Shown here piece by piece: positions 1 through 64,000 of a DNA stretch of 64,000 nt. A model generated the notes under the pieces. That model worked only from the letters and a program-made list of their open reading frames with translations. It ran no database searches and was not told where the DNA came from. Position 1 is the stretch's first letter. Every line of letters begins with the position of its first letter. The translations under genes and the position numbers were made by a program. The DNA is from Nannochloropsis oceanica (taxonomy: Eukaryota > Sar > Eustigmatophyceae > Eustigmatales > Monodopsidaceae), in assembly GCA_004519485.1 (NCBI GenBank), contig CP038134.1:372001-436000 (forward strand), written 5' to 3'.

Positions 1-1945
1 TGCTCCGCATCAGCCATGCGACGCAACACAATGCATCCCATGCCTTCCGCGCGGAAGAAGCCTTTGGGTCCGTCCTCATCGAAGGGATGGCAAGCAGGGC
101 CTTGCACGAGCACACCGCAGGCTTGGAGGGAGAGATGAAAGTCTTTTTCCGACAGATAGTTAATGCCGACGACGATGGCCGTGTCGCAGTCACCAACGGA
201 AAGCGCATTGGCAGCCAGGGCAGTGGCAACCAAAGAGGAAGAGCATGCCGTTTCCAAGGTGACACTGGGGCCATGTGTACCGAGGAAATATGACACTACA
301 GGTAAAGATGGAGGTAGGAGGGGAGGGACGTGGGTCATTGGAATTTTGTATTAGTATTTTGCCAAGTAGACATGGAAAAAAAGGATAATGAATGAAGAGA
401 AATGCCGCAATTGCGGTGGCGTTTGAAAAAGTGGATAAAAATTAAAGCAAGGAAGGGAGAGAGGGAGGGAGGAAGGGAGGGAGGGAGGGAGGGAGGGAGG
501 GGGAAAACATGCTGGCCCAAGCATGCAGAGGGAGGAAATGAAGGCATATACATGTACGCACGCACAAGAACAACACAATAGTACACATAAACAAACCAAA
601 ATCAAAGCCAAACAAAAATATTTTCTTAAAAAAAAACTTCTATACATATGTACAGAGCTCAAAAGAGAAAAGCGTTCCTCACACACAAAAGCTCGCCTTC
701 CCCCCAACCCACCGCAACCAAAGCATACCGTGATCAGCAATAGAGCTCATCGCAGAACTGCGCAAGAATGTCTCGTCGGGGGCATCGACAGATGGCAGAA
801 AAGGGCAGTATCCCGCGACGAAAACGCCTGTGCGGGTCTTAAAAATCTCGTGCAATGGGATGCCGGCATCCTCAAGGCCCTCGTACGCAGCCTGCCGTGA
901 TTGGATTGGGTTGGGGTAGTGCGGGGAAGAGGAAAAACAAAATTAGAATCAATGGTATCAATACTGCCCATAAGCTCTGCGTTTCGTCCATCTGTATATA
1001 GGGGGGGCAGAGGTATAGATGGGAGGTGCTGCGATTTGAGTGAAATCAAGAGCGAGCCCCCACACTTCTCCCCCAAGCCCCCCTCCTGCCCAAAGCATGC
1101 CCCTCCTCTCACACAACCCTTGCCCCTCTGCAAAAGACGTACTTGGAGGGCAGCCAGCTGATGCACGTGCATGGTCTTGGTGAGTTTGCCTTGGACATTG
1201 AACATATGGGCATCGTACGCAAGCACTTCGTCCATCGTGAACGCCATGGCCTCCTTGGACTTGAGCTTCCACGGATGGTCATCGTCCTCGTCCACGTCCG
1301 AGGCATGGTACCGGCCGCCAGCCACTGTATCCACCGATATCTATGTTGGTGTGTTGTGTGGTGTAGTGCGTGGGAGAAGAGGGATTTGCATGGGTAAGAG
1401 CGTGTACGAGGGCACGGCGCCAAGCTGAAAGATCATTTGCGCATGTGAAGCTTCTCCGTCCCAATTTGGAAACTGGTAAACGCGGATGATCACGCTATGT
1501 GTATGTGCAAAGTATGTGGAAATGGTACTGAATTTATGTTGATAAGACAGGCTCAACACATGGGGTATGCACGCAGGAAAAAGGGGCTGCAGGCGAAAGA
1601 TCGGAGATTGTCCTTCTTCCCTATGTGTTCCTTGAAAAAGAACAAAAGGACCGAAAAAATGATAATCACACACAAGTTTCCCGCACACTTCTGCTTGCAT
1701 GATCACATGGGCGTAATTTCAACCCTTTCCTTGGAAGTGCGCGCACCGGCAGGCTTTTCACAGCCTTACTTTATTGGCGCCAACAAGTATCCTCTCCCGA
1801 GGCATCAGGTTTTTTGCCCTCTTTTATTACTTACCTGGCGCTTGTCCCGGATAACTTCGTAGAACTCCTCGCGAGTCTTGATATTGGCAGGCAGTGTGAT
1901 TGCGGCACCGATCAGGGCCAACGGGAGCGCATGAGGGGCATTCAT
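1..1945 (-). CDS. Polyketide synthase, N-terminal ketosynthase domain (5' part; runs off the window)
   Basis: Four exons fit in phase: 1945-1835, 1340-1143, 891-729 and 295-1. The protein starts with MNAPHALPLALIGAAITLP, which is the opening strand of a ketosynthase (KS), so no loading domain precedes it. The second exon carries the linker and LTKTMHVHQLAALQ, and the third opens with AAYEGLEDAG, matching the family's WEALEDAG. The last junction restores VSYFLGTHGPSVTLETACSSS. This is the KS nucleophile motif, with the active-site Cys in TACSSS. The catalytic His residues would lie beyond position 1. KS domains condense acyl-ACP with malonyl-ACP in polyketide or polyunsaturated fatty acid assembly. 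I infer a large type I enzyme because stand-alone KAS enzymes usually lack this GPSVTLETACSS context, but the downstream modules cannot be seen. Each intron starts with GT and ends with AG. Confidence 0.85.
450..500. repeat. (GGGA)n microsatellite in PKS intron
   Basis: An irregular GGGA/GGAA purine run lies within the last visible intron of the polyketide synthase gene. It is a simple sequence repeat with no coding role. Confidence 0.8.
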
Positions 1946-4412
1946 GGCTCAAGAGGCAGAACAGCAGCAGTTCGACGCGACTCAGACCTCCTATTTTTGG
2001 TTGGGCCTGTTTCGGGGTTGGACACGGGGGCAAAAATGAGAATCAGTGGGTATGCGAGGACACTCACTACAGTACAAGTTGTAGGCCAAGCATTGCGTCG
2101 TAAGAGGGCTACTTTACACTGAAAGCGTTGTTTCAATGGTTCACAAAAGCTCGTTCTCAGCGAGCACCTCACAGTCTATGAGGAGGAAGATTGGAATTGC
2201 CTCGCCGGGGCCAGAAAGTAACGTAGCTATTACAGTAATAGCCTCAGCACCTGACTTGATTTGACTTGTTTCCTTAGGGTTCACCCATCCAATCTTTATA
2301 ACATTACCTATCCGTAAGCTACAGACATTCACTTGGTGCCATTGACGGCCGAGAGGAGCCTGGGGATGGGGAGCGAATGACCACGTCATCGTAATCTTAA
2401 TGGTCACCAATCGATCAGCTCGGCACCTACGCCCTTGTTGGCATCCATTCAACCGACGGAGTAATAGAACCTGTGCGACTGCTACACGATGCACCAACAG
2501 ACTTTTATTCTTCCATGCATGCTGTCATTCGGAATGGCTGCGGGAGTCCCTGCAGGGCGGCGGTATCATCAAGATCCAACTTCGCACGTACATGAAAAAA
2601 GCGAAGCCGAAGGAGCAATGCGTCTCTTCTGCGACTCATGCTGGCCACCAAAAAAGTCATTTTCAAGGTCCTAGACTATGCATTCGTCATGTCCTCCCCA
2701 AAGGAGCGCGCACACTACGCGAGTGTGAGACAGGGAAAGCGAAACAAAATTCGGAGACAATGATTGCCCGGGGGAAAGCCGAGACCATGTAAGTCCTCCT
2801 CATCAGTGTAATTTTCTGCCTTGGATTAGGAGAGAGAGGGTAAGTGATAGAAGTGGGCGGCAAAAAGTATGAGAGCAAGAGGCATAGTCGCCTTCGGGTG
2901 GAAAAATTCCTATCGAATGGATTGCGTTCGGATGTGGGGCCTGGCTGTGGGAGGTCCACCTTCCTCGTCACTGCGCGGTGCACGCAACCCAATCCGCTTT
3001 CCAATGAGACACAGAAAAACGTGGGAGTATGGGGAGGTATGGAAGTAACACACGAAACGAGACCACCAGATGGAGAAAAGGGGCCAGTGTATATTAATTA
3101 GAGTGCGATGCAGAAAGTCCATGAGTAGGCCATACATATAGCTTTGAGGGGACACTGTCAATGAACAAATAATAAACGAGTCCTTGCGCGCAATAAGAAG
3201 GGGGAATGTCGTGATCGGCCTTGTCCCACTAACGGCGATTGCATTCGCTGCAATGGCAGTTTTTTTGGTACTTTTTTGGTGGTGGGTCCCATTTATTCTC
3301 TGGGGGACGCCAGTGTCAGTATATCTGCAGATATATACCTCTGCCTCTCTCTGCCTGTCTGATCATGAGGCCTGGCGAGTGAATGGGTAGGTAAATCGAC
3401 CCCTTGGTTCCCAAAAGAGGCCCTTGGGCAGTTGGGGCCTCCCTCTTCAGTTATGGCGTCATCTGAGACCCCTGCCGTGGCTCTTTTTCTTGCAAACACA
3501 TCCCAATATCACATCTCCTTTGAATTCTGCAGACAAAGAGTTTGGGGCATGGTGTTGACGATTGTTATTCTTACGAAATCATCTTATATTACATGTAAGA
3601 CATATAAATCATATATCATACAAGGGGGTAGGGGTCACATAGCGAGACCTCTTGCGTCTCTTGGACCTTTGGAGGAGCCTCCTGTCTCTGGTGCTCCTCG
3701 GTGAAGGAACGCCAAACAAAATAGCGATAAGTGTATGAGAGACGGCAGTGTCGTCTTTCAGTGAACGCTGCATCCATGCCCTATAAAAAAAAATGGACCC
3801 GGCACCAGCCAGTCAGGGTGGGCTGGGGTCACCGGTCGGGAGTCCCCAAATATTGGACAATCGGGCGACCGGCCTGAACCGGTTACGTTGCCGGATGGCG
3901 TTCTCTCAAAGCCAAGTGGAGCCCCGAGGAATCTTGGGGACTCAAATGTTCGTGAACCCAATCAGCGCGCACATTCCCTATTACTCTGTATCATAGTATG
4001 ATGTACATGGCGATGCCATGGGATTCATTTGTTTGCTATTCTCGTTTGTACTTTTGTACTTTATATAGAGGATGGCCTTCAAACTCTCCATTCAAAGTCA
4101 TAATTTCTTGGCTTCACTTTGTGTTCTATTAACGCGGACTTTCTCATTGTTTCGCGTCCTCGGAGACTCAACTCCCACACACAAATGCACTCACACCACA
4201 CAGTCTGAGTTTGATAATGGGCGAGAGCAGTGCGAGAGACTTTGTATGGAAAATTTGGAAGGCAGCAGACAGCAGCAGCGACGACAATCGGCTAACCTTC
4301 GGCGACCGCCATCACAAACTCCTCCTCAAGGAGGCCTTATTCATGACATCTCGGGGGAAGTACGGATAAAGAATGGGTGGGCATCTTGAAGGAGGATCGA
4401 GGATGGCAAGGT

Positions 4413-4482
4413 GAGGAGGAGGAGGAGGAGGAGGAGGAGGAGGAGGAGGAGGAGGAGGAGGAGTAGGAGGAGGAGGAGGAGT
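4413..4482. repeat. (GGA)n microsatellite
   Basis: About 70 bases of nearly perfect GAG/GGA triplets. On the opposite strand they give runs of Leu or Pro codons, which explains the long low-complexity frames there. Confidence 0.9.
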
Positions 4483-5154
4483 GGGAGAAGACGTAGTTGT
4501 AGTAGCAGCAGCAGTAGCAACAGTAGCAGCAGTAGCAGCAAAAACGGCAACAGTGACAGGATGTAAAAAAAGAAGAAGAGCCACCGACAGAAGGACCAGA
4601 GGCAAAACAAAGCAGCAGAGGGAATAAAAGGGCCAGAGTAAATTACAATGTAACGCAAAACATCTGTGCGGGCCATGCATATAGCCTCCAGGAAGCAAAG
4701 TAAATATACGACAATATACGAGGTGAAGTACGCAAGATAAAGGGGATGAGGCATTATGTGCCTTGCTCCACTGCCTTTAAGCGACACCGCCCCTGCAGTG
4801 GCCTTAATCTGTTCAAGTACATCGTTCCGGGCCTCGCAGACACTATCCCTGTGACCTTGCACCACCTTCATCGATCATATCATTGTATTTTTGCATGTAA
4901 CAGAACTTTTCTCTTCTGTTCGTGTGGCCCGGGGACTAAATCAACCAATCTTGATCCCCAGGATACCAGGACATACCTTTTCGCCGAGGGCCCTGAGATT
5001 CCTTTTCGTGGATGACCAATCCAATACTTTATGGTGCTTCCCATCATGGCAAGTACGGCGGCTTTAGAGCCCCTCCCCATGCGCTCTGCACTCAGTGTCC
5101 CCGAGACCATCAGCGCACCACACGTTGGACGACTATTCTGCAAAAATGGCATTC

Positions 5155-5400
5155 ACAACTGATTATTACGATTGTCGTCGATAGTCATGTGATTAGTCGT
5201 AGTCGTTCATGGTTCCCTTCGAGAACGACTCATAGTCGTCATAATCGCTCATGATTTTCATCGAGCGACGGTCGCAGTCGTGCATGTCATCAAGCGACGA
5301 TATATAAAGTCATCGCATTCGTTCATTTTTTCACCGATCTACGACAACATTCAACTTTTAGTCGTCACAACGATCATATGATCACTATGAATTCTCGTTG
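5155..5400. repeat. AGTCGT/ACGACT motif-rich block
   Basis: The block contains many near-copies of AGTCGT, TCGTCG and their complements, separated by roughly 10-20 bases. Their mixed orientation gives weak dyad symmetry. It lies just outside the left end of the 839-bp TIR element. No coding potential is seen. It may be the decayed end of another repeat. Confidence 0.4.
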
Positions 5401-5448
5401 TCCAGCAGCTTAGAAGTTACTGCCGCAAACCGTGACATTCAAGTATTA

Positions 5449-5603
5449 CGGACTATACAGAAAGTGACGTAAGTTTTTTGCTCTTTTACTTTTTTGGGGT
5501 TTTAACATTACGAGCCTTGCCACCGGCATGGTGACCTCTCCTTTTATTCTTCCGAGCACCAAAAAAAGTCCGCCCCGCATGACGGTGTAGCTCCCGGCAT
5601 CAG
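5449..5603 (+). repeat. Left terminal inverted repeat
   Basis: Pairs with 6123-6287. The outer 17 bases match except for one substitution. Inner parts share the runs TTTTTTGCTCTT, CCACCGGCATGGTGAC and GGGCATCAG-like sequence. Confidence 0.85.
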
Positions 5604-6103
5604 GCCACTGGCGTTTTCACGGGACGATTACGCCATCCCGCTCTGAACAAGCCGCTTTTTTTTATCATTATACTTTTACCCAGTCTGTCTCTGAATACAG
5701 AATGTAACACGGCCACGAAGACCCCAACACCAGAACTCGTTCTTACGCCGTACGTTACACTTGCCCAACTCGCACTAGGAGACGGTCTACTCGTCCACGA
5801 TTTTATGCCATTAGCACTTGTTATGACTTGATTTGGATTCCCGTTCGAGGACACCGCCACAAACATTCCCTTGCCCGTGTTTGTCACAACACCATAGGTC
5901 AAGCCGTAAAGCGTACTATTCGTCGTGCTAGATCGAATTGTAAACTGACCGTCACATTGCGGTCGAGCACGCACGGGGATTTGGTATGTCTTGGCCACGG
6001 AGGATCCCGCTTCGCTCTGAATAACCGACAACTTCATGTTGTACGCCCCGTTTGAAACGGAGGTGCGGCTTGTGATCAAGCCGCTCCTTTGGCTGCCGGT
6101 CAT
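5600..6103 (-). CDS. Cargo ORF of the TIR element: 167-aa protein with FVAV/YG-type repeats
   Basis: An uninterrupted ATG-to-stop frame fills the element's interior. It contains two imperfect units of about 45 residues. The first reads TLYGLTYGVVTNTGKGMFVAV followed by a segment with VITSANGIKSWTSR. The second begins SWASVTYGVRTSSGVGVFVAV. From memory, units of the form 'W.SV.YG.G.FVAV...VMTS.DG..WT.R' occur in tandem in uncharacterised bacterial, phage and algal-virus proteins thought to form beta-propellers. Two units cannot close a propeller. The C-terminus is basic (KSIMIKKSGLFRAGWRNRP). No signal peptide is obvious. The function is unknown, and it could be a captured gene fragment that stays open by chance or because the element spread recently. 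Confidence 0.5.
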   Translation of the reverse strand: MTGSQRSGLITSRTSVSNGAYNMKLSVIQSEAGSSVAKTYQIPVRARPQCDGQFTIRSSTTNSTLYGLTYGVVTNTGKGMFVAVSSNGNPNQVITSANGIKSWTSRPSPSASWASVTYGVRTSSGVGVFVAVLHSVFRDRLGKSIMIKKSGLFRAGWRNRPVKTPVA

Positions 6104-6122
6104 CCCGCCCCAACGAGTGGGA

Positions 6123-6287
6123 CTGATGCCCGGAGCTACCCCTTCATTTGCGGGGCGGGCTTCTTTTGGTGCTCAAGTTATGATAGAAGGAGATGTCACC
6201 ATGCCGGTGGGCAAGGCTCATAATGGTGATTAAAACACCAAAAAAGTAAAAAGAGCAAAAAACTTACGTAACTTTCTGTATAGTCCG
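6123..6287 (-). repeat. Right terminal inverted repeat
   Basis: Reverse complement of the left repeat. It ends CTTTCTGTATAGTCCG, followed by TA. Confidence 0.85.
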
Positions 6288-6416
6288 TACGGTTTATGTT
6301 ATTTGTGGAATTTTTGTATTAACTACGTGCTTCGCGCTTTTTGTTGGTTTAGGGATCTAAGAGGGGTGAATGATGATGTTCAGATACTAATTATTACTCA
6401 AATTGGCTGATGGATG

Positions 6417-6567
6417 CTAGACCCTGATCCCTTCTTTAACCATATCGCCAGTAATCGTCTGGCTCGAACTATATTCCCTGCTCACAAAGGCCACAACATC
6501 GACTGCCAGTCCCTCCAATACTGCAGTCATAAAGACATCCGCTGCCTCACTAACCCGCAAATGGCCT
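6417..6567 (-). pseudogene. Histone-fold (H2A-like) gene fragment
   Basis: A minus-strand frame reads HLRVSEAADVFMTAVLEGL and then AVDVVAFVSREYSS and TITGDMVKEGIRV before a stop at 6417-6419. It lines up with the H2A core, where RVGAGAPVYLAAVLEYL leads into the long central helix and then the RIIPRHLQLAIRND strand and helix. The spacing is the same, but the Gly-Ala-Pro turn and most basic residues are changed. The fragment begins right next to a piece of the TIR repeat (6580-6638), and no N-terminal H2A half is visible upstream. A CAG acceptor-like site precedes it, so it could be a last exon whose partner is lost or distant. The similarity is judged by eye, and other H2A-fold families such as NF-YC are possible. 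Confidence 0.35.
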
Positions 6568-6579
6568 GATGCTTACCAC

Positions 6580-6638
6580 CCGCATGACGGCTGCCGGCAT
6601 CAGTCCCTCTCGTTGGCGCGGGATGACCGGCAGCCATA
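6580..6638. repeat. Fragment of the TIR-element repeat
   Basis: Contains GCATGACGGCTGCCGGCATC followed by CAGTCCCTCTCGTTGG and GCGGGATGACCGGCAGCCA. This matches the inner part of the right repeat of the 839-bp element in inverted orientation. Confidence 0.75.
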
Positions 6639-7525
6639 CAAAACATCCGAGAGATCACGATACGATGGGAGACCGACCGGAGTCCCGAGTTTCTTTCTCC
6701 ATTCTGGGATGCCGAGTTTTTGAGAGGGTCCAGTTTGCGGAATCCCACCTTCCAAAAATTAGAGGTATGGGAGCCAGGTTCCGTCTTCAACGTTTACTTC
6801 CAACGACTTCATGCATCTATTGTTACCTTTAAGTATGTCCGAACGAAGGGGTTCTTCGTTCCATTCTACTCCGCCGACTCTTGCTTTGATCAGGGTCTCT
6901 GCTACAGTCAGCAATGTATTTGTCATGTCAACTCGCGTACGATGCCACATGCAGCACCGAGTGGAACTTGAAGCCCCACGTATCGAGCAACGTGTTGGCC
7001 TTGTTCACACCCAACAACAATTTCGAGGACATGCGGACTAGAAGGTCCCTCCCCCAATAGCCCCTGTATCCCAGCCCCAAGAGATAGTTTCGAGCGCACA
7101 TTGGAGCGTGTACCCGTACCCGCACTACCCAACGCGCCGAATCGCTGATGCTTAAAGACGACTTCGACATTGTTTACCGTCAGTCTCGATTTGAAGACGT
7201 CCAAAAGACCTCCACCCAACGCTTAGGCCATGAGATTGTAAGACTCGACGAAAATAAGGATACAGGATTGCAGCCGACACATCTCTCGCATTGTCTATAG
7301 TTTGAGGAAATTTGGTAGTGGTCGCGATGTACGACATCTTTCACGACCAAATTGTCGAGTGACAGTAAATTGGTTGTAATTTGTGCGTAGCAAAATGTAA
7401 AAAAAAGGACGAAAAGTGGTACTGAAATGTTGTTTCTTCCTAACATATATATTTTGCCTTATCTCCCTTGGCGATTTCTAGTATGTTCTCTGCGGGGTTA
7501 TAACCAGTCAGAAATGTGCGTACAA
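6639..7525. other. Unresolved, possibly degraded coding DNA between TIR copies
   Basis: Several minus-strand frames look protein-like but are short and overlap. One ATG frame at 7446 starts with a hydrophobic, signal-like stretch (SVPLFVLFFTFCYAQITT) and runs to 7180. Another, around 6923-7219, contains LLDVFKSRLTVNNVEVVFKHQ and a Gly/Ala-rich segment. I could not assign any to a family or join them convincingly. The stretch may be a decayed gene or the interior of an older mobile element. Confidence 0.35.
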
Positions 7526-7765
7526 GGACTATACAGAAAGTTGTGTACGTTTTTACTCTTTTTATTTTTTTTAGGTTTTAATCACCATCACGTGCTTTGC
7601 CACCGGCATGGTCGCATCTACTTAATGTGAGCGCCAAAATACGCCCACCCCGCATGACGGGGTAGCTGCCGGCATCAGGCCACTAGCGTTTTCGCGTGAC
7701 GATGACGCCATTCCCCTCTGAACAAGCCGCTCCTTTGGCTGCCGGTCTAAATTTATTCCTTTTCG
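7526..7765. mobile_element. Internally deleted or truncated copy of the TIR element
   Basis: Begins GGACTATACAGAAAGTTGTG and follows the left repeat of the 839-bp element to the GAACAAGCCGCT segment. There it continues with TCCTTTGGCTGCCGGTC, which in the full element lies at the inner edge of the right repeat (about 6083-6100). The two inner edges are thus joined and the cargo region is missing. The outer right end is absent. Divergence from the full copy is clearly higher than between that copy's own two ends. Confidence 0.75.
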
Positions 7766-9477
7766 CACAAGCGAGTGAAGGACGGAGGCCATTTTTATGA
7801 TTCCACTTCTACCGAGTCCAGTCCGAGCTTCCGTGTACCCCGCGTCCATGGCAATGCCAATCGGTATCCGTCACATGTGTTTCACTATATATAATCAGAT
7901 TTATTTTTTTGAGAGATCACTACATTCACACTTTCGTCTACAGAACACACCAAAATGCTGAATGCTACGGATGGATTTTTCGGATGTTGCCCTCTGCGCT
8001 AATAGATAGACACCTCAGGCCAAATAAAAGCCTACGTGATTTATATCATGATAAAATATCCGATCTCAAGATGTAAATGACAATGTCGTTTTAGCCCGCA
8101 GGTCTACAAACGGACAGAGCTGAAGGACTATCTCTCGGCGCGAACTCAACGTTCGCACCTCCCGCCTGCTCAATTCAGCAGCTTCCCCTTCTTCGTCTCT
8201 TAATTTTCTTCTTCCATCCCACAGTCGACAATTTATCGACTGGATTCGGCGCTACATCTACGGCGCCGACGCGACAGGCGGTCTGGAGACCCGAACTTGT
8301 CGACAAGCCCTCGCCGTATGGCTGGGCCCCCTCCCTAACCCTCGCCACTGGCCGTGCAGATGCCACGACCCTCGCCGTATGGTTGGGCGGTAAGAAGATG
8401 GTGGTCGTAGTCTTCTGCGTCAAGCTCTTCATCCGCAGAGCACCCGCGCCGTAAGGTCAAGGCAGCCAGAATTCTGAATCACTACTCTCGCCGTCTGGCT
8501 GGGAGGCGATACATCCTGACTCTCGCGGTACGGCTGGGTACCACTAACCCTCGCCGTGTTGCTGCGACGCATCGGTCGCAGAAGCCTGGCGAATGGAAGC
8601 AACACATCCCGCAACGATGCGATTCCCACGGCTTGCTTCCCCTTAGTCTTCCCGGCTACGACTGCCGTTTCAGTTGGCGTCCAGATCGTGTTGAAGCTGG
8701 TCAGAGAACTCTAGCTGGGGAAGTTCGGGCCGAGCAGACGCGTCTGGCCTGCCATGGTGACGGTGCTGCAATGAGTGCTGTAATGGGGGAGTGTGTTTGG
8801 TGGGGAGCAAAACGTGGGAATCACGTCGTGGCGGGATGTGCTGTTTCCATTCGTCGGGCTTCTGCGACCGGTGCGCCCAAGCCATAGGGTGAGGGCTGGT
8901 AATTGGCATGCCTTTAGTCGTTCGATTCGACTCGACACGCGAATCCTAGGAGCATGAAGAACAAATAAGGAGATCGGCTCGCCTCTTAGCCAAATACACA
9001 GATCCCATGACGACATGGGCAGGGCTGGCGGTTCACCATGTAGTACGATTTTCATGGAAGGTCTGCAATAATAATCGATTGCCACGTCTCTGCATCGACC
9101 GAGCAGATTCACAGCGTTTAAGCCCGCAGTAGCGGGCAGATTCTTTGCCCATGCGTGGCCCAGGCACGGACAGAACAGCATACGCTCCTCATTCGGTTTA
9201 CCTCCTCCTCGTGCCACACTGCCCTTCCAGGTGCCAGTGGGTAAGGCAAGGCCGCCCAGGCAACGACCACCGTACAGAACACGACGACAAGGTACGTACT
9301 TGTCCGCACGCTTGATTCCTTTCGACCAACTGCCCATCTCTCATACGCGTCGTGCGGCATGATTTCCCCCACTGGATTTTATGAGCTTCCGCCTCCCTCG
9401 TCATTTCCCCCTCCATATTAATGCTTCTAATTGCCCACACAACGCTTACACCGTGAACATCAGCGGTAGATTTATAC
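7766..9477. other. Intergenic stretch upstream of the ABCG gene
   Basis: No gene is recognised. A TATATATAATC box near 7890 is followed by ATG at about 7954, but that frame closes within about 16 codons. The middle holds a cluster of degenerate 17-bp repeats (8308-8565). The last few hundred bases should contain the promoter of the transporter starting at 9478. Confidence 0.45.
8308..8565. repeat. Cluster of degenerate CTCGCCGTATGGCTGGG repeats
   Basis: Good copies start near 8310, 8371, 8487 and 8522, all in the same orientation. Weaker copies lie near 8341, 8443 and 8550. Spacing is irregular (about 28 to 116 bases), so it is not a simple tandem array. On the minus strand the unit reads CCCAGCCATACGGCGAG and gives short QPYGEG or HTARV peptide echoes in changing frames, which argues against a conserved protein repeat. 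Confidence 0.6.
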
Positions 9478-11468
9478 ATGGGCACCAAGAAGGGATTACA
9501 ACCATCGTCTTCCCGGCATGCACGTCAGGCGAATGGGAAAGATAGTGGTGTGGTCTCGGTGGGCATCCAACACTCATTAGAATGGAACGTGGAGGCATAT
9601 CAGGTGCCGAGTGGTAAAAATGGCAAGTTTCGCTGCATTCTGAACAATATTTCTGGGAAGACAGTGAGCGGAGAATTGACAGCGATTATGGGGCCGTCAG
9701 GTTGTGGTAAGACGACGCTGTTGGAGTGTATCTCGTTGCGGAACCGGCGGTTTCATGGGAGCGTCCATTTTGACGGAAAGGCCCCAGGGGGGGATGCTTT
9801 CACTGTGTCAGTACTTGTGCATCAAAAGGAGCTGTTGTTTGGCTTCATGACCCCGAGGGAGTATCTCATTTTTCACGCCTTGGCACGGATGGAGCGCACA
9901 CATACCAGGGCCGAGATCGATACAAGGATTGAGGAGGTATTGCTGGACATGAAGTTAGACAAATGTGCTGATACCTTGGTGGGTGGCACGGATCCTTTTT
10001 TCCAGAAAAAAGGTCTATCGGGCGGAGAGAGGAAGCGGCTGGCGATTGCGTATGAGATGCTGTTGGCACCGAGTATGATTTTTTTGGACGAGCCATCTTC
10101 AGGCTTGGATTCGGTCATGTCCGAGTCGGTGAGTGTCTTTTCGGGAAAGGAACGGAGAGAAAAATGAAGGGAGAGGGAGCGAGGGATAGCTGAGAATCGA
10201 AAATTGTTGCTGGCATCAGATCTGATTTCATTTTCCCCTTCCTTTCTCTTCCCTTTTTCCCATCCCACCCACCCCATTCCCAAACAAAGATATTCCAATC
10301 TCTCAAGGATCTCGCCGACGGCGGTCGCGTCGTCATGGCATCTGTTCATTGCCCCTCTTCCGAAGCCTGCCAACTCTTTAGCCACCTCATGCTTCTGACA
10401 TGCGACGGTCGCCTAGCCTACCACGGCCCAACCTTGCAGGGGATCGAGTACTTCTCCTCCTTGACGTACTTGTGCCCCCAGCACTACAATCCGGCAGATT
10501 TTTACCTGAAGCTTATCTCGTTCACCCCCGGGGGAGAAGTCGAAGCAGAGGGGGCAAGGATGAATTTGTTGAGTGCCTCCTTTCAGAAGTCCGCGATGTG
10601 TGTAAGCAAGCCGTTGGCGGTGGACAACAAGCATAAGGCGTTGGGAGGGGTGCGTGGGGTTAAAGCCAGTACCTGGATCTTGTTAAAGTTGAATTTTTGG
10701 AGGGCAAGCCTGAGGTTGCGGAGGGACAGGACGTTTGTGGTGCTTTGGGGTATGATTAGTGTGATCGTGGGATTCCTTTTGGGGATAATCTACTTGCAAC
10801 AGGCGCCCAATTCGTGGCGGAACCTGTTGGGGCTGCTTTTCTCGCTGGTGGTGGCAGACATCTTCATGGGTTCTTTGGGGGTGATCATGCGATTTCCGTC
10901 GGAATGGGCAATTATTGTGAGGGAGTGTTACAGTGGTGTCAATGCTGTGGGACCGTACTTGTTCGCGTCGTTCTGGGGGATCTTACCGATGGCCTACGGG
11001 CCGTTTTTGCTCGTTACGGTTATGTACTGGATGACAGGGATGGATGCTGATTTTGTGAGGTACTTGAGGTTTGCGGGGATTTATTTGAGTTATGACATTG
11101 CGTGTTTGGGGCTTGGCCAGTTCGTGAGTAGCTTGAGTGGGAACCCGATGATTGGGATGACGATTTTGCCGGCGTTTGTGGCGCCGATGATCATGTTTTC
11201 GGGGGTGTTGTATCAAAAGAGCACGGTGCCTGCATGGTTGGGGTGGATGCACCATGTGAGCTTGGTGAACTATTCGTTTTCGGCCTTGATGGCGGAGCAG
11301 ATTCACATTTTGCCGGGAAACCAAGCAGATATTTTGGCGGCATTTATTGATTTGAATGAGAATTCTGCCGGGATCAATGTTGTGTATCTGTGGGTGATGA
11401 GTGGGGCGTTGATGATCCTGACATATTTTGCCTTGAGTCTGCGTTTGCGGAATGCGACAGCGAGTTAG
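9478..11468 (+). CDS. ABC transporter, ABCG (White/half-size) family
   Basis: Two exons, 9478-10128 and 10290-11468, give 609 residues. The splice GAGTCG|GTGAGT...CAAAG|ATATTC restores the frame and the family's expected text after the D-loop, IFQSLKDLADGGRVVMASVH. The nucleotide-binding domain comes first, as in all ABCG proteins. Walker A is GPSGCGKTTLL (about residue 72), the signature is LSGGERKRLAIA (about 181) and Walker B is MIFLDEPSSGLD (about 200). The H-loop position reads ASVHCPSS, with His present. The C-terminal half is an ABC2-type membrane domain with about six hydrophobic segments, starting with FVVLWGMISVIVGFLLGIIYL near residue 365. Half-transporters dimerise and export lipids, sterols or hydrophobic metabolites. 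The substrate cannot be read from the sequence. The short N-terminus lacks any organelle signal I can recognise. Confidence 0.93.
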
Positions 11469-12620
11469 AAGGACTGATTGGGGGGGGAAGGGGAGGAAAA
11501 GAGGAACGAAGGGAAGGAGGGACACGAATAGTACTTTGGTAAATCCTCGGTAATCCTCCACTGAACGTATATGAGAAAGAGCATGTGTGAAATTGTACGT
11601 ATATGAGATTGTGATCGTTTATCTAGCTTGCTCTTGTTATGAAGTGCGTCTGTTTTTCCGACAGGGTAGAAAAGGATAGCAAGCAGGCAAGCATTAAAAC
11701 ACACCATCAACAATGAATATGAATGCAAGACAACCAGGAACGTCTGCTTTCACCAGGGCATGAGACAAACCGGAGCGGACGTTGCATGTATGCGGTCGTG
11801 CTTGAAAGAACGACACACACAACCAAAAACACAAATTCACATTTTTGACAGAACAAAGAACTCACAGATAGAGAAGAAGACGGACAAATGATAGGCGACA
11901 AGCCTTCTGTCTTTCATGTGTTGGTGACATTTTTTCTGGGGATAAAAAGCTTGCTGGTCTCTCATTTCCTAGCGTCGTCCCTGGTATATCGTCTATGAGT
12001 CTTCCGTGTCGTCATCGTTTTACTATCGACTCAAGAGAAGGTCCTCTCACGTAATATCGCTTTCCCTGCTCTTATGCCGCTGCCGCTGCGCTAAACTTTT
12101 CTTCGTAATTGACGGTTTTTCTACTCTTTCTGTTCCAATTGGTGCTTCTGGTTGCTTTTAAAACTTGTGATTTTTCAATCTGTTTTTGAAATGCTAGGTA
12201 TACATGCTTTACCACCACAAATCCACATATCCGCACAGCCACCCTTAGACACGTACACACGCACATGAGCATGCGCAAGACAAGGATAAAGCTACTGAAC
12301 CCTTCGTACATTGTCTTTCACACTCCCGCACTCTCCACACATTTAAAGAATGTTCGCAAGTGGGTAAAACATGAGATTGATATCCTCTCTAAACCTTTTC
12401 TACCAGGAAGATGCACCACTTAACGAGGCAATCAATGTCTCTACCTCTACTACTCTTCAACTTGTTCTCACATCTCGCTTTCTGATTATCTCTCCCCTCT
12501 TTGACATTCTCGCACACTACCAAATGTCGTTAGTAATTTCATTTCTCGAGCTTCTATTGCACACACGTTGCTTTCCTTGTCATGTCTTCATCTTCTTCCT
12601 TCATCTCCCCCCCTCTCACT
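11469..12620. other. Convergent intergenic region
   Basis: Lies between the 3' ends of the ABCG and SNF2 genes. It is fairly AT-rich and contains only short frames with no recognisable motif. It probably holds both 3' untranslated regions. Confidence 0.5.
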
Positions 12621-15600
12621 CTAATCCATAGGATAAATAGATGCCTCAGGGGGGGGGAGCTTTTTGATAAATACCTCATAAAATTGCGCACAATCAGGGC
12701 TACATAATACAAAGGCCGTATGCTGGGCATCAGGGTAGCCAAGCGCTTCAAACCGAGGGTTATGCGCCACGATCACCGCCTCCTGCGGCTTGTGATCGTA
12801 GCAAAACGAGCTCGGACACGCCAGACACCGAAAAATTACCCCCCCCGCCGCCGTTGCATTCCGATTACACTCCGCACAGCGATGCTGTGGACAGCTCCAC
12901 AAAGCCGGCAAATTGTTTTTCTTCCCCTTCCCTAGACCCAGACACGAAAAATGATACCCGGACGGACAATGCGAGCACAAGACAATTTCCCCCCCATCCC
13001 AACAATTCGCACAACTATCTTCATGTTGGAAATCTCGGCCAGCCGTCAACACAAAGCGCTTCTTGTCCTGATAGGCCATGATAGCCGCCCGACCCTTGAG
13101 CTCTCGATCAAAGACACTCGTCTCCCCCCCGCCCAGGTCATAGTCATTATCCTTCAAAACCGGCACGGCTGCCATCCCGTACCCCGTACCCAGCCCCTGC
13201 ACCATCACAACACGCTGTTCTCTTTTCCGCTTCTCATTTTGTGTCGCCCATTCTGCGGCAATGTCGTTCAAAGAAGAAATCGGTCGGGAGATGGATTCAT
13301 ACATCACCCCCTGCAAGACCCGCGTGTTCGTCAATTCCACCGTGGCATCAAACGTCGCCGCGTCCTTTTTGGCGTTCGTGATCTGATTTTTTCGCCCTGC
13401 TACTCCACCCTCCTTCTTCACTCCACCCACCGTACTCTTTTTGTCCTCCCCTATTCCCCTTGTCCGGTCAATCAACATGTCCAAGCTTGCATCGTCCAAC
13501 AACTCATTCCCTTCCAGGTGAGCCACCGCATCACTCCCAAACGTCAAATGCGCCAAAATTGACTCAGAATCCAAATCCTCCGGGACAGGATCCACCCCCG
13601 GCCTCCCTTTCCCCCTTCCTTTCTCCACTTCTCCGCCCCCATTCTTCTCACCATTTCCCATTTCAGCTGCAGTCGGATCGGACGAAGTTTCTTTTCCGGC
13701 AAGGGAGTCGCGATTCACGTGCTCGGCCAAAAACAGTTTCTTCTCAGCATGCTCCAAAATACGTTCTTCGATAGTCCCAAAGGAAATAAGGCGATAGACG
13801 TGGACGCATTTCTTCTGTCCGATCCTGTGGACGCGGGCCATCGCCTGGAGGTCGGGCTGCGAGGGGAGAGAGGGGAGAGAAGGAGAGAGGGGGTGGGTGA
13901 GCAAACATCCGTCCCATCGTCTGTCTGTCAATGCTCTTAATCATTCCCCTTTTTCTCTCTCCTACCTTACCTGCGGATTCCAATCCGAATCAAACAGAAT
14001 CACCGTATCAGCCGTTTGCAAATTGACGCCCAGACCTCCTGCCCTTGTTGTCATCAAAAATGCAAACAACGGACTCTCTGGAGCATTGAAAGCGTCAATA
14101 TTAATAATCCGCCGGATTCGATTCGTCGCCCCATCCAGCCTCGTGTACCTATACCCCCTTCCCCTCAAGAAGTCGTCCAAAATGTCCAGCGTATGTTTCC
14201 ATTGCGAGAAAATCACACACCGGTGCCCCGCCTTTTTAAGCTTGACAAGCAATCGGTCTAATGTCTGCAGTTTCCCCGACGCCTCCACCATTTCGTCAAC
14301 CGTCGCCTCAGTCTCCCCCTCCGCACCCTTAAACAAAAACGGGTGCGACGAAGCCTTCCTTAATTGCGTCATTAACATCTGCATCCGCTTCCAATCCGTC
14401 CCACTCACCGAGTGCTGATTCTTCCCTCCCTCTTTCCCTCCTCCCGCGCGATTATCCGCCTCCAGCCGTGCAACCACATCTGCATCTTTCAACAACAGCA
14501 ACTTGTAATAAAACAATTGCATTTCAGACAGAGGGCAATATACCTTCGTCTCCACACGAGGAGGCAACCCCTTTTCCACATCCACCTTCAAACGCCGTAA
14601 CATGAACACTTGAAGCAACGCATGTGCCTTCTGCAGCCTCTGCGGATCAACCGTCTTTTTCTTCCAGTCAAAACTGCTGTCAAAAATTGCCCCGGAATCC
14701 TCATCAAAAATGTCGGGCATCAGGAAGTTTAAGAGCGACCAAAGCTCATGGAGGTTGTTCTAGATGGGCAGATAGATAGATATGGAGGTGGAAGGGACGG
14801 GAGCGTATAAGGAATGTTTAGCCACAGGAGGAAGAAAAGCAGGGAAGGAAGGGCAGATAGGCTTTTACCTGCAACGGCGTTCCCGTCAGCAGCAACACAT
14901 TCCCAAAATGAATTTTCCGCACCGTCTGTGCGATCTCTGTCGTCTCTGCCTTTACAATATGCCCCTCGTCCAACACCAGCGTAGACCAGCGAATCTGTCT
15001 GAGCAAGGCATGCCTCGCCACCGGATTCTTCACCATATCGTAGGTGGTCACACACACATCGTAATCACCCCTCGGTAGGATCTCCCTGCATTGTCTCTTC
15101 CTCTCTGTGATGTCTGAGGTGTGCAGCTGTACTACCCTCAGCTGCGGGCACCATTTCTTCGCCTCGTTCATCCAGCTCGACAAGACCGAGAGCGGGCACA
15201 CAACCAGGGCTGGCCCGACAATCCCAAGTTCAAAGCGGAGATAAGCGAGGAAGGAGAGGGACTGCAACGTCTTTCCCAACCCCATTTCATCCCCCAAAAT
15301 CATGGGCACTCCATGGTGGTGGCGATCGAGCAAGAAATTAAGCCCTTGCAGTTGATAGTCCCTTAATTCAGTACCAACAATACAAGAAGGTTGCTTGCTG
15401 AGCTTCGGCGGACCATCCTCTTTCTTCGCGCTTCGGTTCCCCCCCCTATCGCTTCCTCCTCCTCCAGCTGTTGCTGCCATTGTTGCTCCCGGCTCGGTAG
15501 GCTTCACAGCAACTGACGCCAAACGTGTAGCGACCTCGTCACTGATGAAGGGCCGAAGCCCCGAAAGATGTCCACGAAGAAAGGTGTCACGACGCGCATC

Positions 15601-16218
15601 CGTAATCGCCTTCTGGGCCGCCACTTTGTGATTGCGCTCCTGCAATGCACGCAAAATAGGATTTAGAATTCGGGGGGGTGCGTCGGTGGCGGGCTTTTTC
15701 TTCTGCCCCTGCTTACGGACAGAAGGGCGATAATATGCGCCAGTCCTGGAGTTGTCGTAGACGTAGTGAGCGCCGGTTACCGTGTAGTTGTTCGCCACCT
15801 TCACTTGGTCTCCATTAATGGTAACAGTTAAATGCTTGATCTTGCGCTTGCCCCGCCCGTACACCACCTCCTCCTCCTTATCTTCTTCTTGCTTCTGCGC
15901 TCGTTGTTGTCGCTGCAGCTGTTGTTGATTCTTATGCTGTCGTTTAGCTGCTGCGGCCAAGGCGGCAGCGGCTACAACTGCGCTGAGCTGTTGGACTTGC
16001 CTCTCCTGCCCCTTCTGTTCATGCTTGTCCTCTACATGACAGACGCCGTTGGCCATGGCATGTGACATCGTTGGCAGTAACTTGGTCTCGCCGATGGCCA
16101 TGCCGCTGCTTGTGGGGGCAATCGGGGGCGTGGACGAAGACGGGGCAGCAGGATCCACGGCAGGCAAAGTGAGAGAGACACTGGTACCGATCAGGGGGGA
16201 TGGCTCCGTCTGCACCAT
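12621..16218 (-). CDS. SNF2-family chromatin remodelling ATPase with C-terminal PHD-like zinc finger
   Basis: Three exons, 16218-14869, 14759-13971 and 13856-12621, give 1124 residues. Joins are [19 protein letters not shown] and [21 protein letters not shown], exactly where helicase motifs continue. The helicase N lobe has [13 protein letters not shown] and GDEMGLGKT (about residue 313), then LVLDEGH (about 417) where ISWI/CHD enzymes have DEAH. DEGH is the form seen in HLTF/Rad5-type proteins. The C lobe carries [15 protein letters not shown] and [11 protein letters not shown]. After it come an acidic linker and a Cys-rich module at about 995-1090 ([41 protein letters not shown]). This resembles an extended PHD finger that reads histone tails. 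It acts in the nucleus. The start was taken at [12 protein letters not shown], because the frame upstream to 16314 has no ATG. Confidence 0.9.
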
Positions 16219-17338
16219 AGCGAGTATGCGCTGCTGGTGGAGGGATCGGCTTGGTCGCCTTGCCTGGTGCCTGGTGTGTGGTGTTGTGCGGATGGAAGAA
16301 AGGGAGATGACCACGATTGCCTACAATGCCTTGAGAGCACCCAGAAAATACCCAGCAGACCTCCCCCTGTCCCCGCACGATAATGTGCCCTATGTGGCTT
16401 GGAAACTCATGCGTCGTGTGGAGATAGGGGACGGACGTAGGCGGTGTTGTGCTTTCGCTGTCGCACACATTGTGGTCGTTGATTTCAAGTGAAGCTTCTT
16501 GATTTCACCAATTATGGCTGGCCAGAGTTTTCGCACCAACAGAAGGCACCTCTGAATAAAAAAATGTCCCCGTGGCTCATTCTCTGGGGATTATCGTGGT
16601 CGTTTTCCGTGCAGAAAAACGTGCGTGGTGAGGTAAGGTGTGGGGTCGTCGCGCAAAAATTGAGTCTAAGCTTTAAAACTTAAATAACACACTTCGTGGC
16701 CATCCACAAGCAAGAATTAACTGCGGGAGAAGCTCTAAAAATCAATGCAAAGTATACATAATGCCTACATCAGTATCATCATTGCGTATACTTGTTTTTG
16801 TCATCGTTCCCTTATTTTGAGGGCCCTTATGGGCCCATACGCAGCAGATATTCGCCTTCCGACCAGCACAGATGGCATTAAAAGCCCACACATCCGCGAT
16901 CTATCTTTAAACACGCCCCGTCTTCACTTTGTATCCCCGTAAGATTCACATTTAATATCATTCTTAATTTATCTTCTCATATTCGTGGGGGACGGAGCAT
17001 TCACATGTACATCATTCTTTCGCACAAGACACGCAGTGCAAAGCCTTTTTTTTAGTGCTTGAAATATTTTAATGTAGCGGTCAAATTTTAAAACCACATT
17101 TGTGGGCAAGCCACCACTGCACATACCTCTCTTCCCTATCAGAACCTTTGACATACTTAGTCACACACAAACAAACACATTCACCCACAGATCAACATAA
17201 ACCACAACTTTGCTTATGCATTCAACTGACCTCTCTCTCCTCGACTCAACAATCAGAAGTATTGCGTGTACAATCACAAAAACGTGTAGATCTTGAGGAC
17301 CATTCATCCAATATATTGTTTCCCTCATCCTTGTAACC
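16219..17338. other. Intergenic region upstream of the SNF2 gene
   Basis: Holds the 5' region of the SNF2 gene and, at the other side, the 3' region of the dehydrogenase. It is AT-rich in its middle part. No gene or repeat is recognised. Confidence 0.5.
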
Positions 17339-19226
17339 TTAATCCCGATCGACTGCCCCAGCGGGAATCATCTTCGCAAACGGCGCGCCATCCTCCAACT
17401 TGTTCATGATCCTGGAAATGTAGAAAGGGAAAAAAGAAGATTAACGTAGAAAGGGGGCAATAAATTGTAGCTCTTGTCATAAGAAAAAAAATGTCCCTCC
17501 TTGCTGCTCCCACTCATGCTTTACCTGCGGGGGAGGGCCAAGAAAGGCATGTTGACAAAGCGAGCGTCCATGCCGACGAGATACTGGGGTCTGTATTTCT
17601 CGGCAGTAACGGCCCACAGCATGACACGACCAACATTTTCGGGCTGTTCGTTACGTGAATGCAGGAAGCAAGGAGAAGAAATCAGAAAGAAAAAGGTGAG
17701 AACCTGACAGAAGCGGGGGCAAGACGAACGGGACGGTTTCAGGGCTGGCCTTGACACTGCCTCCCTCCTCTCTCCCATGTCCCCCTTCCACCTCTTACAT
17801 TCCAGGTGAACCACTGCCTGCCATTGTATGCTTCATCGGCCGCCTCCAGCACGTACTCCTCCCCATAGTCTGCTTGCACCTCCGGAGGCGCCGCCCGAAA
17901 GCTCTCCAGGAGCTTGTCTTTGGGGGGTAGGGCGCAACGGGTCGCGTGCCAAGAGGGGTTGATCACAGTGATCTCGACATTAAAACGACGCATTTCCTGA
18001 CGCAGGGAGTTGGACCAGGCCTCGGCGGCGTGCTTAGAGGCGCTGTAGCCTGAAAGAGGGAGGGAGGCAGGGAGGCAAGGAGGGAGGCAAGGAGGGAGGC
18101 AGGGAGAGGGTAAACATTAAGACCTGTCACATGAAGGACTTGACGAACAAAAGAGGCAAAAAATCATGATAAAGTTTTGGTGTAATAGCTAGCACACTTA
18201 CCGCCTTTTAGAGGCAAACCCGGCAAGAGCCCGCTTGTCGAATTGATGTTGATGATGCGCGCCCCTTCCTTCCCAGCCTTGCCGTGCTTTTTTAGCAAGG
18301 GCAGCGCGGTTTTGGTCAGACGGATAGGACCGTAGTAATTCACATCCATGTGCCTGTATTACAATCATGTCATCGGTGTCACAGGGGATGGATAAGGCAG
18401 GAGGGGGGGGAAAGGAGGAGGGGAACGGGGGAGGAGAAAGTACGCACAGTTTAAAGTAGTCCAGGCCACACCAATCAGTGGTGCCGTACTGTTCGTATCC
18501 TATAAAAATAAGTAAGGAATAACAGAAAATTATCCAGAAGAAGAATGAAATCCCGCATGAAAGCAATGGTAACGTTCCTTTCTTACCGGCATTGTTAACG
18601 AGCGCGTACAGGCCCTCGGGACATTCCGCTTCGACCGTGGCAATGGCAGCACGTATCTGCTCCTCGTTTGTCACATCCATGATCAAGCCCTTGACGTTCG
18701 GGTAGCGGGCGAAAGGCGCCAGGTCTGCCCCCTTCCGTACGCAGGCGTAGACCTAAGCAAGGAGGTACGGAGGCCCGGAGATAGAGCGTCAGAAACAGAA
18801 GGCTGGTGCTTCAGATAATATCTTAATAAGGAAAAATACAACTTTTACAAGGATTGCACGTACCTTCCAGCCTTGAGCAGCCAGCTGCAGGGTCAAGTCC
18901 AAGCCGAAGCCCGAACTTGTGCCCGTGATAAGCACGGGCCCGCATGGCTTGCGGAACCCCTTGGCAGTGAAGAGATCGTATAAACCAAAACCCAGCATGG
19001 TAAAAAAGCCCGCAAGAGGCATGATCAGCCAGAAACCCAGCCAGAAGAGGTAGTACGTTATCAGGTACACATAAATGTTGCTATGCAGAAAGTTGTTGAG
19101 CCTGCTCAGGAGAGGTTCTGGTGCTTTCTCAAGCTCGGGCGACAATGAGACCGGGGACATGTCCACGGTGACAGCCATACTCTCAATATTTTCCTTTTTC
19201 GTGCCCACGGAGGTCATGATATGCAT
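17339..19226 (-). CDS. Short-chain dehydrogenase/reductase, retinol-dehydrogenase-like, membrane-anchored (seven exons)
   Basis: Exons 19226-18864, 18752-18587, 18499-18448, 18353-18202, 18049-17799, 17643-17525 and 17411-17339 join in phase to 391 residues. Two hydrophobic segments near residues 50-80 (YLITYYLFWLGFWLIMPLAG and then FFTMLGFGLYDLF) should anchor it, probably in the ER. The cofactor motif is VLITGTSSGFG (about residue 98), followed by LVNNAGYEQYGTTDW and the catalytic YSASKHAAEAW. A Ser lies in STSGLLPGL. The order matches the SDR9C group (retinol and 17-beta-hydroxysteroid dehydrogenases), which use NAD(P) on hydrophobic alcohols. The substrate is unknown. A purine-rich minisatellite sits in the intron around 18060. 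ATG codons at 19226 and 19217 are both usable. The downstream gene at 20272 is a paralogue with no introns. Confidence 0.92.
18056..18112. repeat. GGGAGGCA-type minisatellite in an intron
   Basis: Repeats of GGGAGGCA and GGAGGCAA occupy most of the intron just after the acceptor of the YSASK exon (plus-strand view). Simple sequence, no coding role. Confidence 0.75.
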
Positions 19227-20271
19227 GTGATGGGGTTGTGGAGACAGAGAGATGATGTTAAGAGCAAGTTTGCCAAGTCATCCACCATATCTTCGCTCGG
19301 AGAAACAGCTGTTGCCGAGCCTTTCCAACGCCCAAGGTATGTAAGCTGCATCTCGGGCCAGAAATGTCCACGCTCTTGCCCTGCCCCTCAAGAGCTGGCG
19401 GTCATGGCTTGCTTGGCTGGGGCCGTCAAAAAACGTTGGTCTTGGCTGTGCTCACTTGAAGCCGTCGGATAAAGAAATGGGGGAGGTTGGCGGGGGCGTG
19501 TGGGTGAGTTGCGTGCGCTGTGCGTGTGGGATGTTTAACAGTGCGTGCGTTTGAGCGTCCTTTTGAGGAGTGCCTTTGTGATCGTGCTTTAGGTCTATTG
19601 GAAGATGCATGAGGCGTTGAATGACTCGGCTGGTAGGACGAGACACACGCATTTGGCCAACAAATAAGAATGCTTGTGGTACTTCGTTCACGTATGGAGT
19701 AACTGGGCGTCGCTGTACGGTACACAGAGAACAATTTGATGTTATACAGCTCGGAGCAGGTACAATGACAAGTGCTAAAAATAACAATCACGACGTGCGA
19801 CTCACGGACAAATAGTCAAAGTGGACTCTGAATAACTAGTCTCAATTCTATTCCTGACAACGTGTGCAGTGTTTCATTCAAAAACTCTGTCTTACCGTCT
19901 ATCATCCCGTCTTTACTATAGCCTCCTCACCATTTCCGCCATTGCGCTCCGTTCAAGTCTCCGTAGTGCCGTCATCCACGCCAATACAGCTTTTTTGCCT
20001 TCCCATTTCTTCCGGCTCGTATCATTCTTGATCCATTTCATTCATCACTGATAATTACACGATTAACCTCGACACTCGTCTATCGCATTTTGGTACTTTC
20101 CCTTCGTTTGTCTTCTCTCTCTTATCCAGTCCATACCCACCTCCACTTCTTCTGCCCTTTTTCCTCCTCTTCCATCCATCTTTCTTTTAACTTCCTCTCT
20201 CTTCGAAATCAAGTTACCACACACGCAAACCTCTCCTGGTATTTGTACAAACACTTTTCACCCTCACTCCC
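19227..20271. other. Spacer between the two dehydrogenase paralogues
   Basis: About 1 kb with no recognised gene. It should contain the promoter of the seven-exon gene and the 3' end of the intronless one. I saw no poly(A) tract or direct repeats that would mark a recent retroposition. Confidence 0.5.
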
Positions 20272-21417
20272 TCAAACCTGCGTCCGGACTGTGTTGCTCA
20301 AAGCCCCGACTGGTACGGCCGCCGCCAAACCCCACCTATCATACAACATGTTTATAAACCTTCGCGGCAGCATCATAATCGGAGTCATGTAAAATATTGC
20401 ATCCATCCCCACAAGCCTCTGGCAGCGGTGTCGCTCGGCTGTAACGGCATTAACTAGGGCTTTCACAACATTTTCCGGCTCCCAGGTGTGTGATTGCCGT
20501 CCCCTGTAAGCCACATCAGCCAGCTTTAGAAAATACTCCTTGCCATAGTCGGCCTGAAGCTCGGGAGGAAGAGATTCATATGTCTTGACGAGATGTTGCT
20601 CTTGGGAGTGGGCAATATCAGTTCGGTGCCAGACAGGATTTATCTGTCCGACTTGGATGCCGAAATGGCGAAGCTCCAACCGCAACGAATTAGACCAGGA
20701 CTCCGCGGCGTGCTTGGAGGCGCCGTAGGCGGACTTCATAAACAAGCCCGGTAGAAGGCCACTGAAGGAAGTGATGTTGAGGATGCGCGAGCTGTGGTAC
20801 ACATTTGCACGCGCCGCCCGTTTGAGTAAGGGCAAGGCTTGCTTGACCATTCGGACTTGTCCAAAGAAATTAACTTCCATGTGCCATTTGAAGTGGTCGA
20901 CGTCGCACCAGTCCGTGGTACCAAATTTGTCCACTCCTGCATTATTGACGAGGGCATACAAGCCCTCCGTCGGGTGGGTGGCGTCGATGATGAACATGAG
21001 GTCCTTCACTTCGTCTTCTTTGGTCACGTCCATGCGCAGGCCTGTGACGTTGACATTCGTCGCGAAGAAGGCTACACCCGCGTCCGTCATGCAGGTGGCA
21101 TACACCTTCCACCCCAGCTCGCTCAAGGCAATGGCCAATCCTTTGCCAAACCCGGAATCACAGCCAGTTATGAGGACGGGTCCAACTGGCTTGCGGTTGC
21201 CCTTGACCGTCACAGCGTCGTACATTACCATTACCATGATGCCCAAAAGCACCGCGTAGGGCACAATGAGCCAAAAGGCAAACCAGAAGCCGTAGTAGGC
21301 CCAGTCGGATATGTAGTCGCGGTTTAGGAAGGAGTTTAGTTTGCTCAGGAGAGACTCATGGTGGTGTTGGGGTAGTGATGCCTCGAGGGGCTTTACAGGG
21401 CAGGCGATGCTGGTCAT
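20272..21417 (-). CDS. Short-chain dehydrogenase/reductase, intronless paralogue
   Basis: A single frame of 381 residues from ATG (MTSIACPVKPLE). It has the same plan as its neighbour. Hydrophobic anchors fall at about residues 35-70 (AYYGFWFAFWLIVPYAVLLG). They are followed by VLITGCDSGFG (about 86), LVNNAGVDKFGTTDWC, LNITSFSGLLPGLFMKS and YGASKHAAESWSNSLR (Tyr and Lys about 227 and 231). GCDSGFG is the signature form of retinol and 17-beta-hydroxysteroid dehydrogenases (SDR9C). The two proteins share long matching blocks around the NNAG, GLLPGL, SKHAAE and VGMDA motifs. All six intron positions of the neighbour are filled with continuous coding sequence here. The frame also extends upstream to 21441, but the first ATG is the one used. 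Confidence 0.93.
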   Translation of the reverse strand: MTSIACPVKPLEASLPQHHHESLLSKLNSFLNRDYISDWAYYGFWFAFWLIVPYAVLLGIMVMVMYDAVTVKGNRKPVGPVLITGCDSGFGKGLAIALSELGWKVYATCMTDAGVAFFATNVNVTGLRMDVTKEDEVKDLMFIIDATHPTEGLYALVNNAGVDKFGTTDWCDVDHFKWHMEVNFFGQVRMVKQALPLLKRAARANVYHSSRILNITSFSGLLPGLFMKSAYGASKHAAESWSNSLRLELRHFGIQVGQINPVWHRTDIAHSQEQHLVKTYESLPPELQADYGKEYFLKLADVAYRGRQSHTWEPENVVKALVNAVTAERHRCQRLVGMDAIFYMTPIMMLPRRFINMLYDRWGLAAAVPVGALSNTVRTQV

Positions 21418-22581
21418 AGGCACAGCGACGAATGACTCCACTATAGTACCGGAAGCGTGTCGGCTGTGTGTCCTGTCCTCGAGCTTGTGTCGTGTATGTT
21501 GAGAATAGTGTGGGGAGATGTTGGGGACGGTCAGAGGAGAGAGGCAAGAAAAAAAGCGCTCATGAAATCATCTCCCTCCGGCAATAAAGCAGTGTATATG
21601 GGACCGGACACACGGCACAAACAACCCCTGCCCTCAGAGGTCTTCATTTCCTAAGCGTTGTTGAACCATCACTACGAAACCCAGAATTTATAGTCCTGTG
21701 CGGTTGCCAGAGATGGCCATCGGCTGTGCGCGAAAGTAACTCGAGTCGCCATCGCCATCATCGCCATCATCATCATCATCATCATTTCATACCATGCTTT
21801 GTTTCTGCTTGGCTTTCATCCAAGGCCGTATACGTGGGTTGTTGACTTTAAAGACGACGGGGCTTTTCTTTCTAGGACATTCGGGTAGCGCCTGCCTTGC
21901 CGAGGGCGCACATACCACCCAACGGAAAAGCAGATGCACGCACGCACGCGCTGGAATCACCGAAAGATTCGACAACTTCGAGCCTGACCTTTCCGTTCTC
22001 CCCAAGGGATCATGAGAATGTGCGGCCTGAAAAGCACGATACCTTCTTTTGCGTCCAATATCGTTGCTATCATGCAAAAATGATCATCAGGCAATTAATC
22101 ATTGCCTGGTGTTCCTTTTGGTGTATTTCCAACATAAGGTATGTGCCCGTTCCCTGCAAAGGGCACATGGGCCGCACAAGCCTCCAGGTGGTTCAAGTAC
22201 ATAGAGCCGGAGCGCCTGCTCATAGGAGTGTGATGCTGTGCATGACACTTTATCGACCTGCTTAAGCACGCGCTATAAAAAGCATCTCTGTTAGGGTTAG
22301 GGTTAGGGCTAACATCTAACCCTAAGAGAGAATGCAGCCGAAAAAAAAAAAGTTAGTCACATACACGCCTGTACTTCAGACTGTATGACGAAGAAATTTT
22401 CTTTGACGTGCTTGCCTTCATTTGAGGTTACGCCATTTCTATTCTTGACGCCCCTTTCATCTGTTGCTTGTTGTACAGACACACATACATTCCTCACAGG
22501 TCAATCTACGATTATCCCGTTTGCAGTCAAGGCCCCTCCCCTCCCTCTGTTCCTCTTTACCCTTCACTCTTATTCCTATCC
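21418..22581. other. Intergenic region with interstitial telomere-like repeat
   Basis: No gene is recognised. It has a (CAT)n-like run at about 21755-21790 and the telomeric motif block described separately. The rest holds the promoter of the intronless dehydrogenase and the 3' region of GCP2. Confidence 0.5.
22288..22325. repeat. Interstitial TTAGGG repeat with inverted CCCTAA copy
   Basis: Three TTAGGG units are followed by GCTAACATCTAACCCTAA. The second half is complementary to the first, so the strand can fold into a short hairpin. TTAGGG is the telomere unit of many algae and stramenopiles. Confidence 0.8.
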
Positions 22582-25500
22582 TCACGAAACAGGCTGCTGC
22601 TGCTGTTGCTGTTGCTGCCTCCCCGGCGATGAGGACAAAGTCGGTCGAGCAAATTGAGCGGCAAAAAAACCATTGTAATCCAATCGAGCCAATAAGTTAG
22701 ACAAATGGCTGGATTGGTACTGCGCACGCGAATCCTCCCACAATCTCCTCATAAACTCCTCCGTGTGAAAGTCCAAATTCTTGGCAAACGCATCCATTGT
22801 CGGCCCAAACCCACTCGCAACAGCCCGTGCCCGCACCTCGGCCGTCTGCCTCGCTACTCGCCCTCGACGCACCGCTCCATTATCAATATGTTGCGGTGTC
22901 TTCCTCCCTCCCCCTCCCCGATTGCCTACTCTACCATTCGTCGCCGGAATGAACGAAATAACTCCACTTCCATCTACGTCAACTTCTCCCTCTAAATTCG
23001 TGCTGTAGCTGCCGCTTTCTTCCGAGACCGATGCCGCCACCTCAGCCATGTCCCGCGTTGTTTGTTCCATGTAAGCAGCAAACAACAGACAAACCACCAA
23101 AATCTTATTCAGCACCTTCAAGATAGACTGATCCGTCAATAAACATTCTTTCAAGCAGGAATCCTGAAACTCCTGGTGTAAGCGAATCACATCATCCAGA
23201 TGTTCGACCCCCTCCCCCGTCCTCAGGCACGCCTGCAACACATGCCAATGTGGTTCTACCACCTCGAACATCATGTAATAAATGTACGTCGCAAGAAAAT
23301 GTTGCATCTTATGCCTTACACAAAATGCGAGACCCAAAGCCTGCCTCACGTCGAGCTCCTTGTAGCTCTGTTGCTCGGCCCAGGAAGTGTGCAGGCGCCG
23401 CTCGACGAACTTGGCTAGGAAGAGGTGTCGAAAGAGGAGCTGGTATTTCGTGACGGCCCGACGAGAGACTACGAGGGAGAGGGGCCATTTGACTTGGGTC
23501 TCTAGCATGAAGGCTTCATAGGCCTTGATTCCGGAGGTGGTGGTGGTGGAGGAGGAGGAGGGATAGAGGGAAGAAGTGTTGCTGCTGATATCGAAGGAGG
23601 AGGGGGAGAGGTCAAGTTGGAGTAAGAGGTTTGGTAACTCGGGCAAGTCTGCTTCTTGGAGAGAAGGTATATGTATCGAGTTGGAGGCAGCAGCAGCAGC
23701 AGCAGTGGCCGGAGAGATATGGACGTTCAACCCCTCCCCCCCTCCCCCTCCCCCACCAGCAGCACCGCCGAAGCGGTCCGATTTATGAATCGCATTCAAG
23801 TGCTCAATCAGCGTTTTATTCGAGAAGGAGCTGCTCACATCGTCTTTGTACGGGTCGTTGCTCGCCACGGACATCTGTATCGAAAGATGCAAGAGGCCCT
23901 CCAGTCGGGAGGGGGAAACGTCGGTCACGCTTTTCAACAGCTCCTTCTCCGCAGTATTCATAAAGTGAACGAAAAAATCCCCCTTGTCCAGCAGAAAATA
24001 ATGCTTAATCGAAGCCAATCGTGGCAATAGACGATGCTGTCGCAACACCACGTCCAACAACAAGCGGCAGGCGCGGCGATACGCCACATCAATCGCTTCC
24101 CCCACAGCCGCCTTTCCTGCTGAAAACCTCAATTTTGGCATCCTTTCACCCCCTCTCCCTGTCTCCCTTACGCTCAACGCCCCATCCCTGCCTTCACCAA
24201 GCTCAGCCACACCCGGATCAAGCCCACACTCCCGTATCACATTCAGATACTTCCCCGTGGTCAAAATCTTGGGCCTGAACTCCTCCAACTCCCCAAACAC
24301 ATGCTCTGGCCTGATCGTGCTCCTCGCATCCCAATACGCTGCATTAAAGTCCTCCTGAACATTCTCTTTCTCTAAGCCTTGTTCCTCCCGAATCATAAAC
24401 TCGCAATAAGGATCCTCGAGCACCCCGCGATAGATCCACCCTTCCAACATGACCATGTACGGCCCCGCTGCCTTTTCGAGTAAAAAAGAATGAGTCTGCG
24501 CGCTCTTCTCATCCCCACTCCCCGCCACCGCCGCCCTCAGCTCATTCAACAACTGCCCGCCTTTTTTATTCCTGACCCTCGCACACAGGGCACCCAACCC
24601 TTCCAAACCCCGCAACGCCGGCTGCAAATGAAACCATAATTGCTGCAACGTCAGACCCCTTCCTCCCTCCCTCCCTGCCCCTCGGTGCTTATGCTCCAAC
24701 TGCGCTAACAACAAGGCGTAACTCTTCAACAGCAGATCATGCAGCCCTGCAGCAAGCGCTTGGGCTACCATCCCATAGTCATACCTCCTCTTCTTATCCA
24801 CGAACCTGCGTAGCCTCAAGCAATGCCCCCCCAACGGCAGAAACTTCTCCACCATCCCCACCAGGCTCCCCTCCACTCCCTCCCTCCCTCCCTCCGTCAA
24901 TTTAAATCGCACACCTTCTGCCGCATCCAAAGATGAGGACGATGAGGGAAGGGAGGATAAGGACGAGGGCAAGAACGCCTTGATGTACTTCCCTTCGTAC
25001 CCAGAAACCACCCACAACAAGTCCTCGACCAGCAAATCCTCTTGCTCCCCCGAGGAAAATTCACTCAACGGCCTGGGAGCCAGCCGTTCCTCATCCCTAT
25101 TTGCGGCATGTGGCAGGATCGAAAAAAGGTTTTCTTGTGCCGTCGAAAGATGATGCCGACGAGGGTGCGTGACGAAATCACCAGTTAGGTAAGGCCTGGT
25201 CATATTCCAAGCAGGGTATAAGGGAGTCCCCGTCCACCCCACCGACCAAGACGCATTCGAAAGTAACGCCGACTCAGGCGGGCACAACATGACCTCCATT
25301 CCATCCTCGGGAGCCTCCCTGGCCATCACCACTTCCCTGGTGGACACCGCTTGGAGGACAATGGCGTCCCCAGCCAGCACCCACCCCCCCGCATCTCCCG
25401 TTCTCCCTCCCGGCCCCATACCAGACAGCGGCAAAGCATGCGCATGTCCCCGGGTAGAGGGAGTGCTACTACTGCTCCCAGCCCTACCAACAACATCACT

Positions 25501-26598
25501 CCTCAAAGACTTGATTTCATTCGGGCGCAGCAACACCCATTTCTCCGCTGCTCCAATCAGAGTCCTCCAAAACCCCACCTCCCCAGTCGTGCTGTGTATT
25601 CCCAAAAACCTTTCCTTTGCCCAACCACACCGCACCGCCACAGTAGCCCCATACGCTATCGGCCCCCGATCATCCCTCCTGAGGCAATTGACCAACAGTA
25701 AAGTCTCCCTTGCCTCGCCCAGTCCTCGTCCGTCTGTGCAGGCACGAAATGACACCGCCGCGTTGCTGCTGCTTCTGCTGCTGCTGCTGCTACTGGCGCT
25801 CGTGATGCCCCCGCCAGGCGTTGTCGGCCCTCCGCCAGGTATGGAAGGCGTACCGTTGCTGCTGGTGTTGGTGCTGTCAGTCACGGGTCTGGCGGAGAGA
25901 GTCACACCTTTGGTTCCTCGAAAGACGACTCGTGTGCCATATTGGACATGCAACAACACACTCTCATCTTCCGGCGTTCGTGCTGGTGTTAAAGACGGAG
26001 AAATATATAATCCTCCAGCTCCTTTTACTCCGTTGTTGCTGGCACCGCTCGCTGCTCCGGAACGCATTGGTGATGCCGCGTGCGTGCGGGAGGAGGTGTA
26101 AGCGTTAGAAGACAAGGACGTATCAAGAGTGCCAGCACGAAAACGGGCGTTGCTGGGGATTGTACCGTTGCTATGAACAGGCGTGGTCAAGGCACGGGGC
26201 TGATGGGACGCCCGGGAAGGCACGGGTGTCGTATAGTTGGTGCTGTAGGAACTGTTATTCGTCGGCGCCGAGGAGGCGGAGGTTGCTTGCTGCTGCCGCG
26301 GTTGTTGCTGACTGTAGGCGTGGACAGTGGACAAATTGGACGACGTCCTGGCAGTGGTGCCGCCGACGGAAGCTGCTGCGTAAGCGGCAGAAGTTATGCC
26401 GCTGGCCACACTGCTATTGCTACTGCTTACCCCGTCGCGGTGGCGTGCAGGGGAGGAGAAGGCGGAGGGGATGGTTGAAAACGAAGATGTGGAGAAGGCG
26501 CCAGGGGACAAGGGCGGCATTGAAGCAGCAGGCATCGAGTCTGATGAAGGTGCTACCGGCTGCACGGAGGGGGATGACGTCGACGAATTGTGGCTCAT
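22582..26598 (-). CDS. GCP2: Gamma-tubulin complex component 2 with N-terminal beta-trefoil-like region
   Basis: A single frame of 1338 residues. The C-terminal two thirds is a Spc97/Spc98-type fold. It has EDLLWVVSGYEGKYIKAF, FVHFMNTAEKELLKSV, then LETQVKWPLSLVVSRRAV, YQLLFRHLFLAKFVERRL and YYMMFEVVEPHWHVLQ. The YYMMFEV.EP.WHVL text is that of GCP2 and not GCP3-6. GCP2 pairs with GCP3 to form the V-shaped small complex that nucleates microtubules at spindle poles and the cortex. The first 200 residues are Ser/Thr-rich and disordered. Between about 213 and 470 lie strands such as VLLHVQYGTRVVFRG, YGATVAVRCGWAKERFLGI and IVLQAVSTREVVMA, which look like a beta-trefoil of the MIR/fascin type. 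That region is absent from human GCP2, which has about 900 residues. Poly-Gln and Gly-rich runs are present. It is transcribed divergently from the CIP2A-like gene. Confidence 0.88.
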   Translation of the reverse strand: MSHNSSTSSPSVQPVAPSSDSMPAASMPPLSPGAFSTSSFSTIPSAFSSPARHRDGVSSSNSSVASGITSAAYAAASVGGTTARTSSNLSTVHAYSQQQPRQQQATSASSAPTNNSSYSTNYTTPVPSRASHQPRALTTPVHSNGTIPSNARFRAGTLDTSLSSNAYTSSRTHAASPMRSGAASGASNNGVKGAGGLYISPSLTPARTPEDESVLLHVQYGTRVVFRGTKGVTLSARPVTDSTNTSSNGTPSIPGGGPTTPGGGITSASSSSSSRSSSNAAVSFRACTDGRGLGEARETLLLVNCLRRDDRGPIAYGATVAVRCGWAKERFLGIHSTTGEVGFWRTLIGAAEKWVLLRPNEIKSLRSDVVGRAGSSSSTPSTRGHAHALPLSGMGPGGRTGDAGGWVLAGDAIVLQAVSTREVVMAREAPEDGMEVMLCPPESALLSNASWSVGWTGTPLYPAWNMTRPYLTGDFVTHPRRHHLSTAQENLFSILPHAANRDEERLAPRPLSEFSSGEQEDLLVEDLLWVVSGYEGKYIKAFLPSSLSSLPSSSSSLDAAEGVRFKLTEGGREGVEGSLVGMVEKFLPLGGHCLRLRRFVDKKRRYDYGMVAQALAAGLHDLLLKSYALLLAQLEHKHRGAGREGGRGLTLQQLWFHLQPALRGLEGLGALCARVRNKKGGQLLNELRAAVAGSGDEKSAQTHSFLLEKAAGPYMVMLEGWIYRGVLEDPYCEFMIREEQGLEKENVQEDFNAAYWDARSTIRPEHVFGELEEFRPKILTTGKYLNVIRECGLDPGVAELGEGRDGALSVRETGRGGERMPKLRFSAGKAAVGEAIDVAYRRACRLLLDVVLRQHRLLPRLASIKHYFLLDKGDFFVHFMNTAEKELLKSVTDVSPSRLEGLLHLSIQMSVASNDPYKDDVSSSFSNKTLIEHLNAIHKSDRFGGAAGGGGGGGEGLNVHISPATAAAAAASNSIHIPSLQEADLPELPNLLLQLDLSPSSFDISSNTSSLYPSSSSTTTTSGIKAYEAFMLETQVKWPLSLVVSRRAVTKYQLLFRHLFLAKFVERRLHTSWAEQQSYKELDVRQALGLAFCVRHKMQHFLATYIYYMMFEVVEPHWHVLQACLRTGEGVEHLDDVIRLHQEFQDSCLKECLLTDQSILKVLNKILVVCLLFAAYMEQTTRDMAEVAASVSEESGSYSTNLEGEVDVDGSGVISFIPATNGRVGNRGGGGRKTPQHIDNGAVRRGRVARQTAEVRARAVASGFGPTMDAFAKNLDFHTEEFMRRLWEDSRAQYQSSHLSNLLARLDYNGFFAAQFARPTLSSSPGRQQQQQQQQPVS

Positions 26599-26894
26599 GA
26601 TCGCTTCAGTCGTGCCCCGTGCGTAGAAGCAGGAAGCAGGCCTATTTGGCGAAGAGGAGATGGGGGGTCGTTGGGTCCTGTTGTTCTGGAAGTAAAGAGG
26701 AAAAGGGAAAATACAGCTTTAGATTGGTAGGAGTAATCGTTCATGTCTCTGTGCATGTGCCTTATGTATTACATGTGTGTGCATGGGGCAGGGGGATGTG
26801 ATGGTCAACGAAGAAGAGAGTCAAGACAATTTCGAGCGCGAACTTCGTTGAAGGGCGAACCATCTTTTCTCCACACGCCAACCTCCACAATCAA
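26599..26894. promoter_or_regulatory. Short divergent promoter between GCP2 and the CIP2A-like gene
   Basis: Only 296 bases separate the two start codons, which point away from each other. No clear TATA box is seen. It must serve both genes, so co-expression is likely by inference. Confidence 0.55.
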
Positions 26895-29800
26895 ATGCAT
26901 CTTGCAACCCTCCGCTACCGACATACGAGCATGACGCTCATTGCCACCTCCCCTTCTTCTTCTGACAGGTATGCGGCATCCGTTCCTGTTCCCTACAACC
27001 TCAACGCGTCCAAGTCACAGTCTATCATCGTCACTCGCCAAAACACTTCAAAAGTCATGACGCCAACTTCGTCCATGGCCTTTGTGCAGGCTGCGCGCAC
27101 TATCCGTGACTACCTACACACGCTCGAGAAGGACAAGCAAGCCGAGGTCAACCACCTGTCCCACCAAGAACGCAGCTACTCGCTTTTTCTTCTCCTATCC
27201 CAACAGCTTCGTGATTTGACAGTGGCGTCAACATCCACTTGCCACTCCCCAGCGCCCTCAGCGTCCCCCGGAAGAGCTGCATCGCCGCCTCCATGGTCCT
27301 TTTGCTATAAGGAAAGCCGAGGCGTACAGGTTGAGACAGCCTTAACCTTGCTCTTGCTATGGGTCAGGCTCGTCAAACGTCACCCCTCTCCCGACGAGCA
27401 GGCATTGCTCTGCCTTACGATGGACTGCCTGGCAAGCCTCGTCCGCCACGACCGAATCTTCCAATATTTGATTATACGGTTGTGGAACCAGAGGAGCGAT
27501 GGGACAAGGTCGTCTATTCCTGGCGTCTCCCTGCAAACTTTTTGTCTGGAGACATTCGTTGATTGGCGTCGAGGCCCTGCAGGGAGAGTCGAAAACGAAG
27601 CATGTTCTGGTAAAAACTACAGCAAAGTCCCCGTCACGTCTTCTCAGCTTGCCTCTTTGTTGCGGCTTTGGGACGGGTTGGCAGCGCGGCAGCCATTGGA
27701 AGTGCAAGTGGAGAACTACCCTATGCTGACCGATTGCTTGCTTCATCCTATTTTCACTGCAGACTCTACTCCGGTTCCTCTCTCTCCTACTCGCCGGGAG
27801 AGGACGAAAACACCGGCAATAATGACGATGGAGAGAAAAAAAGAAAAGTTGAAAAGAAGAGGAGGGGTGAAGAGGAGGAGTGGCTGTGCGAGAGGTAAGG
27901 GGGCAAGTCCACATGTTGCTCCGGGTGCGTTGCGGGACGAGGAGGAGGAGGAGGAGGCGGGGAGAGAAGTGAAAGAAGAGGAGGATGAGGAGGGAGAGGT
28001 GGAAGGAAGAGAAGAAAGAGACGGCATTCCTGACCGCCTCACCATGAACACCAACGGGTACCAGGACAATGAGGAGGAAGAAGATCCTAATCTCCTCCTC
28101 CTCCCCAGCCTTCACCTTCTGGCACACGCCGCCCGTTGCTCCCCCTCCTTCCGCCTTTTCCTCAAGGCCCTAGACTACCAAGAAGAGCATCTCATCTTTG
28201 ACGCCCTCCTATCCCTCGTCGTCTCCGCTCAGTCCCAGCCAAGTACTACCCCTCTGATGGCGTTAGCTACCCTAGGAACCCTTTCTCGCCTCATCGCAGG
28301 AGATGCCCACTTCGAAAGCAGGGTGTTCGACCGGGGGAATGTCCGCGAAACGACCAAATTGATTTTTCCTTGTCTCCTTTCATTTACAAAGGACGTGGGA
28401 TGGGAAGAGGGAGAGCGGGCAAGGGCAGCGGCAGATTTGTGGGGAGATTTCCTCTCTAGTCCTCTGGTGTTGGGGCTCTTGGAGGAGGAAGACGAGAGGC
28501 AGGAGGGGGAGGGTCTGCCTTTCTTTCTGGCGAACGCGGTGGTGGCCCTGGGGGACATAAAAGATGGACGGGAAGAAGGAGGAGAGAATATCGAAGCGCT
28601 GCTACGGGCTTTGCGGGTCGTGTGTGAGGAATCGCCAATTGGCCAGTCGTTGTTAACTCGGTCTGTGCTACCCTTGGTGGACGGAAACGAAGAGGAAGGA
28701 TGCGAAGGAGGGGAGCACAGCTTTCATTTGACCAAGCTGGCAGAGTTGGCACTCTCCCATCATGTTCCAACAGCCATGGAATCTCTTGCATTGCTTCAGC
28801 AGCTCTTTGTGGGGGCCTGTGGCGAGAAGTCTCCTCAGCTGTGGGCGGCATTGACTGGTGTGTTGACGAGCGCCACCACCTTCAGCAGCAGCAGCAGCAG
28901 CAGCAGCAGCCACGGGGCCAGCTGTCCCAGCAGGAGTCGTGCGGCTCCGACCTCGGCTTCCATTCAACTTTCTCGAAGCCCATTACGTCGGCATCGGCTG
29001 CAGGCGGTAGCAGCCGCAACAGGTGGAGCAAACGCAGGAGCACGTGTATGTGCCCCTTCGTTGCTGAACCTTTTGGTCGATCGTTTGCATGCGTTGGCAG
29101 ATGAGGTAGAGGTTTGTTGTGGGGGTAGTGGGTTGGAAGGACTAGAAATTGGGTCTCGTGGTTTGAACGAAGCTGTCTTTCTGGAGCTGGAATGGTCTCT
29201 GCGGCCTGTTATGTCTATGTTGAGTTGGATGGCAACAACTGCTTTTTGTCATGCTCCTTCTTTACCGTACGAAGTGGACTTGAGAAAAGAGATTGCCTTG
29301 CGTTTGGATGCCCGAGCCGTGAGCGTTATTGTGCTGGGGGTAGCACACGTTCAGGTCTGGCAAGATGAATTCAAAAAGATGACAGTGGTGCATAACCCCA
29401 TGTCATCAACGGAGAGTTTTGGTTTGGAAAGCAATTGCCTGTCTCAGGTGACCCTGATGGAGAAGGTCCGGTGGTGTTTGTCGAGTATGTATCCGCTTGA
29501 GAGGTTTGAGTTGGTTTTGAGGGGCTGTCGATTGATGTTGCTGGTGGGCAGTGTGGGTGGCACAACATCAGGTGGAGCAGAGGAGGAAGAAGAGGAGGCT
29601 GAGTGGACGAAAGGGTGTCCTGGCCGTTCGGTGTCTAATGAACGCCCGCGACACCGGCATTGGCTATCAATCGCCCTCAACAGCTCGCCAGTCATCAGTA
29701 TTCTTGCCGCTGCCCTCCACCAAGGGACCGATCGCGAGCTTGTCTCCCAAACCCTTTCCTTTCTCACCGATTTAAAGAACATGAACAACAACGCCAGTCG

Positions 29801-30911
29801 GCAGAGTGAGGGCGATGTGGAGGAAGGGCCAGAGTGGAGTGGTCTGATGGACGGTATCTTTCGTCGGAACCAAGCAGTGCACGGGTGCCTGCAGATGTTT
29901 GAAAAAGAAATGACCGACGCGGCAAACGCAAACGGAAAGCTGATAATGGAGCTGAGAGATAATATTATTCTAGTGGAAGAGGCGGAAGGAGAACGAGTGG
30001 CGCTACAAGCGGCTCATGACCAAGAAATGGAGCGGGTTGGACAGGATTGGAGGGAGGAGGTCCTAAAGATGCGCGAAGCGGCGAAAGCAGAAAGGAGCAA
30101 GGATAAGGCCGAACGAGCGGAGATTATCTCTGATCGAGAGGGATGGCAAGCACGAGCCCAAGCAGCAGAAACGGAGCTCGCTCAAGTGCAGGAGGCACAG
30201 CAGGCCACGGCAGTCGAGGCAGCAGCATTGCAAAGGCAAGTCGAGGCGCTCACTGTGCAACTGATGCAGTGCCAAAAGGAGAGTATGACCCATGAGGGGA
30301 GAGCTGCAGAGTTAGCGAGCGAGGTGGTAGAACACCGACAACGAGCTTACGACGCATGCCGACATAAAAAAGAGGCTGAGGACGTGGTGCGGAAGAGCAA
30401 TGCCCAGGTAGACAAGGCTCTAAAGAAGATGACAATGCTTTGCGACGCATTTAAAGTCAAAGACGAAGCGGCAAGAGTTGATAAGGCTCGATTACGCAAG
30501 CTGGATGTGCATGTAGGGGCGGTGGAGAAGGAGCTGGCGATTCTTCGTGGACGTCTTGCAGAGACAGAGGGCGAAAACCGGCGTTTGACAGCCTTGTGCG
30601 AGGCGGAAGTAGCGCATCGGGAGCAAGAAGAGCAAGCGAGGGAAGAAGTGATGGAGAGGATGTTGGAGGACATGAAGGCGCTTCGAACGTTGGTGGAGGT
30701 CAAGACGGAGGCAATGCGAGAATTGGAGTATGCGCACCAGCAGGCGCGGGAAGAGTTGCAACAAAAGGATGGGTTGTTGATGGATCAGGAGGATGAATTG
30801 CGACGGCAACAGCATGCGGCGGTTTTAATCAAGCGTTTGGTAACCGCGGTGGAGAAGGATGACGAGAAAGGGGAGTGGGAGGAAGGAGGGAGGGAAAGGC
30901 AATGTTTATAA
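26895..30911 (+). CDS. CIP2A-like protein: armadillo-type helical repeats followed by a long coiled coil
   Basis: A single frame of 1338 residues. ATGs at 26895 and 26931 are both possible starts. Residues 60-800 are helix-rich with armadillo character and are broken by two acidic low-complexity inserts near 310-390. The segment HLLAHAARCSPSFRLFLKAL...ALATLGTLSRLI...FDRGNVRETTKLIF matches, in order and spacing, the human CIP2A stretch with LLANLCRHN...ALSILSSLTL...HARNIHQTFQLIF, recalled from memory. From about 1000 the chain is a continuous coiled coil of Glu, Lys, Arg and Gln heptads to the end, closing with LIKRLVTAVEK, like CIP2A's MIAMIHSL tail. Animal CIP2A inhibits PP2A-B56 and tethers broken chromosomes in mitosis with TOPBP1. 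A role here is inference. USO1/p115 has a similar layout and is the main alternative. Confidence 0.55.
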   Translation: MHLATLRYRHTSMTLIATSPSSSDRYAASVPVPYNLNASKSQSIIVTRQNTSKVMTPTSSMAFVQAARTIRDYLHTLEKDKQAEVNHLSHQERSYSLFLLLSQQLRDLTVASTSTCHSPAPSASPGRAASPPPWSFCYKESRGVQVETALTLLLLWVRLVKRHPSPDEQALLCLTMDCLASLVRHDRIFQYLIIRLWNQRSDGTRSSIPGVSLQTFCLETFVDWRRGPAGRVENEACSGKNYSKVPVTSSQLASLLRLWDGLAARQPLEVQVENYPMLTDCLLHPIFTADSTPVPLSPTRRERTKTPAIMTMERKKEKLKRRGGVKRRSGCARGKGASPHVAPGALRDEEEEEEAGREVKEEEDEEGEVEGREERDGIPDRLTMNTNGYQDNEEEEDPNLLLLPSLHLLAHAARCSPSFRLFLKALDYQEEHLIFDALLSLVVSAQSQPSTTPLMALATLGTLSRLIAGDAHFESRVFDRGNVRETTKLIFPCLLSFTKDVGWEEGERARAAADLWGDFLSSPLVLGLLEEEDERQEGEGLPFFLANAVVALGDIKDGREEGGENIEALLRALRVVCEESPIGQSLLTRSVLPLVDGNEEEGCEGGEHSFHLTKLAELALSHHVPTAMESLALLQQLFVGACGEKSPQLWAALTGVLTSATTFSSSSSSSSSHGASCPSRSRAAPTSASIQLSRSPLRRHRLQAVAAATGGANAGARVCAPSLLNLLVDRLHALADEVEVCCGGSGLEGLEIGSRGLNEAVFLELEWSLRPVMSMLSWMATTAFCHAPSLPYEVDLRKEIALRLDARAVSVIVLGVAHVQVWQDEFKKMTVVHNPMSSTESFGLESNCLSQVTLMEKVRWCLSSMYPLERFELVLRGCRLMLLVGSVGGTTSGGAEEEEEEAEWTKGCPGRSVSNERPRHRHWLSIALNSSPVISILAAALHQGTDRELVSQTLSFLTDLKNMNNNASRQSEGDVEEGPEWSGLMDGIFRRNQAVHGCLQMFEKEMTDAANANGKLIMELRDNIILVEEAEGERVALQAAHDQEMERVGQDWREEVLKMREAAKAERSKDKAERAEIISDREGWQARAQAAETELAQVQEAQQATAVEAAALQRQVEALTVQLMQCQKESMTHEGRAAELASEVVEHRQRAYDACRHKKEAEDVVRKSNAQVDKALKKMTMLCDAFKVKDEAARVDKARLRKLDVHVGAVEKELAILRGRLAETEGENRRLTALCEAEVAHREQEEQAREEVMERMLEDMKALRTLVEVKTEAMRELEYAHQQAREELQQKDGLLMDQEDELRRQQHAAVLIKRLVTAVEKDDEKGEWEEGGRERQCL

Positions 30912-31201
30912 TGTATGTACACAGCCGCGCGATCACAAAGGAAGAAAAAGAAAAAAGTCAAATTAAACAAGGTCAGATAATGTCGTTAATTCAAATTATA
31001 TCGGAAGGGCTCATGACCACTTCTCTTCTATGGGCAAAGCATGGAAATGGCCCACAGACCCAGGGCGCGGTCGGGAACGTATATGACATGCATCAACATG
31101 AACCTTGAAAACAGCTACTCATCATCTCGAGCACACATCCCACAGCTCTCACGAGCCATACTCAAACCCTTCACACAGCCCACTCATAGAACTCCAAGAC
31201 C

Positions 31202-33253
31202 ATGCCCCTCTTCACCTTGCCGCAGCGGGTTATAGATATGTGGCTGAATAATAAGCACGACCGGGTGGTGCTGGTAGGAGCTGCCTTGTCGACGGCAGGC
31301 TTGCTGGCCTCGGCTTTGGCCTCGTACCGCTTGCTCCACGACTGGAACCGTCACCGTTACCTGCATGAACTGGATCTGCACGAAGAGGAAGCCAGCAGTC
31401 AAAGAGCGCGCATCGGGGTGGCTGTAGACATTGGCAGCTCTTCCGTGCGGTGCAGCGCCTACGTGTTACGACGGGATGGCGGGGTGGCTTTCATTCCTGG
31501 CACCTTGGCTCAAGTGAAGCGGGACGCCATGCGCCCCGACGGCACAGTGGACGCAATATGCATCCTTCAAGACGTCGAAAGCGTGCTGGACGCATGTTTA
31601 TGCCTCGTACGGGGCAAGGGGCTGGGGCCGTACGTGGCGGTGGTGGGGTTTGCAGCTTTTGTCATGAACTTGGTGGGGGTGGACCGAGAGGGCTCGCCCA
31701 TCACTCCGGTCTTGACTTATGCGGACCGGCATCCGACTACAGGGATGTACGTGGAGCGGTTAAGGAAGTTGATTGCCACCAAAGCGCAGCAGCAACAGCA
31801 GCAACAAGAGCAAGGGCCACAACAGCAGCAGGGGCAATCGCTGAACATTGCAACAGCGGGTATGACAAGTCGATATTATCAGTACGTCAGGGAATCTAGC
31901 AGCAAGGCGACGAAAGGCGTGACAAAGACATCCCGCCCAATTGCACCCGGCAGCGGCGATGAGCCGAGCAGTGGTAGCAGTAACAGCAGTGGGACAGAGA
32001 ACGACAGTGGAATCTACAACATGACCGGCGCACCCATCCATACGGCATATGCGGCCCCGCAGCTCTGTCGTTTGGCGGAGGAAGAACCTGATGTCATGAT
32101 CCGGGTGTTCAAATGGCAATCCTTGGTGAGTTTCTGCTTAGCTCGGTGGACGGGTGCTACCCACCTACCCGTCAGTTACTCGGAAGCCTCCTGGACGGGT
32201 CTGCTTGATTTTCGTAGGCTGGAGTGGTGTGCGGAGCTCACGTCGATGCTGCCCATCCAGCCACTCACTCTTCCAAGCCTGGCTGATTACCAGGACGGTC
32301 CGCACGGTCGAAAGCTGACTTCTGTTTATGCTCGCCGCTGGCCCGAATTGACCCAAGCTCGCTTTTTCCTGGGAGTGGGTGATGGGGCTTGCGCGAACAT
32401 AGGTTCGGGCTGCCGAGATGCAGCGCATCTGGCTGTCACCATTGGCACGAGCGCTGCTGCTCGTGTTGTAATCTCGGAAAATGGTGCTGGCTCTGCGGAA
32501 AGGCTAAGCGTCCTCCCTGTCGTTCCTCCGGGGTTGTGGTGTTATCGGATTGACAAGAGCCGGTTGTTGTTAGGCGGGGCTCTGACGGATGGCGGTTCGT
32601 TGATCAAATGGATGATGGAAACTTTCCGCGTTGGTACCACCACAGCCGCTGCTGAAGCAGAAGCAAGGCAGTGCCAGGCAGGAGGGCATGGCCTGATGGT
32701 GCTGCCTTTTTTAAGCGGAGAGCGGTCGCCGGGGTGGAATCCGGATGCGAAGGCGACGATCACGGGCTTGACTAAACATACAACGGGCGCTGATATATAT
32801 CGGGCGGGTTTGGAAAGTGTGGCTTTGCGCTTGGCTGCGATTGTAAGCTTGATGGCCCCGCATTTGAGGGATGGTGTTGTGGTGGGTGCGAGTGGGACGG
32901 CGCTTGAGTGCTCGCCTTTATGGCGGCAGATTTTAGCGGATGTGCTAGGAATGGAAGTGAGACTAGGAAAACAAAGCGAGGCAACTTCGTTGGGGGCAGC
33001 GATCTTGATGAGCGAAGGCTTCTTTGGAAGACAGGAGGAGGGGGGAATGGAGGAAGGGGATGAGTGGGAGGAAGAGGCGTTGCATCGTCATGTGCCGGCG
33101 GAAAAAGCGCACACGGTTTACATGGAGATGTTGAAGCGACAGGATGAACTGTATGAAGCGATGTACCCGTCGGGTCAGAGGTGCCGCGGGATAGATGATC
33201 GCGATCGGGACCAAATGTTGAATGTGTACCAATATGTCTGCGGAAAAGTGTAG
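31202..33253 (+). CDS. FGGY-family carbohydrate kinase (gluconokinase-like) with N-terminal membrane anchor
   Basis: A single frame of 683 residues. A hydrophobic stretch at about 20-42 (VVLVGAALSTAGLLASALAS) precedes the kinase. The first phosphate motif is VAVDIGSSSVRCSAY (about 65), where FGGY kinases have DIGTT. A Gln/Ser/Gly-rich insert occupies about 195-275. The second lobe has FLGVGDGACANIGSG with the catalytic GDG Asp, LAVTIGTSAAARVV for phosphate binding, LWCYRIDKSRLLLGGALTDG, the FLSGERSPGWNPDA loop and VVGASGTALECSPLWRQI for adenosine. The GTSAA, CYRID and GGAL series is that of bacterial FGGY gluconokinases, so ATP-dependent phosphorylation of gluconate or a similar sugar acid is the best guess. 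Ordinary members are about 500 residues and soluble. The anchor and the insert explain the extra length. Confidence 0.85.
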   Translation: MPLFTLPQRVIDMWLNNKHDRVVLVGAALSTAGLLASALASYRLLHDWNRHRYLHELDLHEEEASSQRARIGVAVDIGSSSVRCSAYVLRRDGGVAFIPGTLAQVKRDAMRPDGTVDAICILQDVESVLDACLCLVRGKGLGPYVAVVGFAAFVMNLVGVDREGSPITPVLTYADRHPTTGMYVERLRKLIATKAQQQQQQQEQGPQQQQGQSLNIATAGMTSRYYQYVRESSSKATKGVTKTSRPIAPGSGDEPSSGSSNSSGTENDSGIYNMTGAPIHTAYAAPQLCRLAEEEPDVMIRVFKWQSLVSFCLARWTGATHLPVSYSEASWTGLLDFRRLEWCAELTSMLPIQPLTLPSLADYQDGPHGRKLTSVYARRWPELTQARFFLGVGDGACANIGSGCRDAAHLAVTIGTSAAARVVISENGAGSAERLSVLPVVPPGLWCYRIDKSRLLLGGALTDGGSLIKWMMETFRVGTTTAAAEAEARQCQAGGHGLMVLPFLSGERSPGWNPDAKATITGLTKHTTGADIYRAGLESVALRLAAIVSLMAPHLRDGVVVGASGTALECSPLWRQILADVLGMEVRLGKQSEATSLGAAILMSEGFFGRQEEGGMEEGDEWEEEALHRHVPAEKAHTVYMEMLKRQDELYEAMYPSGQRCRGIDDRDRDQMLNVYQYVCGKV

Positions 33254-33510
33254 ATTTTTGTGTATGTGTAAGCTTTAGATCGAATGTCTCCTTCTTTACA
33301 AGAGAAATAGACGAACAAAAAAATGCAACAGACTACCGTTGAGCATGCTTCGCTTACTTGTAAAAAATATGCTTTGCTGACGCATTCTCTGATCTACTTC
33401 TTTTTCAGATTATGCTCTAGACTTGACGCGAGCATTTACGTTTTGTAAGTTTTCGGGACCTCTTTACAAGATTGAGAAGGGGGGGAATATTGGATTTGGA
33501 ATGGATTTGT

Positions 33511-35325
33511 TCACTCGTCGTCATCGTCGTCATCTTCCTCCTCCTCCTCCTCCTCCTCCTCCTCCTCCTCCTCCTCCTCCTCCTCCTCCTCCTCCTCCTC
33601 CTCCTCCTCCTCCTCCTCCTCCTCCCCTTCCTCCTCCTCCCCTTCCTCCTCTTCCACTCCCTCTCCATCCTCGTTCTCCCCCATATTAGGATACTCCTCC
33701 TCCTCCCCTTCCTCCTCATCCTCTTCATCCTCCTCTTCGCTTCCACTCTCACCACCACTACTACCACCACTACGCCCCTCTCCCTTACTCCCCTCCTCAA
33801 ATGGCAACCTCAGGATATGCAGTCCATTTACCGCTCCTTTCTGCGGCGCCCACCTTCCCAAGCGATGCTCTTTCCCACACGCCGCTACCAACAATGTTCC
33901 CGAATGACCAAGCGCCAAGCCATTCACAAACCCCGGAGCCGGCAACATCGTGCCTGTGAATGTCAAAGATGACCCCTGCCCTTGAGCTGTTGTCGTCGCC
34001 TGCCATAGCCGCACCACCCCATCATCCGACCCTGAAGCCACTAAATCCGTCCCCTTGATCGTCGCAACACTACTTATCCAATGCCCGGCCCCTCCATGTG
34101 CATTTGACACGATCGCCACCGGCTTCTTCTTATTCACATTCCACAAAGCAAGCATTCCGTCCTCCCCCCCCGTTACATAAGATTCCTCCGATAGCATCGC
34201 CACACAATCCAAAGACCCCCCCATCACCAAACCCCTCCCCGCCCCTCCCTCTCCCACACCCTGTGGGCATTTCAGCAACATGTGTGATTCGTCCACCAAT
34301 TTCCACACCCGCACGCTCCGATCCCTCCCACAGGTCACCGGTCGCTCCCTCCTCCACGCATCCATGCCATTTATCTCCGCCTGATGCCCAAACAATGTCT
34401 CGACATACACCATCCCATCCATGTTCCAATGCTTCAAACACCGGTCAAACGACCCCGAGTACAACGCATGGGAGTCCGCACGAAAACAAAGCGCAGAAAC
34501 CGCATCCCGATGGCCCGCAAATGTCTTCACCGGCTTCAGCGACAGCCCTTTCCCCTCACCCCGCTCCCTTAGATCCCAAATTCTAATCTCCTTATCCCTC
34601 CCTCCTGCTGCTAGAAACCTCCCGTCCGATGACACCGCTATTGCCAGCACTTCCTTCTCGTGGGCTTGGTATCCCTGGCCACCCCGCCAGTGTGGGGAGA
34701 GCGTGGCGGTCCGTACACCGGTCTCCAAATCATACTGCAGAATGGCATTGTCCTTGCTCCCCGTAAACGCAATGCGCTCGTCTCTACTTATCGTGACACA
34801 AGTCGGTGAAAGCTTATGCCCTTTTATAACCTGGGTAGGAATGCTGTCAGCGGCAAGATTACTCAGGCTGCCGGCTAGGGCGCGTCGGAGCGAGCCAGAG
34901 GCCTTGAGCCGTTCCTTTTCCAACAGAAGGCCCAACGCATCCTTTCCGTCAACGTCATCTTCACCTTCACCTGAGCCCTCTCCATCGTCTTCGCTGCCCA
35001 TGGCTGCCTCCATTTGTGCCAGGTATTGCTTGGCTAGACGCACGCGTTTCTCCGCCGCCGTCTCCCGGTCCTCCATCTCGGCTGTGTCTGTCTCAGCCGC
35101 ACGGCCCTTTTTACGCGGCAACTCGTCCTCGGACCCTGAGACAACATCGTCAATGTACTCGTCGTCATTGTTGTGGCTGCTTCTCTGGTCCAAGTTAAAG
35201 CTGGCGCGCCAAGCACCGCCTGGCCCACCACCAACGCGTGTAGTGCTGCGTTCACCACTGCCGAGGCTTCCTCCACGGCCCCGGCCGCGCACTCCGGTGC
35301 CACCGAAGATTTTTCTTCGTGACAT
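33511..35325 (-). CDS. RRP9: RRP9/U3-55K, WD40 protein of the U3 snoRNP
   Basis: A single frame of 604 residues from MSRRKIFGG. An upstream in-frame ATG at 35397 would add 24 residues without clear purpose. A Gly/Arg-rich start and an acidic region with RVRLAKQYLAQME lead into seven WD repeats from about residue 150, including AFTGSKDNAILQYDLE, LAAGGRDKEIRIWDLR, LYSGSFDRCLKHWNM, VTCGRDRSVRVWKL and YVTGGEDGMLALWNV. The VRVWKLVDESH text and the GGEDGMLALW repeat are typical of RRP9. This protein binds the box B/C motif of U3 snoRNA and works in 18S rRNA processing in the nucleolus. The C-terminus is unusual: more than 30 consecutive Glu residues, then Asp residues, encoded by a TCC microsatellite. 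Confidence 0.92.
   Translation of the reverse strand: MSRRKIFGGTGVRGRGRGGSLGSGERSTTRVGGGPGGAWRASFNLDQRSSHNNDDEYIDDVVSGSEDELPRKKGRAAETDTAEMEDRETAAEKRVRLAKQYLAQMEAAMGSEDDGEGSGEGEDDVDGKDALGLLLEKERLKASGSLRRALAGSLSNLAADSIPTQVIKGHKLSPTCVTISRDERIAFTGSKDNAILQYDLETGVRTATLSPHWRGGQGYQAHEKEVLAIAVSSDGRFLAAGGRDKEIRIWDLRERGEGKGLSLKPVKTFAGHRDAVSALCFRADSHALYSGSFDRCLKHWNMDGMVYVETLFGHQAEINGMDAWRRERPVTCGRDRSVRVWKLVDESHMLLKCPQGVGEGGAGRGLVMGGSLDCVAMLSEESYVTGGEDGMLALWNVNKKKPVAIVSNAHGGAGHWISSVATIKGTDLVASGSDDGVVRLWQATTTAQGQGSSLTFTGTMLPAPGFVNGLALGHSGTLLVAACGKEHRLGRWAPQKGAVNGLHILRLPFEEGSKGEGRSGGSSGGESGSEEEDEEDEEEGEEEEYPNMGENEDGEGVEEEEGEEEEGEEEEEEEEEEEEEEEEEEEEEEEEEEEEEEDDDDDDE
33534..33650. repeat. (TCC)n microsatellite coding the poly-Glu tail of RRP9
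   Basis: About 100 bases of almost perfect CTC/TCC triplets, read as GAG/GAA codons on the minus strand. Such a tract should vary in length between strains. It also produces false poly-Pro and poly-Leu frames on the plus strand. Confidence 0.9.
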
Positions 35326-36431
35326 GGTGCTATTTTTTGTGCGCGTGGGATAAATGAGTGGACAGGAGTTAGCGTGGGAAGCGTACACTGTGGGCATACG
35401 GTGGCTGGGTGGACGCGGAGGCGATGCTTCTGCGCTGAAAGTATCTTTCCGTTGCGGCCCATTTTATCCGTCCCGCCTGTGTTGCAGTATGGGAGGGGAA
35501 GTTTTTATTACGCAGTGGTCGCCCAAGGAACATTTTTATTACGCAGTGGTCGCCCAAGAGCTTGGGATCTCAAGCGCTGCAGACAACCTCCCCACCGGAG
35601 AGTGCACTCAGAAGAAACAAGACAAGACAAGAGACGTGCATTTCTCAACGCAAGATTAATCCTCTGTTCCCTTTGCTCCCTCTTTCCACGGCTTAGCCGT
35701 GATAAGGAAGACAGAAGGTAGGTAAAAAATTCAAGTATAGGTACATACGTCTTAATCAACGTTTTATTCCATATGGTTTCCAAGACCAGCTCTTTGTTAA
35801 GAACAATTCTCACTCGCCAACATCCCTTCTCCCGTCCTCCCCACCCCCGATATCATCGCTACTCCGTGCACCTCCCTCATTTATTGATGGTGATCTTCCA
35901 ACCAGAAAATTCTATTAGATATTTCGGCCCCTTCCCTTTCGTAATATTCCACCAACGCTTCAGCCCCCGGCCACATGCATATCGCCCTCACACCGCAAAC
36001 ACTTTATCAGACAGCCCGGTCCCTTCCTTTTCGTAATTTTCCGTCATCCTGTAGCCCCTGTCTCATTCACCTCATCATCCTTACTGTTGCTGCTCTTGTA
36101 AATAGGACACCGCGCCTCTCTGACGTTCCTGCATCCTCAAGGCTAGCTTCTTGGTCTGGCTGCGGGGCCCTTTCGGGCAGCGGAAACGCGCGATGGTGAT
36201 TTCCGTACAATGCGGACACAACCTGTGCACAAGGCAGTGGGGAAGGTGCAATTACATTATGGCAAACTTAGACATGTCCTTGATATTTCCAGGGAGGGAA
36301 AGAAAGGGGGGTGGGAGAAAGCATGCCGGAGACATTTCCGTTGATGGAGAAAGCAAACTCCATACAATCCTTTCATTACCAAAACTCTTTAAGGGGAAAA
36401 ACAATCATAACGTAGCCACCTTCATTCTCGA
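35326..36431. other. Intergenic region between RRP9 and the methyltransferase gene
   Basis: Contains the RRP9 promoter and the 3' region of the next minus-strand gene. A 31-bp tandem duplication is described separately. No gene is recognised. Confidence 0.5.
35502..35558. repeat. 31-bp tandem duplication
   Basis: TTTTTATTACGCAGTGGTCG plus CCCAAG occurs at 35502-35527 and again, identical, at 35533-35558, about 180 bases upstream of the RRP9 start codon. Perfect identity implies a recent event or selection. Confidence 0.9.
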
Positions 36432-37753
36432 TTACACAGGTACGTACACATTATCCTCGCGAGACAGCACTCTATAGCCCTGCTCGTACAAACGCGTGCC
36501 CAACAAGGCGATTTCCCCTGCGGTCTTTTGCCGGGGCATCCAGGGCAATTCACTAATTATAGTTCTGTAGTGGAGTTCGAACGAGATCTGCTCGGGAAGC
36601 TCTACTTCATCCACGGTCAAGATCTCGTTGAAAAGGTCGAACTCGAAGCCCTCGATGTCGGCCTGATAATGGATGTGTGTGTGCGGGGGGCGGGAGGGAG
36701 AGGGAAGGTGAGAAAATGGAATAATGAATGAGTGGGCACATTCATTAGAAAACACATGCAAATGCAAAAGTTCTGTCTCTTTTCTCTCCTTCCATCCGTC
36801 ACTTTCTCCTTACCTTGAGTAACGTCACGTACGAGTGACCCAGCATATCCATTACCTCCTTTAAATTCATAAATATTTTTCCTTCACTGCTATTTTCGGA
36901 ACTGCCCATACAGATTTTGTGAAATGTGGCTCGATCGCGGATGTATTCCGGCATGGAGTTTGACTGCACGGTACAGTCAAAGGTGTGAATAGTACAGCGG
37001 GTGGAGTTGTAAGCGTCTTCCTCGAAGTCCCATACGTGATTGGAGCCTAAATAGAGGAAATCGGAGAAATAGATACCGGGGGGTCGATGGCGTGTTACTG
37101 ATAGAACGAGTTGCTTGTCTTTTAAGCTCGTCCAACAACACCACCGTTCAAAACTGAGAAAGTCAAAGATAACGATAAGCTTCTTACTGTTGCTGACTCT
37201 TCCGAAATCATCTTGCAGGTTACATACCAATGGAGTAGATAATGCAAGGCCGATCCTTATTGTCGGGGATGTCTTGAATACCACAAACAAACTTCCCACC
37301 ATCCCCGTCCTTAAGCCCGATCCTCTGCATTTCGCACGCACCCTCTACCGGGGGCATCATGACGTCGAAGCGGTTCCAGTTCAAGGGTTCAATAGGGTCG
37401 CCCCCGTTTCCTGCCCTAGTCAGCGTGTTTTTGTCATACGCGCCCTCCAGTATTTTGGGCAGGGCATCATACCAGGCCGCGTTCTTTTCCTCCACAATTC
37501 GTTGCATTTCGGCATTGACATGCGTCAGCACCCAGGAATTGTGACAAGTGTCATCATATTGCGCAGCCTCGCCAAGGTCCATAAACGACGTCAGAAGGCC
37601 ACCAGTCTTCTTACCACCGGCGGAGTCGTGCTTGAACATGGAGTGCATGCATACACCCACAGCGACGCCAGCAATCATAAATGGCAGGGCTTGCGACCGT
37701 GAGAATGCCATCTTTAACCCACGGACATGTCGGACGGCACTGTAAGAGACCAT
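36432..37753 (-). CDS. METTL24-like (Methyltransf_22) protein
   Basis: Three exons, 37753-37228, 37046-36814 and 36662-36432, give 329 residues. The first intron splits a Gly codon so that CIIYSIG joins GSNHVWDFEEDAY. The family of METTL24 and similar nematode proteins has the same order: CGIQDIPDN..PCIIYSIGSNHVWDFEED, then CTIHTFDCT, then ADIEGFEFDLFNEIL and LPEQISFELHY. The Gly-rich SIGSN turn and HTFDCT strand fit S-adenosylmethionine binding. ADIEGFEFD is the shared motif of FkbM-type enzymes. A hydrophobic stretch at about 20-35 (LPFMIAGVAVGVCMHS) suggests a type II membrane protein of the secretory pathway. The acceptor substrate is not known. Translation could also start at the second Met (37711), which keeps the anchor. 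Confidence 0.75.
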
Positions 37754-38581
37754 GTGTTGTATGTGTTGTCTTTGAGGGGGCCGAAAGTGTTCGGTCCTAA
37801 CTGGGACTCAATACCAGCCTATCTGTCTGTCTCGGATTTTTTGTGTGGGTGGACATCAGTAAAATGGTGGTACATACGGCGTAAGATCATGGTTGATGGA
37901 CGGCACCATGTATTGTTGTCTTGCTTATCCTAAGCATTTGCCGAGCTATCTTGTTCGAGCATAGGGATGGCTGCCGGATACCCTTACCCTGGCCGGGTGA
38001 GCACGAAAAAATCGGATATCTATTCGGCGTACCAGCGGAGAGGTGCGGGTGGGGTTGTATAGATCCCCCACGTTGGGATGGACTGCCACCATGGAGCAAT
38101 ATGTCTATGTGATGAAACGGTCGGTAACGCCGCCGACGTTTCTCCGCAGTACAGCGTGGGCCGCCCGAGTGTATTCTCTCTCTGAAGAATGATCTGCACG
38201 GTAAAGTGTCGGCTTTCTTTTAAACGCACCAAACAAAAGAAATCCTTAAGCCTTGACGTAAGAGCAGGGAAGGGATGGGTACCCACACCGTAGGACACGG
38301 TCTACCCGTATAGACCCGGCTGACGGGAATGTTCCTCTCGATTTTCACACTTTCTACTCCGAGTACCCATTTCACATAAGTATTCAGATGGAAACTAGTA
38401 TGCGAGTGAATTTAAACAATGATTTTGCTGGTTATCCGGGATATGCATACGCTGGTCCCACCCGTGGAGCCGAGGGTACACCCCCCGAGAAACAACAAAG
38501 TACAAAGCAAGACTCATGAAATGTAATAGTACGTTCAAAGAAACATGGTATGTAAGTACCCTTTCTCCTTAACCCCTACTA

Positions 38582-38625
<44 letters not shown>

Positions 38626-38800
38626 CTTTTTCTTTTTCTCTCTAACTATTACGTCTGTTGTGAACACTTGTGTGCCATGCGTGCATGCTTGAAAGCACAA
38701 CACTTCATCCTCTACCATTTGCCTATCATTTGGCAGCAGGAGCCTTCCACCTAAACCTGCTGACCTTCATCTACTTAGCAGTGCCTTCCGCTCTCTTCTC
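37754..38800. other. Intergenic region with (CT)n microsatellite
   Basis: No gene is recognised. It lies between the start of the methyltransferase gene and the 3' end of the copine gene. A pure CT run is found at 38585-38622. Confidence 0.5.
38585..38622. repeat. (CT)n microsatellite
   Basis: Nineteen nearly perfect CT units followed by a pyrimidine-rich TTTTC run. Confidence 0.9.
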
Positions 38801-41374
38801 TCACAAGCCGGACGAAAGCGACAAGGAGCTCGCCAAGGAGCTTGACCGATGTTCCTTGACCGCCATCCTGCGAGGTGGGTGGGGTTGGATCTTGTGGCAG
38901 GCAAAATAGGAGCACACCTGTCGCGGAAGGTCCTGTAACAAGATCTTAGCCAAGGCTTCTTTGTCACATGAAGATAAGCCACCCTTAGGGCTCAGCGGTA
39001 AGTCTCGGGTAGCCACAAATTGGACCATGTCACGGGCCGCAATTGTCCGTGCCGTGCGCGACACTGAGCGCGCAGGGGTGCTGCTGCTATTGCCACCCAA
39101 ACCACTACACGTGCTGCCTTGAATATTTAAGGCTGCTTTGAGAGGCCCGAAGTCTGCATCTCCGACCCCAACAAAGAGCACAGACAAGGGCAAGGAGGAA
39201 GCACGGATAATCTCGCTCACCACCTGATTTATGTCATCACTCACGCCGTTCGTCAACACCACCAAGACGAAATATTTGTGTTCGAGAGATTTGTGGTATT
39301 CCGAGGCGAGGCGACTCGCTTGAGCTATAACTTGAGCGAAACGTCGAGGCTCAGCGGGAGTCATTCTCTTGAGGGTTGCCTCGTAGGAGCTTAGAATCCC
39401 ATCAATGCCATTGACTTCAAGTTCCCGCACCAGGCCGCTGTAAATGAGAAACAGTAAATCATTGAGACATGTAAAAGAGAATGAGGAGAAAAGAAACAGG
39501 AAAGACACATCTTTTTTCCCTCTCTCCCATCTACCTGCACGCAAACCCGTGGGAAGTCCGCACGTAGTCTCCACTCCCGACGGGCTTGGCACCAAATCCA
39601 TAGACGGGGAAGCGGTTGTTAGTGTACGGGGTAAGAACGTCGGTAATAGCCGTCATAGCGGCGGCGTAAAGGGAAGGGGAGGAGCGATCGGGTCCGAGGT
39701 AGTGCAGAGAGTCAGATTCCGTGGCGTCGCCGCTTTTTTGTTTGAACGAGGGGAATGAAATGTTGTGTGAAAAGAATGTACTTGCATATTTTGGATAATT
39801 CTGCATTGACCACGCCAAGCCGTCTCTTCCTCCCTCTCTCCCTCCTTTTCTTTCTTTCCCTAAATTTAACGTACTTGGACGACGTGAAATCAATCGCCGT
39901 CAGCAGCGACAGCTCACATCCTCCGTCGACAAAATCCAGGAAGGACGGACGTGACATCAACTGCGCCGATTGCAGGAGAAGCTTCTCGGGACCTGGACCA
40001 GAAATAGGCAATGCCGCTGGTGGCCTGGTCTTAAGGAGTTGGTTGACTGTGGTGTGAATCTCGCCCATCACACGTGGTGGTCTGACACGTTCCTGGCGTT
40101 CAAGGACTTGGAGTATGATTGGACGGTGGACGTTGCCCTTACACAAGACTCCCATGTTCATTTCGAAGGATTCCCAGCAGACGTGGGAAGAATCTTTGGG
40201 GTGGTGACCTTTATGCAGAGGTACGACCTCAGTGGTGTGCACGGTGGCGCGACGAAGGACTGATTCTGTCACGGTGTGGCTGCCGTGTGTGCGGAAGATG
40301 CGAAGGAAGAAGGCCTTGCCACCCCCTTGAGCCAAGCTTGAATGCTTGAAATCTTCTCCCTATTATTTATTGATTAAATTCATAAAAAGAAGAGCTGTAT
40401 AAATGCATGATTTTTTTAAAATTAATTTTGGCTTTGCTCTTTCTCCTTTTCTCCTTTTTCTCTTTTTTCTCTTTTCTTTTCTTTCCAGTAGGAGAGGGGT
40501 CGCCACCTAGCCATACTCACCCTCTCTTCCCCCCTCCATTCCTTTCTCCCTTCCTCTCTTACCTTGAGCTTGATGCGCAGAAATGAATTTTGGTGCATTT
40601 GCTCCTCCCCACTCACAGTCAAAAGCATAGCGAAGGGGGGCATGGTGGGTTGCAGAATTTGCTGCTGCAAGATGGGGCGAGTGAGCGAGCGTCCGGGAGC
40701 ACGACAGATGTCGGACAGGAGGCAGATCATGGACCCTTTAAAGGCGTCAAACCTAGCTCCCTCCTCCTCTGCAACCGTATACACATCAAATTTTAACGTC
40801 TGTACACTTTCAAAATGAAAAATAACGGGGACCTTCCCGAGAGCATATCTTCGCGGGTTGAGGTTCTTGCCGCTTTCCTGGCCAGCGGTCACGCGGGTCT
40901 GCCCGAGCTCTTGCCATTGCAGGTTGGACTTGCCGTGTTGTAAAAAGATGACGATAACCAGACTGCTGCTGCCCGTAGAAATGAAATCCTCGAAAAAAGG
41001 GAGCGAGACGGAAAGAAGGATTCGAGACGTGCATCTATAGAGTGGAAAGGTGGAGGCAGGGAGATGTGGGGTGAGCATGAGCATAAGCGTGTATGCGCGG
41101 CTGTAGTTCCGACGAGAAGGGATACGTAGAAATTTAGCAGCCTCACTCAATGGCTTGTTGGCTGCTATGCAGAACGCACCGTTCTTGATCCTCTTGGAAC
41201 AAATTTGAAGGAGTGAAAAACAATCATGTTCGTCACTTACCCTGCCACTTCCTGCATTCCCGCGACATGATCATGTCCCACTTTGCTGGTGCCATGGCCC
41301 TCCAGCCCTGGGAAGGGATTGTCGTCGGTGTCTTCCTCCGACTCAATGCAAGCGGTAGGTGGCGCATTCCCCAT
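38801..41374 (-). CDS. Copine: two degenerate C2 domains plus von Willebrand A domain, N-myristoylation signal
   Basis: Five exons, 41374-41241, 41190-40563, 40344-39875, 39732-39535 and 39437-38801, give 688 residues in phase. The start MGNAPPTACIESE is a good N-myristoylation signal, as in plant BONZAI copines. C2A (about 95-230) includes RILLSVSLPFFEDF, WQELGQTRVTAG and VQTLKFDVYTV. C2B follows with LKHSSLAQGGGKAFFLRIFR. The usual Ca-binding K-S-D-P-F text is SSSLVIV in C2A and GGKAFFLR in C2B, so the calcium-ligand Asp residues are missing. The vWA (copine) domain starts at LLTAIDFTSSNGDATESDSL, where DFTSSN is the copine form of the MIDAS site, and continues through FPVYGFGAKP, VNGIDGILSSYEATL and VLTNGVSDDI. 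Copines act at the plasma membrane in signalling and trafficking. The exon 1/2 junction is the least certain splice. Confidence 0.85.
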
Positions 41375-42145
41375 TCCTCCGTCTTTTTTAGCCTTCTAGC
41401 GCGCGAGCGACGATGACGCTATTGTAACCCCACACGGACAAGCAGCCGCTGAACCAAGTCTGTTGCTCCCGTGGCCGTAACTGACCACAATGTCCGGTCC
41501 TCCTGTTCAAGCGTATGTCTGTGTCCGGGTTTAAATCAAGTACTTATGCACTTAAATTGGGAGGGCCCGCCATCTCAACGGCCGATGTTTTGAATTCAAA
41601 AAAGCGGGTTGACCTCCCCGATTATTCTTGCACATTTAACCACACACGCCCCTTAGAAGGGACGGCTGGAAAAGAAACACATTCTAGCAAGCGGCCTATA
41701 GAGTGCAGCGGTTCCTGAATGTTGGTGCCTGCGAAGTCGTTCCCCCCACAGACGGGAGTCGCATCAAACCGTCAGCTATGCCTCCTCAATGGCAATCACG
41801 AATTATTTATATATTTGGCTTTCGTTGATTCGATCTCAACATGGTTTGGTCGATACAGATAAACCAACAAATGGTCACTGGCGAAAGCCACTGAGTGCAT
41901 CCACATGACATGCACGACCACCCAAAAACAAATCACAAAGTTGCCATTGAGGAGGCATAACAGATGGTTTGGTGCGACTTCCGTCAAAAGCAATAACACT
42001 AGTCATCAGCTGGTCCCTGAATCAGCATTCTTCTTTATTGATTGAAAAGACATATACACATGCTGTTTGTAAATGGATTTCCCGCTGTCTGTCCAAACGT
42101 CCCCTTGGGGGCCGACCGTCTCATCTCCCTCCTTCCTTCCTACTT
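41375..42145. other. Intergenic region with a hairpin-like inverted repeat
   Basis: Holds the copine promoter and the centrin 3' region. The only structure recognised is the 235-bp inverted-repeat unit at 41751-41985. Confidence 0.5.
41751..41985. mobile_element. 235-bp inverted-repeat (MITE-like) unit
   Basis: Arms of 45 bases at 41751-41795 and 41941-41985 are reverse complements with about five mismatches. They contain AGTCGCATCAAACC and TATGCCTCCTCAATGGCAA. The 145-base interior is not self-complementary and has no ORF. No clear target duplication is seen. It resembles a miniature inverted-repeat element, but a regulatory hairpin cannot be excluded. Confidence 0.6.
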
Positions 42146-42877
42146 TTAAAACAAGCTTGACTTCTTCATGATCCGCATAAATTCCTCCTCGTTGATGAGC
42201 CCGTCGCCGTCCCGGTCCGCCTCATCTGGTAAGAGAAAAGGGAAAGGAAAAACAGGAGGGGAAGAAAAAGGTAAGAAAATGTATGAAGTAAAATGAAGAT
42301 AGAAATGTCATTCCTCTCCTCTCTCATTCATCACAAAGCCATGCTTAATTTCATTCGTCGAAAAGGAAAATTCATGTATGTTCCTCGAACCCTACCTAGC
42401 GCTTTTACAAAAAATCCGTTCATACCCCAACTTTCTCCCATCCTTCCCTTCAAACGTACCAATCATCTCCTGCAACTCCTCGTCCGTCATTGACTCGCCC
42501 AATTCCCGGGCCACTCGCTTCAAATCCTGAAAACTTATCACGCCCTTCTCGCCCGCATCAAATAATCGAAAGGCCTTGGCCATCTCCTCTCGACCGTCCT
42601 TCTCTCCCAGTTTGACTGCCATAATTTCCACAAAATGTTTGTATGAGATGCTGCCACTTTCGTCTCCGTCCACTGCCGATGCCACCAACCGGGCGACCTC
42701 CTCCTTTCTGGGCTCAAAACCTAAGGCGCGCATGGCTATGCGCAATTCCTTGCTGTCAATATGCCCCGTGCCCTCTGTGTCAAATAAGTCAAAAGCCTCC
42801 TTAATTTCTTGTCGCTGCTCTTCACTCAGGGCTTGAATGGCTTTGCCTTTGCTGGAGGTAGCTTTGCTCGACGCCAT
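42146..42877 (-). CDS. Centrin
   Basis: Two exons, 42877-42460 and 42225-42146, give 165 residues, the normal centrin length. The junction [15 protein letters not shown] restores the fourth EF-hand. The four hands are [60 protein letters not shown] and [20 protein letters not shown]. Loops 2 and 4 have good calcium ligands. Loop 3 ([12 protein letters not shown]) is weak. The basic Ser/Lys-rich N-terminus ([18 protein letters not shown]) and the C-terminal MKKSSLF, which fits the KKTSLY-type tail, mark centrin and not calmodulin. Centrins act at basal bodies, centrosomes or spindle pole bodies, and in nuclear pore and DNA-repair complexes. The frame is open upstream to 42997 without an ATG. 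It is divergent from GAPDH. Confidence 0.95.
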
Positions 42878-43469
42878 TTCAAGATGTCGAGAAGCTTCTT
42901 GTGTGAAAGTAAGACTGGGCTGGTATAGAGCGTGACTGTTGCTGTTGCTTGTTCTGCGGTATGCCTGCGAAGGGGTGGGGAGGGTGATGATGAGCATGAC
43001 GGGATGACGCAGAGGTCATGAGTTTTTTTTTCTGCCTTTGACTCCTGCATGCGGTGGTTTATGTATTGCATGCTATTCCTACCTTGCCACGAGTGCAGTC
43101 TGGAAGGGGATATGGGAAAAAAAGAGGGTGCGAAGGACGAAACATTTGTCAAGTGGTGTGTTCTCGTTGAGAAACGCAGACTCTTTCGGAAAAGAAGAGA
43201 AGAAAAGAGCGATCGTGCATGCACGAGCAGTCTAGGCTCCTGGAAGTGAAAGTGGCATTTGGCTATTGTGTAAATGCATACGTGTTTGTTGTCTCTACCT
43301 GAGGAGACTTGCCTTTATCTCATTCGTGCTTGTCCAGGCTGTATGTCTTCGGGCACATTTGCTTGCGTCGTTGGCGCACCCCACCGTTGCTCTACGCAAA
43401 AACATACCCACTGGACGATACTTAAACATACCCACTGGACGACACAGTCAATCACTACTGCCCTGAGCC
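42878..43469. promoter_or_regulatory. Divergent region between centrin and GAPDH with a direct repeat
   Basis: 592 bases separate the two start codons. An 18-base direct repeat, AACATACCCACTGGACGA, lies at 43401-43418 and 43425-43442. The second copy ends 27 bases before the GAPDH ATG, so it may be a promoter or 5' UTR element. No TATA box is clear. Confidence 0.55.
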
Positions 43470-45964
<2,495 letters not shown>

Positions 45965-46697
45965 AGTGTCTCACCGTTCTCTTTCCGGAAGAGGGAGGGA
46001 GGGCAAGACAAGGAGGAATGACAAGGAAAGCGGCGGGGGCGGGCGAGTTGGGGGGGAGACTACAGCACCGAGAAAGGATTTGGGTGTAGTTTTGGGCGGA
46101 TTTTTTGCCCCATTTTTGGCTTAATGTCGGAGAGAAGTTAGCGAGGAGAGGAAGATGAGGTGGAAGAGAGAAGAACGGAAGGATGGAAGGAGGGAAGTAG
46201 ATAGTGAGAGAGGGAGGGAGGAGGGGAGGGCTAAGCTCTCGGTTCAATCCTGATTGAAGATGAAAAATATGTATGACATGCTTTCATTCATTAATTCGTT
46301 CAACTTGAAAAGCTGGCTTGCCTAGATGCAACACGTTGGGATCTGTTTCTGGCTTCCTTTCTTTTTTCATTTGGTTGTTGCCATCGATGGACCGGGCTGT
46401 TACACTCACCAACGCACATAATCACCATCACCCCTTGTCGGCATCCTCTTTCTCTCCCTACCTTTTGCATGCGGTCAGTCTGTGCTGTACTTGATTTCGA
46501 TCTCGATTCCTTTACCTTCTGTCTCCATTTTACTATATCATTATACTTCTATCTGTCCTCGCTTCTTGAAACGTAAGCACGCATCTCTCCTACAGATACA
46601 CGAAGTATACTTCTTTCCACTTTTAGATGCACTGGTGCATTTGTCGTTATATGTTCTTCTTCAGCTTATTCCGCTTTTTTTTGACTTCCTCGTTCCC
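45965..46697. other. Convergent intergenic region
   Basis: Lies between the 3' ends of GAPDH and the Claspin-like gene. It has a purine-rich GGGA run near 46140-46230 and no recognised gene. Confidence 0.5.
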
Positions 46698-49600
46698 TTA
46701 CTTTTTAAACTGCCGTTGCATCAACCCCTTCCACAAAGCCTTCGTCTTCTTATCCCTTCCCGAGACCGGCTTGCCTCCCCCCACTCCTCCACCACCACCA
46801 CCACCACTACTCAAACTACTCCCACTCCGGGACAGCCCATTTCTGCTATTCCCTCCCTCCCACCATCCCGCACTCGAAGAAAGGAATCCCGTCTGGCTGT
46901 TCCCACTCGGCTCCCCAAACCCTCCACTACTTTGACTCTCCTCGCCGCCTGCCAACGACTGCGAATGTGATTGTGATGTAAACACAAACTTCTGCGAGGT
47001 TACCTGGCTTACATGCAGACGCCCGCCGATACTGCAACTGCTACTATTGCCCCCCCCTCCTCCCCCGGCTCCTCCTCCTCCTCCGCCGCCGCCGCCGCCA
47101 CCACTGCCTCCTAAACAAAGCGACCCTTGCCGACGTAGCGCCGATATAAAGGAGCCTTTCCGCATGCCCGGTGCTGCCATACCTGCAGTCTGCATTTCAC
47201 GAATCTGGGAAAAGAGGCTGGGGCCAGTCGTCGTCGCAATCGTTCTGCTATTGCTGTGGCTGCTGCTGCTACAGCTGGTACTGGTGGTTGTGATGGTAGT
47301 GGTGGTGGTGGTTGTAGAGGATCTGGCTGTGGAAGCCGAAGCACTGCCAGTCTTGGCCTTCCTGGAGTCGGTACTGCCGTTAATTGGCGCATCAAGTGAA
47401 AACGATGAAGCAGTCCTCCCTCCATCACTCCCTCCCCTCATCGCCCTATTCATCTTCTTCGTCGCCGCCACGGCCGCCCCTGCTGACGCCGCAGTGACAC
47501 CACCACTACCGACTCCGCCAAAAGTGGGAGGGGGGAAGGCAAAGACCGCGTTGCTCATGCCACGGTCCGGATCTCCCAATCGAAGCAGCTCTCCACCCAT
47601 AATATCAGCGGTAAACTCCTTCTCCCTCATCTCCTTCTTCCTCTTTAAGCTATTGCTCGCTGCGATTCGTATGGAATGCGTCCGTTGCAGCAAGCCCATA
47701 ATGTGCCGACCGTCTGCATCCGCCTCCTGAAGCAATCTCCTCATCTTCATCGTCGCAGCCGCTGATTCTGCCGTCGTGTCACTGCCAGCCTTCCTTCCCC
47801 CCGCTCCTCCCTCCCTCCCGCCCTCCGGCCCCGTACTCTCACCGTCCTGCGATTCCTGCAGCAGCTGCTGCTCCTCCATCTCTTCCAAGACCCTTCTCAT
47901 CTTGGCCTTCCTCACCCATGCCTTTGCCCGCAGCCTCTCCTGCCGTTCCTCCTCCAACTCCGCTGCATCCACCGCCGCTGCTCCCTCTTTTCCTCCCTCC
48001 CTCCCACCCTCCTCGTCTTCCTCCTCGTCCTCATCATCCGATGACATGAAAAATTGGGCCGACGACTCTGCCGCACGCATACCCATCACTCTCTCCCTCT
48101 GCGCCCTAATCAACTGCTCCTCCAAGTCCTCTTCGTCCTCCTCCCTCTCCTCCTCCCCCTCCTTCCGCTTTCTCTTCCCTCCTCCCTCCCCTCCCTCCCC
48201 TCCGTCCTCGTCCTCATCACTGCTCAACTCCTCATCCGAATTGAGCAACCCCAGCCTCTTTGCCTCCCTCCTACTCTTCCTATCCGCCCCCACCAGCTGA
48301 TCCAGCCTCAGCCTCCCCCGTGCCCCATAGTTTAACCCACCCCTCCGGCCGTCAAACCCCTCTTTCACCCGCCGCATCACTTCCGCCAGCTGCTCCTTGT
48401 CAGCGTCTACCTCCTTTTGGGCCGCAAAATCTCGGAACGCCTCCTCGTCCCCCTCCCCATCGGAGACCTCATCCACGATGTTCTCAAAATCATCCTCCCT
48501 AGCTTCCACGTCCTCGTTATCCTCCTTCTTCCTCGCCGCAGCAGCCGCTGCCCCTCCTTCTTCCCCTCCTCCTACTCCGAAACCGAAGTCTTCGAGCCCC
48601 TTCAAGATCTCCTCCTCCTCCTCCTCCTCGGCCTCCATCTCGACCAAGCCCTTCTTCCTCAGCCTCTTTTGGCGCTTCGCGTTCTTCCGATCCGCTTCAA
48701 TCATCGCCCTATAAGCCGCCGCTCGGTCCTTGGGCTCTGCCTCTTCCTCCTCCTCTTCTCCTTCCCCCTCTTCCTCGAACACAGCCTCTACCTCTTCCTC
48801 CTCCCCATCCTCCTTCCCTGATCCTTCATATGCTGTACCCATTACAGCAGCAGGATCAGGAGCCGCTGCAGCCTTGGTAGGTGTCTTCCTGAAAAATGCC
48901 GCAATGCCACTTTTCTTCGCTGAAGAAAGAGAAGACGATGCTGTAGCAGCCATATCAGCTGTAGCGGCAGCGGCAGAAGCAGCAGCAGCAGCAGCGTCGG
49001 CGGTCTTGCGAAAGAACGCCGTGAGGCCTTTTTGCGTGGCACCTGTTTTGATGGATCCGTCGCCATCAACATGCAGCTTGGACCGAGACGCAGGAGGAAG
49101 AGATTGAGTAGGAGGTGGAGGAGGAGCAGCAGCCGTAGACACAGCACTGATATCATCTCCATGCTTCTTCTCGACCGTACACAACGAAGTTAGGTCGTTT
49201 TCGTTTCCTTCCTTGCTTTTCCCCGCAAGAGGGGAAGGCAGCCCGCTATCGTCGTTCGCCACGTCCATCCCTCCAGAAACAACAACGGCAGCAGTAGCAG
49301 CTGAAGGAGAAGCATGAGGAGCAGGAGCAGCTGTTCTCTGGCTCTTGCTGGGCGACGATCCTGAAACGACAGGAGCAATTGGCGAGTCTCCATCCCCTCT
49401 TCCTCCTTCTTGCTCCTCTTGTTGCTCCTCCTCCTCCTGCTGCTGCTGCCCATGTTGCTCCGCCTCCTCCTCCTCCGCCTCCTCCTCCTCTTGCCTCCTC
49501 TTCATGAAGAGTATTTTGGCCGCCGCGCGTTCCTCCTCATCACCTTCCATCCCAAGCAACCCTTCCTCCTCCTCCTCCTCCTCCTCCTCCTCCTCGCTCT

Positions 49601-50991
49601 CATTATCCTCGACATCGCCCGCCGATCCCGACGAGGACGAGGATGAGCTGTCTGAATTACTTCCGTCATCCCCCTCTTCGTCCCCAGAGATATACTTGCC
49701 GTCGTCAGGGTCTTCCTCTCCATAAGCCTGCCCCTCATTTCCACCCTCCTCCCCTCCATTCGCCGCCGCCGCCGCTGCTGCTGCTGCTGCTGCTGCTGCT
49801 GCCTCGCGTTCCTTCAAACGCTGCGCCATGGCTTTTCTTTTTAATTCCATAATTTTTAAATCACGCTGGTGATCTTTGTAGTTTTTATACCCCAGTTCTC
49901 TAGCCAACCACTGCGCAGACTGTTGCCGCGCCGCTTCCTGTAGCTGCTGACGAAGCAGGGCCTCCTTGTCGTGAGCGGAGGGAAGGCGTCTTTTGCTCAG
50001 GGAGGAAGTGAAGGCAGGGAAGGAGGAAGAGGAGGAGGAGGCGTACACCGAGATGCCCGGCCCACGCACGGCACGCACCCAACCACCGGGGGCCTTCGAG
50101 ATGCTGCTCTTGCTTGCAGGCTTGACGTCGGCCGTCAAGAGGGCAGGCACCAGCTCGAGCTCTACCTCTCCGTCATCACCGTCCTCGTCGTCATTCTCCA
50201 CTTCATCTTCCTCCGAAGCCGGATTGGGCCCTTGCGAGGAGGAAACATCAGCGGCGGCTTGCTGCTGCTCTCGCTCTCGCAGTCTCTCCGCCAAGGTCGG
50301 CTCCGGCGGAGGCTCCACAAATCCCTCCTCTCCCTCCTCCTCCCCTTCCTCCCCGCCACCCGCATTCCCACTCGCAGCAGCAGCAGCAGCAGCGGCGCGC
50401 TTCACCGCCTTGGCTGCCTCTCGCTCCAGCCTCTTCTCTTGCACCAGACGTTTGAGCTGTTCGGTCGCTGTTGTCAACATGCCCTCAACAGCCGGCCGAT
50501 TCCTTGCCCTGATTCTCCCTACCAAGGCCACTTGCAGCTTCGCGGCCTTCTGTGCCATCGCCTTCTGCCTCGCACCCATGAGCTCGCGTTGCTCCTTCTG
50601 GACCGCTGCGTGCTCTTCCATCTTTTTGAGCTCTTTCAGCTCCTCAGCACGAACGGCCAGCTTGGCTTTAACGATCGGGTCCATCTCCGCCCATACCCCT
50701 CCCTCATTCCCTCCCTCCTCCCCCTTCGCAGACCTACTCTTCTTCCTTCCTTTACCGTCATGTTCCTCCCCCTCCTCTCCGTCCTCTCCTGCACTCGATG
50801 CTTCGTATTCGGACGAATCGTCGCCTGACCACTGCCGCCGCCCCTTCTCCTTGTTCTCCTTTCCCTCCCCTCCTTCAGACTCCGACGATTCCAGTACCGC
50901 GAGTTCCAAGTCAGAAGAAGCGGCTGCTGCTGCCGCGGCTACTGCTGTCAGTGAATCATTCCACTTCCTCTTCTTGCCCGTTTCGGACTCA

Positions 50992-51029
<38 letters not shown>

Positions 51030-52973
51030 AGAGACAAGCTTGACGGTGCCCATCCCTTCTGCTGCTGCAGGTGCTGACGCAGAGTCGCTGTCGCTGTTGC
51101 TGTCTGCTTCTTCTGCTCCTGAGGGCTTGGAGGGAGGCAATGAATGGACATTTCCCATGGCTTTCTCCTGCTTCTCCGTTCCAGTAGAAGCAGTAGCTGG
51201 CTTCTTGCTCTTTTCATCCTTCTTGCCTGCATTCCTCTCTTCCTCCTCCTCTCTTCCATCTTCCTGCTTCTTCTTCTTCTTGTCGCTGCTTGTCTTTTTT
51301 GCTTTCTTTTTCAATAACTGCCGCCGGCACTCAGTCTTGGCTCGCCCTATCTCCTCGGAGACACTGCTGCTGCTACTACTGCCGCCGCCGCTGCTGCTGC
51401 TGCTGCTGCTGACACTGTCTCTGTCAATTATCTTCTCACAAACGGTCGAGCTCTTGGCCCTCGCGGGAGAAAAGAAAGAAGATGGTGAAGGCGATGGAGA
51501 GAAGGACGGCGAATCCTTACTCTTGCTGCCTCTGTTATTGCTGTTGTCGCTCCTTGAAGGCTTAAAGGTAGAAATAGAGGCTCTAGTGTCTGACTCAGAC
51601 ATGGCTATCTTGTTGCTTTCTTCCCTCTCTTCCTCCTCCTTATCTGCCCCAACCACACCAAGAAATCCCTTCTGTTTCTCCTCTTCCTTTCCCTTCTCTT
51701 GCTCCTCCTCTTGCTCTTCCTCCTCCTGCTGCTGTTGCTGTGCCATATGAAGTTTCTCCACATCCATCGTGTCTTCCCCTTCGCTCATGGCCAGGTGGTA
51801 ACCCTCCTCCTCCCCTCTCTCTTCTCCATCCTCACCACCAGCAGCACCGGCGATCGTATCCTTCACCGGCATCCCCATTCCGCTGATAGCATTCGCCACG
51901 CGCTCGTCCTCCTCCCGTTCCTCCTCATCGTCCGACCCCAAACCTTCCATCAGCCGCTGGGCCTGCAAAGCCTTCTCCTTCCGCAGCCGCCGCTCTTCCT
52001 CCTCTTCCGCTGCTGTTGCCTCAGCAGCAGCAGAAACGTCATCGACTAGGGTAGTAGCACCGTAAGCCACTTGCTTCATTGCCTTAACCTCCTCATCCTC
52101 CTCTTCCTCGTCCTTCTCCTCGTCTCCTTCAAGCCCTTCGACACCAGTCGCATGCGACGACCCTTCCAAATCCATGGCCGTTGCGGCCGTCATACGGAGG
52201 CCCTCCTTTACTTCCCTTCCGTCATCGTCCTCCATGACGTTGTGATTATCACGCAATAATTCTGGCATCCACTCCGCATCTGAGTCGGGAGCCGCGGTCG
52301 TCGGGAACGTTGAGGCCAACCCATTCTCATCCTCATCCCCTTCCTTGTCCATCTCTTGCTTTCCCTCTTCATCTTCCTCTACTGTCTTCTTCCCAGCGCC
52401 ATGGTCCGGCGAGCCGTCCCATACACCAGCCGTGCTGCTACTACTTCGCCCGTGGAATGCACCCACCGCTGCTGCCGCCGCTGCTGCTGCTGCTGCTTCC
52501 GCTGAAGCCGGGGAGGAAGAAGTGGAGGCAAGAGCCTTCTGTAACGAGAAGAAATCATGGTTGGCCCGCCTTTTGACCCCGGTGAAGACGCTGTCGTCCA
52601 GATCATCATCTGAATCGTGAGGTAAATGGAATGCCAAGACGGAGCCACTATTGTATTGATAGGGGGTGCAGTGATATGTGTGAGAAAGGGAAGGGGTTGG
52701 CGAGACATGAGCAGACAATGCAGGGGAAGGACAAACGAAATAAGTACTGTTATTGATCTTCTTTCTCCTAAATAGTAAAGTGGAAATGATGATAGGTGGG
52801 CAGATATCCTTGACGTCGGAACTCTGGTCACACAAACAGACACGAAGGCCTCCAACACAAGTCCTTTCTCTACTTCGTCCTCACCTCGCTGCCGCCGTCT
52901 CGTTCGTGTCTGGCTGCTGGGACTGCGCGGCCTGGAGCCGGCCGTATTCCTTACGGCTCCTGTAAGTTTTCAT
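46698..52973 (-). CDS. Claspin/Mrc1-like replication-checkpoint mediator, 2012 residues
   Basis: Two exons, 52973-52885 and 52649-adjacent (52647)-46698. The first supplies the only in-frame start, MKTYRSRKEYGRLQAAQ, and joins as AAA|SGSVLAFHLPHDSDDDL. The chain is mostly acidic, Ser-rich and disordered, with poly-Ala and poly-Ser runs. A conserved block at about 1440-1510 has FENIVDEVSDGEGDEEAFRD, EVMRRVKEGFDGRRGGLNYG and LVGADRKSRREAKRLGLLNS, which fits the MRC1-like domain. Two PCNA-binding (PIP) type motifs precede it. One is QKGLTAFF (about 1235, the exact Q..L..FF form). The other is KSGIAAFF, about 45 residues on. Claspin/Mrc1 travels with the replication fork and passes ATR/Mec1 signals to the checkpoint kinase. 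Claspin is normally 1000-1400 residues, so the excess is low-complexity sequence. Family assignment rests on the one domain and the acidic layout. Confidence 0.65.
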
Positions 52974-54671
52974 CCTCTCCTACACCTGTGTAGGTGGTGT
53001 GCACGGTTGTGCGCGTGGCGTGAAATGGTGAGCAACGACGTGTGGGCGGTGAAGTTCAAGGCCTGAAGGCGGGGAGCTGGAGAAGGTAGGAAAGGGAAAA
53101 AAGAAAACGTGTTCATCCCTTGTTCTGCCAGCCTGGCACCACCACATCCGCGGTCCTGTGATGAGATGTGGTGCTGTGTCCGTGGTGGTGGTGGACAACG
53201 CACTTCGAGAGCCGCGATTCTTTTCGGCGAGGCGTTTCGTGCGGTGCTTTTCCCGCCGATTGTGAAAAACGTGCCGAGCCGTAGATGTGGACCAGATGTG
53301 GCTCTTGATATGCTCTGATTTTTTTTTCAGAAACCTACCTAAACATGGGGACGTGTAAGGATTTAATTTTATTTCCCATCACCACGGCGCGCTCGTCGTG
53401 CTGATTTTGACCTCATGCAGACCGTTCGTCTCCCACTTTCCCACGCAACCAACCTCAATTTGAGTTACCTTGCTTTTGGCCTCACTTCGACTCAAAATAC
53501 CACACAGATATATATTTGAGTAGATTTTAATAATTAAATGAATTGTTAGATGCTCCTCTGCGGCAATATTCCTTTCGCCGATGCAACACAGTGCTGTCAT
53601 GCTAGAGCACGGCCTCCCAAGCCATTGTTTCGCGCCATTGTTTCTTCCGCATGTGTGCCCCTCTGCCACAACTTTTATCCATTTTCATCTCCAAATGTTC
53701 GAGTTCATAAATATTGGGCGCGAGATGGAACTCTACCTCGGCGTGTGGCGAAGCCTAGTCTAATTCGCAAGACCACGCTTTTTCTTTACCCCGTGCAAGC
53801 ATCGCGCATGCCAACAAAAAACTTCTATCATCAAAATTAGATGACACTGCGAGGCGAATGGCTCAGGGGCAAATCCAAGAGTAGCCTTAAGTAAATTTTT
53901 ATTTTTATTCGAGTCTGTAAATCTCCGCTTCATTTACCTTAATCACTTCGCGCAAATGAAGTCATTGAATCAGAATTTAAATTTAATTTACACTCGCCGT
54001 TGAGAAGACTGTACCGTTTAATAATGGCACCAAAGGAAGCAGAAGAAGGTATCACGGGGCGAGAGATGTAGATATACCCGGTGCACGACGCTCAATGTTG
54101 TGGTGCTTTGGGACAATGTCCTGGTCGGTATAGGAGCCTTGGACGCTTCTAGTGCCATTCACCCCCACGTCTTATCCCCTGATAATTGGCGCCGCTTCCC
54201 ATCCCACGCCCTTGTGTCAATACCCGAAGATAAATGGCCTCTTGTCTTCTGCTCTCTCTCCCGCTCTCTCACACACTCTATCCCCTTTGATCATGTGACT
54301 CCATCCCTATCCGTAACTAAGAATGTCCCCATTCACCCTTCTGGCGTCCCTGCCGAGTTCCGATCTGTGATCTGGGCTGTCGACCGCCCTGCTATGCCAG
54401 CGCGAGCACTCTTGCACTAACGCGTTGTGCACCACAAACTCCACAAGTTCCTCAATCACGCAGTGCATGGACAGTTTCCTCATGGTCTCATCCCCTCTCT
54501 ATATACACACGACATAGGGTTTGGGGTCTGGGAGAGGGAGAAAGCGTGTCACGGGGCGAACACCTTCCACTCGTTTGAGTTGGGTACCCGGGCACAGCTT
54601 CGACACGACGACAACAGCAACGACGACAAAAACTGGTAGTCGCTAGCTACTAAATAAAATAAACCAGAACC
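52974..54671. other. Intergenic region
   Basis: Starts with the promoter of the Claspin-like gene. It is AT-rich at 53480-53560 and 53880-54010. Short frames at 53550-53840 and around 54100-54420 show no family motif and no convincing ATG context. Nothing else is recognised. Confidence 0.5.
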
Positions 54672-55067
54672 ATGGGGACTCCTGACCTAAAGGCACTGAC
54701 AATGGACTTCACGATGATTGGGGCCTTCGTGTTGGCAGTGAACGGATGCGCACTCTACACATTGCAGCGAGTCATCAAAAGAATTATTCCTCGGATCTTC
54801 TGGGCATTAGTGATCTTGTGCTTGCCCGTCCTGGGTGCATTGATCTTCTTCTTCATCCGGCCTCGGGACCCGATGAAGTCTCTGGAGGATGACGAATTCG
54901 AAGAGCCAGAGTTCGAAATAGTGTCCCCGAGGATCTGTACTTTGGGAGATAAAACAAGCTCGCCTACCACGCCTTGTATCATTCGTAACCTGTCTATACC
55001 GCCACTTAAAACCCCTGAGGGCGCCTTCTCGTCGAGCGCGAACTTCATGTATGCGCCGTCAAGTTAG
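54672..55067 (+). CDS. Small membrane protein with PLDc_N-like double transmembrane segment
   Basis: A single ATG frame of 131 residues. Two hydrophobic segments are seen: MIGAFVLAVNGCALYTL (about 15-31) and IFWALVILCLPVLGALIFFF (about 42-61), followed by IRPRDP. The second segment, with an aromatic-Leu start, a Pro-Val/Leu-Gly-Ala turn and a charged end, matches the phospholipase-D nuclease N-terminal (PLDc_N) pattern found in many small membrane proteins. The C-terminal half is acidic then Ser/Pro-rich and likely faces the cytosol. No catalytic motif is present. The function is unknown. Context gives no help, because the neighbours are unrelated. Confidence 0.6.
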   Translation: MGTPDLKALTMDFTMIGAFVLAVNGCALYTLQRVIKRIIPRIFWALVILCLPVLGALIFFFIRPRDPMKSLEDDEFEEPEFEIVSPRICTLGDKTSSPTTPCIIRNLSIPPLKTPEGAFSSSANFMYAPSS

Positions 55068-56085
55068 AGAGGGGAGAATGAAAGAGTGGTCGGGAAGGGG
55101 AGGGAGTGGGAGTTAGGATGACACTCTGACAGTGGATGGTCTTTGTGGTGGCATTAAGGACAAGTAAAGGAGCAAGAAATGTTCGTGGGAAGGCGGATAG
55201 GTGGACAGGAAGGATGTTGGAAAGGCGGGTGGGTTGGGGTTTAATGCGGAGGAAGAGCTGATAAGAAAACAAATGTAGCCCAGGTGGACAAAGAATCCTC
55301 CTGCTACTGCTCGTATGGCTGTTGCTCCGAGTGAGCTGAGGAGAAAAGGTGCTAGAAAGAGTAAGGAAAAGGTAGTGGAATAGAGAATGAGAGGAAGAGA
55401 TTAAGAGAGAAAAAGCAGTATGAGATGTAGAGAGGAGGGAGGGAGGAGACAATAACGGCTCTATAAGTTTGACTCACGAATATCTTCATGCACAAATATA
55501 TATACACATGTATATGTATATACAAATGAAGATGTAAATATACATATAGATATGTATGTGTGTTCGTGGCGTCGGGTGTATAGAGAGCACTGGACCGCGG
55601 ACTCTGACTAGTCAATAAGGCTCAGAGAGCAAGAAGACAAAGAGAGAGAGCAGGAGGGGGAGAGAGAGAATAATAAACCAACACGGTTCAGTCATCAAAA
55701 TCGTTTGTTCCGCAGTTAACCTTAAGAACTTTCGTATACAGAATTAAAGAAAAGAAATTACATAATTAGGCCTAGAAGAGCGTTACACCATACACCACAT
55801 GTTTTGGTAGGGAGAGGAGATGATTCGTTCTTCGTTCCCAAGGTATAGAAAAAGGAATATTAAGAAAAAAAAATCATCGAGAGAAAGGGTAATGGACTAA
55901 GATGATGGCGAAATCTCTGTCAAAGAGAACAAAAAACTGATTATGTTGACCTGTTCGTTGACCCGTTCGACCCGTTGGACCCCCGGGCGGGCCATACTCA
56001 AAATGATGCTTCGCTGCGCTTTTCACTGTCTTGACTTCGACCCTCAGAACTTACAGCTGCACGGGTGCCTTTCACCAATACAACA
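55068..56085. other. Intergenic region
   Basis: Contains a run of ATATAC/TATGTA-rich sequence at 55495-55560 and a GAGA-rich run at 55630-55670. No gene is recognised. Confidence 0.5.
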
Positions 56086-56844
56086 ATGCTAGCATCTCTC
56101 GACCACGAAGGCGGCTTTTCTGCCCCTGATACTGCTTCTCATTTGGACTGGGCTCCTCAAATTGAGAAAGAACAATTGACGCCCCCATTGCACCTACATC
56201 GCGAGATCGACAGAGGATACATAAGTGCTCTAGGCCGGTCGTTGGAAGCTTTAACGGAAAAGGTTGGCCGCCTTGAAAAGTCAGGCAATCAAGTCGCAAA
56301 TGATGTGGCAGCGGGAGAGCCGTGCTTAGTGGCACCTGGAGCTGCAGCGGCAGCAATAGCAGGCGACGACGACAGGCGCTGTCTTCCTTCTCTGCACCGA
56401 TTTGTTCGAGAGTCAGGGCATTGCATCACTCAGCTAGACTACCCTGCAGCGCAGGATGGTACGCGTGCTCTCCTCTGTTTAATGCAGTATTCGCGGCAAC
56501 ATTGCAAGCCCATTTACCAGCAATATAGCTTGGACAAATTTCGTGCCCTGATTGACAGCAGATTGCTCTTTCAGTCCATAGGATTGAGTAAAGAAGAGTC
56601 ATTAGACATGCGCATGGCCGACTTGGAGAGTAGAGTGCGAGAATTGGAGAGACAGGTGGACAAGTCGCTGCCGCCACCCTCCTGCCCTAAAATGCTACAT
56701 TTGGAGCGTGCGCTTAACAAGGTAAGTGATGATGCTAAAGAAAATTGGCTGCGGGAATTCGGCGCTTTGCATGAGAGACTCATCAAAACGCGAAACAGAT
56801 GGCTAGAGAGCATCATGCAATGCGGGCTGTCATGGCGAGCATGA
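56086..56844 (+). CDS. Hypothetical protein with two short coiled-coil segments
   Basis: I do not recognise this 252-residue protein. The ATG at 56086 is the first in frame. The frame is also open a little upstream. Residues about 48-68 (RGYISALGRSLEALTEKVGR) and 178-196 (ADLESRVRELERQV) have heptad-like Leu spacing. The C-terminal 40 residues (NWLREFGALHERLIKTRNRW) also look helical. A Cys-containing, helix-rich middle part (LLCLMQYSRQHCKPIYQQYS) may be a small folded domain. Near the end the frame stops at 56842-56844, while another frame continues with MRAVMASMSYLIEALSASVM to a stop near 56905, so the true C-terminus may differ by a splice or a sequence change. A good donor, AAG|GTAAGTG, occurs at 56721. 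Confidence 0.55.
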   Translation: MLASLDHEGGFSAPDTASHLDWAPQIEKEQLTPPLHLHREIDRGYISALGRSLEALTEKVGRLEKSGNQVANDVAAGEPCLVAPGAAAAAIAGDDDRRCLPSLHRFVRESGHCITQLDYPAAQDGTRALLCLMQYSRQHCKPIYQQYSLDKFRALIDSRLLFQSIGLSKEESLDMRMADLESRVRELERQVDKSLPPPSCPKMLHLERALNKVSDDAKENWLREFGALHERLIKTRNRWLESIMQCGLSWRA

Positions 56845-57411
56845 GCTACTTAATCGAAGCCCTCAGCGCCAGCGTCATGGTGGAGGACAAGCAAGACGTA
56901 AAATAAACGACAATTCCTCCCAAAGATTCGCAGCACACAGACTAACGCGATGGAAAGGAAGAACATTCCTCTTTAATATTTTCGGCGTCCGTCCGTCCTC
57001 AGTGCCTCATCGATAAAGTAAAGACATCACATATTTGCTTTCTTTGTGTTTCTTTACCTCTACTTGTTTCTCTCCGCTACTTCATTCCTTTTTCTTAAGC
57101 TTTCGCTTTTCAACTAAAATCTTTGTTCAACACAAAGGTCGATTTTGAAAACGGGAGCACAAAGGCACACACATACACAAATATTAACATACGCATGCGC
57201 GCACCACCATCACTACTTTGTGGCTTATGTACTCAGATTTCCTAATTACGTACAAATGAACATGAGAAGGAAAGAAGCCAGAGAGGGAGGAATAAGAGAG
57301 CACGTCCGCTGAAAACACAACAGCCCTGAGCTGAGGCCGGTAGAAGACCAGGGAGGAGCGGCAGAACAAAGGGCCTTCCCGCTATCTTTCGTTTCTCAAT
57401 TTACCTGATCC
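56845..57411. other. Convergent intergenic region
   Basis: AT-rich 3' flanks of the hypothetical gene and of the RING-CH/FHA gene. No gene is recognised, except for a possible C-terminal extension of the upstream ORF to about 56905. Confidence 0.5.
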
Positions 57412-60048
57412 CTATACACGACTGCTCCGCGTCCGCTCCAGCACCACCCGTCTTGACGGTGCTGAGGCCAAGTCAGAGTGAGCTAACGAGGGTCGAAATA
57501 GCGGCAAGGACGAGGACATATCCAGATCGTATGTGACTCCCTCTTCCTCACCAACAACAGCTTCAAGAGCATCAGCAAAAGATCCCTCAGGGTTCTCATC
57601 TCGTCTTAGTCCATCCTCCCCCTCTGCTGACTGGCTCCTAAGCGACATTCCATCTTCTCCTCCTTCCATTCCTCCTCCTCCTTCGGCTCGTCCTCCTCGA
57701 ATAATTCCTTCCCCTCTTGATGCTCGTTCTAAGGCCCCGTCAACACACCGCGTCGTTGTCGGTGTCGTTCCGCCCCCACCTGCGATGCCTCCCGCCGGCC
57801 CCTGGTCTTGTGGAGGTGGAGGTAGGGATTTTTGTTGTTGTGATGATGGTGATGGTTGTAGTTGTTGCTGCTGTCTTTGTCCTTCTTGTTGTTCTTGTTG
57901 TTCTTGTTGTGATGGTGGGGGTCCTGGTCGGAGCGCTTGTGCGAAGCAGTTGCCTCCCCCTCCACCACCACTATCAGCAACAGCAGCAGCAGCGGCAGCA
58001 GCCGCAGCAACACCACCACCTCTCCTTCCCATACTTATCCCTGCTCTGCTCCCACTCCCACTCGCACTGGTACTACTGCTGCAGCTGACGCTACTGCCAA
58101 ACCCCCGACTCCTTCCCTCCCTCCCTCCTTCCACATCGGACGGGGAGGAGTCCACGTGCCACATGAGCCCCCGTTCTGCCCTCTTCTCCGGTCCTCCCTC
58201 CCTCCTTTCCTCCCCCTCATACGCACGGATCGTTCCTCCTTCAACCCCCAGCGGCTGAAACCGTCCTAGATGCAAATCCCTAAGCAATTCCATCCCCGCT
58301 CTTCCCCCCGAACTCCCGTCCTCGTCTTCCTCTTCCTCCCCTCCTTCCACGCCTTCCTCCCTCCCTCCCTCCCTCCCTTCCTTCCTCCCCGCGAGCCATC
58401 TCCAGGCATCCGCCACGGCTCGACGCGGCATCGTTGTCAGTTGCAACGAATTTCTCGCTCGAAGTGACAGGACAGACCTGCCCATCCGCAGCCTCAGGGG
58501 TCTCGAGCTCGGTATCTCCAAAGGCCCTCTCAGATACAACAACGAGCCGTTCGAGCTCCGGGCATCCTGGTAATGGAACTCCCCCTTGGAATAAGAAATC
58601 GTCGCGTGCCGAGTCGAAACGGTCCGGTAACCAATCACGACATCACAGCCTTGAGACCTCCCAAGGCTGAGCTCGGCCATCCGCGCAAACGACAGTTGGA
58701 AAATGGTGTTGAACAAGTCCGGGTGCGACTCATGACGGGTGATCACCACAAGGGTCAAGTGGGGGGGGGCCAGGGAGGGGTTGAGCAAGGGAATGAGGGT
58801 GCCGTCGGGCAGGCGGACGTGGGTCTTGTAGCGGGCCTTGCAGATCTTGCACGTGTGGCTTTGGTGCTTCGTCGAGGTGACACAGGCCCGCCTCGCAGCA
58901 TCCCCGGTGCTCAACAGGCGCTGCAGGCACTTTACGTGCACCAATGCCGTCGAACCTTTGCATTGACAAGGCGCGATCAGCATATCTCCATCCTCCTCCT
59001 CCGAATCCATGCAAATATAACACTGGTACCGGCTATCCCTTCCGTCCCCGCCCCCCCCCCCCTCCCTCCCTCCCCCCCCAAGCAACCCGCCCTCCCCCTC
59101 TCCTCCACTCCCCGATGAGCTCACACTATGCTCCGTCCCCGACTCGTCTCCCACCCCTTCAAGCCCTTCCCCTCCTTCCTCTCCTTCATCTTCACCTCTC
59201 CTCCCCTCTTCGTCCTCGTCGTCCTCGCCGTCCTCCTCTCCCTCATCCTCCGACACGTCACTTCCGTCCACAAAGAACTCCTTCCTCAACGGGGCAAGCA
59301 CCTGCCTAGGAGCCGTGTGTACGTCCTCCCTTATTTGATCCAGCACCTCCTGGCTTACCACTTGACTCTTTCCCCCATCGCTTGCATCCGTCTTCATCTC
59401 CGACACTAGTAACCCCACCGAGCCCAGCCTCAAAATGTCGCCGACTTTCAGGGTGTGCTTGCGACCCCTTGATGTCTTATCCCCGAGAATTAAACACACG
59501 CCCAAGTGTCTGGAAAAACTCTGTCGCGAAGGCACGGCCCAGAACCGCCCATCCGTCCAGGTCACCAGCACTTGCTGCGCCCGTTTATCTCCCACCGTCA
59601 CTCTCGTCACGGGCCGCCCCAACAAGCATTCATACCCTTTGCTCAGATCATGAGTATCCCCAACAGACATTGCTTCCGGCCCCTCAAACACCACCCCATC
59701 CGCAAAGACCCGAAATTTACTCACGCGCTTCTGATGCCGTCCGTGTCGTTCTGCATTACTGGCCGGGCTTCGGCCATGGGGAAAAAGAGGGGTCGAGACA
59801 GTCGCATCCACCCACCCACTTGGCCCCTCCTGCTGACGCCCATCCGTGCCTGTTCCAATCCCGCCGCTGTTCCCCAAAATGAGGCGCGTGCTGCCGGGTC
59901 GAAGCAAGCGGGAGACACCGGAGATGGGGCCGCCCACGTCTGACACGACGCGGGTCTTGTTATCATCGGAATCTTGGGACCAACCTTCCTCGCTTCGACC
60001 GGGGAGGCCCACATTCACCACAGCGGATGTGGACGGTCCTTGTCCCAT
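57412..60048 (-). CDS. RING-CH (MARCH-type) zinc finger protein with FHA domain(s)
   Basis: A single frame of 878 residues from MGQGPSTSAV. The frame extends upstream to 60084 without ATG. An N-terminal region at about 145-230 ends in LKVGDILRLGSVGLLV, the usual last strands of an FHA domain, and looks like a divergent copy. An acidic linker leads to a RING-CH finger at about 343-410: CYICMDSEEEDGDMLIAPCQ, CKGSTALVHVKCLQRLL and then CKICKARY. This is the C4-H-C3 order of MARCH E3 ubiquitin ligases. A second FHA domain follows at about 463-530, with SLGRSQGCDVVIGYRTVSTR, H next to the Arg, and DARSSNGSLLYL (core G-R, S-R-H and N-G all present). It should bind phosphothreonine. The remainder is Gly/Ser/Gln-rich. 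Unlike MARCH proteins it has no transmembrane segments. Start MGQGPS could be myristoylated. Confidence 0.88.
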   Translation of the reverse strand: MGQGPSTSAVVNVGLPGRSEEGWSQDSDDNKTRVVSDVGGPISGVSRLLRPGSTRLILGNSGGIGTGTDGRQQEGPSGWVDATVSTPLFPHGRSPASNAERHGRHQKRVSKFRVFADGVVFEGPEAMSVGDTHDLSKGYECLLGRPVTRVTVGDKRAQQVLVTWTDGRFWAVPSRQSFSRHLGVCLILGDKTSRGRKHTLKVGDILRLGSVGLLVSEMKTDASDGGKSQVVSQEVLDQIREDVHTAPRQVLAPLRKEFFVDGSDVSEDEGEEDGEDDEDEEGRRGEDEGEEGGEGLEGVGDESGTEHSVSSSGSGGEGEGGLLGGGGREGGGGGDGRDSRYQCYICMDSEEEDGDMLIAPCQCKGSTALVHVKCLQRLLSTGDAARRACVTSTKHQSHTCKICKARYKTHVRLPDGTLIPLLNPSLAPPHLTLVVITRHESHPDLFNTIFQLSFARMAELSLGRSQGCDVVIGYRTVSTRHATISYSKGEFHYQDARSSNGSLLYLRGPLEIPSSRPLRLRMGRSVLSLRARNSLQLTTMPRRAVADAWRWLAGRKEGREGGREEGVEGGEEEEDEDGSSGGRAGMELLRDLHLGRFQPLGVEGGTIRAYEGEERREGGPEKRAERGLMWHVDSSPSDVEGGREGRSRGFGSSVSCSSSTSASGSGSRAGISMGRRGGGVAAAAAAAAAVADSGGGGGGNCFAQALRPGPPPSQQEQQEQQEGQRQQQQLQPSPSSQQQKSLPPPPQDQGPAGGIAGGGGTTPTTTRCVDGALERASRGEGIIRGGRAEGGGGMEGGEDGMSLRSQSAEGEDGLRRDENPEGSFADALEAVVGEEEGVTYDLDMSSSLPLFRPSLAHSDLASAPSRRVVLERTRSSRV

Positions 60049-60100
60049 GCTGTTTGGTCGTTGGCAATTAACCGCACGAGGCACGGCGGCTTTCTTGTTT

Positions 60101-60112
60101 TATATATATATA
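60101..60112 (-). promoter_or_regulatory. TATA box candidate of the RING-CH/FHA gene
   Basis: TATATATATATA lies 53-64 bases upstream of the start codon at 60048. It is the clearest TATA-like element seen directly upstream of a gene in this window. Confidence 0.5.
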
Positions 60113-60940
60113 GTGCGCTTGACGAGAAGCAGAGGGAAAAGCGATAAGAGGCACGCGACAACTCCCTGCCTACGAGACGACCGTCACACCCTCACACACG
60201 ATTGATAAGTTCTTGACTATTGATACCTGCTGTATAGTTGTGTTGTGGTGGGAGAAGTGGTGCGTGAAATGTTAGACATATTTGATACAAGGGCTTCGGA
60301 GTGCTCTTGGTGACGAAGCAGGATACAAGCGGTGCCCAGTCCTGGCAGTCGTCCCATTCCCTTCGTGGAAGGATACAGCGTTGCTGAAGGGCTGCCAGTA
60401 GCTATGTGAATGTCTATTTACTTCTCAAAGCCCTCGTTAAACCGTAAACTAATGTCTCTGTAGAGATGAGGGTGATTGGAGCTATGTTGCTTTGAATTTC
60501 AGTCCGCGCTTCACATATGCGCAGCCTTGCCCCAAAACTCGTTTAATTATGTCTCTTTTGTTCCGTCTTTTTTTGAGTGGGAATCTAAGTGCAAAATGAA
60601 ACCGTATATGTATATGGGGAATAAAAGACCTGTGATAAAGGCTGAAGGGATGCTGCTTCGGGAGAGCCAAGCGCATGCTCAGCACTGTTCTTGGGCCATA
60701 TCGCACGCTCTCCGGAACGTGCCACAGGGTATGCTGTTTGTTTAAAGGAGCATGAGACACAGTTAAACTTACGGCCTCTCATACCAGCCAGTAAATTAAC
60801 TGACTTAATTTCAAAGGGGCCAGTGCCTGGGAGACGTCGAGTGCAGCTCATTCGTGGCCTTGTAGTGCAATACGATTTTGATACCCCCCCACATGTCACC
60901 CGTCTCTTCCATTCCAAAACACAGAACGCCTAAGGAAAAC
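60113..60940. other. Divergent intergenic region
   Basis: Between the RING-CH/FHA gene and the DUF2231 gene. Short frames at 60476-60933 show no family motif. Nothing else is recognised. Confidence 0.5.
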
Positions 60941-61516
60941 ATGCCGTCCAAAGCAAACATCTACGGCCACCCCATTCACCCAATGCTCATAGATTTCCCG
61001 ATTGTCTGCTTCATTTTGGCTTTTTCTGCTGATGTCGTGTACGAAGCTGGGTTGGCAGGCTCTGACTGGTCCCAGTTTGCGTACATTTTGCTCATTGTCG
61101 GCATCGCGACGGCCATTGCAGCGGCTATTGCGGGTCTGGTCGAATATTCCATTATTTTGTACGTATGAAAGCGTATGGCTTCGAAGACTCTTGATTTGCG
61201 GTCCCAAGAGTCACTCAAATCATCCTTATGTCGCTTTTCCGAACACATTCCAAGCGACGAGGAGACCACGCAGACGGCCAATGCACATATGACCTTAAAC
61301 GTGATGGTCCTTGTCTTGCAAGTAGTCAACCTTTCCTTTCGTGGATATGCCAAGGACAATCATTACTGGCGGCACGGTTGGATCTTGAGCTTGGTAAGCG
61401 TCGTCCTCATTGCTATCAGCTCGTGGCTCGGGAGCACGCTGGTATACACACACAAGATGGGCGTAAGTATGAAGTGGGACGGACCATCGGCCACATCCAT
61501 TCTCTTTCATATGTAA
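60941..61516 (+). CDS. DUF2231 membrane protein
   Basis: Two exons, 60941-61158 and 61255-61516, give 159 residues. The start is MPSKANIYGHPIHPMLIDFP, which carries the family's HP.HP....FP signature. The junction is SIIF|DEETTQTANAHM. Four hydrophobic segments are expected: around IVCFILAFSADVVYEAG, FAYILLIVGIATAIAAAIAG, MVLVLQVVNLSF and WILSLVSVVLIAISSWLGST. DUF2231 proteins are common in bacteria and algae. Their function is unsettled, and some bacterial members are proposed to bind haem through the conserved His residues. HPIHP and NAH are present here. No signal peptide is seen. Confidence 0.85.
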
Positions 61517-62295
61517 CTGTATGTTTAGTGATTGTATTTCATATTTTACTCGTGATTAAAAAAGCGTCAAATCTATTCTTCCCCATCCATCCCGCCACTG
61601 CCTCTTTTTTTCTGTCGGGTATTCAACCTTTCGAAAACCTCATCTTATTCTTGACAGTTCCGCAACCCGGTCCGTCCAAATAACTTCTGAAATTACACTC
61701 GACAGAGTGCCATGCCTCGCCCGCCGTTGGCTGGTCAGCGACGAGGAGGTTTGGTACCGATTTGAGGATGGATGGTGGTAGAGGGGTAGGAAGGGAGGAA
61801 GGGAGAGGAATGAGAGAAGGATGAAATGCGATACCTTTCAAGGAAAGATATGCACGGACGTGCAGGTGATAATTAAGAGCAGATTATGGAAAAGGGGGAT
61901 AGAACGGACATGCACAGACGGACACAGAATCAAAAACCACAGAATCAAAGACATTAGCCTGAAACAATTTCTTTTGTTGTCTTTAAATGACTGCTGTCGA
62001 CACATTATTTGGAGATATCTGGTCTATTTTTTTTAATATCCATGTGATGAGATTGTTCGTGAAGCATGAAGGTAACTTTTTCTGACAGCCCTACGGATAT
62101 ATTAAAAATTCGCGCAATTGCTTTCTAGGCTCGCAGGAAAAGCCTGCTTCTCATTTACATTTTTTGCATCGCATGCTAGTACCACCACCGGCAGGGCAAT
62201 CACCTACCGTACATTTTTGAAACCATCGGAATGCCCAGGATGCCACAGCCGGCCTTCTGAGAAACATTCTCGCCACCTCCTCCCCACCAAAAAAA
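61517..62295. other. Convergent intergenic region
   Basis: AT-rich 3' flanks of the DUF2231 and transporter genes. No gene is recognised. Confidence 0.5.
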
Positions 62296-63642
62296 TTAGA
62301 CCGCACCCACCGGGACCTGCTTCTCCCCCCCATTCCTTCCCCCCTCCGTGGACATAATCAACGGCACCGCCTCAATGGACCCTGCCCCCTTCAATACCTC
62401 CTTGCTATCATACTCGTCCATCTCCATCTGATACCCTAGCTTAAAAAACTCGTCCGCGCCCAACGGCTTGTCAACCGCCCGCATCGGCGCCTGCTGGTAG
62501 AACGACCCCCCCACCAAACAAAGCACCAACGCCGAAATCCCCAGCGGCGACGCATGCTTATCCCAAATGAACACATTCAAGAGAATTGTGATAAACTTAT
62601 TAATAACCCCCACCAGCGTAAACGTGGTCGCCGACACCAAGCTCCTACAACTCCACCCCGTGTACCCTATCAACGTCCCCACGACAGAACTAACCGCCAA
62701 CATGACCAAGCCCATCTTCGTCCACATCCACGCTTCCCCACCCCCTAACCCACTCCCTCCCTCCATCAAACTAAAGTCCTGGAAATCTCCCATTAGATAA
62801 CCCAGGCAAAACATCGGCGCGACACTCAAAAAATTCGTGTAAAAAGTAGGGCCCCACATGCTGTTAAACCTCACTCCACTCGTGATCTTCTTCCCGTACG
62901 TCATCTCGAAACAGATGGTCACAAAATATAGAATCGCCCACGAATATGCCGCCAGCCCATCCATCTTAAACTGGCTATCGGTTTGGACATAACCGTAGGC
63001 ACCCGCCGCAATCGTCAACAGAGCCAAGCACGACCGACGGGAAGGCAACTCCCGCCCCAGGAAAATGAAGTCACACAACGAGACAGCTAAAGGGGTACAG
63101 GACCGAAAGATAATGACCGTCTCAACGTTCGAGTGAGAAAGGGCGCGCATGTTGCAGTACACGCCCAAGACGAAGGCGACAGTGTAGACAAGGTAGGGTT
63201 TGACTCTGCTGCTTTCCAGAGGATCGGGGGGGACGATGTGCAGGCGTTGAAGGAGGAGGATGATGCCAACGGCGAAGAGTAGTTGGACAACTGTCACGAA
63301 AGACGGGACGGGCACTGTTTGTGTAGGTGGAGAAAGGAGAGAGAGTGAAAATGAGGTACGAGGTTGGTAAATCGTGCGCCGACGCGGGGTGGGCGAAGTA
63401 CTGAAGCTCGAGTGTGGCAGGCCCCAGTCTCATAAGCGTCCTCGTGCGTCTTGATACCCTTTTATCACCCAACTATCTGTCACTCTGTCCTCCGTCTCCG
63501 CCTTTTTCTCCCCGTATTTTCCTCGAACACGAGACATACCGTAGTACATGGCCAGTTTGTTGAACAGAAGCATGGTCCCGCTGCATACCGAGTAGGAGGC
63601 TACGGCAGCAGGCACCCGCAGATGCGGTGGCAGGAAATCCAT
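62296..63642 (-). CDS. Nucleotide-sugar transporter, GDP-mannose-transporter-like
   Basis: Two exons, 63642-63540 and 63314-62296, give 373 residues. The first holds MDFLPPHLRVPAAVASYSVC and the first helix with LLFNKLAMYY. The junction continues VPVPSFVTVVQLLFAVG. About ten hydrophobic helices follow, with the family text CNMRALSHSNVETVIIFRSC, TPLAVSLCDFIFLGRELPS and YFVTICFEMTYGKKI. Near residue 269 FTLVGVINKFITILLN stands where GDP-sugar transporters have the GALNK nucleotide-binding motif; here it is GVINK. The protein should exchange a GDP-sugar for GMP across the Golgi membrane. The altered motif leaves the exact sugar open, and a triose-phosphate-translocator relative is the alternative. 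The C-terminal tail is soluble and Gly/Glu-rich. Confidence 0.87.
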
Positions 63643-64000
63643 TTTTTTAGAGTGTCGAATGGTTGCGCGTGTAACCTGTCTTTTCGTTTGTGGTTGGGGA
63701 TCGTGTGGAAATGAGTGAAGAGAAAATGGGTGCCCGGGTGGTATATGACATTGAACGGCTGATGCGCCACTATCCGGGAAATGAGACCCCATTCTCAAGC
63801 TTTTATATGTGGATATGTGTGATGGTATGTACTATGGATTTAGAGGGTCGTAGCATCCTTTGGGCCTTGAAAGCCCGCAGTTTTTGATTTCAATCAAGGC
63901 CCATTTTGGTGTTGAGTGGGCTCGTCGACGATGCAGACACGGTCACTTGGTCGGGAATCCTTGAATGGGAATCGCCAACGTGGTTTTGATACGATCCGGC
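63643..64000. other. 5' flank of the transporter gene
   Basis: Contains the presumed promoter of the transporter. Short frames only. No gene is recognised before the window ends. Confidence 0.5.

Follow-up and report, generated by a model that had tools for sequence, protein, structure and literature searches.

The 167-amino acid (aa) open frame at positions 5600–6103 of the window, on the minus strand, most likely arose by accident in one copy of a dispersed repeat, rather than as the cargo of a mobile element. The window is a 64,000-nucleotide stretch of the Nannochloropsis oceanica genome (positions 372001–436000 of contig 8; the genome comprises 29.26 Mb in 32 contigs). Comparison with other copies of the repeat leaves very little doubt that a 416-bp fragment from a gene with YG/FVAV repeats has become nested within a pre-existing, non-coding palindrome. 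Because the other copies lack the middle 416 bp, at whose borders a 13-bp direct repeat stands, the frame that runs from one inverted repeat to the other joins two unrelated sequences. The locus as a whole is probably best explained by capture of a gene fragment during repair of a break at the palindrome's apex, leaving an inert product. The first-pass annotation had described a terminal inverted repeat (TIR) element with an open frame in place of a transposase and had singled it out as a candidate for an undescribed system. That description is contradicted by an insert that occurs in a single copy and is bounded by the palindrome's own duplication; the undescribed system is unsupported, and what mimics a cargo-carrying transposon is a nested insertion. 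The analysis thereby eliminates a spurious candidate for a transposon system with cargo, and the locus illustrates that a repeat-to-repeat open frame can arise from a nested insertion whose length is by chance a multiple of three.

The inverted repeats noted previously at both ends are real. They occupy positions 5447–5503 and 6233–6289, are 88% complementary, and extend inward as further pairs (I5, I6, I3, and I4) up to 5579/6149. These repeats belong to the left half (5447–5656, plus strand) and right half (6073–6289, plus strand) of a near-palindromic, MITE-like repeat, the usual member of which is a near-perfect palindrome of about 418 bp. Among 20 places fetched from the genome, 13 had both arms whole and adjacent and were aligned (416–419 bp); the remaining seven (L019, L028, L031, and L033–L036) are truncated or rearranged. 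When each of the 13 is compared with its reverse complement, almost the entire length aligns, at 77–90% identity, and the center lies at 208–210. When the window flanks are joined across the insert, they form a 414-bp sequence that is 85–90% identical to the 13 copies from end to end. Use of positions 5449–6287 as a whole-genome query yielded at least 193 matching pieces (the best 40 of 198 candidates were scored); among the matches listed, many place query positions 1–208 and 629–839 side by side with an overlap of about 9 bases and the middle missing. The ends of the palindrome carry ACGGACTATACAG. Allowing up to one mismatch, the terminal motif occurs 199 times genome-wide (100 and 99 on the two strands), compared to 0 and 2 occurrences of reversed-pattern controls. 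For an intact copy (L023), folding gives one hairpin of −228 kcal/mol (z −42 relative to 100 shuffled sequences); its long stem comprises 164 pairs, and about 90 of the 418 bases make up the apical region. The family is represented in the window a second time, by a partial copy at 7519–7747 with an end at 7525.

The insert (5657–6072) sits across the center of the palindrome and is absent from the 13 aligned copies, an absence that partly reflects their selection as copies with whole, adjacent arms. It is bounded by a direct duplication of palindrome sequence, TGAACAAGCCGCT at 5644–5656, where the left half ends, and TGATCAAGCCGCT at 6073–6085 (both plus strand), which agree at 12 of 13 bp. 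The duplicated stretch corresponds to positions 198–210 of the joined flanks and thus includes the palindrome center at 207.5. In the 13 aligned copies this stretch is found once only, with variants, which indicates that the palindrome was present before the insert. No match to the insert was found in the 20 other fetched palindrome places or in 42 loci around other copies, many of which overlap. In the whole genome, the only matches to the insert are itself and an 80-nucleotide stretch on contig 18 (90% identity); the check proposed in the first-pass annotation, whether copies share the cargo, thus goes against the cargo reading. The suggestion of a recent capture holds only to the extent that one copy contains a captured gene fragment.

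The single frame running from repeat to repeat was likewise recognized correctly, and it lies on the minus strand. The palindrome contributes the ATG with about the first 10 codons and, at the other end, ~19 codons and the stop, and the insert supplies the middle. The frame stays open because insert plus duplication amount to 429 bp, a multiple of three. In palindromes without the insert, this ATG begins a minus-strand frame of 24 residues (MTGSQRSGLFRAGWRHRPAKTPVA or a similar sequence). The joined window flanks have this short frame, as do 7 of the 13 copies (L018 and L021–L026), and the insert splits it. In the other six copies, the frame runs past this point (L020, L027, and L030), stops early (L029), or lacks the searched start (L017 and L032). 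Within the insert, the sense frame contains no stops, whereas the other five frames contain 2, 5, 7, 7, and 10; the whole frame remained open in 29 of 20,000 Markov shuffles of the insert. These findings support derivation of the insert from coding sequence.

Could the fused frame now be a working host gene? Its openness relative to shuffled sequence would fit such a role, although a coding origin accounts for that openness. The frame occurs once in the genome, its start and stop belong to a widespread repeat, and it holds only ~1.5 repeat units. Comparison of the insert to its sole close relative, the 80-nucleotide stretch on contig 18, revealed six amino acid-changing and two silent codon differences, a pattern that shows no sign of constraint over a length too short to prove neutrality. 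The purifying selection across copies that the first-pass annotation proposed to look for is thus not apparent. We consider a host function very improbable, and the product of the fused frame is most likely inert.

The YG and FVAV units noted earlier are indeed present in the frame, and similarity of the insert to the YG/FVAV (VMTSPDGxTWT) repeat is significant (E 2e-3 in the phage collection, 7.9e-5, and 1.4e-3). In the phage collection, the insert protein resembles a 321-aa repeat frame of Synechococcus phage B23 (33% identity over 65% of the query; E 2e-3), and the other listed records scored E 0.9 or worse. This phage frame (MN695335.1; L059, positions 2815–3780) consists of clear VMTSPDGVTWT repeats and is unannotated; the record annotates two minus-strand genes at the same place, probably on the wrong strand. 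Searched against the N. oceanica genome, the phage frame matched a large frame on contig 9, two scraps on contig 23, one on contig 7, and the window. Contig-9 repeats used as a genome query returned the same set together with six matches on C15 and C13 (E 0.16–8.6) that were discarded as chance-level. The contig-9 gene is a relative of the insert (29–46% protein identity in local matches) and not its source; the parental gene of the insert was not found in this genome. The large contig-9 host frame (L070) contains a long TPTATPTAAPT linker followed by C-terminal YG/FVAV–VMTSPDG repeats and may encode a protein that is secreted and has a propeller-like domain. The nearest Pfam family for both the phage and contig-9 frames is DUF6242, which falls below its cut-off; for the contig-9 frame, the EPTP score exceeds the cut-off with no single stretch passing. 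The insert itself gave one meaningless Pfam match (E 5.1), no PHROGs family, and one PDB match at E 0.55. It shares the repeat pattern and spacing of the YG/FVAV...VMTSPDGVTWT proteins of phages and bacteria, but differs in having only ~1.5 units and in a YG–FVAV interval that is longer by ~6 residues.

The resemblance to phage and bacterial proteins proposed in the first-pass annotation accordingly stands for phage through the B23 frame and for bacteria by way of the contig-9 relative. It also raises the question of whether the insert was acquired horizontally from a virus or bacterium. Used as query, the contig-9 repeats found relatives in 19 contigs of viruses and 13 of bacteria, and the repeat in phage B23 likewise speaks for such a transfer. 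However, when the insert itself was compared to viral contigs, 0 of 13 pattern matches were confirmed, and its closest relative in any search is the host fragment on contig 18. Its G+C content (49%) is also near that of the window (52%). Horizontal transfer is therefore improbable.

Scraps of the repeat family are dispersed at five sites: the window, contigs 7 and 18, and two positions on contig 23. The scrap in the window is the only one of the five that lies inside a palindrome. On contig 7, the scrap starts ~147 bp beyond a palindrome half that breaks off near position 190 of 418, and one open frame spans both; a palindrome end is ~340 bp away from one of the contig-23 scraps. Two of the five have no palindrome in the flanks examined (1.5 kb and >4 kb on each side). 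These neighbors, together with a frame that is open from repeat to repeat, are what might be expected of a class of TIR transposons in which each element is helped by a repeat-protein gene of its own. Yet the insert was found in no other copy searched and is bounded by the palindrome's own duplication, and at the DNA level the scraps on contigs 7 and 23 resemble it over no more than 24 nucleotides and are arranged differently. Considering also the scraps that stand apart from palindromes, the probability of a cargo-bearing class is close to negligible.

The ends of the palindrome bear on the same question. TA is present at both ends of the window copy, as reported in the first-pass annotation, but it is not duplicated at most copies: TA occurs on both sides in 3 of the 12 aligned copies with readable ends (L020, L023, and L025; L029, which has no readable end, was left out of the count). 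In these three copies and in the window, one of the two TAs sits in a conserved tail, GTCCGTACGGTTTATG..., and on the side opposite the tail the two bases at the TA position vary among copies. We therefore rejected TA as a target-site duplication. Inspection by eye of the 12-base flanks of the palindrome ends disclosed no other target-site duplication. In most copies, one side continues as the conserved tail GTCCGTACGGTTTATGTTATTT... and the opposite flank is unique. The tail adjoins many palindrome copies and occupies positions 6290–6560 in the window, where it has suffered an internal deletion. A longer repeat of ~1.1 kb (L058, L044, and L041) includes the palindrome and a tail, and positions 6386–6560 of the window belong to a longer repeat of this kind.

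Searches with MULE and DDE_3 profiles for the full-length partner envisaged in the first-pass annotation produced no match at E ≤ 0.01. A 1.5-kb pair of facing palindrome ends on contig 6 (L119), in which the longest stop-to-stop frame is 195 aa, was considered as an autonomous partner and rejected as a composite. Without the insert, the palindrome resembles miniature inverted-repeat transposable elements (MITEs) and foldback (snap-back) elements in that it is short, non-coding, and moderately repeated, possesses long terminal inverted repeats, and folds as a near-perfect hairpin. It differs from them in that no target-site duplication was seen at its ends, most copies have a conserved tail on one side, and no parent transposase was found with the MULE and DDE_3 profiles. 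For these reasons we refer to the family as MITE-like, not as proven MITEs. Titles and abstract openings returned by a literature search contained no description of this palindrome family.

How did the gene fragment enter the palindrome? Many palindromes have been described as fragile sites (PMC7999016). In the model that we favor with modest confidence, the palindrome would extrude as a hairpin or cruciform and suffer a staggered cut near the hairpin apex; the break would be mended by capture of a stray gene fragment, and fill-in of the stagger would generate the 13-bp duplication. Break repair at the apex would explain the central position of the insert, the partial nature of the gene piece, the short duplication, and a snap-back at the sense-5′ junction. 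The snap-back (6065–6084), which was read directly from the sequence, consists of GCGGCTTG, TGAT, and CAAGCCGC and is perfect over 8 bp. The duplicated site corresponds to positions 205–217 of L023, within the apical ~90 bases and outside the long stem. Likeness to the filler or captured DNA (templated insertions) of break repair thus extends to a short, incomplete gene piece, a snap-back at one junction, a short flank duplication, and proximity to a hairpin apex. Several considerations weigh against break repair: the snap-back measures only 8 bp, and the central position could be due to chance, for which we estimate ~1 in 20 for a site within 10 bases of the center and ~1 in 5 for one anywhere in the apical region. 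Given a nested insertion, we regard the chances of the break-repair route as about even.

The main rival to break repair is retroposition, in which a 5′-truncated YG/FVAV-repeat mRNA would have been reverse transcribed into the palindrome by target priming to give a processed retrocopy. The sense 3′ end of the insert, next to the duplication, carries 7–8 A (a T-run at 5656–5663 of the plus strand), and this A-run and a duplication of 9–13 bp, which would be equally expected from retroposition, are explained by it. The insert further resembles processed retrocopies in its open sense frame and apparent 5′ truncation. Moreover, the window insert departs from break-repair filler in combining a clean 13-bp duplication with an A-run, a combination that is commoner with retroposition. 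On the other hand, a six-frame search of the genome for reverse transcriptase identified two weak matches that fall below the family cut-off, although introns or divergence could hide some; the window insert differs from processed retrocopies in the lack of a clear reverse transcriptase in its genome. No parent was identified and no parental transcript was found, and the A-run is short. The nick site, CCGCT/CCTTT, also differs from TTTT/A, the site of L1-like endonucleases. We view a processed retrocopy as possible but distinctly less probable than break repair.

A further, improbable possibility is that palindrome centers are recurrent capture points. Cutting of the cruciform close to its apex would then repeatedly admit stray gene fragments, each with a short fill-in duplication, and an otherwise harmless hairpin repeat would serve as a trap in which fusion reading frames are generated. 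The broken palindrome half on contig 7, with its scrap and joint open frame, would be a second case. The proximity of scraps to palindromes may exceed chance, but palindromes, scraps, and other repeats share repeat-rich places. Were recurrent capture to apply, this palindrome family would preserve, in compact and natural form, a history of how hairpin breaks are repaired in a microbial eukaryote.

Other features were noted in and around the window copy. Immediately to its left (5118–5416) is another dispersed repeat, rich in AGTCGT, with matches of 71–76% in L067, L051, L074, and L046; in L046, this repeat directly adjoins a palindrome end. The tail of other copies of the longer repeat includes a histone H2A-like fragment (L058, positions 1592–1861, minus strand; L044; and L065, positions 1426–1710, minus strand), exemplified by RSVRAGLIFPVGRIGTAMRKK in L065. 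This fragment matched H2A in the PDB (E 2.5e-4 for L065 and 1.4e-3 for L058) and had no match in Pfam; 8 of its 12 genome matches contain stops. The window's own 46-aa piece of this tail had no H2A match, its best hit being a pentatricopeptide protein (E 0.0099). Finally, positions 9478–10167 of the window (plus strand) contain a 229-aa open frame with the motifs GPSGCGKTT and DEPSSGLDS, judging by which it may be the ATPase portion of a transporter of the ABCG type.
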